Shown: positions 1 to 64,000 of the stretch, piece by piece
Layout of the letters: each line of letters opens with the position of its first letter
Position numbering within the stretch: the first letter of the stretch is position 1
DNA from: Halovivax cerinus
Lineage (GTDB): Archaea; Halobacteriota; Halobacteria; Halobacteriales; Natrialbaceae
Length of the DNA: 64,000 bases
Assembly (NCBI RefSeq): GCF_024498195.1
Contig: NZ_CP101824.1
Coordinates: 2,604,001-2,668,000 of the forward strand
Direction of reading: 5' to 3'
The notes under the pieces: model-generated
What the model saw: only the letters and a program-made list of their open reading frames with translations
Databases searched by the model: none
Told to the model about the DNA's origin: nothing
Made by a program: the position numbers and the translations under genes

Positions 1-128
1 TCTCGCTGCCCGGTCTCCGTCGCGTCGGTCGAACTACGCCAGCGGATGCTTCACGTATCGCTGGTGTCACACCAACTGAACGCTCCGAAAAAGTTATCCG
101 ACTATCCTGCCACGATATACCAGTCACA
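1..128. other. Intergenic / upstream region of the vWA gene
   Basis: No open frame here has convincing haloarchaeal codon use, and no gene end can be recognised because the window starts here. The last 50 bases are AT-richer (an aaaaagttatc stretch near 89-99 and gatatacc near 114) and probably hold the promoter of the operon that starts at 129. Confidence 0.4.
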
Positions 129-1334
129 ATGACGACGAGTATTTCGACGAAGGTCAACCGACCGTACCTCCCCGAGGACGGCGGTGGCATAACGTGTGAG
201 TTGCTCATCGAACCGGACGCCCGGGACGAGGCGACACAGCGTCACATCGCACTCTGCGTCGACAGCAGCGGGTCGATGGCCTACAGCAAGATGGACCAGG
301 TTCAGGACGCGACGAAACTCGTCTTCGGCCTGCTCAACGACGACGACTACCTGAGCATCATCACGTTCGACAACGAGGTCGACGTCGTGATGAACGCCAC
401 GCGCTGGGGTGATATCGAGCGCGAGGAGGCCGAGGATCTCCTCGAGAACATCGAGACCGGCGGCGGGACCGACATCTACGCCGGGCTCGAGGAGGCGCGG
501 AAGTCGCTGATCGAACTCGACGAGGGCGAAGACATCTCGAAACGCATCCTGTTGCTTTCGGACGGTCGTGACCTTCGGGCGAAGCCCCCGGATTTCGAAC
601 CGCTCGCGAAGGCGATCGCCGACGCCGGCATCTCGGTCTACTCCGCCGGGATCGGGACGAACTACGGCAAGGAGGTCATTCGAACGGTCGGCGAACACTC
701 ACAGGGTCGCTGGGCACACGTCGAGAAACCGACGGACATCAGATCGTTCTTCGGCGACGTGGTCCAGGAGGCCTCGACGGTGCTCGCGAACAACCCGGAG
801 TTGATCCTCGATCCGATCGACGGTTGCGAGGTCGGGATGGCGTTCCGCCGACTCCCCCAGGTGCAGAAGGTCGACGTCGAGACGGCCGACGACGGGAGCG
901 TCGTGATCGGTCTTCCGGACCTTCAGGACCGGGAGCGACAGGAGGTCGTCCTCAAGATGGACGTGCCGCCGGGGACCGTCGGCGACGAACGGGTCGTCGC
1001 GTCCGTCGAACTCGACTCGGAGACCGTCGACGCCTCGACGGACCTCGCCGTGACCTACTCGGACGACGCCCAGGAACTCTCCCAGCACGAGACCGAAGTT
1101 ACGCTCGCGTACCACGATACCGACCTTCGCACGCGCATCGCCCACGCGGATTCCTCCGACGATCTCGAGGAAGTCAAAGCCAAGATCGACGAGACGGAGG
1201 TCATCACGGGCGAGACGGAGATCGCCGACGTCCTGCGCGAGAACGTCACTCGCATCGAGCAGGGTGACGAGAGCGAAGCTCGTAAGGTCCAGGAGAACAC
1301 CACCGTCGTCTTCGACGACAGTCAGTACAATTGA
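129..1334 (+). CDS. von Willebrand factor A domain protein
   Basis: 401-aa acidic protein with no signal peptide or membrane segment, so probably cytoplasmic. A vWA domain fills the N-terminal half. The metal-binding MIDAS residues are visible as D45-S-S-G-S49 (DxSxS), followed by a GGGTD threonine loop near residue 115 and an LLLSDG aspartate loop near 143. The C-terminal half is a beta-rich region without a family I recognise. It is the first gene of a block with two Ser/Thr kinases and a PP2C phosphatase, all carrying FHA domains. That arrangement resembles bacterial TerY-P triads and other vWA-kinase-phosphatase modules, so it may be a substrate or scaffold controlled by phosphorylation (inference). 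The gap to the next gene is 42 bases. Confidence 0.85.
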   Translation: MTTSISTKVNRPYLPEDGGGITCELLIEPDARDEATQRHIALCVDSSGSMAYSKMDQVQDATKLVFGLLNDDDYLSIITFDNEVDVVMNATRWGDIEREEAEDLLENIETGGGTDIYAGLEEARKSLIELDEGEDISKRILLLSDGRDLRAKPPDFEPLAKAIADAGISVYSAGIGTNYGKEVIRTVGEHSQGRWAHVEKPTDIRSFFGDVVQEASTVLANNPELILDPIDGCEVGMAFRRLPQVQKVDVETADDGSVVIGLPDLQDRERQEVVLKMDVPPGTVGDERVVASVELDSETVDASTDLAVTYSDDAQELSQHETEVTLAYHDTDLRTRIAHADSSDDLEEVKAKIDETEVITGETEIADVLRENVTRIEQGDESEARKVQENTTVVFDDSQYN

Positions 1335-1376
1335 TCCGACTCGCCGGATCACGCGTCCACAAACAATTCCGACATC

Positions 1377-2630
1377 ATGTCTGATCCATCCGCTGGAGAC
1401 GTACTCGCCGGCCGGTACGAACTCGAATCGGAAATCGGCCGCGGCGGCTTCGGAGTCGTCTGGCGCGCCCGCGATACGTCGACCGATTCCCCGGTCGCGC
1501 TCAAGTATCCGAACTACGAGGGAAGCGCCCCTGCGGAGATGGTTGATAAGTACTTCGACCGCGAGCGGGAGGTCCTCTCCGATATCCGGGCGGCCGGCGG
1601 CCACCCCCACATCATGGCGTACCACGGTCTCGAGGACGGATTCGGCACGTCCGTCCTCGTCGTCGAACTGATCGAGGGTGACGAACTCGGAGCGGTCGTC
1701 AGGAACGACGATCCGATCACGGATCCCGACGAGGTTCGCGAGATCGGAATCGGAGTCTGCGACGCCCTCTCGTTCCTGCACGACCACGACATCATCTACC
1801 GCGACCTCAAACCCGACAACATCATGCTCGACGGCTCGTACGAGCCGAAGCTCATCGACTTCACGACGGCGAAGGGGTTCGTCGACGAGGTCGGTGGTGC
1901 CGAGTTCACGAGCGGGACCCACTCCCACCCGGGGGCGAGCTCCGAGGGGGATTCGACGGTTCCCGGGGAGTTCAAACCACCCGAACTGAATCGTGGTTCG
2001 GACCAGCGCCAGGGCCCCTGGAGCGACGTCTACTCGATCGGCAAGATCCTCTGCTTTCTCCAGGTGGGGTGGGTCCCCGACGACGACGGCGTGGCGCCGA
2101 TCGACTTCGGTGTCGAAAGCGCGGACTACCTGGACGAGATCGTCCGGACGGCGACCCAGCACGACCAGACGGACCGGTATCCGAACGCGTCGGTTCTGAA
2201 ACGAGCGCTGGAGACGCGCGACTCGACGATGCCGGCCCAGGCGTCGCTCACGTGGCTGGGGCGGGACACGCGCTGGCGGATCAGTCCCGGTGATACGATC
2301 GGCCGAAAGACGCGGGACGGCCCGCGTCCGTCTATCATGTTCGACGACGACACACACCGGGCGCTCTCGGCCGTCCACTGCCGGTTCGATACCGACGCAG
2401 ACGGGAACTGGACAGTGATCGACACGAGCCTCAACGGCACGTACATCAGCAAGCACGACGAGCGATCCTGGGATCGCCTCCTCTCCGAGACCGGTCAGCA
2501 ACGCCAGCGGGAGAAGGGCGAATCGGTGCCGTCAGACCTGGCGGCAGAACGGACGCTGTCTGACGGTGACGTCGTCGCCCTCGTCAGTCCGAGCTATCCC
2601 GAACGATTCTACGTCCAATTCAACACCTAA
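1377..2630 (+). CDS. Ser/Thr protein kinase with C-terminal FHA domain
   Basis: 417 aa, eukaryote-type (Hanks) kinase. The glycine loop GRGGFGVV lies at residues 21-28, the ATP-anchoring lysine is in ALK at 43, the catalytic loop is YRDLKPDN at 141-148 (D143), and the magnesium aspartate is D161 in a DFT variant of DFG. A likely activation segment rich in Ser/Thr/Gly follows, and PPEL is present near 200. From about residue 285 to 410 there is an FHA domain (TIGR, then S-x-x-H, then LNGTYIS), a phosphothreonine-binding fold. There is no transmembrane segment, so it is a cytosolic kinase, unlike many bacterial PknB types. It probably phosphorylates partners in this operon, with the PP2C gene downstream as its opposing enzyme. 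Confidence 0.92.
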   Translation: MSDPSAGDVLAGRYELESEIGRGGFGVVWRARDTSTDSPVALKYPNYEGSAPAEMVDKYFDREREVLSDIRAAGGHPHIMAYHGLEDGFGTSVLVVELIEGDELGAVVRNDDPITDPDEVREIGIGVCDALSFLHDHDIIYRDLKPDNIMLDGSYEPKLIDFTTAKGFVDEVGGAEFTSGTHSHPGASSEGDSTVPGEFKPPELNRGSDQRQGPWSDVYSIGKILCFLQVGWVPDDDGVAPIDFGVESADYLDEIVRTATQHDQTDRYPNASVLKRALETRDSTMPAQASLTWLGRDTRWRISPGDTIGRKTRDGPRPSIMFDDDTHRALSAVHCRFDTDADGNWTVIDTSLNGTYISKHDERSWDRLLSETGQQRQREKGESVPSDLAAERTLSDGDVVALVSPSYPERFYVQFNT

Positions 2631-2638
2631 CGGAGATC

Positions 2639-4306
2639 ATGGAACACGCGAGCACGGTAGACATCGGTAGACGAAAGCGGAACGCGAACGGTATCAACGA
2701 AGACAGCGTCGCGACGGCCGTCTTCGAGAATCACCACCGTGGAACGGGTCGATCGGTCGGGGTGTTCGTGCTCGGTGACGGCGTCGGCGGCGAGGCCAGC
2801 GGTGACGTCGCCTCGTTCTTGACGACGACCATCGTCAGAGCCCACCTGTCGAACGCAGTACTCGGCGACGGAACCGACCACCCCGACCGGTTCGACATCG
2901 GCGCGTACGACGACACACCCCCGACGGTCGAGGAGTCATCGGCGCTCTCCGAAGAGGGCGTCCGTCGTGCCATCCAGACGGGGATCGACGAGGCACACTC
3001 GCACGTACAGGAGTACGCCAGAGACGTCGGTGAACGGCCGGCGACGACCGTCGTGGCCGCCGTCTACGCGGACGGCCAACTCCACTACGGGTGGGCCGGC
3101 GACAGTCGACTGTACGTCGTCAACCGGGAACACGGCACGATCGAACAGCTGACGCGGGACCACGCGGTCACGAACGACCTCATGGCCCAGGGAGAGATCG
3201 AAGACGAAGAACACGCCCGGGTTCACGAGGACGCGACCGCTATCACGAACGCGGTCGGCGGTTCGGGTCACGGTAAGCCGACCGTCGACGTCCAGTTCGG
3301 CTCCGCGCCCGTCTATCGCGAGGACGTCCTCCTGCTCACCAGCGACGGGCTGATCGACGCCTATCCGAACGTCGCACCGCTGCGGGCCGCCTACGAAGCC
3401 GCGGACGACACCGAACCCGTCCGGGCCGATATCCGGGAGACGCTCGTGACCGACGACGAGATTCGCGACTTCGTCCTCCAGGCTGACGACCTAGGTGCAG
3501 CCGTCGAGGCACTCGTCGACTTCGCCAACGAGCGTGGTGGCAAGGACAACCTCTCGATCGCGCTCGCGACGGATCCGGATGCGGCCGCGACACCGGCCGA
3601 CCTGTCGCCACGCGGCCAGGGCGAGTCGCCCGAACTCGTCGATCGGGAGACCCAGATCGAATCACCGCCAGATCCGGACGGAGAAGACGCCTCGAGCACG
3701 ACGGGTGCGGGCGCCGGCACAACCGAGAATCTCGACACAGTGACAGAAGCCGCCGATTCCAACACGGAATCAGAGCGCGTACCGGCCGAGAACGTCGTCC
3801 GCCTCTGTGAGGGCGATCCGCCGACCGTCGCGGTCGCCGTGATCGGCGAGGACCGCGTCTTCGAGGTCGGTGACGGGGTGACGATCGGGCGTGTCACGGA
3901 CTCGGCCGACGACCGCCCCGATATCGGTCTCGACGTCGGCGGCGACGGGATCGTCGAACCGTTACACACGACGATCCGGTACGACGAGGCCGCAGACGAG
4001 TGGCGCGTCTACGATTCGAGTTCGTCGGGCACGTACGTCGAGACAGACCCTGGCGAGTGGCTGTTGCTCCTCTCCGAGGAGGGGGTCGAACTCCACCGCG
4101 AGCTCGGATTCGATCCGGGAGCCGCAACCGAGGAGTCCATCACCGACTCGACGGTGTTAGCCGACGGGACCGCCTTCACCCTGCAAGATCCCCGCGACGA
4201 CGAGACGGTGACGTTCCAGTTCTTCCGGAACGTTTCGGACGCACAAGATCCCGATAACCGAACGGAGGAGACGGGTGAATCGACGTTCGAGCGCTTTCTC
4301 GTGTGA
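2639..4306 (+). CDS. PP2C-type protein phosphatase fused to FHA domain
   Basis: 555 aa. The N-terminal 300 residues form a PPM/PP2C phosphatase: an N-E-D-S metal motif near residue 20, LGDGVGG near 44-50, WAGDSRLY near 152, SDGLID near 237 and GGKDNLS near 300, the conserved Mn/Mg-binding aspartates of the family. A Ser/Glu-rich low-complexity linker (about 320-380) leads to an FHA domain (about 390-520, with TIGR, PLHTTI and SSGTYVE). It begins 8 bases after the kinase gene stop, so the two are almost certainly co-transcribed. Expected role: dephosphorylation of kinase targets, with FHA recruiting phosphothreonine substrates. The fusion of phosphatase and FHA in one chain is less common than separate proteins. 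Confidence 0.92.
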   Translation: MEHASTVDIGRRKRNANGINEDSVATAVFENHHRGTGRSVGVFVLGDGVGGEASGDVASFLTTTIVRAHLSNAVLGDGTDHPDRFDIGAYDDTPPTVEESSALSEEGVRRAIQTGIDEAHSHVQEYARDVGERPATTVVAAVYADGQLHYGWAGDSRLYVVNREHGTIEQLTRDHAVTNDLMAQGEIEDEEHARVHEDATAITNAVGGSGHGKPTVDVQFGSAPVYREDVLLLTSDGLIDAYPNVAPLRAAYEAADDTEPVRADIRETLVTDDEIRDFVLQADDLGAAVEALVDFANERGGKDNLSIALATDPDAAATPADLSPRGQGESPELVDRETQIESPPDPDGEDASSTTGAGAGTTENLDTVTEAADSNTESERVPAENVVRLCEGDPPTVAVAVIGEDRVFEVGDGVTIGRVTDSADDRPDIGLDVGGDGIVEPLHTTIRYDEAADEWRVYDSSSSGTYVETDPGEWLLLLSEEGVELHRELGFDPGAATEESITDSTVLADGTAFTLQDPRDDETVTFQFFRNVSDAQDPDNRTEETGESTFERFLV

Positions 4307-4369
4307 CCGTCCCCGTGGATTGTTCCCGTGGCCGGGTCGGCTCACACCTCCCGCCGGACGTGGGTGGCG

Positions 4370-5581
4370 ATGAGTGACGACGGAGCGCCGGATCGCATCG
4401 TCGGCGATCGCTACCGACTCGAGGACCGACTGGCGGCTGGTGGACTGTCGACGGTCTGGCGCGGAACGGATCTAGAGCGCGAGTGGCCGGTGGCGATCAA
4501 GGTCGAGCGGGACGGGACGAACGAGCCCGCTCAGGTCACACGACACTTCGAGCGGGAGTGTCACTGGATTAGTCACTTCGCGGACGCACCGACGCCAGCG
4601 TCGCTCGTTCAGTTCGTCGATGCATCGATAGACGGTGCGGACCGATACGTCGTCTCTGAGTTGATTCGCGGCGGCGCACTCGCCGATCGGATCGTCGAGG
4701 GTGCGACGCCGGGCGTAGACACCGTCGCGTCCCTGGGCCGACCGATCTGTCGAGCCCTGGCGTTCTTACACGACAACGGTGTCGCACATCTCGATCTGAA
4801 GCCCGCGAACGTGCTGTGTCGTCGACGCGGCCCACCCGCCGTTATCGACCTCAACTCGGCGGTGAGGGTCGGCGATGGCTCGTCGCCGCTCTTCCATCAC
4901 GATCCGTACAAACCGCCGGAACTGTCGCCGACGGACGCACAGGACGAGCCGGCTGGCCCACACTCGGACGTGTACTCACTCGGCGTCCTCCTGTACGTTC
5001 TGCTGGCCGGTTCTGTTTCGGGCTGTGACGGCACGAAGCTGGCCGACTGGGCGCCGATCGATCCGTGGTCACGCGGGATCGAGTGTGCGGCCGACCTCGC
5101 GACGGTCGTCAGGCGGGCGACGGAACCCCTCCCATCGGACCGGTACGAAGACGCGAGGGTCCTCCTCGACGCTCTGGAATCCGTGCTCGACGGTTCCGCC
5201 CGGATGGCGACGCTCACGGCCGAGTCGACCGGAGTGAGAATCGGCGTCCGTCCGGGCGAGTGCGTGGGACGATTCGACCCCGCCGGTGAGATACCGGCGA
5301 TCGTCCTTCCGGACGAGGACGGATACCTCTCACCCACGCACGCCCGAATCGACCGGACTCACGAGGGGTGGATCCTCGTCGATCGGAGCCTCAACGGAAC
5401 CTACGTGGAGCGTGACGGTGAGTGGCGCTACGTGTGTTCTCGCGACGGTCTCGAACGGCGACGATCGGCTGGCGAGGCCGTACCGGACACTCGGCCGGCA
5501 GACCGCGTTCGACTCACCGACGGTAGTCGTATCGCGCCGGTGCGTCCCGACTCCGGTCCGGTCCTCAGGTTCGAGTGCTGA
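4370..5581 (+). CDS. Second Ser/Thr protein kinase-FHA protein, degenerate DFG
   Basis: 403 aa from the ATG at 4370; an in-frame GTG 42 bases upstream is less likely because the intervening residues do not look like coding sequence. Kinase signatures: AAGGLSTV glycine loop near residues 22-29, AIK lysine near 44, HLDLKPAN catalytic loop (HLD in place of HRD) and IDLN where the DFG motif should be. The FHA domain occupies roughly residues 300-395 (ECVGRF, SPTHARI, LNGTYVE). It is paralogous in layout to the first kinase but more diverged. The metal aspartate is kept, so activity is possible, but the weak DFG leaves a pseudokinase or regulatory role open. Confidence 0.88.
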   Translation: MSDDGAPDRIVGDRYRLEDRLAAGGLSTVWRGTDLEREWPVAIKVERDGTNEPAQVTRHFERECHWISHFADAPTPASLVQFVDASIDGADRYVVSELIRGGALADRIVEGATPGVDTVASLGRPICRALAFLHDNGVAHLDLKPANVLCRRRGPPAVIDLNSAVRVGDGSSPLFHHDPYKPPELSPTDAQDEPAGPHSDVYSLGVLLYVLLAGSVSGCDGTKLADWAPIDPWSRGIECAADLATVVRRATEPLPSDRYEDARVLLDALESVLDGSARMATLTAESTGVRIGVRPGECVGRFDPAGEIPAIVLPDEDGYLSPTHARIDRTHEGWILVDRSLNGTYVERDGEWRYVCSRDGLERRRSAGEAVPDTRPADRVRLTDGSRIAPVRPDSGPVLRFEC

Positions 5582-5642
5582 CCGGTTCGTTCGGTGGCGG
5601 ACGGTCACAACGGCTAAGTGTCCCTCTGTGGACAGACGACGT

Positions 5643-5966
5643 ATGGGTGAGAAGAAGTACACTCTGCTGGAGTTGCACCTGGACGGAGACACGCAGATTG
5701 GCCCGGGTACGGTCTCCGAACTGCTGACTGGTGGCGATGCGGATACCGACGGGATCGGACCGTCGCCGTCCGCTTCGTCGTCGGACGCCGACGCTGCCGG
5801 TGTCGGGACGTCGCCGGCCGAGGACGAGGAGGGCGAGTCGGGCCGTCGGCTGTTTCCGCTGGTCGCCGGAACGATCGCCATGATCGCCATCGCAGTCGCC
5901 GTCCGGCGCTATCGCCGCGACGACGGGGCGGAATCACTCGACGAACGCGACGTCGTCGTCAACTGA
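5643..5966 (+). CDS. Small membrane-anchored protein of the kinase island
   Basis: 107 aa from ATG 5643. A short charged N-terminal part (about 30 residues) is followed by an Asp/Ser/Pro/Gly-rich linker and a single hydrophobic segment near residues 72-90 (LFPLVAGTIAMIAIAV), then a basic-acidic tail. A reading frame extends further upstream but overlaps the kinase gene in another frame, and that part lacks coding character. No family is recognised. Its position 61 bases after the second kinase suggests it belongs to the same module, perhaps as a membrane partner or substrate. Confidence 0.6.
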   Translation: MGEKKYTLLELHLDGDTQIGPGTVSELLTGGDADTDGIGPSPSASSSDADAAGVGTSPAEDEEGESGRRLFPLVAGTIAMIAIAVAVRRYRRDDGAESLDERDVVVN

Positions 5967-6022
5967 TCGGTGTCGCCGTCCGGAGCCGAACCCTTTTGCC
6001 CGGTACCTTCGTACGGAGGGAT

Positions 6023-6979
6023 GTGAACCTGTATCGCAGCGCGCGTGCCGTCGCGTCCGCGTCCGGCGAACGCGCGATCGACTGGGCCGCGGTGGCGAAC
6101 GCGGCGAAGTCGTTGACGCCGCCGGGATCGCTCGATCTCGACGAGATCGACGAGGCGGGGTACAGAGACGACGTCGATGAGGCGCGGCGGTCGATCGAAC
6201 GGGTCGGCGCGGTCGACGTCTCGCTTCCCGACGCGATCGAAGTGCAGAACCGCCACCACTGGATCGACGCCAACGTCGAAACCTTCCAACGAGTGATGGC
6301 GCCGATCGAGCGGTCGATCGGACCGTTCCCTGGCGTCGCCCGGACGATCAACACCGGGACCATGTCCGTCCTGCTCGGCGTTCTCGGTCGGAACGTCCTG
6401 GGCCAGTACGACCCGCTCTTGCTCGCCGACTCTCCGGACCACGCGTTGTACTTCGTTCACCCGAACATCGTCCGCGTCGCGTCCGAACTCTCCGTCGACC
6501 GGGATCGATTTCGTCGCTGGATCGCGTTTCACGAGGTCACCCACGCCGCGGAGTTCGCGACCGCGCCGTGGCTCACGACACATCTCGAACGGGAGGTCGA
6601 ACGGAGCGTCGAGACGCTCTCTGCGGGTTCGTTCGACGCACAGTCGTTCGAAACCCTGGACGTCACGATGACCGTCGTCGAGGGCTACGCGGAACTCCTG
6701 ATGGATCACGCGTTCGACGACGAGTACGTCGACCTGCGCAGGAAACTCGACGATCGTCGTCGATCCGGTTCGCCGATCCAGCGACTCGTTCGCCGACTGC
6801 TCGGTCTCGGACTGAAACGTCGCCAGTACGAACGAGGGAAACGCTTCTTCGAAGCGGTCGCGACCGAGCGAGACCTCGCGTTCGCCAATCGGGTCTGGGA
6901 CGATCCGTCTGCACTCCCCACCTCGGCGGAACTCGACTCGCCACACCAGTGGGTCGACCGGGTATCGGGGGAGCACTGA
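6023..6979 (+). CDS. Zinicin-type metallopeptidase family protein (F420-associated family)
   Basis: 318 aa from GTG 6023, chosen because a GGAGGG run lies just upstream; a TTG 27 bases earlier is also in frame. The zinc-binding motif HEVTHAAEF lies near residue 172, with a downstream glutamate-rich helix (VVEGYAELLMDH) typical of the DUF2342 / coenzyme-F420-associated zincin family. Members are predicted cytosolic metallopeptidases with unproven substrates. C-terminal part: ERGKRFFEAV, then NRVWDDP, as in family members. It stands alone between the kinase island and a repeat region. Confidence 0.8.
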   Translation: MNLYRSARAVASASGERAIDWAAVANAAKSLTPPGSLDLDEIDEAGYRDDVDEARRSIERVGAVDVSLPDAIEVQNRHHWIDANVETFQRVMAPIERSIGPFPGVARTINTGTMSVLLGVLGRNVLGQYDPLLLADSPDHALYFVHPNIVRVASELSVDRDRFRRWIAFHEVTHAAEFATAPWLTTHLEREVERSVETLSAGSFDAQSFETLDVTMTVVEGYAELLMDHAFDDEYVDLRRKLDDRRRSGSPIQRLVRRLLGLGLKRRQYERGKRFFEAVATERDLAFANRVWDDPSALPTSAELDSPHQWVDRVSGEH

Positions 6980-7100
6980 CACATCAACGCGCGTCACAGA
7001 CCCGTCTCGTCGTTCGATCGCTCCCTGCGTGATCGGCTCCGTGTCAGTGGATCACTCGCTACGCAGCGACACGTTTCGTCTCGGTGAGTCGCCGGTGGCC

Positions 7101-7235
7101 CTCGACACCGGATTGCCTCCTGGTACCGACCCACGTATCGACCTCCTCGAAACCGGATTGCCTCCTGGTACCGACCCACGTATCGACCTCCTCGACACCG
7201 GATTGCCTCCTGGTACCGACCCACACACTGACCTA
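7101..7235. repeat. Three tandem copies of a 45-bp repeat
   Basis: Copies start at 7101, 7146 and 7191 and share a core including ccggattgcctcctggtacc. Copies 1 and 2 differ by one base (cgacacc/cgaaacc); copy 3 matches over its first 31 bases and then diverges (cccacacac). The period is exactly 15 codons and the array is open in more than one frame (for instance + strand 7029-7244), but the surrounding sequence has no other sign of coding. There is no spacer between units, so it is not a CRISPR. Confidence 0.9.
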
Positions 7236-7314
7236 AACGATTAGGCCATACTACTACGTAGGTATGAACGCTACCCGTATATGGCACCAGTAGTGGGGTG
7301 CCTGCCTCTGACAT

Positions 7315-7336
7315 GGCGGGATGATTCCCGCCGTTT
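7315..7336. terminator. Perfect 7-bp hairpin followed by T run
   Basis: Arms GGCGGGA (7315-7321) and TCCCGCC (7326-7332) with a TGAT loop, then gtttt. It could be an intrinsic terminator on the + strand or a subterminal hairpin of a lost element; nothing nearby decides between these. Confidence 0.4.
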
Positions 7337-7590
7337 TCACGACCCCATCTGCCGTCGCATCGACCACGTCACACTGGGTAGATGAACGATTAATCGACTG
7401 GACGGCTGTGGGCCGCACTGGAAACGGGTGATGGGCCAGTACGTCGACCTGACCCAGCGCCCGTACGAGCGCCCGTAAGAGCGACGTGCGGAGCGCGTCT
7501 CGACCGGGAGGGTGCCGTTCACAGTCGGTACGAGGCGGATACCCTGACCCGGTGGTGGGGGAGGAAGCCGGGTCGATATCTCGAACCACG

Positions 7591-8142
7591 TCACATGAAG
7601 CCCCGGTCGACGTCGTGGGTCTCGATGAGGTCGTCGAGCTCGGCGTCGAGAAGGGAATCTGCATCCTCGAAGCGCGCTGAGAGTTCGTCGAGTTCGTCGG
7701 GTCGGTCGTACCCGTCGTAGGTCATCGGACCGAACGCCGGACTCTCCAGGGCCTCCATCACGTCGTCGAAGAAGTCCGCTGGCGTCGTCGGTGCGTCGGC
7801 GTGCGTTTCGACGACCGTCTGGAGTCGGTCCGTCACCGTCTCGGCGTGGTCGTCGTCTTCGGGTGGTTGTTGCACGGCGAACCGACCAGTCGCCTCCCCG
7901 GCCGGGAGGAACTGTCCGATCTCGTCGTCGAACGAGCGGGCGACTTCCGCCCCGTAGCCGTGCACCTCGTACGGATTCTTCGCGTACGTCTTGAGGAGGT
8001 AGACGCCTGCGGACGGATGTGCGAGGTAGAGGTCCTCACCGACGCCGGCGGCCCGGTCGCCGGCGATGGCTCGCCACGCCCCGGGGTCGGTCGATTCGTC
8101 GCTGACGTCGTCGAGCAGATCGTTCCACTCTCGAATCCGCAT
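7591..8142 (-). CDS. Conserved haloarchaeal protein, function unknown
   Basis: 183 aa, strongly acidic, soluble. It looks like an intact gene by codon use. The N-terminal half has aromatic-rich segments (LYLAHPSAGVYLLKTYAKNP), the middle part an AVQQPPEDDD loop, and the C-terminal half is helical and Asp/Glu/Leu-rich. No catalytic motif is seen. It is convergent with nothing and lies downstream of, and on the same strand as, the MoxR ATPase gene, 102 bases away. Confidence 0.7.
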   Translation of the reverse strand: MRIREWNDLLDDVSDESTDPGAWRAIAGDRAAGVGEDLYLAHPSAGVYLLKTYAKNPYEVHGYGAEVARSFDDEIGQFLPAGEATGRFAVQQPPEDDDHAETVTDRLQTVVETHADAPTTPADFFDDVMEALESPAFGPMTYDGYDRPDELDELSARFEDADSLLDAELDDLIETHDVDRGFM

Positions 8143-8244
8143 ACACCGTGGTTTCGATGGAACGGAAATGAGCGTATCGGCTCGCGGCGATCGCGGGGAA
8201 TCGGCGACGTCTTCCGGACCGCTCTATTCAGGGCCGAGTGCGGG

Positions 8245-9195
8245 TCACTCGACCGTTGGAACCGGAACTGATTCGAGAACGGTGTCGACGATCTGTGATT
8301 TTCCGACCTCGTTTACGGCCGCGTCCGGCGTCAGGACGAGGCGATGGGCGAGGACCGGTTGGGCGACGCGTTTGATGTCGTCCGGGGTGACGTAGTCACG
8401 CCCCTGGAGCGTCGCACACGCGCGTGCGGCCTCGAACAGTCGTTGCGTGCCCCGCGGTGAGACGCCGACCTCGACGCGACCGTCGGATCGGGTCTGTCGG
8501 GCGAGCGCGGTGATGTATTCGAGCAAGTCGGGATCCGTTCGGATCGTCTCGGGTGCCCGCCGGAGCGCTCGAACGTGGCTCTCCTCGAACACTCGTTCGA
8601 CGGAGGGACTCTGTTCCTCGCGTGCGCCACGGCGTTCGAGGAGTTCGACTTCGCCGGCCTCGTCGGGGTAGCCTATTGCGGTCTTGATCAGGAATCGATC
8701 GACCTGTGCCTCCGGGAGCGGGAAGGTACCCTCCTGTTCGACCGGATTCTGCGTGGCGATGACGATGAACGGTTTCGGCAGTTCTCGCGTCTCGCCGGCG
8801 ACGGTTACCTGGCCTTCTTCCATCGCCTCGAGGAGCGCGGCCTGCGTCTTGGGCGGCGCGCGGTTGATCTCGTCGGCCAGGACGATGTTCGCGAAGATCG
8901 GGCCCTCGCTGAACTCGAACGTCCCGTCGGTCTCGTTGTAGACGTGCGTCCCGGTGACGTCCGACGGAAGGAGATCGGGCGTAAACTGCACGCGTGCGAA
9001 GTCGAGGCCGAGCGCCTCGGCGACGCACCTCGCCGTGAGCGTCTTCCCCGTTCCCGGGACGTCCTCCAGCAGTACGTGTCCCCGGCTCACGACCCCGATC
9101 AGGACGTCCTCGAGGAATCGACGATCCGCGATGACCGCCTCGCCGATCGTGTCGAGGACCCGTTCACACTCCTCGTGGGCCTGTCTTGCGTCCAT
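8245..9195 (-). CDS. moxR: MoxR-family AAA+ ATPase
   Basis: 316 aa from ATG 9195; the longer frame upstream runs through the tRNA gene and is rejected. Walker A is EDVPGTGKT near residues 41-49, Walker B LADEINRAP near 100, and there is a sensor IATQNP near 147 and the C-terminal lid SPRGTQRLFEA. MoxR ATPases act as chaperones that help load metal cofactors or assemble vWA-containing complexes. They usually sit beside DUF58 and vWA genes, but here no such partner follows, and the downstream gene is an unknown acidic protein. The vWA protein at 129-1334 is a possible distant client (speculative). Confidence 0.92.
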   Translation of the reverse strand: MDARQAHEECERVLDTIGEAVIADRRFLEDVLIGVVSRGHVLLEDVPGTGKTLTARCVAEALGLDFARVQFTPDLLPSDVTGTHVYNETDGTFEFSEGPIFANIVLADEINRAPPKTQAALLEAMEEGQVTVAGETRELPKPFIVIATQNPVEQEGTFPLPEAQVDRFLIKTAIGYPDEAGEVELLERRGAREEQSPSVERVFEESHVRALRRAPETIRTDPDLLEYITALARQTRSDGRVEVGVSPRGTQRLFEAARACATLQGRDYVTPDDIKRVAQPVLAHRLVLTPDAAVNEVGKSQIVDTVLESVPVPTVE

Positions 9196-9315
9196 GTCGG
9201 ATTCTGCCTCTTTCGACAGATAATATTTCCGATTCGACAGGAAATCCGAACGGGGCCACGACGCCTGCGCCCGAATCGAAACCACTAAAATCGTACCCCG
9301 GCTACTCCGAGACGA

Positions 9316-9400
9316 GCCGAGATAGCCTAGCCCGGCCAAGGCGGCAGATTCGAAATCTGCTGTCCTCACGGACACGGGAGTTCAAATCTCCCTCTCGGCG
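9316..9400 (+). tRNA. tRNA-Ser (anticodon CGA)
   Basis: 85 bases. Acceptor stem GCCGAGA (9316-9322) pairs with TCTCGGC (9393-9399); the discriminator is G. The anticodon stem is GCAGA/TCTGC with loop TTCGAAA, giving anticodon CGA at 9351-9353 (reads TCG codons). A long variable arm (TGTCC-TCAC-GGACA) identifies the class II serine type. T arm GGGAG-TTCAAAT-CTCCC. CCA is not encoded and there is no intron. Confidence 0.95.
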
Positions 9401-9401
9401 T

Positions 9402-9449
9402 TTTTCGCGACGCAACACGGCGCGTGGAGCGGACGCTGCGTCGCGAAAA
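9402..9449. terminator. Long inverted repeat right after tRNA-Ser
   Basis: Arms ttttcgcgacgca (9402-9414) and tgcgtcgcgaaaa (9437-9449) are perfectly complementary over 13 bases around a 22-base loop. The A/T ends of the arms give T runs on both strands, so it can act as a bidirectional terminator between the tRNA gene and the convergent LeuA-family gene, or as a tRNA 3' processing structure. Confidence 0.55.
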
Positions 9450-9583
9450 TCCGAAGTGGAGATTCGAAGGCGTGGTTCATACCTCCCGTCCTCGTCGTCC
9501 GGGATGAATGCCATTCGGGCGACCCACCGTCTGTGGCCTGCGACCGAACTCCGTTGGCCGTGGGTAGCCTGCGACCGAGTCCC

Positions 9584-11228
9584 TCAGTCCGCTGGTGACA
9601 GGTCGACCGTCGCCTCCTCGTCGAGCAGCCGGTCGATCGAATCGACGACCGCCGCGACGCTCGCCCGGGTGATGTCGGCGTCACTGCGGACGACCGTGAC
9701 GGAGCGGTCGTCCCGTCGGAGTTCGACTTCGACAGTGACGACGGCGTCGGTCCCGCCGGAGACGGCATCGACCCGGTAGGTGTCGAGTTCGACGTCGGCG
9801 GCCGGTCCGAGTGCCTCGCGGACGGCGGCGATGGCCGCATCCACGGGTCCGGCGCCGGTGCCACTGGCGACGCGTTCCTCGCCGGCCACCTCGAGGCGGA
9901 CGCTGGCCGTGGGAACTGAGCCACCGCTCGTCGCGGTGAGGTTCGTCAATTCGACGGTGCGCTCTCGGTCGTCACCGGTGACGTCGTCGGCGATGGCGAG
10001 GAGATCGGCGTCCGTAACGCGCCGGCCCCCGTCCCCGAGTGCGGTCACTCGTCCGGCGATGGCGGCGACCTGGTCGTCGGTCGCAGAGACGCCGAGGTCT
10101 GCGAGAGCCGCTCGCACGCCGGCGCGACCGGCGTGTTTTCCGAGCACGAGTCGCCGTTCCCGACCGACGGTGTCCGGCGGGTAGGGCTCGTACATGCGGT
10201 CGTCCTTGAGCGTGCCGTCGGTGTGAATGCCGCTCTCGTGGGTGAACGCGTTGTCACCGACGACGGCCTTGTTCGCTGGGAGCGGGATCCCCGAGGCGCG
10301 GGCGACGAGTTGGGCCAGATCGTACACCTCGTCGAGAGCGACGGTCTCGACGTCGTAGACGTGTGAGAGCGCGATAGCGACCTCTTCGAGGGCGACGTTT
10401 CCGGCGCGCTCTCCGATTCCATTGACGGTGCAGTGGACGAGGTCGGCACCGGCGTCGGCCGCCGCTAGGGCGTTCGCGACACCGAGTCCGAGGTCGTCGT
10501 GGGTGTGCGCGCTCACCGGCCCTACCTCGACGAGACGAGCGACGGCCTCGGCGGTTCGTTCGGGGCCGGTGTGGCCGACCGTATCGGCGAAACAGAAGCG
10601 ATCTGCGCCCGCTTCAAACGCGCGGGCAGCCAGCGTCTCGAGGTACGCGAGGTCTGCGCGTGAACCGTCCTCGCCGATCACCTCGACCCAGAGGTCGTGG
10701 TCGACGGCGTAGGTGACCAGTTCTGCGGTTCGATCGAGGTTCGCCTCACGGGAGGTTCCGACTTTCCCCTCCAGGTGGCGGTCGCTCGCGGGGACGACGA
10801 TGTGAACGCCGTCGACGCCGCACTCGCGTGCCAGGTCGACGTCTTCGCGTACCCCCCGACAGAAGCTGGTCACCCGAGCGTCGAGATCGAGTGCGGCGAC
10901 TCGAGTGATCGCGTCGCGTTCACCCGCGCCGGTGCACGCGCTCCCGGCCTCGATCACGTCGACCCCGGCTCGGTCGAGCGACCGGGCGATAGCTGCCTTT
11001 TCGTCGGGATCCATCGAGACACCCGGCGCCTGTTCACCGTCACGTAACGTCGTATCGAGCAGGCCGAGGCGGTCGCGCTCGAAGAGTTCGGCGGCGCCTC
11101 CTGTCTCTGTGGCGGGCGGATCGAGCGCGTCGCGTCGTGAAGAATCAGTGGAGTCGGCGAATTTCCCGGCCAGCCGCCTTGCGGCGACTTCCTCTATCCT
11201 CGTCGGCGTGAGAGTGATCTCGTGCCAT
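9584..11228 (-). CDS. leuA: 2-isopropylmalate / (R)-citramalate synthase family protein, start disrupted by +1 shift
   Basis: HMGL-type acyltransferase of leucine/isoleucine biosynthesis: condenses acetyl-CoA with a 2-keto acid. Motifs in the catalytic barrel: [28 protein letters not shown] (metal-binding HxH) and the signature NGIGERAGN; the C-terminal 120 residues form a LeuA-type allosteric domain. The product (isopropylmalate, citramalate or homocitrate) cannot be decided by eye. Odd point: the coding frame has no ATG, GTG or TTG between the intergenic region near 11280 and the catalytic domain. An ATG at 11226-11228 lies one base out of frame. Removing one G after it would give M-H-E-I-T-L and a normal N terminus. 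The entry is drawn from that ATG; the frame must shift by +1 immediately after it. Confidence 0.82.
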
Positions 11229-11350
11229 GTGTACTGTATACGTCTGGCGAACGGGCTTAACCCCGTCGACGGCCGTGATATTTGCCACGCCGCTCGGGAC
11301 CCGACTTCGAGCACTCCGTTCGACCGTTTCGGGGGATGGCCCGCGACGTG

Positions 11351-11725
11351 TCACTCCTGCAGCCTGACCCCGTCGCCCGGCTCGACGTCGGTTGCGGCCC
11401 CGGCGGGAAGTTCGACGATGAGATCCGCTTCGTCCCTGCCGAACCCGCGCCAGGGTTTCAGGGTCTCGACCCTGGTGACGACGTCGTCGACGACCCAGAC
11501 CACGTCGAGCGCCACGAAGACGAACACCATGTGTACGTCTCGAACCCGCGCATCGTCGAATCGAAACGCGATCGCGTAGTCGTCTGGGATCGATCGTCGA
11601 AACATCAGGCCGCGAGCCTTCGCGAGGAACGAGTCCGCGGTGTCGACGGTCGACGCCACGGTCGTCCGGTTGCCGGACGCCGGTTCGTGAACGAGCTGCA
11701 CGCGTCCCGGTGGGTGTGGCGACAC
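11351..11725 (-). CDS. DUF192 family protein (COG1430)
   Basis: 124 aa with a GTG start at 11725; GTG 11701 is an alternative. DUF192 hallmarks are present: an ARGLMFRRSIPDDYAIAF segment (the family's GLM-R motif), DVHMVFVFVALDVVWV, and a C-terminal beta core ending in ELPAGAATDVEPGDGV. The family is widespread, small and soluble or secreted, with unknown function. No signal peptide is visible with these starts. Confidence 0.85.
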   Translation of the reverse strand: MSPHPPGRVQLVHEPASGNRTTVASTVDTADSFLAKARGLMFRRSIPDDYAIAFRFDDARVRDVHMVFVFVALDVVWVVDDVVTRVETLKPWRGFGRDEADLIVELPAGAATDVEPGDGVRLQE

Positions 11726-11875
11726 AATAAGTCCTCTCCCGATTTCGACGACACCGCCCGACGCTTGGGTGGAGCGATGACAGTGGGTTCGGTCGTTCGG
11801 ACGTTGTGACCCAGCCGTTCGAATCGATCGGTACCTCGTAGGTGGCGAAGACGGGGCGGCCGATTCGCTCGCAGC

Positions 11876-14443
11876 TTACCCGTCCAGCGAGAAGGTTTCG
11901 GAATCGTCGTCGGCTGCGTCCCACGTGGCGTCGCCGTCGTCCGACGGCGCGTCGTCGGTTGCAGACGTCGAACCGTCCCGGTCGTCGCCAGGACGACCGT
12001 CGTCGGCGTCGTCTGGAGACGCGGTGTCCTCGTCCCCTGGTTCGCCGAATGCGAACGATTCGCCGGCTCCGCCGTCGTCTGTCTCGTCGTATTCGAGGCC
12101 GACGACGGAGTCGTCAGCGGGTGCATCCGTGTCGAACCGATCGAGCGCCTCTGAGAGGGCCAGCGCCTGTTCGGTCAGGTCGTTCGCGGAGTTTGAGACT
12201 TCGGTCATCGCCGTCGTCTGTTCTTCGGCCGCGGCGGCCACGCCCTCGGCTTGCGTCGTGGTCTGCTCGGCGATCGATGCGACGTCGTCGATCATGGCGA
12301 CGACTTCCTCGGTCGATGCGGCCTGTTCTTCGGTCGCTGCGGAGATCTCCTGGACGCCGTCGTTGGTCTCCTGGGCGTATTCGGCGATCTCCTCTAAGGC
12401 GTCGACGGTGTCGGTCACCAACTCGCCGACGCGTTCGATCTCCTCGCTGGTTCGTTCGACCTCCTCCGCAGAGCGTTCGGTCTGGGTCTGGATACCCTCC
12501 AGCTGATCGTCGATCTCCTCCGTCGCCTCCTTGACGTCCTGGGAGAGCTCTTTGACCTCGGCGGCGACGGCCGCGAAGCCGCCGTCGTCGTCGCTACCCG
12601 CGGAGCGAGAGGCTTCGATGTTCGCGTTCAGCGCGAGCATGTTGGTCTGTTCTGCGATCTCGCCGACCCGTTCGACCAGCTGGTCGATCTGGGCGACGTC
12701 GTCGCGGAGCTGGGCGAACTCCTCGACGACCGACTCCCGTTCGTCCTCGAGCGTTTCGACGGCATCGATCGCCTCGCTCGCGGCTTCCTTCCCCTCACGT
12801 CCCGTCCGTGCCGTTCGTTCGGCGACGTCCGCCACCTCGTTGGACGAAGCGGCGATCTCTTCGGTCGTCGTCGAGAGGTTGCTCATCTCGTTGTCGACCG
12901 AGCGGAGCGACTCGTACTGCTGGTTCGCCCCGTCGGAGATCTCCTGGACGGACTCACTGACCTGTTCGCTGGCCGAGCGGACTTCTTCGCTGGAGGCGGT
13001 CACCTGTTCGCTGGCCGTGGCGACCTCTGTCGCGAACTGGTTCAGACTCTCGACCGTCGCTTCGATCTCCGTCAGCATGTCGTTGAAGTCCTCGCCGATT
13101 TCCCGCATCGTGTCGTTGTCCGTCGCGTTGGGATCCATGCGGACGGTCAGGTCACCGTCGGCGGCGTCGCCCATCACGCCGCAGTACGCACTCGCGGCGG
13201 ACTGCAGGTCGTCGTTGAGTTGCTGGACGCGTTCGCGTTCGCGTTCGGCCTCGGCGCGTGCCTCCTCGGCTTCGGTGATCTGTTGTTTGAGTTCGTCGCG
13301 CATCTCCGCGAAGCCGTCGTACAGACGTCCGATGTTGTCGATCCTGCCGGTCTGGAACTCGACGTCTAAGTTCCCATCTTCCATCTCCGCTACCTTTCCG
13401 GTCAGCCGGTCGATCGAGGAAGCGGTGTTTCGACCGATCGCCGCACCGATCAGCACGATGAACAGGATTCCCGCCACCGTCGCGTATATTCCGTACTGAT
13501 TGACCGAGTTTACGAACCCGAAGGCCTCGTCCGTCGAGGTGTGTACGAGGACCGTCCACCCCATCTCGGTGGTGTGGTACGACCCGACGAACTCCTCGTG
13601 GTCGAAGTTGTGGGGGTCGTCGCGAATCGAGGCGCTGGACCGCTGGTCGACGACCATCGCGTCGCTCTCAGACTGACCCGAGAGGGCCTGTGCAATCCAC
13701 TCCTGGTCGCTTTCGTAGGGCTGCAGGAAGACGTCGTCCAGGTAGCCATCGATGAGAACGTCGCTTCCGCTTCCGGTGAACGTGTCGTCAAGTACGATTT
13801 CCCGATCCTGGTTGAGCGCTAGTACCGTCGTTTCGCCACTAAACGTGTTGCCGAACCGGCCGGACAACTGTTGGAGGTCGTACGTGATCACCAGTGCGGC
13901 GTCCTGGGAGTATCGATCCGAGTCCTCGTGACCGATGCGGATGTAGTAGGAGACGACGGGCGTGCCGTCGGCGACGTACGCGTCGGTGTACGTTGCGGAC
14001 GAACTAGAGAGGTCCGACGAGAGTTGATCGGGGAAGTCGACGTCTGAAAGCGACTGGCCGTCGGTCGTCGTCGCCGTCAACTCACCGGAACCGATGTCTG
14101 CGACGTGGAGGCTCTGGACGTCGTCGCCGAGTTCGAGGTCGAGATTCACCAGGCGATTCTGTATCTCTTCGTCCGTCCCTCCTTCGATTATGGGTGTGTT
14201 CGAGTTGCTCTCGACGGTCCGTAGGTTCCGATTGTGCCAGTTGTCTATCGTCGCTGCTTCCTGTGCTGTGAGCGCCTCCTGATCTTCGAGCGCGTTGTCC
14301 TGTACGCTGTCCGTGATCAACGAGGTGCCAACGAATCCGACGAGCCCCACCGCGAGGCCGATTACGAGTAGGGCAATTGCGAACTTCGTTGCGTAACTCC
14401 GTCTAATTACCGTAGGTATCAAACTCCTGATGATATTGTTCAT
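11876..14443 (-). CDS. Methyl-accepting chemotaxis transducer with extracellular sensor
   Basis: 855 aa halobacterial transducer (Htr). TM1 is near residues 20-42 (FAIALLVIGLAVGLVGFVG) and an extracellular sensor domain of about 270 residues (double-Cache type by length and position) follows. TM2 is near 315-336, a HAMP linker after it, then a long coiled-coil signalling domain whose hairpin tip contains NMLALNANIEASR. Ala/Glu/Ser heptads give probable methylation sites. The last 80 residues are an acidic Asp/Ser/Gly tail. It relays a ligand signal to CheA/CheW and so to the archaellum motor. No che genes are in the window, so it is an orphan receptor; the ligand is unknown (small organic molecules are common for Cache domains). 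Confidence 0.93.
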   Translation of the reverse strand: MNNIIRSLIPTVIRRSYATKFAIALLVIGLAVGLVGFVGTSLITDSVQDNALEDQEALTAQEAATIDNWHNRNLRTVESNSNTPIIEGGTDEEIQNRLVNLDLELGDDVQSLHVADIGSGELTATTTDGQSLSDVDFPDQLSSDLSSSSATYTDAYVADGTPVVSYYIRIGHEDSDRYSQDAALVITYDLQQLSGRFGNTFSGETTVLALNQDREIVLDDTFTGSGSDVLIDGYLDDVFLQPYESDQEWIAQALSGQSESDAMVVDQRSSASIRDDPHNFDHEEFVGSYHTTEMGWTVLVHTSTDEAFGFVNSVNQYGIYATVAGILFIVLIGAAIGRNTASSIDRLTGKVAEMEDGNLDVEFQTGRIDNIGRLYDGFAEMRDELKQQITEAEEARAEAERERERVQQLNDDLQSAASAYCGVMGDAADGDLTVRMDPNATDNDTMREIGEDFNDMLTEIEATVESLNQFATEVATASEQVTASSEEVRSASEQVSESVQEISDGANQQYESLRSVDNEMSNLSTTTEEIAASSNEVADVAERTARTGREGKEAASEAIDAVETLEDERESVVEEFAQLRDDVAQIDQLVERVGEIAEQTNMLALNANIEASRSAGSDDDGGFAAVAAEVKELSQDVKEATEEIDDQLEGIQTQTERSAEEVERTSEEIERVGELVTDTVDALEEIAEYAQETNDGVQEISAATEEQAASTEEVVAMIDDVASIAEQTTTQAEGVAAAAEEQTTAMTEVSNSANDLTEQALALSEALDRFDTDAPADDSVVGLEYDETDDGGAGESFAFGEPGDEDTASPDDADDGRPGDDRDGSTSATDDAPSDDGDATWDAADDDSETFSLDG

Positions 14444-14731
14444 TTCATCCCCCCGTGTATGCGAGATACAGGTACGTTACAGTACGAAAGTGTTGTGGCC
14501 GCCTTACCTGTTCACTATCCAAGTAGTTCACTCAATGTGGTATTATCATAATGTGTTCATATCTTTTGCAGAGAGGTGTCCATCACACCGAGTGAGTACT
14601 GCGCTCACCGACCTGCACCGTTCGAGCGTCGGTGGATCGGACAAGAGTCTCCACGCAGGGTCCGGGTATCGGCCCAGCGGTGAGACGCCGGACCGCGACA
14701 CTCTTTTCCCTGGCGATACTGGTCTCGATCG
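14444..14731. other. Divergent intergenic region
   Basis: 288 bases between the transducer (-) and the HNH-like gene (+). The first 120 bases are AT-rich (for example gtggtattatcataatg near 14537-14553) and should contain the transducer promoter. Nothing else is recognised. Confidence 0.4.
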
Positions 14732-15283
14732 ATGGAACGAACGCCGAATGGCACGTCGGTCGGCGTCGACGACCCCTACGAGCACGTCGAACGATGTGAC
14801 CATCTCACCGACGATGGGACGTGTCGGTATGCCGTCGAGCACGCGGCGGACGATCCGGCGTTCGCCCGGGAGCGACGTGCGGAGGACTATCTGTGTCTGG
14901 CCGTTCCGTCGGGAACTGCAGCGGATCTCGACCCGGCAGACTGGGCGACCTGTCCACACTTCCGGTGTCGCAACCGTGACCGGGAGTGCAGCAGGTGCGG
15001 GCTCGAAGAACATCGGGTCGCTCACTCGGACGAGCGGCCGCTCCTCGAAGAACACCACCTTTCGTACGCCGATTCGGTGGGCGCGGTTTCGACGGCGTGT
15101 TCCCACGAGATCACGGTCTACCTCTGTCGGTGGTGTCACGCCAAGATCCACGACTCGTGGGCACGGATCGACGACGACGTCTCGCCGGATCCCGACGCGA
15201 TCGCAGCGCGGGAAGCTCGTCGGAGTCGTGAACAGGCAGAACTGTCGTTCACCACGGCGGCGGAGCGAAACGATCGGTGCTGA
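14732..15283 (+). CDS. HNH-like zinc-finger protein (haloarchaeal family)
   Basis: 183 aa. The N-terminal half has two cysteine pairs in a CDHLTDDGTC...C context and CPHFRC. The centre has CSRCGLEEH, then LEEHHLSY, then YLCRWCHAKIH, which is the order expected of a zinc-supported beta-beta-alpha HNH nuclease fold (C-x2-C ... H-H ... C-x2-C-H). Proteins of this type are common in haloarchaea. Whether it is a nuclease or a nucleic-acid-binding protein is not known. It stands alone and has an AT-rich upstream region. Confidence 0.7.
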   Translation: MERTPNGTSVGVDDPYEHVERCDHLTDDGTCRYAVEHAADDPAFARERRAEDYLCLAVPSGTAADLDPADWATCPHFRCRNRDRECSRCGLEEHRVAHSDERPLLEEHHLSYADSVGAVSTACSHEITVYLCRWCHAKIHDSWARIDDDVSPDPDAIAAREARRSREQAELSFTTAAERNDRC

Positions 15284-15327
15284 TTACGTGTGTCGATCGG
15301 CTGTACGCAGGAATGCGTCCGGGACAG

Positions 15328-15525
15328 TCAATCGAGAATGTCGCCGATTCGGCGTGGCTCGCCGCTCAGGTCGGGGTGTTCGGCGACGAGTTTCAGGACC
15401 TCGTGATCCGTCACGTCGTGATAGCGTTTGTCCGTCGCCTCTTCGATGAGCGCCTTCTCCAGGTGAAATTCGGTCCCTTCGTAGACGACATCGACTCCGT
15501 CGTCGTCGAACGCGAGCGACGTCAT
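15328..15525 (-). CDS. Small conserved haloarchaeal protein (DUF5800-like)
   Basis: 65 aa from ATG 15525. Begins MTSLAFDDDGVDVVYEG, contains HLEKALIEEAT and ends in EPRRIGDIL. Acidic, soluble, no catalytic motif. The sequence pattern matches a small family I associate with DUF5800; the assignment is from memory. It converges on the HNH-like gene with a 44-base gap. Confidence 0.75.
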   Translation of the reverse strand: MTSLAFDDDGVDVVYEGTEFHLEKALIEEATDKRYHDVTDHEVLKLVAEHPDLSGEPRRIGDILD

Positions 15526-15593
15526 GCCGACGCGTAGGACGGGTCGACACAAAAACGAGTCGCTCGACCGCCGTCTGCCGCGCGTCTGACGGC

Positions 15594-15602
15594 CGTTTAT
15601 TA
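15594..15602 (+). promoter_or_regulatory. TATA box of the bactofilin-like gene
   Basis: gtttattag lies about 28 bases before the GTG at 15627, the spacing expected for an archaeal TATA box and a leaderless transcript. Confidence 0.5.
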
Positions 15603-15626
15603 GGGTTCGGCACGCGCGTTTCGCCT

Positions 15627-16490
15627 GTGCCCGGACACGGAACTCCCCTGGACGAACTCGTCGTACCCGACGGGACCGAAGCTCAGGAGCGCGATCTGGT
15701 GACCGATGGGGACGTTCTGCTCGGAACGCGCGCGACGGTCGAATTCGGCGTTCGCGGTCGGAACGTCGTCGCGAGCGAGGGCGTCCGATTTGGCGGCGCG
15801 ATCGAGGCCGAGGGCGATTGCCGCCTGGACATGTGGGCCGACGTGGCGGAGAGTGTCCTCGTCGGTGGCGACGCGTACCTCGGCGAGCGGGTTCACATCG
15901 GCGGCGAGTTGATGGTCGCGGGCGACCTGGACATCGGCGACGACGTCGACATCGAGGAGGGCTTCGAGGCGAACGGCTGGATCGTCATCCGGAATCCGAT
16001 GCCGACGATCGTCTTCCTGTTCGTCTACTTGAAGCACCTGCTCGTCGTCGGCGAGGAAGACGCCGCCCAGCGATTGATCGACGAACTGATCGACGAGGAC
16101 GCGGCGGCCGAGCCCGAGACCGAACCGCTCGTCGTTCCCGCCAACGGGACCGTAAGCGACGACGCGTGGCGGGTATCGACGCCCGCACGAATCGGCGACG
16201 AGTGCCGTCTCCATGGCAACGTTCGCGCGGAATCCATCACCGTCGGTCGTGATACCGAACTGTACGGGAGTTTGCGAGCCCGGGGGGACATTCACGTCGA
16301 GTCGGGGACGGTAGTTCACGGTGACGTGACGACGCGAGACGGTTCGATCACGCTGGCTGAAGGCGTTCGCGTCCTCGGGGACATCTCCTGTGGCGAACTC
16401 GAGCTCGGTACAGACACCGTCGTCGACGGTGTCATGCGTGCGGCGGGCCAGATCACGATGCAGAACGATCCGCGTCCCGAAGCCGACTGA
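15627..16490 (+). CDS. Polymer-forming (bactofilin-like) beta-helix protein
   Basis: 287 aa, GTG start. Two blocks of short Gly/Val/Asp-rich repeats, each typical of a left- or right-handed beta-helix: residues 1-125 (for instance GVRFGGAIEAEGDCRLDMWA, LGERVHIGGELMVAGDLDIG) and 185-280 (ITVGRDTELYGSLRARGDIH and similar). A hydrophobic stretch, PTIVFLFVYLKHLLVV, near 128-145 separates them and could be a membrane-contact or dimer helix. Bactofilins self-assemble into filaments used for cell shape and polar organisation; the archaeal members are little studied. No recognisable partner gene is adjacent. Confidence 0.75.
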   Translation: MPGHGTPLDELVVPDGTEAQERDLVTDGDVLLGTRATVEFGVRGRNVVASEGVRFGGAIEAEGDCRLDMWADVAESVLVGGDAYLGERVHIGGELMVAGDLDIGDDVDIEEGFEANGWIVIRNPMPTIVFLFVYLKHLLVVGEEDAAQRLIDELIDEDAAAEPETEPLVVPANGTVSDDAWRVSTPARIGDECRLHGNVRAESITVGRDTELYGSLRARGDIHVESGTVVHGDVTTRDGSITLAEGVRVLGDISCGELELGTDTVVDGVMRAAGQITMQNDPRPEAD

Positions 16491-16760
16491 ACCGGTGTGT
16501 CAGTTGCGAACCGGTGGCCGGATTGTCGCGCCAGACTCGATCGAGGATGCGGCCGTCGCGCTCGTACGGCCGTCACGCTCGGGGATTCGACGGCGCGCGA
16601 TCGCCTAGCCCGACCCGTCAGCGACCGCCACGAACGGTCAGTAACCGCCGAATACCTCCATTCTCGCTGAAATACCCACGAAGCGGGTCACTCACGCGCG
16701 TCGCGTCGGGAACGCATACGTTCTATGACCTGTACGGAGCGGGGAGTGTCACCCCCACAT

Positions 16761-16767
16761 CTTATTA
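16761..16767 (+). promoter_or_regulatory. TATA-like element of the ETF operon
   Basis: cttatta, placed so that transcription would begin near 16790, just before the ATG at 16796. Confidence 0.45.
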
Positions 16768-16769
16768 CC

Positions 16770-16789
16770 GTTTCCTTCGATAGGGAAAC
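16770..16789. promoter_or_regulatory. Palindrome overlapping the likely ETF operon start site
   Basis: GTTTCC - 8 bases - GGAAAC: 6-bp perfect inverted repeat sitting between the TATA element and the presumed transcription start, a typical place for an archaeal repressor operator. No regulator gene is adjacent. Confidence 0.4.
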
Positions 16790-16833
16790 ACGAGCATGGG
16801 ACGAGTGACCGTCGAACGATTGCGAGGTGTACC

Positions 16834-17700
16834 GTGCGGTCGGTAGTCCTGACCAAAGGCGTCCCCGACTTCAGCGAAGGAGCGGTCTCTTTCAACGAGG
16901 AGGGTCACCTGGAACGGGGAAAGACGCCGACGGTGATGAACCCCAACGACGAATTCGCCCTGCAAGCGGCGTTGCAGACCCGGGTTCGTCACGGGGGGCA
17001 CGTTTCGGTCATGAGTATGGGTCCGCCGGGATACAAGGAGATACTCGGCGAGGCGATGGAGTCCGTCTACGCCGACGATCTCTACTTGCTATCGGACCGT
17101 GCCTGCGCCGCGGCCGACACCTGGGCGACGGCGATCACGCTCAGCGCCGGTCTGGAGACCTACCAGGAGGAAGTCGGCGACATCGACCTGGTGTTCGCCG
17201 GCTTCAAGACGGCCGACGGCGAGACCGGCCACACCGGTCCGCAGACCGCCTGGGCGATGGACTGGCCGATGGTAACCCACGCGCTCGCCCTCGACATCGA
17301 ACCCGACGAGGACCGACTGCGGGCGAAACGACTCGTCGAGGGCGACGTAGACGAGATCGAGACGGTCGAATCACGGCTTCCGAGCTTCGTCGTCGCCGAT
17401 CCGGAGTTCGAACCCTCCTACCGGAAGGCGGCCCACCGTCTCGAGCACAAGCGCCTTCGCCGCGAGACGAGAGCGCGCGCCGAAGAGTACGAGGACCACG
17501 TCACCGTCTGGGACCACCAGGCCCTGAACCTCGACCCGGACAGCATCGGCCTCGACGGGTCACCGACGATCGTCTCGTCGGTCGATCCGATCCCCAAGGC
17601 GCCCTCCGAGCGGGAGGCGACGATGGTCGATCCCGCCGACGAGGACGGAATGACAACGGTGGTAGAGGAACTGCAACCGTTCGCGGCGGGGGGTGAGTGA
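16834..17700 (+). CDS. fixA: Electron transfer flavoprotein beta subunit
   Basis: 288 aa, GTG start. ETF beta/FixA family: carries the AMP-binding part of the heterodimeric FAD flavoprotein that accepts electrons from acyl-CoA dehydrogenases. Visible signatures: an N-terminal VVLTKGVPD strand, LETYQEEVGDIDLVFAGFKTADGETGHTGPQ-type nucleotide-binding region, and a C-terminal IVSSVDPIPKAPSEREA segment typical of FixA. First gene of fixA-fixB-fixC(X); its stop overlaps the start region of fixB. A 16-codon upstream ORF overlaps its start codon. Confidence 0.92.
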   Translation: MRSVVLTKGVPDFSEGAVSFNEEGHLERGKTPTVMNPNDEFALQAALQTRVRHGGHVSVMSMGPPGYKEILGEAMESVYADDLYLLSDRACAAADTWATAITLSAGLETYQEEVGDIDLVFAGFKTADGETGHTGPQTAWAMDWPMVTHALALDIEPDEDRLRAKRLVEGDVDEIETVESRLPSFVVADPEFEPSYRKAAHRLEHKRLRRETRARAEEYEDHVTVWDHQALNLDPDSIGLDGSPTIVSSVDPIPKAPSEREATMVDPADEDGMTTVVEELQPFAAGGE

Positions 17701-17702
17701 CG

Positions 17703-19319
17703 ATGGTAGACCCCGACGAACACACGGTCGCGGAACTGCGCGACGAACTGGACGCCGTCGACGACCTCGACACCCTGAGCGCCGTCCTCGACGCCGAGCG
17801 CGAGGGCCAGGACCGAAAGACGGCACGCGAAGCCGTCGAGAAACGGATGGACGAACTCCGCGAGGCGGGCGAGGTCGACGCCCCCGAAACCGAGGGCGAG
17901 TACGAAGACCCCGACGACGCCGACGCGGCGGACGAAGCGGACGCGGATACGGACGGAGACGGCGACGAAACCGAACCCGACGCCGACGACGGCGATGGTG
18001 GCGAGGCGGACGACGCGGCGAAAGACACCGACGAGACGGACGACGCGGCGAACGACGCGGACGACGAGGCGGACAACGACGACGGGCTCAGCCACCCGAC
18101 CCGGGACAAGAAGCACATTCGGGCGCTCCAGGGCGGACACTACGAGGACATGTGGGTCTTCTGTGAGACCCAGCAGGGCGAGTTGCTCGACGTCTCGAAG
18201 GAGATGCTCGGCAAAGCCCGCGAGTTGATGGATCAGTACGCCGCGGACTACGGCGACGACGAGCAGGTCGTCGCCTTCTTGATGGGGGACGACTGTCGCG
18301 AACTGGCGACAGAGGCGATTACGTACGGCGCCGACGTCGCCGTCTTCCACGACGACGACCGACTCGCACGCTTTCTCAACACGCCGTACACGCGGATTGC
18401 GGCCCACATGGCACGCGGGGAGGGAACCTTCGACGACGACAGCTGGTACGACTACGACGAACCGCGCTACGCCCTGTACCCCGCGACGAACAACGGCCGA
18501 GACCTCTCGGCGACGGTCCAGGCCGAACTCGACTCCGGACTCGCCTCTGACTGCTCCGACCTCTTCATCGAAGAGGAGAAGATATCGAACCCCGTCAAGA
18601 CTGGCGAACCAGGGGAGAAGAAGGTGTTCGAGAAAGTCCTTCACATGAAGCGGCCGGACTTCTCCGGGTTCGAGTACTCCACGATCCTCTGTCTCGACAA
18701 CCCCGATCGGGACTTCCACCCGCAAGGGGCGTCGGTCATCCCCGGGACGTTCGACGTGCCCGAGCCGGATCCCGATCGCGACGGACTCGTCGTGGAGCAC
18801 GACATGGACCTCGACGAGGAGTGGTTCACCGTCACCGTCGAGGAGTACGACGAACTCGACGAGGGCGTCGATCTCACCGGACACGACGTCGTCGTCTGCC
18901 TCGGCCGCGGGATCGGCGACGCGCCGACCGAGGGCATCGAACTCGGACTCGACCTCGTCGACGCGTTCGAGGACGCCGCCCTCGGCATCACGCGCGGTAT
19001 CGTCACCTCGTCCTACCAGTTCGACGGCCACGTGCAGGACTACACGGGCGAGGACCGACAGATCGGCGAGACCGGGCAGGTCGTGGCGCCCGACCTCTAC
19101 ATCGCTGCCGGTGTCTCGGGGGCCGTCCAGCACAAGGTCGGGATGGACGACTCGGAGACGATCGTGGCGATCAACACCGATCCAGACGCGCGGGTCCACG
19201 ACTTCTCCGACTACTTCGTCGAGGGGGACCTCTTCGAGGTGCTCCCGCGGCTGACCGACGCGGTCGAGAGCGGTGACGTGAGTATGGAAGCGGTTGCCGA
19301 CGGAGGTGACGACACATGA
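17703..19319 (+). CDS. fixB: Electron transfer flavoprotein alpha subunit with N-terminal extension
   Basis: 538 aa from ATG 17703; a GTG 6 bases upstream is also in frame. The C-terminal 330 residues are a standard ETF alpha: FAD-binding domain with TRGIVTSSYQFD, QDYTGEDRQIGETGQVVAPDLYIA, GVSGAVQHKVGMDDSETIVAINTDP. Residues 1-135 are extra: a helical segment (VAELRDELDAVDDLDTLSAV, EKRMDELREAGEVD) and then a very acidic Asp/Glu/Ala linker (about 65-120). Such an extension is not needed for FAD binding; it may dock partners or aid solubility in high salt. Its last codons overlap the fixC start. Confidence 0.92.
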   Translation: MVDPDEHTVAELRDELDAVDDLDTLSAVLDAEREGQDRKTAREAVEKRMDELREAGEVDAPETEGEYEDPDDADAADEADADTDGDGDETEPDADDGDGGEADDAAKDTDETDDAANDADDEADNDDGLSHPTRDKKHIRALQGGHYEDMWVFCETQQGELLDVSKEMLGKARELMDQYAADYGDDEQVVAFLMGDDCRELATEAITYGADVAVFHDDDRLARFLNTPYTRIAAHMARGEGTFDDDSWYDYDEPRYALYPATNNGRDLSATVQAELDSGLASDCSDLFIEEEKISNPVKTGEPGEKKVFEKVLHMKRPDFSGFEYSTILCLDNPDRDFHPQGASVIPGTFDVPEPDPDRDGLVVEHDMDLDEEWFTVTVEEYDELDEGVDLTGHDVVVCLGRGIGDAPTEGIELGLDLVDAFEDAALGITRGIVTSSYQFDGHVQDYTGEDRQIGETGQVVAPDLYIAAGVSGAVQHKVGMDDSETIVAINTDPDARVHDFSDYFVEGDLFEVLPRLTDAVESGDVSMEAVADGGDDT

Positions 19320-20995
19320 CGGATACAGGCGAGTACGAACACTACGAGGCGATCGTCGTCGGCTGCGGTCCCGGCGGGGCCGCCGCCGCGGCGCGACTGG
19401 CAGATCATGGGGTAGAGACGCTGGTACTCGAACGCGGGGTGGAGGCGGGGTCGAAGAACGTCTCCGGCGGACTCGTCTACGCGGAGGAGTCGGCGCCGTA
19501 CACGATGGACGACCTCTTCGACGGCTTCCGTGAGGAGGCGGCCGAACGACCGGTGACCGACTACGAGATTCACAACGTCGCCGGAAACAAGGTAAAGTCG
19601 ATCTCACTCGAGGATCTCCACGAACACGACACCGACTGGTGTGACGCCGTCCTCCGGCGCAAGATGGACTCGTGGCTCGAAGACCGCGTCCACGAGAAGA
19701 CGAGCGAGACGGGCGGTGGCGTCCTGACTGGCGTGCGCGTCAACGGCCTGCTGCGCGAGAACGGCGAGATCGTGGGGGTCACCTGCGACGAACTCGATCC
19801 GATCACGGCGGACGTGATCGTCGCGGCGGACGGCGTCAACTCCGAGCTCGCACGCGACGCGGGCCTGATGGACTGGGACGAGCCGGACGAGTGGTTCCAG
19901 GGCGTCAAGGCCGTCGTCGAGATGGATCCCGACGACATCGCGGATCGATTCGACGTCGACGAAGACGAGGGTGCAGCCCACCTGTTCTCTGGTGACCTCT
20001 TCTCCGGCGTCCGCGGCGGCGGGTTCCTCTACACCAACGAGGAGTCGGTCTCGATCGGGACCGTCTTCCACTTAGACAGCCTCCTCGCCGAGGAGGCGGA
20101 ACCGCACGAGTTACTCGACGCCTTGCTGACACACCCGTTGCTCGCCCAGTGGCTCGGCGACGACTACCGCGAACGGGAGTACAGCGCGAAACTCGTCCCC
20201 GACTCGAAGAAGGTGGCGCACCCGTCGCCATATCGCGGGCGGCTCCTCCTGGTCGGGGATGCCGCCGGCCAGATGCAGGCCCAGGGTCCGATCATCAAGG
20301 GCATGAATCACGCCGTCTCCGCGGGTGCGCTCGCCGCGGACGCGTTCGCGAGTACACGCACCGAATCTGCGCCGGATGCGGCCGGGCGCAGCTACGTCGA
20401 CATGCTGGAGAAGTCCGGCACGATGGACAAACTGCGCCCGCGGCGGTATCGACTGGCGAGTGCGGTCGGCGAGAACGACCTCGTCGAGCGTGTGACGAAC
20501 GGCCTCCTGAAATCGAAGATCGGCCGCGTCGCGGCGACGAATCGGCTCTCGGCGACAGTCCTCGAGAAGGCGTACAACTCCCCATTCATGGTCGGGATGC
20601 TCCCCGACACGAGCACGGGGTACGTGACGCTCCCGACGGTCCTCGGCGAAGAGCTCGGACGGACGGTCCGCTGGGACTCCGAGGTCGATCCGCCGAGTCT
20701 GGAAGAACGCATCGGCGACCTCACGTACAATACGGACGTCGGCAACCCGCACATCCGCCTGTTAGACGAGTCCTACGAGGCGAGCGGGGCGGCGGTCGCG
20801 GCCTGTCCCGTCAGCGCCGAGGACTTCGGCGGTGGCTGTTATCGCTCCGAGGTCGTCGAGACGAACGGCTCCGCCGAGCGCCTGGTTAGCTTAGACACCC
20901 AGCCCTGCGTGGAGTGTGGGACCTGTGCCGTCGTGGCGGAGACGGAGTGGGAACACCCGAGCGGAACAAAGGGCGTCGAGTTCAAGCAGGGCTGA
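19316..20995 (+). CDS. fixC: ETF-quinone oxidoreductase FixC fused to FixX-like ferredoxin
   Basis: 559 aa. Residues 10-40 hold a GxGxxG dinucleotide-binding motif (VVGCGPGGAAAAARLADHG) and the FAD-domain motif LLVGDAAGQ is near residue 315, both of the FixC/geranylgeranyl-reductase flavoprotein group. The last 90 residues carry ACPVSAEDFGGGCY and CVECGTCAVVAE, matching the small iron-sulfur protein FixX that is normally a separate gene. It moves electrons from ETF to the membrane quinone pool. ATG start overlaps the fixB stop (TGACG), so the genes are translationally coupled. Confidence 0.92.
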   Translation: MTDTGEYEHYEAIVVGCGPGGAAAAARLADHGVETLVLERGVEAGSKNVSGGLVYAEESAPYTMDDLFDGFREEAAERPVTDYEIHNVAGNKVKSISLEDLHEHDTDWCDAVLRRKMDSWLEDRVHEKTSETGGGVLTGVRVNGLLRENGEIVGVTCDELDPITADVIVAADGVNSELARDAGLMDWDEPDEWFQGVKAVVEMDPDDIADRFDVDEDEGAAHLFSGDLFSGVRGGGFLYTNEESVSIGTVFHLDSLLAEEAEPHELLDALLTHPLLAQWLGDDYREREYSAKLVPDSKKVAHPSPYRGRLLLVGDAAGQMQAQGPIIKGMNHAVSAGALAADAFASTRTESAPDAAGRSYVDMLEKSGTMDKLRPRRYRLASAVGENDLVERVTNGLLKSKIGRVAATNRLSATVLEKAYNSPFMVGMLPDTSTGYVTLPTVLGEELGRTVRWDSEVDPPSLEERIGDLTYNTDVGNPHIRLLDESYEASGAAVAACPVSAEDFGGGCYRSEVVETNGSAERLVSLDTQPCVECGTCAVVAETEWEHPSGTKGVEFKQG

Positions 20996-21026
20996 CGGAC
21001 TCGACGCCGCTCCTGACGCCACTTCG

Positions 21027-21398
21027 ATGGAACACCACGGTGCGCGCATCCTGGCGCTGGCCCGGCGGGCAGAGCGGGACCGCCGTCGCTGTGAGAGTGA
21101 TGGTCACGCCAGCGTCGCCGATCCCGAAGGGCGCTACCTCCGGGAGGGCGCCGGGCACGCTATCTGGCTCTACGTCGAGGGCCGCACGGGTGGCCGCTTC
21201 GTGCAGTTCTCACCGGCCGAGTACGACGCGCTCGAAGGCGCGATGAACGACTGGCTCGCGTGTTACGCGCGTTCCCGTGGCGTCGATTTGGACCCTGCGT
21301 TCACGCTTCGGACGGCCGCAGAACTGTTGCTGGAGACGCGAAACGTCCACGACGTTGCCGAAGTACTGATCGACGCTCCGACCCGCGGGTCGCGCTGA
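21027..21398 (+). CDS. Small conserved protein at the end of the ETF operon
   Basis: 123 aa from ATG 21027. A soluble alpha/beta protein: EGAGHAIWLYVEG, GGRFVQFSPAEYDALEGAMNDWLACYAR, then a helical C terminus (TLRTAAELLLETRNVHDVAEVL). No known domain is recognised. It begins 31 bases after fixCX and is probably co-transcribed, so it may be an accessory or regulatory protein for the ETF branch (inference from position only). Confidence 0.7.
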   Translation: MEHHGARILALARRAERDRRRCESDGHASVADPEGRYLREGAGHAIWLYVEGRTGGRFVQFSPAEYDALEGAMNDWLACYARSRGVDLDPAFTLRTAAELLLETRNVHDVAEVLIDAPTRGSR

Positions 21399-21473
21399 CG
21401 GCGGCGCCGTCGCTCGCCGGCTAGCGTGTCGTGAAGAATGGTTCGTGATACCGGGAAAACGCTGGTCGCCGTT

Positions 21474-21668
21474 TTACAGGCGGGTGACGTTGGTCGCCCG
21501 GGGGCCCTTGGGGGCCTGTTCGATGTCGAATTCGATGTCTGTGCCTTCTTCGAGGTCCGGACCGCCAACGTCTTCCATGTGGAAGAAAACGTCATCGTCC
21601 GCGTCGTCCGTCGAAATGAAACCGTAGCCGCCTGTGTCGTTGAAGAAATCAACGTTACCTTCTGCCAT
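21474..21668 (-). CDS. cspA: Cold-shock domain protein
   Basis: 64 aa, the usual length. RNA-binding motifs GYGFIST (RNP1-like) and DVFFHMEDV (RNP2-like) are present, and the C-terminal KGPRATNVTRL matches the family end. It binds single-stranded RNA/DNA and melts mRNA structure. Acidic version typical of haloarchaea. Convergent with the ETF operon. Confidence 0.95.
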   Translation of the reverse strand: MAEGNVDFFNDTGGYGFISTDDADDDVFFHMEDVGGPDLEEGTDIEFDIEQAPKGPRATNVTRL

Positions 21669-21810
21669 TGCTTCTAAGGGGAGGGGAGGGCCACGGATAA
21701 GGCTTCCGTGGGTACCACTCACGCGTGAACACGGGACTCGGTGGCGCTGTAGACGTTCCCACGCGGCGTCTATTGCCTGGTAGACGCGATCCCCGGATCG
21801 AACGGTGGGA

Positions 21811-22290
21811 TCAGTCGCTCACCGGTTCGGACGACGCCACCACGCCGTCGCGCTCGGGTGAGGGATCGTCGACCGGTCCGGCCGCATCGAGTGCGCGTCG
21901 GGCGTGGAAGGCGACCGAGAAGTCCTGGGGGCTCGGGATCGCACAGGCGAGCCAGCCGAGGACGAACGCGGTCGGGATGGGATGAGCGAGCGATGGCGCG
22001 TGGCCGACGGTCGCGAGCGCGAAGGGAGCTATCGAAAGGGTCAGCGGGGCGAGTGCACCAAGCTGGAGGGCCCACGTTGGCGAGTCGGGGCCGGGATCGG
22101 GGTGGACGACGGCCCACGGGGTTCGGGCGAGCCACCGGATCGGGTGGCCGTCGCGGCGGGGGAAGATCGACACGGTGTAGGGGATCCCACTCAGGTGGAG
22201 GACGGCGGCGTGGGTTCCTTCGTGGGCGAGGAGGCCGGCACTCACGCCGAGGGCGAGCGACGCCGTGACCAACGTGAGTTCCGGGACCAT
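21811..22290 (-). CDS. Multi-spanning membrane protein with HExxH motif
   Basis: 159 aa. Hydrophobic segments at about 3-25, 85-105 and 112-130. The motif HEGTH lies at residues 23-27 at the end of TM1, as in membrane zincins (site-2-protease-like / DUF3267). No second metal-ligand motif can be proven. A possible intramembrane or membrane-associated peptidase. Confidence 0.65.
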   Translation of the reverse strand: MVPELTLVTASLALGVSAGLLAHEGTHAAVLHLSGIPYTVSIFPRRDGHPIRWLARTPWAVVHPDPGPDSPTWALQLGALAPLTLSIAPFALATVGHAPSLAHPIPTAFVLGWLACAIPSPQDFSVAFHARRALDAAGPVDDPSPERDGVVASSEPVSD

Positions 22291-22431
22291 GCGCGCGAGC
22301 CACAGCGGGTGTCCACGGCTGTGTCTCGCATCAGGGGCTGGATCCGGGATCGAGAAACGCCTCGGGGTTTGCAGATCGTGCAGTTAAGAGGGGACGCGTC
22401 GTCTCTCGCCGATCGCGTTCGACGGGGCGAC

Positions 22432-22878
22432 TCACCCGTCGGGATCGAGTTCGACGGTCGTCAGCGATCGATCGAGGTGACAGACCTCGTGCGGCGGGTC
22501 GCCGGTCACGCGTACGATTCGGGCCGACTCGGCGGGGTCGATCCCGTCCGGCTCGCACAGGTGGTGACTCGGGCACTCGACGTACGGACAGGGACCGCCG
22601 AGGGTGGCTTCGCTTCCGGCGAACGCCCCTTCGTCCGGCACGTTCGCCTGCACGGTCGTCGGTTCAACCTCCACGGCGCGTACGCCGCCGTCGTGGAGGG
22701 CACACTCTAAGAGCTGGGCGTTCTCCCTGACGTCGGTCACGCGGTAGCGCTGGCCTGGTTCCAGCGTGAGGCACTGGCTCCGGTACGGGCAGCCGGCGCA
22801 GGCGTCGGCCTCGCCCTCGTAGACGAACTCCGTTCCGGGTTCGGCAAGGCCATCGCCGATCAGGGTGATCGTCGACAT
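22432..22878 (-). CDS. UPF0179 family protein
   Basis: 148 aa from ATG 22878. Archaeal UPF0179 features: ITLIGDGLAEPGTEFVYEG start, a cysteine cluster CAGCPYRSQCL, a second cluster CPYVECPSHHLCEPDG and a last CHLD. The eight cysteines probably bind zinc or an iron-sulfur cluster. Function is unknown. Confidence 0.9.
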   Translation of the reverse strand: MSTITLIGDGLAEPGTEFVYEGEADACAGCPYRSQCLTLEPGQRYRVTDVRENAQLLECALHDGGVRAVEVEPTTVQANVPDEGAFAGSEATLGGPCPYVECPSHHLCEPDGIDPAESARIVRVTGDPPHEVCHLDRSLTTVELDPDG

Positions 22879-23052
22879 GGGTCTATCTATTCGCCGAGCG
22901 AGGTTAAGCCCGGCGGGCCGAGGTGGTCGCTCCCACCGTGGACGGAGAATCGTCGGGTCGGTGCAGACGAGTTCGCTCTCCACGGAGACGGCAGACTTCC
23001 GGGGCGAGCAGGCTCCGCCAGTGGTGGTGAGAGTGACTGGTAGATGCGGGAG

Positions 23053-23454
23053 TCACTCCGATCGGCCGGTCAGCTCGTCCAGTCGATCCAGGTACTCGTG
23101 ACGGGGTACCTGATAGGCGTCACGATACGCGATCTCGCCGGCGGCGAACCGATCGAGCAGGTCGAACGTAATCGCCTCGGCGTCGGCTCGCGTTTCCGTG
23201 CGGCGGACCTCGTCTACGTACACGTCCGGCTCCAGGTACAGGGTGACGAACCAGTCGTCGTGGACGGTCCGGTCGGTCGGATTCTGTGCTGGTCGGCGCG
23301 TCCGTGCGCCGTGCGTGAGATAACAGACGGGGAGGCAGGGTGCGGGGAAGTCACTCCCGTCGAACACGTCGGGGCGGTAGGCGTAGACCGTCCGACCCGT
23401 ATCGTCGTCGGCCCAGACGACCCACCCGTCCGGAACGTCGGCCGGCGCTGGCAT
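23053..23454 (-). CDS. Conserved haloarchaeal protein (DUF5820-like)
   Basis: 133 aa from ATG 23454. Contains GWVVWADDDTGRTVYAYRPD, a CLPVCYLTHG segment and LYLEPDVYVDE, then a helical C terminus ending DRLDELTGRSE. Soluble, acidic. The DUF number is given from memory and not certain. Function is unknown. Confidence 0.75.
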   Translation of the reverse strand: MPAPADVPDGWVVWADDDTGRTVYAYRPDVFDGSDFPAPCLPVCYLTHGARTRRPAQNPTDRTVHDDWFVTLYLEPDVYVDEVRRTETRADAEAITFDLLDRFAAGEIAYRDAYQVPRHEYLDRLDELTGRSE

Positions 23455-24143
23455 GTGCCCCGCTACGACACCCGTTCCTATAGCCTCCGTGGTTGGGGTG
23501 GAACACTCCGTCGCCACAGAGTCTGTGTCTGTCGGGCGTGGTGGCCGACGTCAGCGAGTGTCGAGCCTCAGATCCGGCCGCAGTGCGTGACGAGTGGACG
23601 GCGTTCGACGGCAGCGATCGACCGGCGTCGGAGCCGGATCCGACGCTTCGAACTGCGTGCCAGCGCCGATCGGTGTGCTGTCGCGCGAGCCGATCGTGGC
23701 ACACGCAAGCACACGGTATACCCGCGCGTCTCCTGTTTCCGAACTATACGGACTCCAGCCGATTCAGTCTGCAGGGAGATTCGGACCGAAACACGCCGCC
23801 TATAAATCCCTTGGGGGCAAGCTTATATGGCTGGAATACTACCATATTAAACACCATCGATATCCGTTCGTCGATCGGTGCCGCACAGCTCGCGGGCGTA
23901 CTCGCCCGTGTGAACGAGGCTCACAATGGTGTGGACGTCCCACCGAACGCGCTGGATCGGTCCCGCGAGGAGTTGCCGGTCACCGGTTCGGATTCGGGCC
24001 GGGAACGAACGAACCGATCGATGGAAACGGACGCCGTGCGAGCCGACGGCGACTGCTCCCTGCGGTTCGGGGGTCGGCGATCGGCCGTCCCAACGGCCAG
24101 ACGCGCGACGGCAGCCGTGCGACCGACGGTCCTCAGTGATACT
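23455..24143. other. Long leader/intergenic region of the prkA operon
   Basis: 689 bases with no convincing gene, although frames remain open because of the GC content. Two TATA-like stretches occur: cctataaatcc around 23799-23809 and cttatatgg around 23822-23830. If these drive prkA, the mRNA has a leader of about 300 bases, unusual for haloarchaea, where most transcripts are leaderless. Confidence 0.5.
23799..23830 (+). promoter_or_regulatory. Candidate promoter(s) of the prkA operon
   Basis: Two overlapping AT-rich boxes (cctataaat and cttatatgg) in otherwise GC-rich DNA, followed by a further AT-rich stretch (accatattaaacacc, 23850-23864). Confidence 0.4.
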
Positions 24144-26219
24144 ATGACCAGTGATACGGACACGCTCGAACGACTCAGTACCGCCTACCAGCAATCGATG
24201 CCCGAAGACCTGCGAACTGCCAGATCGTTCGGCTGGTACCTGGAGGAACTTACCGCCGACCCGAAGATCGCCCGGAACGCCCACCAGCGGGTCGCGGACA
24301 TGTTCGATTACTACGGAACGACGTACGACGAGTCTCAGGGGCTCGTCGAGTACCATCTCGCCTCCCTCGATCCGTTGAACGACGGCGAGAACACGTTCTA
24401 CGGTCGCGTCGTCCACCAGGCGATCCACGAGTTCGTCAACAAGGTCAAATCCGGTTCTCGCAGGCTAGGGCCCGAACGCCGGATCAAACTCCTGCTCGGC
24501 CCGGTTGGCTCCGGGAAGTCACACTTCGATCGACAGCTCCGTCGGTACTTCGAGGAGTACACCCTGAAGCAGGACGGCCGGATGTACACGTTCCGCTGGA
24601 CGAACCTCTGTGACGTCATCCGTGATCAGGATCCGTCGGACGACGTCGTCCGCTCGCCGATGAACCAGGACCCGCTCGTCCTCTTGCCGATCGAACAGCG
24701 ACGCGACGTCATCGACGCGATGAACGAGGCGCTGGACGCTCCGTACACGATCCAGAACGAGCAGGCGCTGGACCCGGAGAGTGAGTTCTACATGGATCGA
24801 CTCCTCGCCCACTACGAAGACGACCTCCAGGCCGTCCTCGAGAACCACGTCGAAGTCGTCCGGCTCGTGGCCGACGAGAACAAGCGCCAGTGCCTGGAGA
24901 CGTTCGAACCGAAGGACAAGAAGAATCAGGACGAGACCGAACTCACCGGCGACGTCAACTACTCGAAGATCGCCGTCTACGGCGAGTCCGACCCGCGCGC
25001 GTTCGATTATTCGGGGGCGTTCTGTAACGCCAACCGCGGCATCTTCTCCGGCGAGGAGCTGCTCAAACTCCAGCGCGAGTTCCTCTACGACTTCCTGCAC
25101 GCGACCCAGGAGCAGACCATCAAGCCGAAGAACAACCCGCGGATCGACATCGACCAGGTGATCGTCGGGCGCACGAACATGCCCGAGTACAAGGACAAGA
25201 AGGGCGACGAGAAGATGGAGGCCTTCAACGACCGGACGAAACGCATCGACTTCCCCTACGTCCTTTCCTACGAAGACGAGGCTCGAATCTACGAGAAGAT
25301 GCTGGAGAACGCGGACGTCCCCGACATCCACGTCGAGCCGCACACCCTGGAGATGGCGGGCCTGTTCGGCGTCCTCACGCGGATCGAAGAGCCGGATTCG
25401 GACCGGGTCGACCTCCTCTCGAAGGCGAAGGCGTACAACGGCGAGATCGACGAGGCCGACGACGTCGACGTCAAGAAGCTCCGCGAGGAGGCAGACCAGG
25501 TCGCGGAGATCGGCGAGGGCATGGCCGGCATCTCGCCGCGGTTCATCGGCGACGAGATGGCCGAAGCGATCATGGACTCGAAGCACCGCGAACGGGGCTA
25601 CCTCTCGCCGCTGACCGTGTTCACTTTCTTCGAGGAAAACCTCGAGCACCACGGCTCGATCCCGGAAGCGGAGTTCGAGCGGTACTACCGCTATCTGGAA
25701 CGTGTCCGCGAGGAGTACCGCGAGCGCGCCATCGAGGACGTTCGAAACGCGCTGGCGTACGACGTCGAGGAGATCCAGCGCCAGGGCGAGAAGTACATGG
25801 ACCACGTGATGGCCCACATCGACGACGCCACGATCGAGGACGAACTCACCGGTCGCGAGCAAGAACCGGACGAGACCTTCCTGCGGGCCGTCGAGGAGGA
25901 ACTCGACATCCCTTCCGACCGCAAGGACGACTTCCGCCAGGAGGTCTCGAACTGGGTGTCGCGGCGCGCACGGGAGGGCGAAGCGTTCGATCCGACCGAC
26001 AACGAGCGGCTGCGGCGGGCCTTAGAGCGCAAACTCTGGGAGGACAAGAAGCACAACATCAACTTCTCCGCGCTCGTCAGCGCCGGCGAGATCGACGACG
26101 AGGAGCGCTCGGCGTGGATCGACGCGCTGGTCGAACAGGGCTACTCGGAAGACGGGGCGAAGGAGGTACTCGAGTTCGCGGGCGCCGAAGTCGCCCGCTC
26201 GGAGATCGAAGATCAATGA
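24144..26219 (+). CDS. prkA: PrkA-family serine protein kinase / AAA+ protein
   Basis: 691 aa from ATG 24144; the open frame extends upstream, but that part does not match the family. The N terminus (residues 1-90) has the PrkA pattern FADMFDYYGT-like region, then AAA+ Walker A GPVGSGKS near 116-123. Long helical C-terminal part with PRFIGDEMAEAIMDS and KYMDHVMAHIDD. Bacterial PrkA/YeaG proteins are reported as serine kinases or AAA+ proteases active in starvation and sporulation. First gene of prkA-prkA2-yeaH-spoVR; its stop overlaps the next start (ATGA). Confidence 0.93.
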   Translation: MTSDTDTLERLSTAYQQSMPEDLRTARSFGWYLEELTADPKIARNAHQRVADMFDYYGTTYDESQGLVEYHLASLDPLNDGENTFYGRVVHQAIHEFVNKVKSGSRRLGPERRIKLLLGPVGSGKSHFDRQLRRYFEEYTLKQDGRMYTFRWTNLCDVIRDQDPSDDVVRSPMNQDPLVLLPIEQRRDVIDAMNEALDAPYTIQNEQALDPESEFYMDRLLAHYEDDLQAVLENHVEVVRLVADENKRQCLETFEPKDKKNQDETELTGDVNYSKIAVYGESDPRAFDYSGAFCNANRGIFSGEELLKLQREFLYDFLHATQEQTIKPKNNPRIDIDQVIVGRTNMPEYKDKKGDEKMEAFNDRTKRIDFPYVLSYEDEARIYEKMLENADVPDIHVEPHTLEMAGLFGVLTRIEEPDSDRVDLLSKAKAYNGEIDEADDVDVKKLREEADQVAEIGEGMAGISPRFIGDEMAEAIMDSKHRERGYLSPLTVFTFFEENLEHHGSIPEAEFERYYRYLERVREEYRERAIEDVRNALAYDVEEIQRQGEKYMDHVMAHIDDATIEDELTGREQEPDETFLRAVEEELDIPSDRKDDFRQEVSNWVSRRAREGEAFDPTDNERLRRALERKLWEDKKHNINFSALVSAGEIDDEERSAWIDALVEQGYSEDGAKEVLEFAGAEVARSEIEDQ

Positions 26220-28504
26220 GCCACGGAACCGACTACGTCTCCGACGCCGATCGCGCCCTCGCGGAGACGTACGAGGACCCACAGAGCCTGGACGCCTTCG
26301 TCGACCGCCTCTTCGAGCGGCCGACGCTCGCGTCGCACGCCTCGAAGTACCTGCTCGACGCCATCGAGGCCGCGGGGACGCGGACCGTGCTCGAAGAGGG
26401 CGAGTACCGGACCCGGTACCGGTTCTTCGACGATCCTCACAACGACGGCGAACACGCCGTCCTCGGTAACACCGAGATGCTGAACGCGTTCGTCGACGAC
26501 CTGCGCTCGATCGCCGCCGGCCGCGGTAAGGGCGAGAAGCTCATCTGGTTCGAGGGTCCGACCGCGACCGGCAAGTCGGAACTGAAACGCTGCCTGATCA
26601 ACGGGCTCCGGGAGTACTCGAAGACGCCTGCGGGACGGCGCTATACGGTCGAGTGGAACGTTCGGTCGGCGACGGCGGAGGATCGACGTCTGAGTTACGG
26701 CGTCGATCCGACCGCGGCCGACGACGAACACTGGTTCGCGAGTCCCGTCCAGGCGCACCCCCTCTCGGTCTTCCCCGGTGACGTCCGTGACGACCTCCTC
26801 ACCGCGCTCACCGATGCGTCCGACGAATCGGTTCCGATTCGGCTGGAGACCGATCTCGATCCGTTCTCGAGGGAGGCGTTCGACTACCTGGAAGAACGGT
26901 ATCGCAATCAGGGCGAGGAGGCGCTGTTCTCTGCGATCACCGACGAACGCCACCTTCGGGTCCGTAATTACGTCGTCGACCTGGGGCGGGGAATCGGCGT
27001 CCTCCACGCCGAAGACGACGGGACGCCCAAAGAGCGCCTCGTCGGCTCCTGGATGCACGGAATGCTCCAGGAACTCGACTCCAGGGGCCGGAAGAACCCG
27101 CAGGCCTTCTCCTACGACGGGGTCCTCTCGCAGGGAAACGGCGTCCTGACGATCGTCGAGGACGCCGCCCAGCACGCAGATCTCCTGCAGAAACTGCTCA
27201 ACGTTCCCGACGAGGGGACCGTCAAACTCGACAAGGGGATCGGGATGGACGTCGATACGCAACTTGTCATCATCTCGAACCCGGACCTCGAGGCCCAGCT
27301 CGATCAGCACGCCGATAAGAACGGGCTCGACCCACTGAAAGCGCTGAAACGCCGCCTGAACAAGCGCCGCTTTACGTACCTGACGAACCGGTCGATGGAG
27401 GCCGAGTTGATCGGGCGGGAACTGACCGATCAGACGGACGTGTGGACGGCGACCGAACCCGAACAGCTAGACGAGAAGGTACGCCAGCCCCTCGTGGTCG
27501 GGGTCACGACGGACGGTGGAACAACACGGGAGCGCGAACTCGCCCCACACACCATCGAGGCCGCCGCCCTCTACGCGGTCGTCACGCGGCTCGTCACCGA
27601 GGACCTGCCGTCGGATCTCGACCTCGTCGAGAAGGCGGTGCTCTTCGACCAGGGATACGTACAGCAGGGGGACACCCGCCGGGAACTCGACGACTTCGCG
27701 TTCGACGAGGACGCGCCGGACGGCACGCACGGCATTCCGGTGACGTACACGCGGGACGTGCTCGCCGACCTCCTCCAGGAGGGGAGCGACCGCCACCACG
27801 CGGAGCTTCCGGTCGAGGACGTCGTCATGCCGCGGGACGTCCTGGATGCGATGGCGGACGGGCTCTTCGAGGCGCCGATCTTCTCGACCGGGGAGCAATC
27901 CGAGTTCGAATCCCGCGTCGCGCCGGTCCGTGAGCACGTCTTCGGAAGACAGGAGGACGACGTGATCGAGGCCATCATGCACGATCGGCGGGTGGACGAA
28001 TCGACCGTCGCCGAGTACGTAGAGCACGTCTACGCCTGGGAGACCGGTGAGGCGCTCACGGACGAGCGGGGCGATCCTGTAGAGCCCGACGCGCTCAAGA
28101 TGAAACTCTTCGAGGTCGAGCAACTCGGGCAGTTCCGCGAGACCGATTACGATGGCAATCGACCGACGGAAGCCGTCCGCGAGTTCCGCCAGGAGAACGT
28201 TATCACCGCGCTGAACCGCTATGCGTGGGAGCACCGCGACGAGGGGTTCTCGGCGGCTGACGTCGACCTCACGTCGATTCCGGTGCTGACGGACGTCCTC
28301 GAGTCGTACGACTGGGACGACGTCCGTCGTACCTACCCAGACTTCGATCCGCACGCCTGGGACGACCCGCCCGGCGGCACCGAAACTGAGCGCGTAAAGG
28401 AGGCGGCGATCGAGCGACTGGTCGCGGACTTCGGCTACTCCGCGGCCTCCGCGGAGCTGACCAGTCGACACGTCGTGAGCCAGGTGAGTTATCAATGGGA
28501 GTGA
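26216..28504 (+). CDS. Second PrkA-family protein (diverged paralogue)
   Basis: 762 aa from ATG 26216, overlapping the stop of the first prkA by 4 bases. Walker A is GPTATGKSE near residue 119, [17 protein letters not shown] and [14 protein letters not shown] follow, and a PrkA-like helical C-terminal domain is present. Much diverged from its neighbour, so the two may form a hetero-oligomer. The paired arrangement is a haloarchaeal trait; most bacteria have one. Confidence 0.88.
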
Positions 28505-28556
28505 ACCGACCGAAACGCCTCGATCGAAAGCGGTCCGTACCAGGGGTGAGTTCGCC

Positions 28557-29879
28557 GTGGGACTGAGAGACGACGTAGAACGGTTTCAGTCGGTGGGCGA
28601 GGAGCGACGGGAGGATCTCGCCGACTTCATCCAGTACGGCGACCTCGGCCAGAGCGGCGCGACCGAGATCAACGTCCCCGTCAAGATCGTCGACCCGCCC
28701 GAGTTCGAATACGACCGTCGCGATCAGGGTGGCGTCGGCCAGGGCGACGGTGACACGCCCGACGTCGGTCAGCCGGTCGGCCCGCCACAATCCCAGCCGG
28801 GCGACGGCGACGAGGAGGGCGAACCGGGCGAGGAGGGTGGCGATCACGAGTACTACGAGATGGACCCCGAGGAGTTCGCCCAGGAACTCGACGAGGAACT
28901 CGGGCTCGACCTCGACCCGAAGGGAAAGACGGTCGTCGAGGAGACGGAGGGGCCGTTCACGGACCTTACGCGGTCCGGACCGAACAGCACGCTCGACGTC
29001 GAGCGCATGTTCCGCGAGGGACTGAAGCGGAAGGTGGCGATGGCGTTCGACGAGGACTTCGTCCGCGAGGTCTGCACGGTGGCGGGAATCACCCCGCGTG
29101 AGGTGTTCGAGTGGGCGCGCGAGGAGCGCCTCCCCGTCTCGATGGCGTGGATCGAACGCGCTCACGAGGACGTCGCCGACGAGCGCGGCCGGTGGGAGTC
29201 GATCGCCGACGTGGAGGCGTCCGTCGAGCGCGAACCGATCAGCCAGCGCATTCGCCGGGACGGCATCGACCACGTCCCGCTGCGGCGAGAGGACGAACGC
29301 TACCGCCACCCGGAGATCGTCGAGGAGCGAGAGAAGAACGTCGTCGTGGTGAACATTCGCGACGTCTCTGGATCGATGCGCGAGACCAAACGGGAACTCG
29401 TCGAGCGCGTGTTCACGCCGCTCGACTGGTACCTCACCGGGAAGTACGACACCGCGGAGTTCGTCTACATCGCCCACGACGCGGAGGCCTGGGAGGTCGA
29501 ACGCGCGGACTTCTTCGGCATCCGCTCGGGCGGCGGGACGAAGATATCGAGCGCCTACGAACTGGCCGACGAGGTCCTCTCGGAGTACCCCTGGAACGAT
29601 TGGAACCGGTACGTCTTCGCGGCGGGCGACTCCGAGAACTCCTCGAACGACACGTCGGAGCGGGTCATTCCGATGATGGAGGAGATCGACGCCAACCTCC
29701 ACGCCTACGTCGAGACCCAGCCGAGCGGGAACGCGATCAACGCGACCCACGCCGAGGAACTGGAGAAGCACTTCGGCGCGGACGCAGACGACGTCGCCGT
29801 CACGTACGTCAACTCGTCCGACGACGTCGCCGACGCGATCTACGACATCCTGAGTACCGAGGGTGAGACCGATGAGTGA
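28557..29879 (+). CDS. yeaH: YeaH/YhbH family (DUF444) vWA-like protein
   Basis: 440 aa, GTG start. DUF444 features: an acidic Gly/Asp/Glu-rich loop (residues about 60-100), [20 protein letters not shown]-type vWA motif around 255-275 (D-V-S-G-S metal site), and [18 protein letters not shown] near 320. The family always accompanies PrkA and SpoVR. Shares the ATGAGTGA overlap with spoVR. Confidence 0.92.
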
Positions 29880-31923
29880 TTCCGAACCGATCGACCGAAC
29901 CGAGACCGCACCGCTTTCCGACACCGTTCGCAAGCGCGCGATCGCGACCGACCTCGCGGAGCCGGTGGCGGCCGCTCGCGACCTGGCGACGAAACTCGGA
30001 CTCGATCCGTATCCGGTCCACTACTGGATCGTCGACTACGACGAGATGAACGAGCTCATCGCCTATGGCGGGTTCCAGCGCCGGTACCCCCACTGGCGCT
30101 GGGGCATGCAGTACGACCGACAGCGCAAGCAGGATCGGTACACTGGCGCGCGGGCGTTCGAGATCGTGAACAACGACAATCCATCGCACGCGTTCCTCCA
30201 GGAGTCGAACTCGATGGCCGACCAGAAAGCCGTCATCACTCACGTCGAGGCTCACGCGGACTTCTTCGCCAACAACGAGTGGTTCGGGCTGTTCACCGAC
30301 GGACGAGCCGGCGACGACGAGGTCGACGCCGCGGCGATGCTCGATCGCCACGCGCGAACGATCGAGGGGTACATGACCGATCCCGAGATCGACCGCGCCG
30401 AGGTGGAACGCTGGATCGATCACGCTCTCACGCTCGAGGACACGATCGACCAGCACAGACCGTTCCGCGACCGCCTTGAACGCGAGACCGATTCCGAGGA
30501 CGTCGACGACGACCTCAGGGAGAAGCTGGACGAACTCGACCTCTCGCCGGAAGTGACCCGGGAAGTGTTCGACGAGGAGTGGCTCGACGCGCGCGAAGCG
30601 GAGGCCGACCGGGGACCGACGTCGGCGGCGCCCGAATCGGACGTCCTCGGGTTCGTCCGGGAGTACGGCATGCAGTACGACCGGGAAGAGGGCCGCGCCG
30701 TCGAGATGACCGACTGGCAGCAGGACGTCCTCGAACTGTTGCGCGAGGAGGCCTACTACTTCGCGCCCCAGCAGATGACGAAGGTGATGAACGAGGGGTG
30801 GGCCGCGCTGTGGGAATCCCGGATGATGGCGGACGAGGCCTTCGCCGGCGACGACGAGGTCGTAGACTACGCCGATCACATGGCGAGCGTGCTCGCCTCG
30901 CCCGGACTGAACCCCTACAGCCTCGGACTCAATCTCTGGCAGTACGTCGAGAACGTCACCAACCGACGCGACGTCGTAGAACAGCTGCTTCGCGTCGAGG
31001 GCATCACCTGGCGAACGCTCTTGGACGAGGTAGCGTTCGACGCGATCCTCGATCGCCTGGAGCCGCCGAACGCCATCGCCTCCATCTCGGCCGAGACGCT
31101 CGACGACCTGGCGTCTCTCCCGGACGAGTGGATCGATCGCGAGGCGCTCGGGGCCGCTCGTGAGGGCGAGATCGACGTCGAGCGCTACCCGTGGCGCGTC
31201 CTCTCCTACGAGGGTCTCGCCCGTCGACACTACTCGCTGGTGAAGCCCGCGAATCGATCGGTCCTCTCGCGCGTTTCGCGCGATCAACTGGAGCGTATCG
31301 ACCGGTACCTCTTCGACGACGATCGATACGACAGCGTCGAGGACGCCATCGCGAACGTGACCTACACGGCGGGGTGGGATCGCCTGTTCGACGTCCGCGA
31401 GAGCCACAACGACGTCACGTTCTTGGACGAGTTCCTCACCCCGGAGTTCATCCGGACGAACGACTACTTCACCTACGAGTACTCGCGAGCGACTGCCCAG
31501 TACCACGTTGCCAGTACCGATCCGGAGGACGTCAAGCGCAAGCTTCTCTTGCAGTTTACCAACTTCGGCAAGCCGACGATAACGGTGGCCGACGGTAACT
31601 ACGACAACGCCGGCGAACTCCTGCTCGAACACGAGTACAACGGGATCGAACTCGACTTCGAACAGGCCCGGGCCGTTCTCGAACGCCTGTTCGAACTCTG
31701 GGGCCGGCCAGTGAACCTCCTGACGATCCGGAAGGAACTGGACGACCACGACGTCGAGGTGGCCAAGCGTCGCAACCGCGAACCCACACCGGACGAACGC
31801 GGCGTTCGCCTCCGCCACGATGGCGACGAGATCACGGTCGAACGCGTCGACTGGACCGCTGTGGAACACCTCGCTGCTGACGACGTCGACTACGACACGA
31901 GACCCGACGAGTGGCTCGCCTGA
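29872..31923 (+). CDS. spoVR: SpoVR family protein
   Basis: 683 aa from ATG 29872, overlapping the yeaH stop. SpoVR signatures: [32 protein letters not shown]-like start region, DFFANNEWF near 127, [11 protein letters not shown] near 305, and [15 protein letters not shown] near 350. Longer than the bacterial YcgB (about 510 aa), mainly by an acidic insert near 190-260. Role unknown; linked to stationary-phase or sporulation-like physiology together with PrkA. Confidence 0.93.
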
Positions 31924-31998
31924 GTCGTCACCGACCGCGGTCCCTCGGCTGCGAGCCGTCGACGGTAGCTATTCCCCGTCGGCGTTCCTACTGGGGAC

Positions 31999-32385
31999 AT
32001 GGCATTCGACGTACGGACCGACGAACGGACGACGACCGTCGACGTTACCGACCGGGTGTCCGCGGCCGTACCCGAGGACGCGTCCGGCGTCTGTACCGTC
32101 TTCGTCGAACACACCACGGCTGCTCTCGTCGTCCAGGAGGACGAACCGCGACTGCGACGCGATATCGTCTCGTTCGTGCGAGACGCCGTCCCGGACGAGG
32201 GCCACGCTCACGACGAGCTGGACGGCAACGCGGACTCGCACCTTCGAGCCACGGTACTCGGTCCATCCGTGACCGTTCCCGTTCGCGACGGCGAGCTCGC
32301 GTTCGGCACCTGGCAATCCATCCTGCTCGTCGAGTGTGACGGTCCCAGAACGCGAACCGTGACGGTGACCACCGTCGACCGCTAG
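31999..32385 (+). CDS. YjbQ family (UPF0047) protein
   Basis: 128 aa. Family signature VFVEHTTAALVVQEDEPRL near residues 36-54 and HAHDELDGNADSHLRA, with C-terminal GTWQSILLVECDGPR. Often annotated as secondary thiamine-phosphate synthase; the real function is unclear. It stands 75 bases after spoVR and could be on the same transcript. Confidence 0.92.
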   Translation: MAFDVRTDERTTTVDVTDRVSAAVPEDASGVCTVFVEHTTAALVVQEDEPRLRRDIVSFVRDAVPDEGHAHDELDGNADSHLRATVLGPSVTVPVRDGELAFGTWQSILLVECDGPRTRTVTVTTVDR

Positions 32386-32444
32386 GGTGAGCCTGGTGTC
32401 GGTTCAAGCTAGATAGACTCGCGGCCGGATCCAGCCCGATCAGT

Positions 32445-32570
32445 TCGATGCCGATTCCAGGCAGGTAGATCCGATGCCGGTTCCAGGCGGGTCGGTCAGT
32501 TCGTGGTCGACTCCAGGCAGGTAGATCCGATGCCGGATCCAGTCCGGTCAGTTCGTGGTCGACTCCAGGT
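32445..32570. repeat. Imperfect 52-56 bp repeats over the 3' end of the lipoprotein gene
   Basis: The unit includes gatccgatgccggttccag and cagttcgtggtcgactccagg. The first part occurs at 32468 and 32524 (a shorter copy at 32446); the second occurs at 32497 and 32549. The stop codon and last codons of the lipoprotein gene at 32548-33069 lie inside the second copy, so the array looks like local duplication of the gene's 3' end. Confidence 0.75.
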
Positions 32571-33069
32571 CGGTCAGTGTGGTCCCGGTGGTGAACGCGA
32601 TCGGTTCGTCGTACTCGTCCTCGGCTCCGAAGAAGACGGCGAGCATCGTCTCGTCCGTGTCGTCGACGTCGATCGTAGCGCGGCCGTCCGTCTCGCCCGA
32701 GACGCTTTCGCCATCGGCGAGCGAGACGGACACCTCGTAGGAACCGGCCGTCGTCCAGACATCCGTGTAGATTCCTGCATCTTCGGTGCTCGTCTCGTTC
32801 GTCTCGCCCGTCTCGTTCGATTCCTCGGGACCGCCCCCGTCGCTCGAGGGAAGATCGAAGTCGGATTCAAGCACGGTCGTCCCCTCCGGGTCGACGACCG
32901 AGATCGTTCCCGCAAGGCGATCAGACGTGGTATTGAAGAGGTTAACGTCTCCGAGGACGGCATCGCCGATCCAGTTCGCGACCGCCGAACAGCCTGCGAG
33001 ACCCACGGTGGCCCCCGCGGCGAGCCACTGGAGCACTCCTCGTCGAGACGGCGTTCGTTGCACACTCAT
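32548..33069 (-). CDS. Tat-exported lipoprotein of unknown function
   Basis: 173 aa. A twin-arginine signal near residues 9-10 (SRRGVLQWLAAG) and a lipobox LAGC with the cysteine near residue 27 predict export by Tat and lipid anchoring to the outer face of the membrane. Mature part: a beta-rich domain (LFNTTSDRLAGTISVVDPEG) interrupted by a Glu/Asn/Ser/Thr-rich spacer. The last residues are encoded by the repeat listed separately. An AT-rich box (agataaatagaattctg on the minus strand, about 20-30 bp before the ATG) may be its promoter. Confidence 0.82.
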   Translation of the reverse strand: MSVQRTPSRRGVLQWLAAGATVGLAGCSAVANWIGDAVLGDVNLFNTTSDRLAGTISVVDPEGTTVLESDFDLPSSDGGGPEESNETGETNETSTEDAGIYTDVWTTAGSYEVSVSLADGESVSGETDGRATIDVDDTDETMLAVFFGAEDEYDEPIAFTTGTTLTDLESTTN

Positions 33070-33173
33070 AGTGTAAGCTGATTAAGCAGAATTCTATTTA
33101 TCTATTGTGATCTTTACGCTGTCGCGCGGGGATCGCCCCCGAAATTGATCGTGGTGGAGGATGGACCGTCCCT

Positions 33174-33887
33174 ATGGCACGATCAGCGACGTTCGACTTC
33201 GACGAGACTGTGACGATCGTCACCGGCGCGACCGGAACGCTGGGCGGTGCCGTCGCAGAGCGATTCCGTGAGGCGGGCTCCACCGTCTGCGGCATCGATG
33301 TCGCGGAACCGGAGGAACCCGACGGGACGTTCGCACAGGAGCGAACGAACTTTTATCAGGCCGACCTCACAGACGAAGGAGACGTCGAACGCGTGGTTGC
33401 CGAGATCGTCGACGAGCACGGCCGCCTCGACCACTTGCTCAATGTCGCGGGAACCTGGCGCGGCGGGCAACCGATCGAGGAGACTGACCGTACCGAGTAC
33501 GATCTCGTAATGGACGTCAACCTGAAGACGGCGTTCCTGGCGTCGAAACACGCGCTTCCCGAACTGCAGGCGGCCGGCGGCGCGATCGTCAGCGTGAGTG
33601 CACGTTCGTCCCTCGAGGGCGGGGAGGGAGACGGCCCGTACCGAATTTCCAAGGCGGGGATCCGGCTGCTGACGGAGACGCTCGCGGCGGAAAACCGCGG
33701 GACGGTCCGCGCGAACTGTGTCATGCCGAGCGTCATCGACACCCCGGCGAACCGCGAGATGATGCCCGACGCGGACCAGGACTCGTGGGTCGACCCGGTC
33801 GACATCGCAGCCGTCTTCGCTTTCCTGTGCAGCGACGCGTCCTTGGTGACGAGTGGGGCGGCTGTCCCCGTGTACGGGGAGACCTGA
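33174..33887 (+). CDS. Short-chain dehydrogenase/reductase (SDR)
   Basis: 237 aa. Classical SDR: cofactor motif TGATGTLG near residues 17-24, NVAG near 88, catalytic Ser in VSVSARSS and YRISK (Y-x3-K) near 157-161. Reduces or oxidises a carbonyl/hydroxyl using NAD(P)H; substrate unknown. Just upstream of the livH genes but 238 bases away, so the link is uncertain. Confidence 0.92.
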   Translation: MARSATFDFDETVTIVTGATGTLGGAVAERFREAGSTVCGIDVAEPEEPDGTFAQERTNFYQADLTDEGDVERVVAEIVDEHGRLDHLLNVAGTWRGGQPIEETDRTEYDLVMDVNLKTAFLASKHALPELQAAGGAIVSVSARSSLEGGEGDGPYRISKAGIRLLTETLAAENRGTVRANCVMPSVIDTPANREMMPDADQDSWVDPVDIAAVFAFLCSDASLVTSGAAVPVYGET

Positions 33888-34125
33888 TCAGCCCGTATCC
33901 GTGAACGTGACCGTTCCATCCGATCTCCCGGAGTATCGTTCGTTCTGAGGCGTGCGTGGTACTTGTAGACGAACCAGGAACCGCCCCGTCGTTCGACCTG
34001 GATTGTCGTCGGTGTGGCTCGGAAGGGGTACTGTCGGTACCCGTCAATTGGGGGGTGCAGAAGTACCAGCACGCTGAGGTTATGTCCGTTCGATTTGTGG
34101 ATGTGTAGCGTGAAGTATATTAGCC

Positions 34126-35268
34126 ATGAGCCGAGAGTCGCAGACAGGCATGGGTGAGAATATCAGTGGGGGTCGAGCGACGGACGGCCTGTCGGCCGTG
34201 CGCGACCGACTTTCACCGACGTCAGGTGCTAACATCGGTGGGCTGCTTCTGGCTCTCCTGATGGTACTGTTGGTGGTCGATCTGATTCGCCGGCTGGTGA
34301 CCGGTGACATCACGTTCGCATCGTTACTCGAATATCTGTGGTGGGGGCTCCGTGATGCCATGTACATCGGCCTCGCCGCTGTCGGTCTCTCGATGACGTA
34401 CAGTATCCTTCGATTCGCGAACTTTTCACACGGGGATCTGATCACGACGGGTGCGTTCGGCGGCTGGGCTGCCGCGTACCTCGTCGGTGGCGTGGGGGTC
34501 GCTGGCGTCGGCGAGCTGATACTGGTTCGGGCGACGTCGGGCGGCGTCTCGCCCGAGGCGGTGGGACTGGACGTGTTCGCGTCTCCCCTCGCGATACTCG
34601 TCGGGCTGGTCGTCGCCGGCGCGATAACCGTACTCGTCGCGCTGGCCATAGATCGACTCGTGTACAAGCGAATGCGAGACCAGGGTGGTATCGCGATGCT
34701 CATCGCGAGTGTCGGCGTCGCGCTGACGCTCCGATACCTCCTCGCCATCATATTCACGAACAGCAAACGTGGAGTGACCGCGAGCGCGCCCGACGTCGGA
34801 CCGTTTACGGCCCACGAACTGACGCTCGTCCTCATCGCGCTCGTCCTCATCGTCGGATTGCACCTCCTGTTACAGTACACGAAACTCGGCAAGTCGATGC
34901 GAGCGATGGCCGATAACAAGGATCTCGCGTTGATCACGGGCATTCCGACCGAACGAGTCATCACGGCGACCTGGATCATCGGCGCCGCGTTCGCCGGAAT
35001 CTCCGGCTACCTCGTCGTCCTCGATCGCGGGTCCATCTCGATCAACCTCGGCTGGTTCCTCCTGCTCTTGATCTTCGCTGCGGTCATCCTGGGTGGTATC
35101 GGCTCGATCTACGGGGCGCTTGCCGGCTCGCTCGTCATCGGAATGACCGTCAACGTCTCGTTGATCTGGTTACCGTCAGACCTCTCGAAGGTCACCGCGT
35201 TCGTACTCATGATCCTGATACTGGTGTTCAAACCGAACGGTCTGCTAGGGGGGGTGGAGACGGCATGA
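34126..35268 (+). CDS. livH: Branched-chain amino-acid-type ABC transporter permease LivH
   Basis: 380 aa, around 9-10 membrane segments. LivH hallmarks: AMYIGLAAVGLSMTYSILRFANFSHGD near residue 85, SMRAMADNKDLALITGI near 258 (coupling loop), and FAAVILGGIGSIYGALAGSL near 317. Compared with E. coli LivH (308 aa) it is longer, because of a soluble N terminus of about 40 residues. Overlaps the start of livM by 4 bases; first gene of livHMGF. Confidence 0.92.
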   Translation: MSRESQTGMGENISGGRATDGLSAVRDRLSPTSGANIGGLLLALLMVLLVVDLIRRLVTGDITFASLLEYLWWGLRDAMYIGLAAVGLSMTYSILRFANFSHGDLITTGAFGGWAAAYLVGGVGVAGVGELILVRATSGGVSPEAVGLDVFASPLAILVGLVVAGAITVLVALAIDRLVYKRMRDQGGIAMLIASVGVALTLRYLLAIIFTNSKRGVTASAPDVGPFTAHELTLVLIALVLIVGLHLLLQYTKLGKSMRAMADNKDLALITGIPTERVITATWIIGAAFAGISGYLVVLDRGSISINLGWFLLLLIFAAVILGGIGSIYGALAGSLVIGMTVNVSLIWLPSDLSKVTAFVLMILILVFKPNGLLGGVETA

Positions 35269-36617
35269 GCGCCGAGACCGTCACCGAGTCGGACGGCGCG
35301 GACAACGCGCCGACGCCGATGGTTCGTCCGAGCTGGTTCGCCGACCTCGGTCGAATCGCCGCGGTCGTCGCCGCGACCTACGTGTTCTTCCTCGTACTGG
35401 GTCTCGTCGCCGGTCTGAACGTCGACTACATCATGAGTTTCCTCCAGCGAATCACGTTCTACGGCGCCGTCTTCGCCATGGGGGCACTCGCTCTGAACTT
35501 ACACTGGGGCTACACTGGCATGTTCAACATCGGCGTGATCGGCTTCATGGGTGTGGGCGTCTACGCGATGTCGTTCGTCACCGCCTCGCCGGACGGCTCT
35601 CCGGCCGGACTCGGCCTCCCGATTCCGGTCGGGATCCTCGTCGGCTTCCTGGCGGCGTGTCTCGCCGGATTCGTCATCGCACTCCCCGCGCTTCGCGTTC
35701 GCGCGGACTACTTCGCGATCATTACCCTCGGATTCTCCGAAATCGTCCGGTTACTCGCCCTCTCGAGTTCGCTCAGAACCCTGCCAGGTGGCTACGGGAC
35801 GGGTGGCGGGAGCGGGATCAGTGCGCCGCGGACGGACAGCGTGGTCACGTGGCTGCAGTCGAAACCGGTCACCGGCGAGCTCGTCGATGCCGTCGTCTGG
35901 GCCGGGGTCACCCTCGGCGGGATTCCGGACTCAGTCATGGAGAATTACGTCTATACGGGCATTCTGATCGGAATCGTAATCCTGATCTTCCTGCTCCTGA
36001 CGCGGATCGCCTACTCGCCGTTCGGACGGGTGCTGAAAGCGATTCGCGAGGACGAACTTGCGGCACGGTCTCTCGGGAAGCGAACTGACCGTGCGAAAGT
36101 CGTGGTGTTCGTCCTCGGCTGCGGGCTGATGGGCCTCGCGGGCATGCTGTGGCTCGGCCAGCGGACGCTCGTCAATCCGAACAACGTCAGACCGATCTGG
36201 ACGTTCTACATATTCGTCGCATTGATCGTCGGCGGGGCGGGCTCGAACACGGGCAGCGTTATCGGGGGCTTCGTCTTTGCAGCCTTCGTGTACGATTTCC
36301 CGAACTACCTGGGGCAAGTAATCGAGTCCTTCAGAGACGTATCGACGCCGTCGACGATCGCCGCCGCGCTCGGCTCGTCGGATCCCCTGGCCGTGTTCGA
36401 CTACCTCGTCGTCGGTTCGATCGACGACATCAGATACATCGTCCTCGGCGTCGTCCTGATCGTTCTGATGATCAAACGGCCACAGGGGCTGTTCGGCAAC
36501 CGGAAAGAGATTGCCGCCGCGGTCGACCTCAGTCGGCACGACGCCACCGCCGGGGGCGCCGAATCGACCGACGACGCTGCAACGACCGGTCACTCAGGAG
36601 GTGAGTCGGATGAGTAG
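35265..36617 (+). CDS. livM: Branched-chain amino-acid-type ABC transporter permease LivM
   Basis: 450 aa. LivM features: LALNLHWGYTGMFNIGVIGFMGVG near residue 75, VRADYFAIITLGFSEIVRLL near 145, and FGRVLKAIREDELAARSLGK near 250 (coupling helix). Ends in a Ser/Ala/Asp-rich cytosolic tail. Its last codons overlap livG, which begins with ATG 36610. Forms the heterodimeric channel with LivH. Confidence 0.92.
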   Translation: MSAETVTESDGADNAPTPMVRPSWFADLGRIAAVVAATYVFFLVLGLVAGLNVDYIMSFLQRITFYGAVFAMGALALNLHWGYTGMFNIGVIGFMGVGVYAMSFVTASPDGSPAGLGLPIPVGILVGFLAACLAGFVIALPALRVRADYFAIITLGFSEIVRLLALSSSLRTLPGGYGTGGGSGISAPRTDSVVTWLQSKPVTGELVDAVVWAGVTLGGIPDSVMENYVYTGILIGIVILIFLLLTRIAYSPFGRVLKAIREDELAARSLGKRTDRAKVVVFVLGCGLMGLAGMLWLGQRTLVNPNNVRPIWTFYIFVALIVGGAGSNTGSVIGGFVFAAFVYDFPNYLGQVIESFRDVSTPSTIAAALGSSDPLAVFDYLVVGSIDDIRYIVLGVVLIVLMIKRPQGLFGNRKEIAAAVDLSRHDATAGGAESTDDAATTGHSGGESDE

Positions 36618-37467
36618 CACCGAATCGAGCGACTCGGACCAGGGTGTTACGGGCGACGAATCGACGGACGAGGCTGCGTCGGACCGCCAGGTCGAGAACG
36701 CGGTACTCGAAGTGTCCAATCTCCACAAACGCTTCGGGGGGATCGTCGCGGTCGACGATACGAGCTTCTCGGTCGAACGGGGCTCGATCACCGGCCTGAT
36801 CGGCCCGAACGGCGCCGGGAAATCGACGACGTTCAACTGTATTACCGGGGTCTATCAGCCGGACGGCGGAGCGGTTACGTTCGATGGCGACGACGTCACC
36901 GGCTGGGAGCCGCCCCGGATCGCGAATCGAGGGCTCGTTCGCACGTTCCAGATCGCGCGTGAATTCCCGGAGATGACCGTCCTCGAGAACATGATGCTCG
37001 CCCCGAAGAACCAGCTGGGCGAGCACCTCTGGCGATCGGTCCTTCCCGGGGCGCGCTCCGGGGTCGTCGAACAGGAGCGCGAGCTCAGAGACCGTGCCTG
37101 GGAGACGCTCGAGTTCTTCGAGATCGATCACCTCGCCGAAGAGTACGCGATGAACCTCTCCGGTGGGCAACGGAAACTCCTCGACCTGGCACGGGCGCTC
37201 CAGACGGACCCGGAGATGCTCATGCTGGACGAGCCGATGGCCGGTGTCAATCCGACGCTCGAAGAGAAGATCTTAGACCGGATCCACGCCCTTCGTGAGG
37301 ACGGTTACACCTTCCTCATCGTCGAACACGACATGGATCTGATCATGGAACACTGCGAACACGTGATCGTAATGCACCAGGGGCGCGTCCTAGACGAGGG
37401 GGCGCCGGAGGCGGTTCAGTCGAACGAGCAGGTCATCGAAGCGTACCTCGGAGGTGAGGTCGAATGA
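36610..37467 (+). CDS. livG: ABC transporter ATP-binding protein LivG
   Basis: 285 aa. An N-terminal acidic extension of about 30 residues precedes the ATPase. Walker A GPNGAGKST near 67-75, ABC signature NLSGGQRKLLDLARAL near 182, Walker B LMLDEPMAG near 204, H-loop VEHDMDLIMEHC. Overlaps livF by 4 bases. Long LivG form (as in HAAT family), paired with LivF. Confidence 0.95.
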   Translation: MSSTESSDSDQGVTGDESTDEAASDRQVENAVLEVSNLHKRFGGIVAVDDTSFSVERGSITGLIGPNGAGKSTTFNCITGVYQPDGGAVTFDGDDVTGWEPPRIANRGLVRTFQIAREFPEMTVLENMMLAPKNQLGEHLWRSVLPGARSGVVEQERELRDRAWETLEFFEIDHLAEEYAMNLSGGQRKLLDLARALQTDPEMLMLDEPMAGVNPTLEEKILDRIHALREDGYTFLIVEHDMDLIMEHCEHVIVMHQGRVLDEGAPEAVQSNEQVIEAYLGGEVE

Positions 37468-38168
37468 CGTTACTCGACGTCTCCGATCTCGACTCGGGCT
37501 ACGGCGACCTGCAGATCATCGACGGCGTCGACATGATTGTCGGCGACGGCGAGTACGTCACCATCGTCGGCCCGAACGGGGCCGGCAAGTCGACCGTGAT
37601 GAAGTCGATCTTCGGACTCACCACCTACATGGGTGGGTCGGTCGAGTTCAAGGGCACCGAGATCAGCGGGTATCGCCCGGAGGATATCATCTCGACGGGT
37701 ATCGGCTACGTCCCGCAGAGCGACAACGTCTTCCCCTCGATGTCGGTGATGGAGAACCTGGAGATGGGCGCGTACATCTTAGACGAGGTCCCCCAGGAGC
37801 GGGTCGATCGTATCTTCGACCGATTCCCGATCCTGGAGGAGCGGTCCGGTCAGACAGCCGGCGACCTGAGTGGCGGCCAGCAACAGATGCTCGCGATGGG
37901 TCGAGCGCTCATGCTCGATCCCGATCTTCTCTTACTCGACGAACCGAGCGCGGGCCTCGCGCCCGATCTCGTCCAGGACATGTTCGATCGCATCGATCGC
38001 ATCAACGACGACGGAACGGGTGTGTTACTGGTCGAACAGAACGCGAAGGAGGCGTTACGCCGGTGCGATCGCGGCTACGTGCTCGTCCAGGGACAGAATC
38101 GATACGAGGATTCGGGAGACGCGTTACTCGCCGACGAACAGGTCAGGCAGGACTTCCTCGGCGGATAA
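37464..38168 (+). CDS. livF: ABC transporter ATP-binding protein LivF
   Basis: 234 aa, the usual LivF length. Walker A GPNGAGKST near 34, signature LSGGQQQMLAMGRALM near 136, Walker B LLLLDEPSAGL near 157, H-loop LVEQNAKEAL. With LivG it energises LivHM. The binding protein (38773-40017, opposite strand) lies after a 600-bp gap, so it is in its own transcription unit, which is unusual for this transporter class. Confidence 0.95.
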   Translation: MTLLDVSDLDSGYGDLQIIDGVDMIVGDGEYVTIVGPNGAGKSTVMKSIFGLTTYMGGSVEFKGTEISGYRPEDIISTGIGYVPQSDNVFPSMSVMENLEMGAYILDEVPQERVDRIFDRFPILEERSGQTAGDLSGGQQQMLAMGRALMLDPDLLLLDEPSAGLAPDLVQDMFDRIDRINDDGTGVLLVEQNAKEALRRCDRGYVLVQGQNRYEDSGDALLADEQVRQDFLGG

Positions 38169-38772
38169 CGAGGTCCGTTCCCCGACGCGAATTACCCAAG
38201 AGGGCTGTGATCCGCCACTAGGACGCTACTGGGTGGCGACGCTCGGCTCGTGTGGCGCCACTGTGACGTCTCGACACGGTAGTACACCACTTGGCTTTGT
38301 ACCACGTCACAGAATTGTACGGAGGACGCTCACGACTTCACCCGTGAGGCATCCGACTCCGTCGTCGACACTCGGTGTGTCCGGGTTCCGGTCGAGATTC
38401 GACCATTTTTCAGGTGCTCTCAACCGGCGATGTTCGGATACGCGAACGGATCCGGCGCAAGCGTTCACGGGTAGGAAGGTGGGTTGTCGTCGAGCAGGAG
38501 CGAAGCGTCCGCTCACGATCAGGGCGCTCGAAGCGGTGGCAGCAGTCCGGTTCCTGGCAGTAGTATCTGAACACGGCTTCCCAGCCAGACCGTACGTTCT
38601 TCGTCGCGGTGACATCCAATCAGACGGCGACGCTGGGATGACTCGGTGCCACCAGCCCACTCTGTGTACGACGGCACTAGGATGACACTCTGTGTCGAGG
38701 CGAACCGACTGCCGGGTCACTCTCTCGGACCTGTCGAACACGCCGTCGAAAAAAGTCGATCGAGCCGCGTCG
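38169..38772. other. 604-bp gap between livF and livK
   Basis: No intact gene. A minus-strand open frame at 38410-38619 encodes a Cys/His-rich stretch (YYCQEPDCCHRFE) that could be a decayed zinc-ribbon, but codon use does not support a live gene. A short palindrome gacac-tct-gtgtc lies at 38684-38696. The two transporter transcripts converge here. Confidence 0.5.
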
Positions 38773-40017
38773 TCAGGCTTCGTAGGTGACGCTACGTTCG
38801 ACGCTGTAGCCGTCTGCACTGTAGCTACCGATCTCGTACGTGACGGCCGAGGGGTTACCGTTTTCGAGGAAGTCGACGGGTCCGGATGCGCCCTGGTAGT
38901 TGATCGCGTCGCCGTTCTGGGCCATCTCGACCGCATCGGCGAGGTTACCGGGGCCGACTTCTTCGCCGTCCGGGTTGGCGACCTCTCGGATGTTCTGGGA
39001 GATCGTGGGCCCGTCCACCTCACCGCCGTACAGCGTCGCGAGGATGAGGACGGCGCTTGCGTCGTAGGCCTGCGCGTTGAATACGCCCGGTGCGTTGTCG
39101 TACTCGGATTCGTAGAGGCTGGTGAAGTCTTCGATCCCCTGGCCGTCCGCTCCGGGGGCCGTCCCGATGACGTTCTCCATGGGGTTCGAGACGTCGTCGG
39201 GGAGGCTCTGGTCGATGAGTCCGTCCGGAACGAGAATCGGCATCTCGTTGTCGTAGTTCTCGTAGAACTCGCGGAGGATCACCTGCCCGGCTTCCGGGTA
39301 GCCGACGAGCATGAGCATGTCGGGATCCGTTCCGGCCGAGTTCTCGAGCTGGGACGTAAACGAGGTGTTGGACGAGTCGAAGGAGACCTCGCCGAGGATT
39401 TCGGCGCCACGGTCCTCACAGCCGGCGACGAATTCCTCGTTGAGTCCCTGCCCATAGTCGTTGTTCAGGTAGAGCGTGGCGATCGTACTCGCGCCCTGAT
39501 CGTTGACGGCGATCTCCGCCATCGCGTCGCCCTGCCAGGCGTCGCTAGGGCAGGTCCGCAACAGGTAGTCGCCGTTCATATCCGTGATGTCGGGACTGGT
39601 ACTCGCCGGCGAGATGCCGACCACTTCGTTCGGGATGAGGATGTCTTCTGCGATATTGATCGTGACGGCCGAGGACGCCGCACCGGTGATCGCCGGATAT
39701 CCCGAGTCGACGAGCGTCTGGGCCTGACTCACGCCGACCTCGGGTCTCGTCTCGGTATCCTCTCGACCGACGTCGATGGTGAGGTCCGTGTTGTTTTCGA
39801 TCTGCGTCGCCGGCAGTTCGGCGCCGTCGGCGATCGGCGTCCCGAGCGACCCTAACTGGCCGGATTCCGGCTGCAGGATCCCGAGCCTGGGCTCTATGTC
39901 GCCGCTCCCGCTCGAACCACCGTTCCCACTGAGCGCGTCGAGACAGCCCGCGATTGAGACCGTTCCCGCTGCACCCATCCCGCCGAGCACCTGTCGCCTG
40001 TTCAGCTTTCGTGCCAT
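38773..40017 (-). CDS. livK: ABC transporter substrate-binding lipoprotein (LivK/periplasmic-binding type I)
   Basis: 414 aa. Tat signal RRQVLGGMGAAG with lipobox SIAGC (cysteine near residue 25) predicts a lipid-anchored receptor outside the membrane. A type I periplasmic-binding fold follows: LGILQPESGQLGSLGTP, then ITGAASSAVTINIAEDILIPN, then ATLYLNNDYGQGLNEEF. It captures branched-chain amino acids, amides or related small organic acids for LivHMGF. Transcribed towards livF from the opposite side. Confidence 0.92.
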   Translation of the reverse strand: MARKLNRRQVLGGMGAAGTVSIAGCLDALSGNGGSSGSGDIEPRLGILQPESGQLGSLGTPIADGAELPATQIENNTDLTIDVGREDTETRPEVGVSQAQTLVDSGYPAITGAASSAVTINIAEDILIPNEVVGISPASTSPDITDMNGDYLLRTCPSDAWQGDAMAEIAVNDQGASTIATLYLNNDYGQGLNEEFVAGCEDRGAEILGEVSFDSSNTSFTSQLENSAGTDPDMLMLVGYPEAGQVILREFYENYDNEMPILVPDGLIDQSLPDDVSNPMENVIGTAPGADGQGIEDFTSLYESEYDNAPGVFNAQAYDASAVLILATLYGGEVDGPTISQNIREVANPDGEEVGPGNLADAVEMAQNGDAINYQGASGPVDFLENGNPSAVTYEIGSYSADGYSVERSVTYEA

Positions 40018-40496
40018 GAGGTACCGTATAGCGGTCCATTATATAGTAGTTATGTATTCGTTTCCACAGCGGGTTGTTTTATTATATCGGGAAGAAACGG
40101 CCTTACACCTTTGGAATCTAATGTGATTCCCCGACTTTAAACAGAATTGATGTATGTATTCTGGCTAAAACTTGGGCCTAGTGTGACAAAACCGACGGCT
40201 ATAGGATTTGGACGTATCGATTACTGTTCACGTGTTGTTCCCCGAGCACGAATCGGATTCGGTTCCACGTCCCCGACACGGTCGCGATTCCGGATTCCTG
40301 ATCTCACGGAGGGTGTGCGCGCACCTGTCCATGGGTCGGTCGGGTTCGTCGCAGTGACATCCGACCGCGAATCGCGTTCGAGGACCCTGTCTCACTCGTT
40401 CTGTAGCCGAATACCTTCGACTCGCGGCCGGACGCGTTGACGCATACGTTCACTGTAGCAGAACGCTTTTTGGGGGGCTGGTCGTTCGTCTCGACA
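40018..40496. other. AT-rich divergent region between livK and pccB
   Basis: About 480 bases without a gene; markedly AT-rich at 40021-40210, unlike the surroundings. It contains the livK TATA box and probably the pccB promoter at its right end (gaacgcttttt, 40461-40471). Confidence 0.5.
40038..40048 (-). promoter_or_regulatory. TATA box of livK
   Basis: On the minus strand this reads actatataatg, ending about 21 bases before the ATG at 40017. The position fits a leaderless transcript. Confidence 0.6.
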
Positions 40497-40522
40497 ATGA
40501 GTCTCGCAGGGTGGAACGGACG

Positions 40523-40526
<4 letters not shown>
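40497..40526 (+). CDS. Nine-codon upstream ORF overlapping the pccB start
   Basis: ATG 40497 opens a 9-codon frame (MSLAGWNGR) whose TGA overlaps the ATG of pccB at 40523 (ATGA). It lies about 26-36 bases after the T-rich promoter-like run, so it would be the first codon of a leaderless mRNA. It may couple or limit translation of pccB; whether it is translated is unknown. Confidence 0.35.
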
Positions 40527-42491
<1,965 letters not shown>

Positions 42492-42804
42492 AACCACGTA
42501 ACGCCGGACGATGACACGAGAGTCGTACAGTGACGGACGATTCGTAGAGTGACGGGCGTACTCACGCCCGTAGCGGGCGCTGGTGGTGTGAGGAAATTCT
42601 TTGAACCGGCCGTATTCTCTGCGATCTCCGAAGCGGGATCCCCGCATCTATCCTCTCGACTTTGGGTACCCGCAAGGATCGCCGGGCCTGTGAGAGCGGC
42701 CGCTGCCCGAACCCGTCGGATATGTGAGGGATATACCAGGATATATATTAAGAATGATAAAAATAAAAACAATTATTATAGATAGGATTAGTGTTCCGAG
42801 CGCA
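42492..42804. other. AT-rich region upstream of the halocin-like gene
   Basis: 313 bases. From 42720 to 42800 the DNA is strikingly AT-rich (atatatattaag and aaaaataaaaac runs), unlike all flanking genes. No gene is recognised in it. Confidence 0.55.
42772..42780 (+). promoter_or_regulatory. TATA box of the halocin-like gene
   Basis: attattata, ending 25 bases before the ATG at 42805, inside the AT-rich tract. Confidence 0.5.
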
Positions 42805-43533
42805 ATGTCGGATGATAACGGGCGACGTTCGCACTTTCGGCGGAGAGACCTTCTGAAACGAGCCGGCGCCAGCTCCCTCGGGATCGGGGCTATCGTGACC
42901 GGGACAGGCGCTGCGCGAGAGGATCGCCCTCGCGACATCGCCGAGGGTCCGGGTCCGAAAATCGACACCGATCCCGAACGGTTCCGATCGGAGCCGTCGT
43001 ACCGACGCCAGGTCGTAGCGAAGACGACGGCGGGACTTCGCCGACAACTGGTGACACTGGAGTACCTGGATACCGCCGACGTGTCCTTCGAATTGCAGAC
43101 GCGGTTACCGGACGACCGAACGATCGACGCGAGTTTGCCGGTCGACGGATACGACGTCACCGAGTCGAAAGCCGATGGCGTCCTGATCAGTCTCTCCTAT
43201 ACCCGCGCCGCCAGGCCGATGACGATCTTCGTCCGTCCATCGTACGGACGGGCCCACGCCGTCGTCGAAACCGACGATGGTGACGTCATCGTCACGGCGG
43301 ATGGTGAAGTGTCTCCCGCCGACTGCGAGGAGGATACGTACTGTGAGTTCTATTCGTGTGATCGATGTTTCTGTGACCCGTACGGCTACCCCGCCTGTTT
43401 CGAGGAGGGGAAGGAGACGACCCAGCGGTGCTGCCAGTCCGAGAGCGGTTTCAACTGCTGGATCGTCAGTCAGGGAGCGTGTGGGAGTTGCTCCACTGCG
43501 GGATTCGATTGTTCCTGTTGCCCCTGGAGCTGA
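42805..43533 (+). CDS. Tat-exported precursor with cysteine-rich C-terminus (halocin-like)
   Basis: 242 aa from ATG 42805. Twin-arginine signal (RRRDLLKRAG, residues 12-21, then a hydrophobic core to about 35). A middle soluble domain (about 50-170) is beta-rich (LEYLDTADVSFELQTRLP, MTIFVRPSYG). The last 69 residues (174-242) hold 14 cysteines, with C-C pairs and CFCD, CCQ and CSCCPWS patterns, ending in tryptophan. This layout (Tat signal, spacer or immunity domain, small Cys-rich peptide at the end) is that of halocin C8-type microhalocin precursors, but I can only compare the layout, not the sequence. It may be processed to an antimicrobial or signalling peptide. It interrupts the pcc gene group. 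Confidence 0.65.
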   Translation: MSDDNGRRSHFRRRDLLKRAGASSLGIGAIVTGTGAAREDRPRDIAEGPGPKIDTDPERFRSEPSYRRQVVAKTTAGLRRQLVTLEYLDTADVSFELQTRLPDDRTIDASLPVDGYDVTESKADGVLISLSYTRAARPMTIFVRPSYGRAHAVVETDDGDVIVTADGEVSPADCEEDTYCEFYSCDRCFCDPYGYPACFEEGKETTQRCCQSESGFNCWIVSQGACGSCSTAGFDCSCCPWS

Positions 43534-43712
43534 GTGCGTTTTCGGACGGGATCGATCGACTTCGGGGCGGCTTCAGTCACGGCCCGGGATCGATACTCAG
43601 TGGGGGAAGTGACGGGCTAGACGGCGTTCCGTAGCGGTCCGGGGTTGGTTCGACCCACCGCGACTCCGTTGCGAAAAAGTAAGGTACGCCCCGAGCAACC
43701 GTCCGAGCAGGA

Positions 43713-45554
43713 ATGTTCCGGAAAGTCCTCGTCGCGAATCGCGGCGAGATCGCCGTCAGGGTCATGCGGGCCTGCGAGGAACTGGACGTCGAGACAGTCG
43801 CGGTCTACTCAGAGGCGGACAAGAACGGTGGGCACGTTCGCTACGCCGACGAGGCCTACAACGTGGGCCCCGCCCGGGCGGCGGAGTCCTATCTGGACCA
43901 CGAGGGCGTCATCGAGGCCGCGCACAAGGCCGACGCGGACGCGATCCATCCCGGCTACGGGTTCCTCGCCGAGAACGCCGAGTTCGCCGCGAAAGTCGAG
44001 GGCGAGGAGGGGATCACCTGGGTCGGTCCATCTAGCGACGCGATGGAGAGCCTGGGGGAGAAGACCAAGGCCCGGACGATCATGAGCGACGCGGACGTGC
44101 CGATCGTCCCGGGGACGACCGATCCGGTCGAGTCGGCCGAGGAAGTCGAAGCGTTCGGCGAGGAATACGGCTACCCCGTCGCGATCAAGGCCGAAGGCGG
44201 CGGTGGCGGCCGCGGGATGAAGGTCGTCGAATCGGCCGACGAGGCCGCGGATCAACTCGAGAGCGCCAAACGCGAGGGCGAGGCCTACTTCGACAACGAC
44301 TCGGTCTACCTCGAACGCTACCTCGAGAACCCGCGCCACATCGAGGTGCAGATCGTCGCCGACCAGCACGGCAACGTCCGTCACCTCGGCGAGCGCGACT
44401 GTTCGCTCCAGCGCCGTCACCAGAAAGTCGTCGAGGAGGGCCCGTCCCCGGCGCTGACCGACGAATTGCGCGAACAGATCGGCGAGGCCGCCCGTCGCGG
44501 CGTCGCCGCCGCGGACTACACGAACGCCGGCACGGTGGAGTTCCTGGTCGAGGAGGATCCCGACCGCGACGGCCTGCTGGGCCCCGACGCGAACTTCTAC
44601 TTCCTCGAAGTCAACACGCGGATCCAGGTCGAACACTGCGTCACCGAGGAGATTACGGGTATCGACATACTCAAGTGGCAACTTCGGATCGCTGCCGGGG
44701 AAGAACTCGACTTCGCCCAGGACGACGTCGAATTCGACGGCCACGCGATCGAGTTCCGCATCAACGCCGAGAACGCGGCGAACGACTTCCAACCCGCCTC
44801 CGGTGGGACGCTCACCACCTACGACCCACCGGGTGGCGTCGGCGTCCGCGTCGACGACGCGATGCGTCAGGGCGACGAACTCGTCACCGACTACGACTCG
44901 ATGATCGCGAAACTCATCGTCTGGGGTGCCGATCGCGAGGAGTGTCTCGCCCGCTCGTCGCGCGCGCTCGCGGAGTACGACATCGAGGGTGTCACGACGA
45001 TCGTCCCCTTCCACCGGCTGATGTGCACCGACGAGCGCTTCGTCGAGGGCACGCACACGACGAAGTATCTCGACGAAGAAGCGGATCGCAGCCGATTCGA
45101 GGACGCCCAGGAGCGCTGGGGCCCGGACGAACCCGCGGCGGAACCCGAGGACGTCGACGTCGTCGAGCGCGAGTTCACCGTCGAAGTCAACGGAAAGCGG
45201 TTCGAGGTCGACCTCGAGGAGCGCGGTGCCGCACCGCTGGCCAACGGCGGTAGCGGCGGTTCCGCGGGGGCGCAGCGACCGTCACAGGGATCGAGTGCCA
45301 GCGCAGACACCGGGAGCGAGACGGCGGACGTCTCTGGCGACGGCGAGTCGGTCACGGCCGAGATGCAAGGGACCGTCCTCTCCGTCGAGGTCGGAGAAGG
45401 CGACGAGGTCGCCGCAGGGGACGTCGTCGTCGTGCTCGAAGCGATGAAGATGGAGAACGACATCGTCGCCTCCATCGGCGGCACCGTGAGCCAGGTGCCG
45501 ATCGCCGAGGGCGACAGCGTCGACATGGGCGACACGCTGGTCGTGCTGGAGTGA
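43713..45554 (+). CDS. pccA: Biotin carboxylase-biotin carrier subunit of propionyl/acetyl-CoA carboxylase
   Basis: 613 aa. Biotin carboxylase domain: [20 protein letters not shown] start, GGGGRGMK glycine loop near residue 165, [14 protein letters not shown] and [13 protein letters not shown] (ATP/bicarbonate site). A Ser/Gly/Asp linker (about 510-545) leads to the carrier domain with the biotin lysine in EAMKMEND near 581. It carboxylates its own biotin with ATP; PccB transfers the CO2 to acyl-CoA. Confidence 0.95.
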
Positions 45555-45662
45555 GGCTTCGACTCGAAGTGTTTCGTTTTCGCCGGTATCGATTACGGAG
45601 CCGTTTTGCCCAACTGTTCGGTCCCTGTTAGCACTTTGAGGCTGTGCGATGTAGCCCGTCCT

Positions 45663-46313
45663 ATGAAGAACGTCGACGACCTCATCGAGGGCGCGGCCGA
45701 ACTCGCGGATCAGGGCCTCTCGCGCGGAGAAATCGCGGACGAACTCAACGTCTCGCGAGAGACGGCGAGCTGGTTGGTCGACCGGAGCGGGCTGGACACC
45801 GATACCGAGTCGGGGGGGCAGACCGCTTCGGAGCCGAGCCGGCCGCAGGACGTCCACGTGGACTGGTCGGCGATCGGGCGCGACTCCCGCCGACTGAACG
45901 CGATCGCCGTGGCGATGGCCGATCTGCTGGCGAAACACGGCGAGGATGTCGATCTGACGGTCGGGATCGAGAAGGCGGGTGGCCCGGTCGCGGCGCTCGT
46001 CGCGCGGGAACTCGAGACCGACCTCGCGACGTACGCACCCGCGAAGCACCAGTGGGAGGAAGGCGACATCGCGGAACTCACCGGCTCGTTCAGCCGCAAC
46101 TTCGCGGGCATCCGCGATCGGGAGTGCTACGTCGTCGACGACACGATCACGAGCGGGACAACGATGAGCGAGACCATCGAGGCGATCCGAACCGAGGGCG
46201 GGGAGCCACTGGCCTGCGTCGTCCTCGCGGACAAGCAGGGGCTCGACGACCTAGATGGCGTTCCCGTCTACTCGCTGTTGCAGGTGATCAACGTCGGCCG
46301 ACACGACGCGTGA
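45663..46313 (+). CDS. gfcR: GfcR-like PRTase-domain transcription regulator
   Basis: 216 aa from ATG 45663. A helix-turn-helix at the N terminus (ELADQGLSRGEIADELNVSRETASWLVDRSGL) is fused to a phosphoribosyltransferase fold with the PRPP-type loop CYVVDDTITSGTT near residue 157-169. This fusion is the GfcR architecture, reported in Haloferax as an activator of glucose/fructose catabolic genes. The next genes encode gluconate dehydratase and KDPG aldolase, which fits that role. Confidence 0.88.
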   Translation: MKNVDDLIEGAAELADQGLSRGEIADELNVSRETASWLVDRSGLDTDTESGGQTASEPSRPQDVHVDWSAIGRDSRRLNAIAVAMADLLAKHGEDVDLTVGIEKAGGPVAALVARELETDLATYAPAKHQWEEGDIAELTGSFSRNFAGIRDRECYVVDDTITSGTTMSETIEAIRTEGGEPLACVVLADKQGLDDLDGVPVYSLLQVINVGRHDA

Positions 46314-46495
46314 AGCCGCCTCGCACTCGTCACTTGATCCCAGCGGTACCCCCTGCTACCGAACGGATCCGATCCGCATCCGACCCCTGAATCGATCCGT
46401 GACGAACTGCGTTCTGGCCTCGGTGACGATCCGTGTTCCGTACCGGTCGCGTCGGCTGAACCAACAGCTACAACGGTCGACGTGCTTTGAGGGCC

Positions 46496-47824
46496 ATGGG
46501 AATCGACTACAGCGCGCTTCGGGACCCGAACGCCGAGTACACGATGCGCGATCTGTCGGCCGACTCGATGGGCGTCACCGCGAAACGCGGCGGCGGCCGC
46601 GACGTCGAGATCACGGACGTCCAGACGACGATGGTCGACGGCAACTTCCCGTGGACGCTCGTCCGGGTCTATACGGACGCCGGGATCGTCGGGACGGGCG
46701 AGGCCTACTGGGGGGCCGGTGCGCCGGAGTTGATCGAGCGAATGGTACCGTTTCTTCGCGGGGAGAACCCCCTAGACGTCGATCGCCTGACGGAGCACCT
46801 CGTCCAGCGGATGTCCGGCGAGGGGTCGATCGGCGGCGTGACGGTGACGGCCATCTCGGGTATCGAGGTGGCGTTGCACGACCTTGTTGGCAAGATCCTC
46901 GACGTGCCGGCCTACCAGCTGCTCGGCGGGAAGTACCGCGACGCGGTTCGCGTCTACTGCGACTGCCACGTCGAAGCGCCCACGGACGAGGGTGACACTG
47001 CCGATGGAGGTGACACCGGCTACGGGAACGGACCGCCGACACGGGCCGCCACCGGCGAAAACCCGCCACCGGCCGAGCCGCTCGTCCAGGCCGAGGAGGC
47101 CGAACGCGTCGTCGAGGAGCTGGGCTACGACGCTCTGAAGTTCGATCTCGACGTGCCATCCGGTCACGAGAGGGACCGGGCGAACCGTCACCTGCGCGAC
47201 GCCGAGATCGAACACAAGCGATCGATCGTCGAGGCGGTCACCGAGGCGGTGGGTCACCGGGCGGACGTGGCCTTCGACTGCCACTGGTCCTTCACCGCGG
47301 GGAGCGCCAAGCGACTGGCGAACGCGCTCGAACCGTACGACGTCTGGTGGCTCGAAGACCCCGTTCCGCCGGAGAACCACGACGTCCAGCGTGAGGTAAC
47401 GCAATCGACGTCGACGCCGATCGCCACGGGGGAGAACGTCTATCGCACGCACGGCCAGCGCCGGCTCCTGGAGGATGGCGCCGTCGACATCGTCGCACCG
47501 GACCTTCCGAAGGTCGGCGGCATGCGCGAGACCGCGAAGATCGCCGATCTCGCCGACCTCTACTACGTCCCCGTGGCGATGCACAACGTCTCTTCGCCGG
47601 TCGCGACGATGGCCAGCGCACAGGTTGGCGCGGCGGTCTCGAACGCGCTGGCCGTCGAGTTCCACGCCTACGAACTGGAGTGGTGGGCGGACCTCGTCGA
47701 AGAGACCGTGATCGAGGATGGGTACATCGAGATTCCCGAGGAGCCCGGTCTCGGGGTGACGCTGGACATGGACGTCGTCGCCGAGCACATGGTCGAGGGC
47801 GAGGAGCTGTTCGAGGAGGCCTGA
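46496..47824 (+). CDS. gnaD: D-gluconate dehydratase (enolase superfamily)
   Basis: 442 aa from ATG 46496. Mandelate-racemase/enolase superfamily: DALKFDLDVP (lysine) near 218, VAFDCHWSFT (metal D) near 265, WLEDPVPPEN (E) near 290, ATGENVY (E) near 313 and MHNVSSPV near 362. Dehydrates gluconate to KDG in the haloarchaeal semi-phosphorylative Entner-Doudoroff route. A Gly/Pro/Thr-rich insert at about residues 163-195 is not part of the core fold. Directly followed by the aldolase of the same route. Confidence 0.85.
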   Translation: MGIDYSALRDPNAEYTMRDLSADSMGVTAKRGGGRDVEITDVQTTMVDGNFPWTLVRVYTDAGIVGTGEAYWGAGAPELIERMVPFLRGENPLDVDRLTEHLVQRMSGEGSIGGVTVTAISGIEVALHDLVGKILDVPAYQLLGGKYRDAVRVYCDCHVEAPTDEGDTADGGDTGYGNGPPTRAATGENPPPAEPLVQAEEAERVVEELGYDALKFDLDVPSGHERDRANRHLRDAEIEHKRSIVEAVTEAVGHRADVAFDCHWSFTAGSAKRLANALEPYDVWWLEDPVPPENHDVQREVTQSTSTPIATGENVYRTHGQRRLLEDGAVDIVAPDLPKVGGMRETAKIADLADLYYVPVAMHNVSSPVATMASAQVGAAVSNALAVEFHAYELEWWADLVEETVIEDGYIEIPEEPGLGVTLDMDVVAEHMVEGEELFEEA

Positions 47825-47829
47825 GTCGA

Positions 47830-48504
47830 ATGGACGCGAATCCAGCTGCCGATACGGACGGTGACGAACCGCTCGCCACCATCGTCGACAGCGGCGTCGT
47901 CGCCGTGCTCCGCGGGGTCGATCGCGAGGCCGTGGGTCCGGTCGCGAACGCGCTCGTCGAGGGTGGTGTGCTGGGCATCGAGATCACGGCCGACGATCCC
48001 GGCGCAACGGAGAAGGTGTCACGGCTGCGTAGCGAACTCGACGGGACCGACGCGGTGATCGGTGCCGGAACCGTGCTCGACCCCGCCACGGCGAGTGCGG
48101 TCGTCGACGCCGGTGCGTCGTTCGTCGTCACACCGCACACGGCGCCGGACGTCGTCCGGACGTGCAACCGTCGCGGCGTCCTCTCGATGTGCGGCGTGCT
48201 GACGCCGACGGAGGCCGTGACCGCGATGGAGGCGGGGGCGGACGTCCTGAAAGTCTTCCCCGCCAGTAGCGTCGGTCCGGACCACCTCTCCGCGCTCGCC
48301 GGCCCGCTCGGGAACGTGGCGATGATTCCCACCGGCGGCGTCTCGTTGCAGAACGCGGCCGACTACATCGACGCCGGCGCGTGCGCGGTCGGCGTCGGGA
48401 GCGACCTGGTCGACGGCGACGCGATAGCCACGGGGGACGTCGACACGCTCGAACGCCGCGCCGAAAAGTTCGTGGACGAAGTCGCCGACGCCCGCGCGGA
48501 GTGA
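47830..48504 (+). CDS. kdpgA: 2-keto-3-deoxy-(6-phospho)gluconate aldolase
   Basis: 224 aa from ATG 47830. Class I KDPG aldolase family: LGIEITADDP (catalytic E), GAGTVLDP, TPHTAPDVVR, Schiff-base lysine in DVLKVFPASS near residue 138, and IPTGGVS phosphate site. Splits KDPG to pyruvate and glyceraldehyde-3-phosphate. Five bases after gnaD, in the same operon. The stop is followed in frame by sequence that looks like a leftover coding region (see findings). Confidence 0.9.
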   Translation: MDANPAADTDGDEPLATIVDSGVVAVLRGVDREAVGPVANALVEGGVLGIEITADDPGATEKVSRLRSELDGTDAVIGAGTVLDPATASAVVDAGASFVVTPHTAPDVVRTCNRRGVLSMCGVLTPTEAVTAMEAGADVLKVFPASSVGPDHLSALAGPLGNVAMIPTGGVSLQNAADYIDAGACAVGVGSDLVDGDAIATGDVDTLERRAEKFVDEVADARAE

Positions 48505-48659
48505 GGTGCGTTCGCGATCGAGAGTGACGCCGTGGCGGATCGGCACCCAGATCACGCGGGCGTCGACGGCACGAGCGTCCGTCCCGTCTCCACGTCTCGG
48601 TCCTCGTCGACAGCGCGGGGAGCGGGATTCCGGACGTCGCCGAGGAACTGGACCTGCAC
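48505..48659 (+). pseudogene. In-frame coding remnant upstream of the toxin-like gene
   Basis: Downstream of the aldolase stop, its frame continues with protein-like residues (FAIESDAVADRHPDHAGVDG), then the frame of the toxin-like gene takes over near 48588 with HVSVLVDSAGSGIPDVAEEL leading into MPAAGE. No start codon or signal peptide is found for it. It looks like the remains of a longer N terminus, broken by a frameshift. Confidence 0.5.
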
Positions 48660-50708
48660 ATGCCCGCGGCGGGGGAGGGCCAGCACCTGTTCTCGCCGCT
48701 GGACCTCGATCCGACGGTCGCGGACACGGACGGCGACGGCCTTCGGGACGACGATGAGGTCGACATCGCCGTCAGTTACGTCCACTCGAGTTCCGGCGGG
48801 AAACTGCGCGGGTACGTCTCCCAGGCCTACTCGCACCCCGCCCGTGTCGATTCGACCGGTGACGGGCTGACTGACCCCGAGCAGACCGAGGGTTGGCTCG
48901 CCACGTACGCGACGAACGAAGAGCAGACGGAGACGTTCCTGGAGGAACTCGACGCGGCAGAGGACATCGGCGATCTGGACGAGGATATCCTCGAAGAGAC
49001 ACGTGTCTTTGCCGACCCGCTGGTCGAGGACACCGACGGTGACGGGCTCTCAGACGCCGACGAGTTGCGCTACGGGACGGATCCGGAGGCGACTGACACG
49101 ACGGGCGACGGCGTGTCGGACGGCGAAGCGCTGACGGGCGCGTACGATCCGAGGCTGTACGACCTTCGGCCGCCGTCGATCGAGGTCTGGGACGCGTCGT
49201 ACGACGGCGAGCCGATCTTCGAGGGGACGTACCACACGGAGTACTACGTCGAGGATCCGGCGGGGCTGGCGGAGTCGGAGGTGCTGTACAACGAGGAGGT
49301 CAGGGAGACCCACTCACTGGACGGCGTGTCGAGCGAGCCGATCGACAGCGCGGTGACGATCGGCGCGGCAGAGATGGTTGGCGATATGTTCTCGGGGTCG
49401 ACGATCGCGGTCACCGCGGAGGATCGAAACGGGAACGTAGAGCGGGTGGTGGCCTACGAGCGGACCAACCTCATGGGGCAGATCTCCGAGGAGTTGCGCG
49501 CCCAGGGCCTGAGCCACGCGACGGTCGAATATTACATGGGCGTGCTCTCGGGGCTGACGTCGGGTGCGGGCGAGATCTACGGCTTCCTGCTGGCGCTGTA
49601 CAAGAAGCCGATCGAGACGATCGCGGCGATGACGGATATCATCGACGTGATCACGAACTTCACGGAAGTGATCGCGTCGCTTCCGGCGGCGATCGACGCC
49701 CAGCAGGATCAAAACAACCCGCACGCGCCGGGGAGCGAGTTCTACCAGGAGTACCGGATCGGGTGGTACGAGGGCTACGTCGGCTGGTTCATCCTGGAGG
49801 CGCTGGTGCCGGGCGGCGCGATCGTGAAGGCGGTGAAGAACACGAAGCGCTTCCAGAAGATCGCCAGCAAGCTGGACACCGGCGAGATCAACCGGGCGGC
49901 GAAACTCGCCGGTCGGGTCAAACACACGACGAAGACGCAGGCGAAATTCGCGCGGACGCAGCTGTCGCGCGGGTTGCACACCTCGATCGGGGTCACGCGC
50001 GACGCCGGAGAGCGCGTCCTGAGCGAGATCCGGACCGCGGGCGCGCAGTATCGGGTCGCGACGTTGCTCCACCGGCACGACGTCGATGGTGACGCCCTGA
50101 ACGATCTGGACCCGGAAGCGCAGTCGACCGTCGGGCCGACGATCCAGCGTGGCGGTGCGAAGACCGCGGAGGCGATGACCGACGGTGGCGTCGACGACGT
50201 CTGGCGTGTACACAACATGGATTTCGACGTCGATTCGGAGAAGCTCGCGTCGAATCTGGTGGATCACTCGGATGAGATCGAACTGGAGCAGCTCGTCGAC
50301 GATCTGGAGGTGCTGTCGGAGGCTGGGGTTCCCGGACGGAATCGTATTGCTGATGACCTTCTTGAAGCGGAGGCAAGTAACATTGATGGCCCGGCGTTCG
50401 AAGCGAGAGTTACTATCGAAAAGGGCGTAGACAACGTGAAAGAAGTGCAAAAACCGAATCCCTACTCAAGGGGTGATATAGATGTCGTGACCACTGATGG
50501 CCGGGTTATCGAGGCGAAAAGCGGCGATTATTCAGGAGCGGTAAAAGGAGATGAAATGTATAAGAAACTCGAAAACAAGATCGGACAATACCAGCAATAC
50601 ATCGAGGTCGAGGGAGGCACTCTCGAGGTAGCTTTAAAGACGGAGCCTCACGAGGATATCACGGACATGGTCGAATCCAACGGTGGGGAGGTGGTCACGT
50701 ATCCATGA
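48660..50708 (+). CDS. Polymorphic-toxin-like protein with C-terminal REase-fold nuclease domain
   Basis: 682 aa from ATG 48660; the true N terminus is probably lost. Residues 22-33, 64-75, 124-135 and 146-156 are thrombospondin-type-3-like Ca repeats (DTDGDGLRDDDE, DSTGDGLTD, DTDGDGLSDADE, DTTGDGVSDGE), typical of surface proteins. Region 165-290 is beta-rich; 300-400 has hydrophobic and amphipathic helices (GFLLALYKKPIETIA, YVGWFILEALVPGGA) like pre-toxin segments. The last 80 residues carry D608 and E618-A-K620 (GDIDVV...VIEAKSG), the D...ExK pattern of restriction-endonuclease-like nucleases. Codon use becomes AT-rich after about 50320. The next ORF overlaps its stop (ATGA), as toxin-immunity pairs do. 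Confidence 0.75.
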   Translation: MPAAGEGQHLFSPLDLDPTVADTDGDGLRDDDEVDIAVSYVHSSSGGKLRGYVSQAYSHPARVDSTGDGLTDPEQTEGWLATYATNEEQTETFLEELDAAEDIGDLDEDILEETRVFADPLVEDTDGDGLSDADELRYGTDPEATDTTGDGVSDGEALTGAYDPRLYDLRPPSIEVWDASYDGEPIFEGTYHTEYYVEDPAGLAESEVLYNEEVRETHSLDGVSSEPIDSAVTIGAAEMVGDMFSGSTIAVTAEDRNGNVERVVAYERTNLMGQISEELRAQGLSHATVEYYMGVLSGLTSGAGEIYGFLLALYKKPIETIAAMTDIIDVITNFTEVIASLPAAIDAQQDQNNPHAPGSEFYQEYRIGWYEGYVGWFILEALVPGGAIVKAVKNTKRFQKIASKLDTGEINRAAKLAGRVKHTTKTQAKFARTQLSRGLHTSIGVTRDAGERVLSEIRTAGAQYRVATLLHRHDVDGDALNDLDPEAQSTVGPTIQRGGAKTAEAMTDGGVDDVWRVHNMDFDVDSEKLASNLVDHSDEIELEQLVDDLEVLSEAGVPGRNRIADDLLEAEASNIDGPAFEARVTIEKGVDNVKEVQKPNPYSRGDIDVVTTDGRVIEAKSGDYSGAVKGDEMYKKLENKIGQYQQYIEVEGGTLEVALKTEPHEDITDMVESNGGEVVTYP

Positions 50709-51382
50709 GCGATTTCCTCTCAATTCCCTATCTCCTCGAGTCGGAACCGGAACCAGCGGAAATCGAGTCGCTCCTCCGTTTCTGTTTCGACGACTTGGAA
50801 TGTTCGCGTTCGCCGCCGGATAGCGACGATGCTCGCCGGTTCGGCTACTCGACACAGTGTACCGATGGAATCTGCTACGAACCGACCGTTGACGAGGCTG
50901 TCAACGGAATCGTTCGAACAGAAGGCGGTACGCTGTGGTTGTGGTACGGTGATCTCTACGTGGGGATTCACGTCCCAGGCCAATCACCGAAGCGTATCGA
51001 CGTGCCAAATCTATCGCTGTCTATCGACGAGTGGTACACCAAACCCAGGAATTACGAATCCCCGGAACTCATCCCGGAATTCATTCACGCCCTCTACGAC
51101 TATCTCTCGCCGATCTACGTTTATGGCGACATGTATCTTGATGAATCGGTACTCTCGGAATCAGGCATCGAACGAGGCGAGATTGAAGATCTCTTCTGGG
51201 TGAACGGATTCGGGCCGGAGATGGTCGAGAACCTCGGTCGGGAACGAGTCCTGGAAGCACCCGCGTGGCGTGTCGATGAGCGCGAAGACGGCGGGGTCTT
51301 CCTCTGGCTGTCCAAATATGCGTTCACTGGACGCAGTGAGTATCTGGAAGCGCTTCACGAGCAATTCGGACTCGAATCGTAA
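50705..51382 (+). CDS. Candidate immunity protein of the toxin-like locus
   Basis: 225 aa, acidic and soluble, no signal peptide. ATG overlaps the toxin-like gene stop by 4 bases. Codon use is AT-richer than in the flanking genes and like the toxin C-terminus, suggesting both came together. Features: aromatic-rich strands (TLWLWYGDLYVGIHV, WYTKPRNYESPEL, GGVFLWLSKYAF). No family is recognised; the immunity role is inferred from position and codon bias. Confidence 0.6.
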   Translation: MSDFLSIPYLLESEPEPAEIESLLRFCFDDLECSRSPPDSDDARRFGYSTQCTDGICYEPTVDEAVNGIVRTEGGTLWLWYGDLYVGIHVPGQSPKRIDVPNLSLSIDEWYTKPRNYESPELIPEFIHALYDYLSPIYVYGDMYLDESVLSESGIERGEIEDLFWVNGFGPEMVENLGRERVLEAPAWRVDEREDGGVFLWLSKYAFTGRSEYLEALHEQFGLES

Positions 51383-51461
51383 GCTGATTCTCCCCGAAGT
51401 TCTCACTGATCCCCTTCTATCAGAGATTTAGCGGGTGGAGACCCTTGCTGGCTGAGTCACG

Positions 51462-51576
51462 CACACGACGGAGACGCAGGCGCAGTTCACGCGGACGCAG
51501 CTGTCGCGCGGGTTGCACACCTCGATCGGCGTCACGCGGGACGCCGGTAAGCGCGTCCTGAGCGAGATCTGGACCG
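51462..51576 (+). pseudogene. Orphan fragment of the toxin-like gene
   Basis: 115 bases nearly identical to 49923-50037, including gctgtcgcgcgggttgcac and gcgtcctgagcgagatc. It corresponds to the helical pre-toxin region (QLSRGLHTSIG). Frame is not continued. Such 3' cassette remnants are a hallmark of polymorphic toxin loci. Confidence 0.85.
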
Positions 51577-51699
51577 TGCCACGACCATCACGGCAGTACT
51601 TCACTCGTCACGACGAGTCCCGTTCAAACGGAACGGGGCTGTAGAGAGTAGTCTCCGCGAGCGACCGAAGGGAGCGAGCGGGCCGACGACCGATGTGGA

Positions 51700-51716
51700 G
51701 TGACGCGAAGCGTCAC
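51700..51716. repeat. Hairpin in extragenic motif
   Basis: GTGACGC - GAA - GCGTCAC, a perfect 7-bp stem. Embedded in a motif with ggagggaggagtgctttt, which I believe recurs in haloarchaeal intergenic regions; that is from memory only. Confidence 0.5.
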
Positions 51717-51854
51717 GAAACGGAGGGAGGAGTGCTTTTCATCGAAGTTTTTCCGAGGGACGTCGCGTTGTTCGGCGAAGCCGACAGCGCGACAGACCGC
51801 AGAGAAAAAGTTCGGGTCGCAAGGCATATGCGGCCGAGCGTCCCTAGAGGGGAT

Positions 51855-52199
51855 ATGGACTTCCCACCGAATCAGGGGCTCGATCAGGACGAGGTCACCG
51901 AACAGGTCGACGAGGCGATCGCGGAGAACGACGTCGTACTCTTCATGAAGGGGACGCAGCTGATGCCTCAGTGTGGGTACTCCCGGAAGGCGCTAGGACT
52001 CATCTCCCAGCACCGCGAGGAGTTCGAGACGGTGGACGTCCTGGAGTCGATAGACGAGTACCGCCAGGCGCTCTCGGCCCAGAGCGGCTGGGAGACGATC
52101 CCGCAGACCTACGTCGACGGCGAGTTCGTCGGCGGGAGCGATATCCTGGAGGAACTCCAGGAGCAGGGCGAACTCGCGGAGACGCTCGACGCGGCGTGA
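51855..52199 (+). CDS. Monothiol glutaredoxin (Grx4/Grx5 type)
   Basis: 114 aa from ATG 51855. VVLFMKGTQLMPQCGYSRKA carries the active site CGYS (usual CGFS), TIPQTYVDGEFVGGSDILEEL the glutathione/Fe-S binding loop. CGFS-type glutaredoxins carry and deliver iron-sulfur clusters. Haloarchaea lack glutathione, so another thiol (gamma-glutamylcysteine) is likely used (known for the group). Confidence 0.92.
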   Translation: MDFPPNQGLDQDEVTEQVDEAIAENDVVLFMKGTQLMPQCGYSRKALGLISQHREEFETVDVLESIDEYRQALSAQSGWETIPQTYVDGEFVGGSDILEELQEQGELAETLDAA

Positions 52200-52357
52200 G
52201 CGGGCCGCCGAAAAAATCTCAGAATCGTGGTACGTGCAGCCGCGAACCCGTCACCCGATGGTGATTCATCCGGTCTCTCGCTTGTAGTATCGAACAGCAG
52301 GTCATTTAAGCGCCGCCCTCGTATGGACGAGTAAGCGAGCACTCCAGAACTGTCACC

Positions 52358-52939
52358 ATGTCATCAGAGGAATCCGGACACGTATATCGTCTCCACTCGA
52401 CGCTCGAACTGCCCCTCGAGGACCTACACGATCACCTCGACGAAGCCACCTACCCCGACGGGATCGCCGACGTGGAACTCACCCGGCGCAACAACACCCT
52501 CATTCTCAAGGCCGACGCCGAGGACGATAGCGTCAGCAAGTACACGCCCTCCGCCCAGCTCAAGGCCAGCGTGACCGAGAACCGCGTCTACGAGGAGGAC
52601 CCCGACGAGCGCCGGAACGCCTTCCGCTGGGAGGACGAGGAGGAAGAGGAGATCGAATCGGAACTCGTCGAGTACGCCGCCTTCAAGGGCGACCGCGAGA
52701 CCGTCCTGCAGAACTCACTCCTGCAGTACGAGATGTTCCTCGTCCTCTGTGACATCGCCGAGCAGTCCGAGAAAGGCACCCTGACTGCCATCTCCGACCA
52801 CGACGGCGACCTCGAGGCGACGCGCATCGTCGACGGCGAGGTCCGCCCCGCCGACGTCGAGGTCGTCGAAGGCCCCCGCGACACGTCGAACTCCTCCGGC
52901 GGCGTCAACTGGCGCGACAACAAGTTCATCAGCGACTGA
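52358..52939 (+). CDS. Conserved haloarchaeal protein of unknown function
   Basis: 193 aa. N-terminal alpha/beta part (YRLHSTLELPLEDLHDHL, VELTRRNNTLILKA), a poly-Glu segment (EDEEEEEIESEL) in the middle and a helical part with LLQYEMFLVLCDIAEQ. Strongly acidic, soluble. Looks like a live gene; promoter-like catttaagcg is at 52303-52312. No function can be assigned. Confidence 0.75.
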   Translation: MSSEESGHVYRLHSTLELPLEDLHDHLDEATYPDGIADVELTRRNNTLILKADAEDDSVSKYTPSAQLKASVTENRVYEEDPDERRNAFRWEDEEEEEIESELVEYAAFKGDRETVLQNSLLQYEMFLVLCDIAEQSEKGTLTAISDHDGDLEATRIVDGEVRPADVEVVEGPRDTSNSSGGVNWRDNKFISD

Positions 52940-53486
52940 TTGGTCTCTCCACTAGCCCATCTCCACCTCACCCGGATAGCGTCTCGTTCAGATGTCAGTT
53001 TCACAACTTTTTCTGTTCCCGGAAGACGTTTCAAAACCGGTGTGTATACGAGCGTCGCTTCTCCACTCACGGTGGCCCGCCCCCGATTAGCGCACCGATC
53101 GGATTTCGACACGCTGGCGGCTACTCGGTCCCCTTTCGTGGAAATGGGTTTGCGATACCGTGAGGACCGTTATATCTCCGTAACCACTCTTTGATTCCAA
53201 TCCGAATACCAGTAACTATATTACTCATCACGTCAAACATGCGCACGGAAGCTACGTCCGCACGGGCACGAAGTGCCCCGGATGTTAGAGGCACCCGGGA
53301 CGTGGCTTCCAAATCCTGAAGAGGGATTTTGGTCGCCATGTTACGAAACACACCACCACGACAAAAAGGTCTCGCCCGCTCTCGGTCTAGAGAGTCGAAA
53401 CGTTATCCGTCGCTCACGTTCGATTTCCGGGATTGGGGGCCGAGATCCACCGGGTGGCACGTTCTGCCGTTCCGTGGTGATCTCGG
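52940..53486. other. 547-bp gap with a structured element
   Basis: No gene. AT-rich at 53160-53240. The hairpin element at 53247-53310 is listed separately; the rest is unremarkable. Confidence 0.5.
53247..53310 (+). ncRNA. Compact multi-hairpin element, IS200/IS605-IS1341 end-like
   Basis: Outer stem ggaagctacgtcc (53247-53259) pairs fully (one G-U) with ggacgtggcttcc (53298-53310). Inside is a perfect stem GGGCAC-GAA-GTGCCC (53264-53278) and an 18-20-base tail with gttagaggcaccc. Strong pairing over 13 bp in a non-coding region suggests a structured RNA or a transposon end. The pattern resembles the 3' ends of haloarchaeal IS1341-type tnpB elements, which also give non-coding (omega-like) RNAs. 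No tnpB is present, so it could be a solo (PATE-like) remnant. Confidence 0.5.
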
Positions 53487-53741
53487 ATGAGATCCGTCGA
53501 ATCGTCGAGCGGCGGGGCCGGCGAGGCGCCTCGCATCTGCGAGTGCTACCGGTGTGATCGCGACGTGGCGCGCCCGTTCCTCTTTCGGGTTACCGTCGAG
53601 GTGCCCGACGTACTCTCGGAGACGTACGCCGACTCGGAACGTCTCTGCTGTGAGCACTGCGCCGCGGCGATGAACCTCTCCGAGTTCTCCCGACGGATGA
53701 AAACGCACGCAGAACGCCGCGACGAGGCGTCGGGCGGCTGA
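53487..53741 (+). CDS. Small zinc-binding protein
   Basis: 84 aa. Two cysteine knuckles, CECYRCD and LCCEHCAA, spaced about 30 residues apart, likely form a zinc ribbon. The C terminus is basic and helical (SEFSRRMKTHAERRDE). No clear family; such proteins often bind nucleic acid or protein partners. Confidence 0.65.
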   Translation: MRSVESSSGGAGEAPRICECYRCDRDVARPFLFRVTVEVPDVLSETYADSERLCCEHCAAAMNLSEFSRRMKTHAERRDEASGG

Positions 53742-53811
53742 GGACACGGGCGTCGTTCCGGTGCCAATCCGGCCGCGCACGCCGTGTGCCCGCAACGAGG
53801 CACGTTCTGTG

Positions 53812-54069
53812 TTATAGAACGATCACTATTCCGACAGCGACGAAATAGGAGGCCAACAGCAACAGTCCGGGCCCGTCGTAGTCAGTCCCTGGAATCATGC
53901 CGATGATGTGCAGGACGAACGCGATGGCGAGGCCAACGAAGACGAAAATCGAGTAGATATTCGATAGGGCCAGGATCACTCCAGCGACGACCAACCCTGC
54001 GGCTATCACCACGTCGAAAACCTGCCCATCGAGATCGAACGATTCCGAGACCGTTCCTGAGCCGGACAT
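53812..54069 (-). CDS. Small three-helix membrane protein
   Basis: 85 aa from ATG 54069. After a polar N terminus, three hydrophobic segments: VVIAAGLVVAGVILAL, IFVFVGLAIAFVLHIIGMI and GLLLLASYFVAVGIVIVL. Longer upstream frame is rejected. Function unknown. Confidence 0.7.
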   Translation of the reverse strand: MSGSGTVSESFDLDGQVFDVVIAAGLVVAGVILALSNIYSIFVFVGLAIAFVLHIIGMIPGTDYDGPGLLLLASYFVAVGIVIVL

Positions 54070-54260
54070 GCGTACTTGTGTAACCCATTTGTGTGTACAA
54101 AAGTTGTGATGATGGCGATCGAGGGTGGAACGTCCGTGCTGTCTGGTTCGAGTCACCGGTACTGTAGCGGCCGCGCTACTATCCGTCCCCACTGTCGACG
54201 GTTGGTGGTCCCCCATCACCGTACCGATCGGCACGTCGACTCCTTCCGACTCAAAGTCAG

Positions 54261-54304
54261 TTCGTTCCGACAAAGGTGAGTTCGCTCCGACAAAGGTGAG
54301 TTCG
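54261..54304. repeat. Two tandem copies of a 20-bp repeat before the MFS gene
   Basis: 54261-54280 and 54281-54300 differ by one base (ttcgTtccgacaaaggtgag / ttcgCtccgacaaaggtgag), followed by the start of a third copy. It lies 50-90 bases before the MFS start codon; role unknown, possibly regulatory. Confidence 0.85.
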
Positions 54305-54351
54305 AATACGGCCACGCTCGCCGGCCGCATCACCGCTTTCGAAGCCGCTTT

Positions 54352-55620
54352 GTGCCGGCCGTTCGACGTGAACGCGTGTCCCGTTTCGCGAGTCTTCGGG
54401 GATTCGACCGCGGCGTCTGGGTCGTCGCGATCGCCCGCTTCGTGAACGTCCTCGGCTCGGGGATGGTCTACCCTTTCGCGACGCTGTACTTCTACCGCGA
54501 GGTGGGTATCCCGTTCACGCTCGTGGGGACGGGTCTGTTCGCGAACTCGCTCGGTCTGGCGACCGGCACGCTGGTCGGCGGCTTCCTGGCCGATCGGTAC
54601 GGTCGTCGTCCGGTGATGGTGGCGAGCATGGCGCTCGCGGCGCCGTCGCTGGCCGCGTACGCGCTGGTGACGACCGCCGTCGAGTTCACCGTCGTCGCCG
54701 CGATCGCGGGCCTGGTGCTCGGTCTGTTCGCTCCGGCGAGTCAGGCGATGGTCGCCGACCTCTCGACGGACGCCCAGCGCGAGCGAGCCTACGCGCTCCT
54801 GAAGGTGGCGAGCAACGCCGGGTTCGGCTCGGGGTTCGTCCTCGGCGGGGTGATCTACGGCGTGACGCGGACCGGTGTCTTCGTGGCCAACGGCGCGACG
54901 AGCGCCGTCGTCGCCGTCGTCCTCCTCGCTCTGCTTCCGCGGTCACCGGCGGCCGATCGGATCGAGACCGGCGTCGCGTCGCTGCGCGAAACGCTCGCCG
55001 CCTGGGGCCGCTCGGTCACCCACCCGACGATCCTCGGTCTCGCCGCCCTCAACGTCGGCTTCGCAGTCATGTACGCACAGATGAACTCGACGATTCCCGT
55101 CCACACGGAGGCCGCGTTCGGCCTGACGAGCGAGCAGCTCGGCACGCTGTTCGTCATAAACCCGCTCGTCATCGTCGTCTTCCAGCTGCCGATCGTCTCG
55201 CGTATTTCGGCCTGGCGGCGAACCCGCGGACTGCTGGTCTCCGTCGGATTCTGGGCGCTCAGTTTCGTCGCCGTCGCCCTGTCGAACGCCGCGCCGTGGG
55301 CGCTCGGCGTCGCCCTCGTGGGAGCGTTTCTCGTCCTGCGGACGCTCGGGGAGATCCTCCACGCCCCGCTCGTCACGTCCCTTGCGAGCGACGTCGGGCC
55401 GGCGGCCGAACGCGGCACGAAGTTGTCGGTCATCGAGGTCGCCAAGCGCCTCGGTTTCGGTATCGGACCCGTCGTCGGCGGCCTGTTCTTCGATTACGGG
55501 GTCGATCACCTCCTCTGGCCGGCGCTGGTCGTCCTGAGTTTGGGTATCGGCGCCGGTGTCGTCGCCCTGGAGCGACGGATCACGCCGGGCCAGAACGGCG
55601 TGGGCGTCGCCGCCGAGTGA
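54352..55620 (+). CDS. Major facilitator superfamily transporter
   Basis: 422 aa, GTG start 54352 (GTG 54376 is possible). About 12 membrane helices; the MFS loop motif GGFLADRYGRRPVM lies near residue 78. C-terminal half: KLSVIEVAKRLGFGIGPVVGG. Similar to drug/sugar exporters; substrate not predictable. Confidence 0.9.
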   Translation: MPAVRRERVSRFASLRGFDRGVWVVAIARFVNVLGSGMVYPFATLYFYREVGIPFTLVGTGLFANSLGLATGTLVGGFLADRYGRRPVMVASMALAAPSLAAYALVTTAVEFTVVAAIAGLVLGLFAPASQAMVADLSTDAQRERAYALLKVASNAGFGSGFVLGGVIYGVTRTGVFVANGATSAVVAVVLLALLPRSPAADRIETGVASLRETLAAWGRSVTHPTILGLAALNVGFAVMYAQMNSTIPVHTEAAFGLTSEQLGTLFVINPLVIVVFQLPIVSRISAWRRTRGLLVSVGFWALSFVAVALSNAAPWALGVALVGAFLVLRTLGEILHAPLVTSLASDVGPAAERGTKLSVIEVAKRLGFGIGPVVGGLFFDYGVDHLLWPALVVLSLGIGAGVVALERRITPGQNGVGVAAE

Positions 55621-55714
55621 CCGGCGGGGACTTCCTTCGTAGCCGACGACCAGCGGAGATCGACGAGGTCCCTGTCGACGACCGGCGAGGAGGACTGTCT
55701 CCCGATCACTCCAG

Positions 55715-56920
55715 TCAGTCGACCACGGTGGCCAACGCAGCGATCGCGTCGTCGAACGCGTCCGGGTCGGCGTACGAGAAGGAGAGCCTGAGCGCGTTCG
55801 AGCCGGCGTCCGGGTCGGCGTAGAACATCGAGCCCGGCAGGTACGTCACGCCGGCGTCGATGGCGTCGTCGAGTCGGTCGTCGGTGTCGACTGACTCGTC
55901 CAGCTCGACCCAGACGAAGAAGCCGCCGTCGGGATCGGTCCACGTGGCGCTCGCCGGCATGTGGCGTTCGAGCGCGTCGAGCAGCCGGTCCCGGCGGGCC
56001 GCGTACGCCTCGCGCAACGGCGGGAGCGAGGCTTCGAGGTGGCCGGCGTCGCAGTAGTGGCCGATCACGCTACGGGTGAACGTGTTCGCTCCGCCGGCCG
56101 CGAGCGCGTCGATCGCGTCGCGGATCGGCTCGGCGGCGACCAGCCAGCCGAGACGGACGCCGGGCGCGATGGTCTTCGCGAACGACTCGACGCGGATCAC
56201 CCGACCGGCGTCGTCGAGGGCCGCGAGCGGCGGGACGGTCTCGCCTTCGTACCTGAGGTCGGTGTAGGCGCCGTCCTCGACGACGGCGAAGTCGAACTCG
56301 TCTGCGAGCGCGAGCAGGCGTTCGCGCCCCTTCCGCGAGAGCGTGGTCCCCGTCGGGTTCTGGAAGTCGGTGATCGTGTAGAGGAGTTTCGGGATCGGAT
56401 CGCCCGCCGCTCGCCGCGCGTGGAGTCGATCCGCGAGCGCGTCGACGTCGAGCCCCGCGTCGTCGACCGGCAGCTCCTCGATCTCGACTCCGAAGTTCCG
56501 GAAGACGGTGAGCGAGCCCATGAACGTGGGCCGTTCGACGGCGACCACGTCGCCCGGTTCGAGGAACGCTCGACAGACGCTATCGACCGCGTGGGTCGCG
56601 CCGTTCGTCAGGAGGACGGCCGTCTCGTCGGGGTCGATCCCGCGGGCCGTGGCCCGGTTCCTGACCGCCGATTCTAGCAGATCGGCGTATTCACCGCCCC
56701 CGTACTGGAGGGCCTGTCTCCCTTCAGACGCGAGGACCGTTTCGATCGATTCACGGAGTCGATCGAGACGGAACGAATCGGGATACGGGAAGCCGAACGC
56801 CAGGGAGACGGCGTCGGCCGTCGCGAGCCGGCGCCAGCTGCCGTACCCGGACCCATCGAGCGTCGTCCGGGCTTCGGGCGTGAGCAATTCGGAAACGGGG
56901 TGTTCGGCGGAGTCTCGCAT
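55715..56920 (-). CDS. PLP-dependent aminotransferase (class I/II)
   Basis: 401 aa from ATG 56920. NGATHAVDSVCRAFLEPGD (PLP phosphate region), TDFQNPTGTTLS, and ESFAKTIAPGVRLGW with the PLP lysine near residue 241. Resembles the aminotransferase domain of MocR/AAT-like 2-aminoadipate aminotransferases. No DNA-binding domain is attached. Divergent from the amidohydrolase gene. Confidence 0.9.
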   Translation of the reverse strand: MRDSAEHPVSELLTPEARTTLDGSGYGSWRRLATADAVSLAFGFPYPDSFRLDRLRESIETVLASEGRQALQYGGGEYADLLESAVRNRATARGIDPDETAVLLTNGATHAVDSVCRAFLEPGDVVAVERPTFMGSLTVFRNFGVEIEELPVDDAGLDVDALADRLHARRAAGDPIPKLLYTITDFQNPTGTTLSRKGRERLLALADEFDFAVVEDGAYTDLRYEGETVPPLAALDDAGRVIRVESFAKTIAPGVRLGWLVAAEPIRDAIDALAAGGANTFTRSVIGHYCDAGHLEASLPPLREAYAARRDRLLDALERHMPASATWTDPDGGFFVWVELDESVDTDDRLDDAIDAGVTYLPGSMFYADPDAGSNALRLSFSYADPDAFDDAIAALATVVD

Positions 56921-57103
56921 TCGTTGTCGGAGGGACGGTCGACCGGTAAAAAAGCGTACGCATCCCGTCGAGTGCGACACGGTTCGGGTGGCGGTTTCGA
57001 GGGACGACGGAGCCACGGACCGTACGGGACGTGTAGTCCGGCGATTGTGCGGTGGCGTGCCGGGAGCCAAAGGTGTTTGGGAGTCGGTCGCATTCGACCC
57101 GCT

Positions 57104-58327
57104 ATGCGCTACGTCGATTGCGGTTCGTTGTTCGACGCCGAGGAGGGAACGGTCGTTCGCGACGCCAGGCTCGTTATCGAGGACGGCAGGATCGCGGACG
57201 CCGGGCCGATCGAAGACGTCGCGGAACCGGTTGACGGCGAACGGATCGACCACTCCGGCGAGTTCGTCCTCCCCGGGCTGATCGACGCGCACCTCCACCT
57301 CTGGGGTGTTCGATCGATGGACCCGTTCGACCAGCTGATCGAGTCCGATCGTCAGGCGATAAAAGCAGCCCGGGGGACGATGGACTGTCGGACGCTACTC
57401 GAGGCCGGGTTCACGACCGTTCGGGACGTCGGCAGTGACGTCGCGATCGGCCTCCGCGACGCGATCCTGGAGGGTGAGATACCTGGGCCCCGGGTCTTCT
57501 CCAGTGGGCGGGCGTTCTCGCAGACCGCGGGCCACGGCGACCGTCACTTCCTCCCCAGGCGCTGGCTCGACACCGACGACGATCAGGCGGTGGTCGACGG
57601 CGTCACCGAGTGTCGGAAGGGGGCTCGGCGGCGAATTCGTCAGGGGGCAGATCTCATCAAACTCTCGACGACCGGCGGCGTCCTCTCCGAGAAGGACGAA
57701 CCGCACCACAGTCAGTTCGTCGACGCGGAGATCGCCGCGTTCACGGAAGAAGCCCATCGGGTCGACATCCCGGTCGCCGCCCACGCCCAGGGCGCATCGG
57801 GGATCAAGAACGCGCTCAGAAACGGCGTCGACACGATCGAACACGGGATCTACCTCGACGAGGAGGCGATCGATCTCTTCGACGAGACGGGCGCGATCCT
57901 CGTCCCGACGCTCTCCATCGTCGATCGCATCTGCGAGTACGGCGCCGACCACGGCGTCCCCGAGTGGGGGCTGGAGAAGGCCCGGCGCGTGCGCGAAGAT
58001 CACGTCGAGTCGATCCGGTGGGCCTACGACGAAGGGATTCCCCTCGCCGCAGGGACCGACTTCATCGGCCCGGACCTCGTTCCCCACGGCGAGAACGCGA
58101 TGGAACTCGAACTCTTCGTCGACGCGGTCGGTATGGAACCGATCGAGGCGCTGGAAGCGGCGACGTCGGTCGCCGCGGAGACGATCCCGGCGGACGACGT
58201 CGGGTCGCTCACGGTCGGCGATCACGCCGATTTCGTCGCCGTCGACGGTGATCCAACCGCGGATATCTCGATCTTACGTGGCGATCCGGCGGCGGTCTAC
58301 GTCGACGGCGAGCGTCCGGCGACGTGA
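57104..58327 (+). CDS. Metal-dependent amidohydrolase
   Basis: 407 aa from ATG 57104. HxH metal motif in LIDAHLHLWG near residue 62, carboxylated lysine candidate in LIKLSTTGG near 185, metal histidines in AAHAQG and EHGIYL, and AAGTDF near 320 (catalytic D). Imidazolonepropionase/Xaa-Pro-dipeptidase-like subgroup. Hydrolyses C-N bonds; substrate unknown. Shares a 183-bp divergent promoter region with the aminotransferase, suggesting a joint role in amino-acid breakdown (inference). Confidence 0.9.
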   Translation: MRYVDCGSLFDAEEGTVVRDARLVIEDGRIADAGPIEDVAEPVDGERIDHSGEFVLPGLIDAHLHLWGVRSMDPFDQLIESDRQAIKAARGTMDCRTLLEAGFTTVRDVGSDVAIGLRDAILEGEIPGPRVFSSGRAFSQTAGHGDRHFLPRRWLDTDDDQAVVDGVTECRKGARRRIRQGADLIKLSTTGGVLSEKDEPHHSQFVDAEIAAFTEEAHRVDIPVAAHAQGASGIKNALRNGVDTIEHGIYLDEEAIDLFDETGAILVPTLSIVDRICEYGADHGVPEWGLEKARRVREDHVESIRWAYDEGIPLAAGTDFIGPDLVPHGENAMELELFVDAVGMEPIEALEAATSVAAETIPADDVGSLTVGDHADFVAVDGDPTADISILRGDPAAVYVDGERPAT

Positions 58328-58439
58328 GGCCGGCCGTCTCGCGGACGGCTCTCACGGTGTGTCGCGTCTGAGCAGTCGGCGACGGATCCGAGAACGGTGT
58401 CTCGACCGGGACGTGTCGATCGTGTTCGGTTCGTCGCGC

Positions 58440-59093
58440 CTACCCTTCTGCGCGACGCTCGCTGCGATCCAGGCTGCCGGCGCCGGGGAGTACGCCCACG
58501 ATCTTCTTGGCGTACCCGAGTTTTAGCAGGCCGATCTGGATCAGGATGCCGACGACAGCGAGCGCGAGGAAGAGCGGTTCGGTGGCGTCGAACAGGATCG
58601 GATCGAGACTCGCCGCCGACTGGGCCTGTGCGAACGACTCGAAGGTGAGCGTCCGGCTGGCCAGCGCGGCACCGATGAACGAGGTCAGCGCGATCATGGT
58701 CGTGTTGGTCAGCGTCATCCCCGCCAGCGCGACGCCGGCACCGATCGCGATCGCCGCGCCCGCTTCGACGAACCAGGCGCCGTCGACGAGGATTGGCGCG
58801 AGGACGGTCAGTCCGAGGTAGGTCCCGATGCCGAATCCGATCGCGGCGATCGCGAGCGAGAGCAGCATGTGTGCGACCAGGACGCCGACGACGATTCCGA
58901 TGGTGATACCGATGCCCGAGGCGACGAGTTCGCCGACCCCGGCTGCGGTGGCGACCGTCGGCGCTACCATGTAGCCGCCGCCGGCGCCGAGTAGCGCGCC
59001 CATGAGTGCGACTCCGTACCGTGCGAGTGTCGCCCCGGCGATCAGGAGGACGATCCCGATCGCGACCGGCGCGACGACCAGTGGGTCGAGCAT
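58440..59093 (-). CDS. Hydrophobic membrane protein, Gly/Ala-rich
   Basis: 217 aa from ATG 59093. About seven hydrophobic segments (LVVAPVAIGIVLLIAGATL, VALMGALLGAGGGYMV, and others), with a short basic C-terminus. Resembles DUF4203-like multi-spanning proteins of unknown function. Confidence 0.7.
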   Translation of the reverse strand: MLDPLVVAPVAIGIVLLIAGATLARYGVALMGALLGAGGGYMVAPTVATAAGVGELVASGIGITIGIVVGVLVAHMLLSLAIAAIGFGIGTYLGLTVLAPILVDGAWFVEAGAAIAIGAGVALAGMTLTNTTMIALTSFIGAALASRTLTFESFAQAQSAASLDPILFDATEPLFLALAVVGILIQIGLLKLGYAKKIVGVLPGAGSLDRSERRAEG

Positions 59094-59376
59094 GGCGGAA
59101 CGTTCGTTCACAGTGGCAAGTACTTTGCGCCCGACTGTCCGTTCGTACGAACGATCACGTCCACCGAATCGTCTTCGAGGCCCGCAATCGGTCGACACAC
59201 CGCGTGGCCCTGATTGCCGTCGTCTCCCGACGAATCGGTCCGTTTCCGCGTGCTGCGACCGACCCGTACCGTTTTCACCGAGGACGTACCGTCTCTCGGA
59301 ATGCAGTGCGTACCGCGATGCGGTCCAGTTCGCAAACCGGGGGATTTACGTCGTCTAATTACATCTAATTACGCAC

Positions 59377-60348
59377 ATGCCCACCGACAGCCAGATCACG
59401 GTCGACGTCGACTACGAGGACGGTTCGGACGAATCGCCCGAGGACTATCCAGCGCTCGAAGACAAGATCGAGAAGGCGATCGAGGTCACCCGCGAGGGAC
59501 TCGAACAGTACGAGAACCCCGCCGTCATGTGGACCGGTGGGAAGGACTCGACGCTCACGCTGTACTTCATCAAGGAGGTCGCCGAACAGTACGGCCTCGA
59601 CCTGCCGCCGGCGGTCTTCATCGACCACTACCAGCACTTCGACGCCATCCACGACTTCGTCGACCACTGGGCCGACGAGTGGGACCTGGAGGTCATCTAC
59701 GCGCGAAACGAGGACGTCGGTTCGTACGTCGAGAATCACGATCTCGAACCGGGCGACGACATCGATATCGCGGACCTCTCCGAACACAACCGACACCACG
59801 TCCGCGAAATCCTGGAGTACGAGGAGGACTCGTTCCCCTTCCTGCTCGACACCTACGTCGGCAACCACCTGCTGAAGACGGTCGCGCTCAACGACGCCTT
59901 GGAGGAGTACGACATCGACGGCGTCATCTCCGGGGTCCGCTGGGACGAACAGGAGGCCCGCGCCGACGAGACGTTCTTCTCGCCGCGCCACGACCCCGAC
60001 ATCTATCCGCCCCACGACCGCATCCAGCCGATCCTGCAGTTCGACGAACCCGCCGTCTGGGACGCCTTCTGGCACTTCGTCGTCCCCGACACCGTCTCCG
60101 ACTTCCCCGACGACGGCTACGTCCCCCAGAGCGGTGACGACCTGCCGAACGACCTGACCCAGGACGACATCCCCGTCAGTCCGAAGTACTTCGCCGGTTT
60201 CCGCTCGCTCGGCAGCGAAGTAAGCACGGAGAAGGCCGACGAAGACCCGGCCTGGTTGCAGGATATGGAGAACACCACCGAGCGCGCGGGCCGCGCCCAG
60301 GACAAAGAGGACCTGATGGAGCGCCTGCGCGACCTCGGGTACATGTAA
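59377..60348 (+). CDS. Phosphoadenosine-phosphosulfate reductase / CysD family protein
   Basis: 323 aa. The PP-loop motif AVMWTGGKDSTLTLYF near residue 49 marks the N-type ATP pyrophosphatase fold. GVISGVRWDEQEARADETFFSPR near 190 and RIQPILQFDEPAVWDAFW near 213 are typical of PAPS reductase/sulfate adenylyltransferase small subunits. It may reduce or activate sulfate, or act in tRNA/cofactor thiolation. No other sulfur genes are nearby. Confidence 0.85.
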   Translation: MPTDSQITVDVDYEDGSDESPEDYPALEDKIEKAIEVTREGLEQYENPAVMWTGGKDSTLTLYFIKEVAEQYGLDLPPAVFIDHYQHFDAIHDFVDHWADEWDLEVIYARNEDVGSYVENHDLEPGDDIDIADLSEHNRHHVREILEYEEDSFPFLLDTYVGNHLLKTVALNDALEEYDIDGVISGVRWDEQEARADETFFSPRHDPDIYPPHDRIQPILQFDEPAVWDAFWHFVVPDTVSDFPDDGYVPQSGDDLPNDLTQDDIPVSPKYFAGFRSLGSEVSTEKADEDPAWLQDMENTTERAGRAQDKEDLMERLRDLGYM

Positions 60349-60704
60349 CGAACTTAGTCATCGTCGGGTTCGCACAGAGCGCGAACCACTTCTCGAAAAA
60401 CGTCGATGAAAACGGCCGCTCACTCGCTTCGCTCACGGGCTTTACCCGTTCGCTTTTCGCGGATCTCGGCCGTCGGGCTCGCGGTTTTCCCGCTCGCATT
60501 CCCGCGGTTCTCGCTCACGTCGTTCGCTCCGAACCGCGCACGTTCCGAACCGCGCTGCGCTCGCTCACGGATACCGTGCCCGGTGCCGACCGCGGCGGCG
60601 ATTCCGTTTTGCCGAAATGAAACACCTCTGACATTCTGGCGCGGTACAACCCCTGTTACGCTGCCGTGGCAAAGTGACTTTTATCTGCACAACTGACTGT
60701 TTCC
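60349..60704. other. 356-bp gap with CGCTC-type low-complexity sequence
   Basis: No gene. Repeated ctcgctcacg and gaaccgcg strings fill 60415-60570, a common extragenic pattern in haloarchaea. A TATA-like cttttatct (60678-60686) precedes the ATG at 60705. Confidence 0.5.
60678..60686 (+). promoter_or_regulatory. TATA box of the DUF2071 gene
   Basis: cttttatct, about 20-27 bases before ATG 60705, fitting leaderless transcription. Confidence 0.5.
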
Positions 60705-61394
60705 ATGGTCGTTCCGCTGGAGATGGGGTGGCGCCACCTGCTGTTCGAGAACTGGCCGATCGAACCGTCTGTGATGGACGCCCACCTCCCCGATTCCCTG
60801 TCGCCCGACGTGTACGACGGCTCGGCCTGGCTGTCGATCGTCCCGTTCACCAACGTCGCCGTGCGCCCGAAGGGCCTGCCCGAATCGCTTGGAATCAGAC
60901 TCCCTGAGCTCAACGTCAGGACGTACGTCACCCGCGACGGCGTTCCGAGCGTCTACTTCTTCAGTCTCGACGCGCAGGGGATCGCGAGCGTCCTTGGGGC
61001 CCGCTTCTTTCACCACCTGCCGTACTTCTACGCGCGCATCACGCTGGCACACTCCGACGGCCGAATCCGGTTCCGGAGTCGCCGGCGCCATCCCGGGGCT
61101 CGCCCCGCACGATACGAGGGAACGTACCGGCCGACGGGCGACCCGTTTCAGGCACCCACGGACTCGTTCGGCGAGTTTCTCGTCGAGCGGTACCGGTTCT
61201 ACACCGAGGCTCAGGACGGATCGGTCCGGTACACGGACGTCGAACACGCTCCCTGGACGCTGTACCCTGCCGACGCCGACGTCGTGACGAACACGCTGTT
61301 TTCGGCCCACGGGTTCGCGACGTCGGACGGCGAGCCCGTGTACTACTACAGCCCGGGGCTCGACGTCGTCGCCTCGCGAAGTCGCTCGGTGTGA
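60705..61394 (+). CDS. YqjF family (DUF2071) protein
   Basis: 229 aa. DUF2071 pattern: MGWRHLLFENWPI near residue 7, SLSPDVYDGSAWLSIVPF, NVRTYVTRDGVPSVYFFSLD and RYRFYTEAQDG. Acetoacetate-decarboxylase-like fold; function unknown. Soluble. Confidence 0.9.
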   Translation: MVVPLEMGWRHLLFENWPIEPSVMDAHLPDSLSPDVYDGSAWLSIVPFTNVAVRPKGLPESLGIRLPELNVRTYVTRDGVPSVYFFSLDAQGIASVLGARFFHHLPYFYARITLAHSDGRIRFRSRRRHPGARPARYEGTYRPTGDPFQAPTDSFGEFLVERYRFYTEAQDGSVRYTDVEHAPWTLYPADADVVTNTLFSAHGFATSDGEPVYYYSPGLDVVASRSRSV

Positions 61395-61511
61395 GGTCGT
61401 CGACGCGCTCCGGTATCGGACAGCAGTCCGACCGACGGGGTGTGAACCGAACGTGCCACCGATCGAAGATCGAGTCGAGAACGGACGTCGTTTCCCGTCG
61501 CCGCAGCGCGT

Positions 61512-62282
61512 TCAGGATTCGTCCTCGCCGTCGTCGGGAGAGGGACGAACGAGGTTGGCGAGCGAGACCAGAATGCCGAAGAGCCAGCCCGAGGTGACCG
61601 CGAAGCCGAACCACATGGCGGCGTACGCCGCCCCTTCGAGCGTGAAGTTATCGCGGAAGAAGTCGTTGAGCCCGCCGACGACGAAGACCGTGTCGAGCAG
61701 CCAGACGGCGAGTTCGTAACTGGGCTCCAGGACGTACGGTTCGAGAGACGGCGTGACGAGCGAGGCGGCGACCGGCGGGAGGAAGATGGCCGTCATGGCG
61801 AACGGGTAGGCGATCAGGACCGTGAGGAAGCGGCCGCCGTACTTCGACGTGGTCGCGGCGATGGCCGTCGAGACGACGGCGACGGAACTCGCCGCGGCGA
61901 TGGCGACGAACGGTTCCCAGTCGAGCTGGAGGTAGGCGAGGGCGCTCAACAGCCCCCAGACGACGACGGAGACGAGCGTGATGCCCACGATGCCGAGTCG
62001 CGTGACGGTCGAATCCAGCTTCGACGCGTAGAATCGGGTACCGAGTCCGACGACGGCGAGGGGATACAGGAAGAGCAATCCGAGTGCGCCGACGACGTAC
62101 CAGCTGTAGTACCCGAGCGCCTGCGGGAGCGTCTCGGGTTTCCACTTGCCCATCACCGAGTGGCCGCGCCCGCGCTGTCGCGGGAATATCACCTCCATCC
62201 ACGTTCCGTGCAGCATCGCCAGATCGAGCATCACCGCACCGATGAAGCCGGTACGGTTTCGCTTTCGCGTGCGGGTTGCCAT
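61512..62282 (-). CDS. Multi-spanning membrane protein of unknown function
   Basis: 256 aa, about 6 hydrophobic segments (YVVGALGLLFLYPLAVVGL, IVGITLVSVVVWGLLSALAYL, FVAIAAASSVAVVSTAIA and others), a basic N-terminus and an acidic C-terminus. No family is recognised. Start ATG 62282. Confidence 0.75.
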   Translation of the reverse strand: MATRTRKRNRTGFIGAVMLDLAMLHGTWMEVIFPRQRGRGHSVMGKWKPETLPQALGYYSWYVVGALGLLFLYPLAVVGLGTRFYASKLDSTVTRLGIVGITLVSVVVWGLLSALAYLQLDWEPFVAIAAASSVAVVSTAIAATTSKYGGRFLTVLIAYPFAMTAIFLPPVAASLVTPSLEPYVLEPSYELAVWLLDTVFVVGGLNDFFRDNFTLEGAAYAAMWFGFAVTSGWLFGILVSLANLVRPSPDDGEDES

Positions 62283-62404
62283 ATCCTGTCCCTGCGACCG
62301 GCGGACCGTAAACTTTCCTGTGTATTCTGCCGGGGTGATCGGTTCTGATCCGCCGTGTCAGTGGCGAATCCAGACGCCGTCTGCCGGCACACGGGCCGTC
62401 CCCG

Positions 62405-63250
62405 TCAGATCCGGTTCCAGGGTCCGAAGCCGGGGTCGACCTCGCGGGCGCCGCGGTCGAGGTCGTCGATCCGGTCGAGTTCGTCGTCGGAGAGCGACAG
62501 GTCGAGCGACGCCCAGTTGTCGGTGATGTGGTCCGTTCCGGTCGCCTTCGGAATCGCCGTCACGCCCGTCTCGCGGAGCCAGGCGAGGCTCACCTGGGCG
62601 GCCGACACGTCGTGGTCGTCGGCGATGTCGGTGAGTGTGTCCTCGTCGAAGACGTGTCCGCGAGCGAGCGGCGAGTAGGCGACCACGTTGATGTCGAGTT
62701 CGTCGCAGGTGTCGAGGACGTCCTGTTGTTGGAGGAACGGGTGCAGTTCGAACTGGTGGGCGAAGATGGGCGCGTCGAGTACGTCGGCTGCCTCCTCTAG
62801 CTGGTGGGGCAGGAAGTTACTGACGCCAACGTGGCGGGTCACGCCGTCGTCGACCAGTTCGTCGAACGCGGCCAGCGTGGCCTCGGGGTCGTACTCGCGG
62901 GCCGGCCAGTGGACGTACAGGAGGTCGACGTCGTCGACTCCGAGCCTGTCCAGGCTCTCGCGAGCCGTTCGCTTCACGTCGTCTGGGGCGAGGTTGTCGA
63001 TCCAGACCTTCGTCGCGAGGAAGACCTCCTCGCGGTCGACGTCGGCTGCGGCGATACCCGCTCCGACGTCCGATTCGTTGCCGTAGGCTTGCGCCGTGTC
63101 GATGTGGCGATAGCCCACGTTCAGGGCCGTTTCGACGCTGGTTGCACACTCGTCCGGGTCGGTGTTCTCCCAGGTTCCGAGGCCCAGGCGCGGCATTCCG
63201 TCAACTGTCGGACAGTCCATCGGCTCGATGTCTCTCGGGTCCGAACTCAT
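62405..63250 (-). CDS. Aldo/keto reductase
   Basis: 281 aa from ATG 63250. Catalytic tetrad visible: D and Y in HIDTAQAYGNE near 50-55, K in FLATKVW near 80, H in YVHWP near 112. GVSNFLPHQLEEA and IPKATGTDHITDN form the NADPH site. Reduces aldehydes or ketones such as 2,5-diketogluconate-like sugars; exact substrate unknown. Confidence 0.95.
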   Translation of the reverse strand: MSSDPRDIEPMDCPTVDGMPRLGLGTWENTDPDECATSVETALNVGYRHIDTAQAYGNESDVGAGIAAADVDREEVFLATKVWIDNLAPDDVKRTARESLDRLGVDDVDLLYVHWPAREYDPEATLAAFDELVDDGVTRHVGVSNFLPHQLEEAADVLDAPIFAHQFELHPFLQQQDVLDTCDELDINVVAYSPLARGHVFDEDTLTDIADDHDVSAAQVSLAWLRETGVTAIPKATGTDHITDNWASLDLSLSDDELDRIDDLDRGAREVDPGFGPWNRI

Positions 63251-63403
63251 GTGTGGATCGTTCGGTCTGCACCGGGTAATGCGTTCCCCTTCCGGCGCCC
63301 GATTCGGGCTCACTCTGGGGCGTCCGACTCGGGATCGGTCGTCGAGCGTCGACGAGTTGCGATGTCGAAACGCACAAACGCCGACCGACCGAACTGCCGG
63401 CCG

Positions 63404-64000
63404 ATGGAGCCTTTCGAGCGGTATCGACCGATCGTCGACGATTTCGAGGCGTTTCTCGCGGCCTGCGAGCGACCGCTCGGAACGGCGGTACGCGTCAATG
63501 CGATCAAGGCGACCGCAGCGCAGGCGATGGCGGCGCTCGAGGCGGACGGCGTCGCCTACGAACAGGCCGACTGGCACTCGCGCGTGCTTCGACTCGAGAC
63601 CGACTCGCCGGGGTCGACGTGGGCGTCGTACCACGGTTTCACGCACGGGCAGGAGGAAGTCTCGGTCGTGCCGCCGCTCGTCCTCGATCCCGAACCTGGC
63701 GAGCGCGTCTGGGACGCCTGCGCCGCACCGGGTGGGAAGGCGACCCAGCTCGCGGCGCTGATGAACGATCGGGGGACGGTCGTCGCCAACGACAACAACC
63801 TCGGTCGATTGTCGGCGTTGCGATTCAACGCCGAGCGCCTGGGCGCCACGTCGCTCGCGGTGACCAACGACGACGCCCGAAACTACTCGCTGGCGTCGTT
63901 CGAGTTCGACGCCTTCGATCGCGCGCTCGTCGACGCGCCGTGTTCCTGCGAAGGGACTATTCGGAAGAACCCTGACGCGCTCGACGAGTGGAACCTTGGT
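63404..64000 (+). CDS. RNA (cytosine-5) methyltransferase, NOP2/RsmB/NSUN family (3' end cut by window)
   Basis: 199 codons to the window end, no stop. SAM-binding CAAPGGKATQ near residue 107, then DAPCSCEGTIRKNP near 180, whose Cys is one of the two catalytic cysteines of the family. Methylates C5 of cytosine in rRNA or tRNA; which one cannot be said. Start ATG 63404. Confidence 0.92.
   Translation, partial: MEPFERYRPIVDDFEAFLAACERPLGTAVRVNAIKATAAQAMAALEADGVAYEQADWHSRVLRLETDSPGSTWASYHGFTHGQEEVSVVPPLVLDPEPGERVWDACAAPGGKATQLAALMNDRGTVVANDNNLGRLSALRFNAERLGATSLAVTNDDARNYSLASFEFDAFDRALVDAPCSCEGTIRKNPDALDEWNLG

What the first reader, a model, noticed from the sequence alone, without database searches (positions are those of the whole stretch)
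42805..43533. Tat-exported precursor ending in a 14-cysteine peptide: possible new microhalocin
Seen: twin-arginine signal, about 130-residue middle domain and a 69-residue C-terminus with 14 Cys. Known: halocin C8 is released from the C-terminus of such a Tat precursor whose N-terminal part gives immunity. The cysteine spacing here (with CFCD, CCQ, SCC) differs from what I remember of halocin C8, so it could be another family.
Basis: partly seen in the sequence, partly recalled or inferred. Interest (0 to 1): 0.75.

Follow-up and report, generated by a model that had tools for sequence, protein, structure and literature searches.

The report
Archaeal hypervariable disulfide-rich secreted peptide precursor
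The gene belongs to a previously unnamed, patchy and fast-diversifying family of salt-loving-archaeal secreted proteins, built like cone-snail toxin precursors (a constant front part and an ever-changing, disulfide-rich tail), some of which sit beside an enzyme that probably attaches a lipid to the tail's last tryptophan; they are probably weapons or signals between cells, but no activity has been tested.

Summary
In detail: 42805-43533 encodes a 242-aa Tat preprotein with 14 Cys in its last 69 residues. It is not halocin C8 by sequence: no TIGR04449 match, an unrelated middle domain, and a hydrophilic acidic tail instead of a hydrophobic one. It belongs to an uncurated haloarchaeal family that I assembled: about 72 members in 47 of 394 sampled genomes, three in this genome. 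The family shares the Tat signal and a middle domain, but the Cys-rich tails (31-85 aa) are hypervariable. Cys counts in tails are even in 71 of 72 (54 of 54 tail clusters; control 69 of 130), which points to full disulfide pairing. Tandem paralogues keep the middle (57-59% identical) while the non-Cys tail is replaced (7-14%). Here the gene is a 1.2-kb insertion in an operon that is intact in three congeners. Seven relatives' loci carry a divergent isoprenyl-synthase homologue with the ComQ/PalQ signature. All nine tails there end in Trp (5 of 63 elsewhere), and three further enzyme loci also have C-terminal-Trp precursors, so I predict tryptophan prenylation. Best reading: disulfide-rich peptides for antagonism (microhalocin-like, about 55%), or less likely signalling. 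No activity, release or prenylation is shown.

The parts
42805..43533 (+). Preproprotein gene, 242 aa
   Evidence: homologues
42805..42915 (+). Twin-arginine signal region (residues 1-37, RRRDLLKRAG...); no lipobox Cys
   Evidence: sequence; RR invariant in 50 aligned members
42964..43308 (+). Conserved middle (pro-) domain: helix followed by a five-strand sheet; no Pfam family, no PDB match
   Evidence: profile A2 match E 8.9e-24; leave-one-out E 8.7e-11; models; no fold hit
43297..43323 (+). Linker ADGEVSPAD before the first tail Cys, candidate processing region (inferred)
   Evidence: comparable [DG]-x-V-[ST]-[PT] linkers in some relatives; the HalC8 precursor has TPA|DIDITGC there
43324..43530 (+). 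Hypervariable 69-aa tail with 14 Cys, net charge -8, predicted fully disulfide-bonded
43525..43527 (+). Penultimate Trp codon (...CCPWS), possible prenylation site in trans (speculative)
42705..42804 (+). A+T-rich promoter region (64% A+T), TATA-like TTATTA at -32
42485..43660 (.). Segment absent from three congeners, where the flanking genes are 43-154 bp apart
40511..42073 (+). Flanking gene: carboxyltransferase subunit (pccB-like)
   Evidence: naming from sequence and general knowledge
42087..42491 (+). Flanking small gene between the two carboxylase genes (pccX-like), kept in congeners
43713..45554 (+). Flanking gene: biotin carboxylase (accC/pccA-like)

Best explanation
This is one member of a haloarchaeal superfamily of secreted disulfide-rich peptides organised like conotoxin precursors. 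Shown by sequence: a Tat signal, a conserved middle domain, and a hypervariable C-terminal peptide with a constrained even number of Cys. Inferred: the preprotein is exported by Tat; the middle domain acts as pro-region (chaperone, secretion and/or self-protection part, as HalI does in ProC8); the tail oxidises to seven disulfides outside the cell, is cut off near the SPAD linker by an extracellular or membrane protease, and acts on neighbouring cells, most likely as a microhalocin-like antagonist. In part of the family a linked ComQ/PalQ-like enzyme probably prenylates a Trp at the C-terminus before export, adding a membrane anchor to an otherwise hydrophilic peptide. This genome has two such enzymes, which could also act on the ...PWS end here. 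The window gene has no dedicated neighbour, so immunity would have to come from its own middle domain or from elsewhere.
For: Architecture shared with ProC8 (HalC8 processing described in PMC11509114). Family of about 72 members with conserved middle and 54 tail clusters. Even Cys number in 71/72 tails, 54/54 clusters, control genes 69/130; almost no Cys before the tail (10 in 12,558 residues). In tandem paralogues middles are 59% and 57% identical while non-Cys tail residues are 14% and 7%. Patchy, multi-copy distribution (47/394 genomes; up to 6 matches in one genome) and insertion at this site. Relatives are linked to a lipoprotein with HExxH in three of five cases (start 4-13 bp after the precursor stop in the tightest), to ABC ATPases, and to membrane protein B, which is also directly downstream of a TIGR04449 HalC8-type precursor. 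ComQ/PalQ-like enzyme beside C-terminal-Trp tails: 9/9 against 5/63, p 2e-8; three further loci agree.
Against: No experiment: no activity, no released peptide, no disulfide mapping. Tails are hydrophilic and acidic (family median GRAVY -0.42, window -0.37) unlike HalC8-type tails (+0.95). The window gene has no adjacent immunity, protease or transporter gene. A subgroup with only 3-4 Cys sits in a conserved carotenoid neighbourhood and may have another role. Hypervariability and prenylation also fit signalling. Protein B is a large general family (304/334 genomes), so its linkage is weak evidence.
Confidence: 0.55

Rival explanations
1. Signalling peptides: secreted, disulfide-rich, sometimes prenylated pheromones whose variable tails give strain-specific recognition, as ComX does in Bacillus.
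For: ComQ/PalQ-like partner with kept first and lost second Asp-rich motif, C-terminal Trp in all linked tails; hypervariable peptides are typical of ComX (PMC4008528).
Against: No histidine kinase or other receptor gene found next to the enzyme-linked loci; ComX pheromones are 6-10 residues, these tails 31-85; most members lack the enzyme.
Confidence: 0.15
2. Secreted disulfide-rich binding domains that are not weapons, such as inhibitors of extracellular proteases (halolysins) or surface recognition modules held on the conserved domain without cleavage.
For: Hydrophilic acidic, beta-rich tails (model of relative L052, tail pLDDT mostly 75-95); protease-like lipoproteins beside some members.
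Against: Tail replacement in tandem paralogues and 54 tail clusters fit an arms race better; the shared use of C-terminal Trp modification is unexplained.
Confidence: 0.2
3. Extracellular metal-binding (metallothionein-like) tails.
For: Very Cys-rich tails, up to 22 Cys in 57 residues (L039).
Against: Strict even parity across 54 clusters with counts such as 6, 10, 14 and 22 fits disulfides; Tat export to an oxidising medium; spacing differs wholly between members (37 frameworks).
Confidence: 0.06
4. A diverged halocin C8 family member.
For: Same layout: Tat signal, middle, C-terminal Cys-rich peptide; one membrane partner shared with a HalC8-type locus.
Against: No TIGR04449 match, middle domains unrelated (hhalign probability 0.3%), opposite hydropathy, hypervariable against conserved tail.
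Confidence: 0.04

Closest known systems
Halocin C8 precursor ProC8 / NCBIfam TIGR04449 halocin_C8_dom
   Same: Tat-exported precursor of similar size; C-terminal Cys-rich peptide with even Cys number; one HalC8-type locus (L178) has the same kind of downstream membrane protein B as four loci of this family
   Different: No sequence match in middle or tail; 14 instead of 10 Cys; tail hydrophilic and acidic rather than hydrophobic; tails hypervariable between relatives
Conotoxin precursor superfamilies (analogy only)
   Same: Conserved signal and pro-region, hypervariable mature peptide with conserved even Cys numbers, tandem paralogues with replaced tails
   Different: No homology; archaeal; Tat instead of Sec export; conserved domain is a folded domain of about 120 residues
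ComQ-ComX (Bacillus) and PalQ-PalX (Paenibacillus) tryptophan prenylation
   Same: For seven relatives' loci: neighbouring isoprenyl-synthase-fold enzyme with DDxxD first motif and a second motif keeping only its second Asp, and Trp at the C-terminus of the precursor
   Different: Archaeal; substrates are Tat-exported disulfide-rich proteins; no receptor kinase found beside them; the window gene itself is not adjacent to such an enzyme; prenylation not shown
HFX_0892 / HapP synergistic antagonism of Haloferax mediterranei (PMC12893001)
   Same: Secreted haloarchaeal precursor activated by proteolysis
   Different: The active part there is the N-terminus, helical, with no Cys discussed; no relation tested

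Membership tests
Halocin C8 family | C-terminal halocin_C8_dom (TIGR04449, cut-off 24 bits) | tested here: not met
   No match of the protein or anywhere in this genome; clear matches in 42/394 genomes
Halocin C8 family | Middle/HalI domain homologous to ProC8 | tested here: not met
   hhalign probability 0.3%, no significant hmmsearch hit among 19 HalC8-type precursors
Halocin C8 family | Tat signal and C-terminal Cys-rich peptide on one precursor | tested here: met
   family alignment
Halocin C8 family | Hydrophobic mature peptide | tested here: not met
   tail GRAVY -0.37 against a median of +0.95 for 19 HalC8-type tails
Microhalocins (functional class) | Secreted peptide under 10 kDa with antimicrobial activity | not testable with these tools
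   Needs culture; tail would be about 7 kDa if cut near residue 172
Microhalocins (functional class) | Immunity encoded by the precursor or a neighbour | not testable with these tools
   No dedicated neighbour in the 1.2-kb insert; self-immunity of the middle domain untested
The family described here | Conserved middle domain (profile A2) | tested here: met
   E 8.9e-24; leave-one-out E 8.7e-11
The family described here | Tail with even number of Cys, no Cys in middle | tested here: met
   14 Cys, all in tail
ComQ/PalQ-type tryptophan prenylation substrate | Trp at or within four residues of the C-terminus | tested here: met
   ...CCPWS, Trp second from the end; ComQ accepts positions 2-4 in vitro (PMC5331326)
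ComQ/PalQ-type tryptophan prenylation substrate | Adjacent isoprenyl-synthase-like gene with DDxxD and pseudo-second motif | tested here: not met
   None in the window; two copies elsewhere in this genome beside paralogues
ComQ/PalQ-type tryptophan prenylation substrate | Prenylated Trp | not testable with these tools
   Needs mass spectrometry

The most novel reading that the evidence does not exclude
Haloarchaea make a conotoxin-like arsenal of Tat-exported, disulfide-rich peptides, a subset of which is prenylated on the C-terminal tryptophan by a ComQ/PalQ-type enzyme: the first such modification in archaea and on disulfide-rich proteins, with the same enzyme group also beside a small ComX-sized C-terminal-Trp peptide and a hydrophobic halocin-like precursor.
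Probability: 0.5. Interest if true: 0.88.

Novelty: new variant of a known kind. Interest (0 to 1): 0.77.

Why it matters
Very few archaeal antimicrobial peptides are known at gene level. If these tails act between cells, haloarchaea hold a large, hypervariable set of disulfide-rich peptides stable in saturated salt, with constant parts that make them easy to mine. The linked tryptophan-prenyltransferase candidates make a concrete prediction testable by one mass measurement, and would extend this modification beyond Firmicutes and cyanobacteria.

Tried and rejected
Pfam and NCBIfam scans of the protein and of 50 relatives gave nothing but weak Tat hits. One weak hit to DUF7776 is a ubiquitous regulator family and not related (hhalign probability 0.7%). 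Single-sequence searches of viral contigs, genome contigs, plasmids and phages found nothing. Fold search of two models against the PDB gave no match with E below 0.18. A shared processing motif with HalC8 (VTPAD/VSPAD before the first Cys) is suggestive but present in only about a third of members, so I do not rest on it. Protein B looked like a dedicated partner at first, but it is nearly universal in haloarchaea, and its top hits were partly profile members; adjacency needs several gains on its tree. Makarova et al. 2019 (mBio e00715-19), which surveys archaeal antimicrobial peptides, is not in the library, so earlier mention of part of this family cannot be excluded.

Full report
OBSERVATION. 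The ORF 42805-43533 (+) encodes 242 residues with a twin-arginine signal, a Cys-free stretch of about 130 residues and a 69-residue tail holding all 14 Cys. The start at 42805 is supported by an A+T-rich upstream region with a TATA-like element about 25-32 nt before it. No Pfam or NCBIfam family matches.

A FAMILY, NOT AN ORPHAN. A search of 100 relatives found one distant homologue with the same three-part layout in another family of the order (L002; 27% identity, E 8e-11). A two-sequence profile over 394 genomes of the class found about 30 more (alignment). A profile of the middle domain alone, so that neither the Tat signal nor Cys could drive the match, found it in 47 of 394 genomes and 24 of 86 genera, including three copies in this genome. 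A few of the weakest matches are partial. Leave-one-out scoring places the window protein in the family with E 8.7e-11. It is a divergent member (15-26% identity to the rest).

THE TAILS. Nearly every protein found by the middle domain ends in a Cys-rich tail of 31-85 residues, although the profile did not contain the tail. One hit (L107) did not show a tail in the frame read and one (L132) is truncated; both were left out. Counting 72 members (window included), the tail has an even number of Cys in 71: 4, 6, 8, 10, 12, 14, 16, 20 or 22. The single odd one (3 Cys) has close relatives with 4. For one member (L128) I placed the tail start after a boundary Cys; without this choice the count is 70 of 72. 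Collapsing similar tails gives 54 clusters, all even (p 6e-17), against 69 of 130 control genes with at least 4 Cys. Even parity together with 37 different spacing patterns is what complete intramolecular disulfide pairing predicts. Metal sites could also be even, so this is strong but not proof.

DIVERSIFICATION. Tandem paralogues keep their middles while the tails are replaced: 59% against 14% (L120 pair) and 57% against 7% (L136 pair), non-Cys tail positions. Other pairs of likely orthologues diverge evenly. There is a three-gene tandem array in G209 (L148) and a divergent pair in G407 (L040). Upstream 100 bp is 62% A+T in the family against 36% for the loci.

THE SITE. In three other genomes of the genus the two carboxylase genes and the small gene between them are contiguous (gaps of 154, 43 and 80 bp); here a segment of about 1.18 kb carrying only this gene lies between them. 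The gene is therefore an accessory insertion without a neighbour of its own, and if the product is toxic, protection must come from the middle domain, as HalI does for halocin C8 (PMC11509114), or from elsewhere.

NEIGHBOURS OF RELATIVES. (A) an isoprenyl-synthase-like protein in seven loci, including both other copies in this genome; (B) a membrane protein with a CxxC motif in four loci; (C) a lipoprotein, three of five copies with HExxH, starting 4-13 bp after the precursor stop in the tightest cases; (D) a beta-propeller protein; (E) ABC ATPases. B also follows directly on a precursor that matches halocin_C8_dom at 46.9 bits (L178), which ties the family loosely to bona fide halocin-type loci. 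I give this little weight, because B relatives occur in 304 of 334 genomes and adjacency is scattered on the B tree.

A TRYPTOPHAN PRENYLATION LEAD. Protein A has no Pfam match, but its profile matches prenyl diphosphate synthases of known structure (E 5e-7). All eleven homologues keep the first Asp-rich motif (EYYDIxDDxxD) and have lost the second one except for its second Asp (QFLLDxxQ). This is the reported signature of ComQ, whose first motif binds the prenyl donor and whose pseudo-second motif keeps only the second Asp (PMC5331326, PMC10853753). PalQ, a relative, prenylates a Trp that must be exactly C-terminal (PMC10853753). All nine tails next to A end in Trp or have it second from the end (GW, NW, GWW, GWL), against 5 of 63 other tails (p 2e-8); 19 of 564 neighbouring ORFs do so by chance. 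I then looked at the A homologues not used to form the idea: two (L222, L223) lie beside short ORFs ending LAPW and LGVW, which resemble each other, and one (L221) beside a Tat protein with a hydrophobic stretch ending NNSWI. A fourth is a fragment (L224), and a fifth, in a Haloarcula metagenome contig, lies at a contig end (L227). A strong copy of A occurs only beside this family in 324 genomes (the profile was built from those copies). Four of the five non-adjacent Trp-ended tails, the window's ...CCPWS among them, lie in genomes with an A gene elsewhere (4 of 7 tails in such genomes, 1 of 50 in others, p 4e-4). Prenylation of the window product in trans is thus possible, but speculative. 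A census found ComQXPA only in Firmicutes (PMC4008528).

COMPARISON WITH HALOCIN C8. The window protein lacks the halocin C8 domain, its middle is unrelated to HalC8-type middles, and its tail is hydrophilic (GRAVY -0.37, charge -8) where HalC8-type tails are hydrophobic (median +0.95). It works like a microhalocin precursor in layout; it is not a member of the HalC8 family.

STRUCTURE. The window model has a confident middle (helix plus five-strand sheet, pLDDT about 70-92) and a poor tail. The model of relative L052 is better (mean 82.7) and gives the tail three long strands. Neither resembles a solved structure.

VERDICT. Shown: gene, architecture, family, even Cys parity, tail hypervariability, accessory insertion, and the statistical link of the ComQ-like gene with C-terminal Trp. 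Inferred: export, disulfides, release, prenylation, and use in antagonism (about 55%) or signalling (about 15%). Prior description in literature I could not read (Makarova et al. 2019) is possible.

Noticed in passing
L221:638-1378 (-) with L221:1501-2361 (-): A Tat-exported protein with a hydrophobic, Gly/Ala-rich C-terminal region ending NNSWI, next to a ComQ/PalQ-like enzyme; looks like another new halocin-like precursor.
   Followed up: partly
L222:1252-1452 (+) and L223:2374-2490 (-): Short ORFs ending ...RDEEYAKLAPW and ...RDEEYARLGVW beside ComQ/PalQ-like genes in two genomes of one genus; resemble ComX/PalX-type precursors in an archaeon.
   Followed up: partly
L188:2500-3357 (+), L192:385-1338 (-), L212:1260-2165 (+): Cys-rich Tat proteins next to membrane protein B that match neither this family nor the halocin C8 model; probably further microhalocin-like classes.
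   Followed up: no
L123:3078-4358, L117:5362-6666, L119:2838-4034, L140:5526-6713, L126:5406-6560: Lipoprotein family beside precursors; HExxH intact in three, degenerate (HELGG, HELSD) in two. Candidate processing protease or immunity protein.
   Followed up: partly
L053, L124 and L041: Members of the family lie about 0.5-3 kb from tatC genes in three genomes; L035, L040 and L145 lie 50-140 bp from secD.
   Followed up: no
window 42548-42557 and 43608-43617: 10-bp direct repeat AGTGACGGGC near both ends of the inserted segment; could be a trace of insertion or chance.
   Followed up: partly
L110, L111, L114, L115: A subgroup with only 3-4 tail Cys in a conserved carotenoid-gene neighbourhood; may have left the hypervariable mode.
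   Followed up: no
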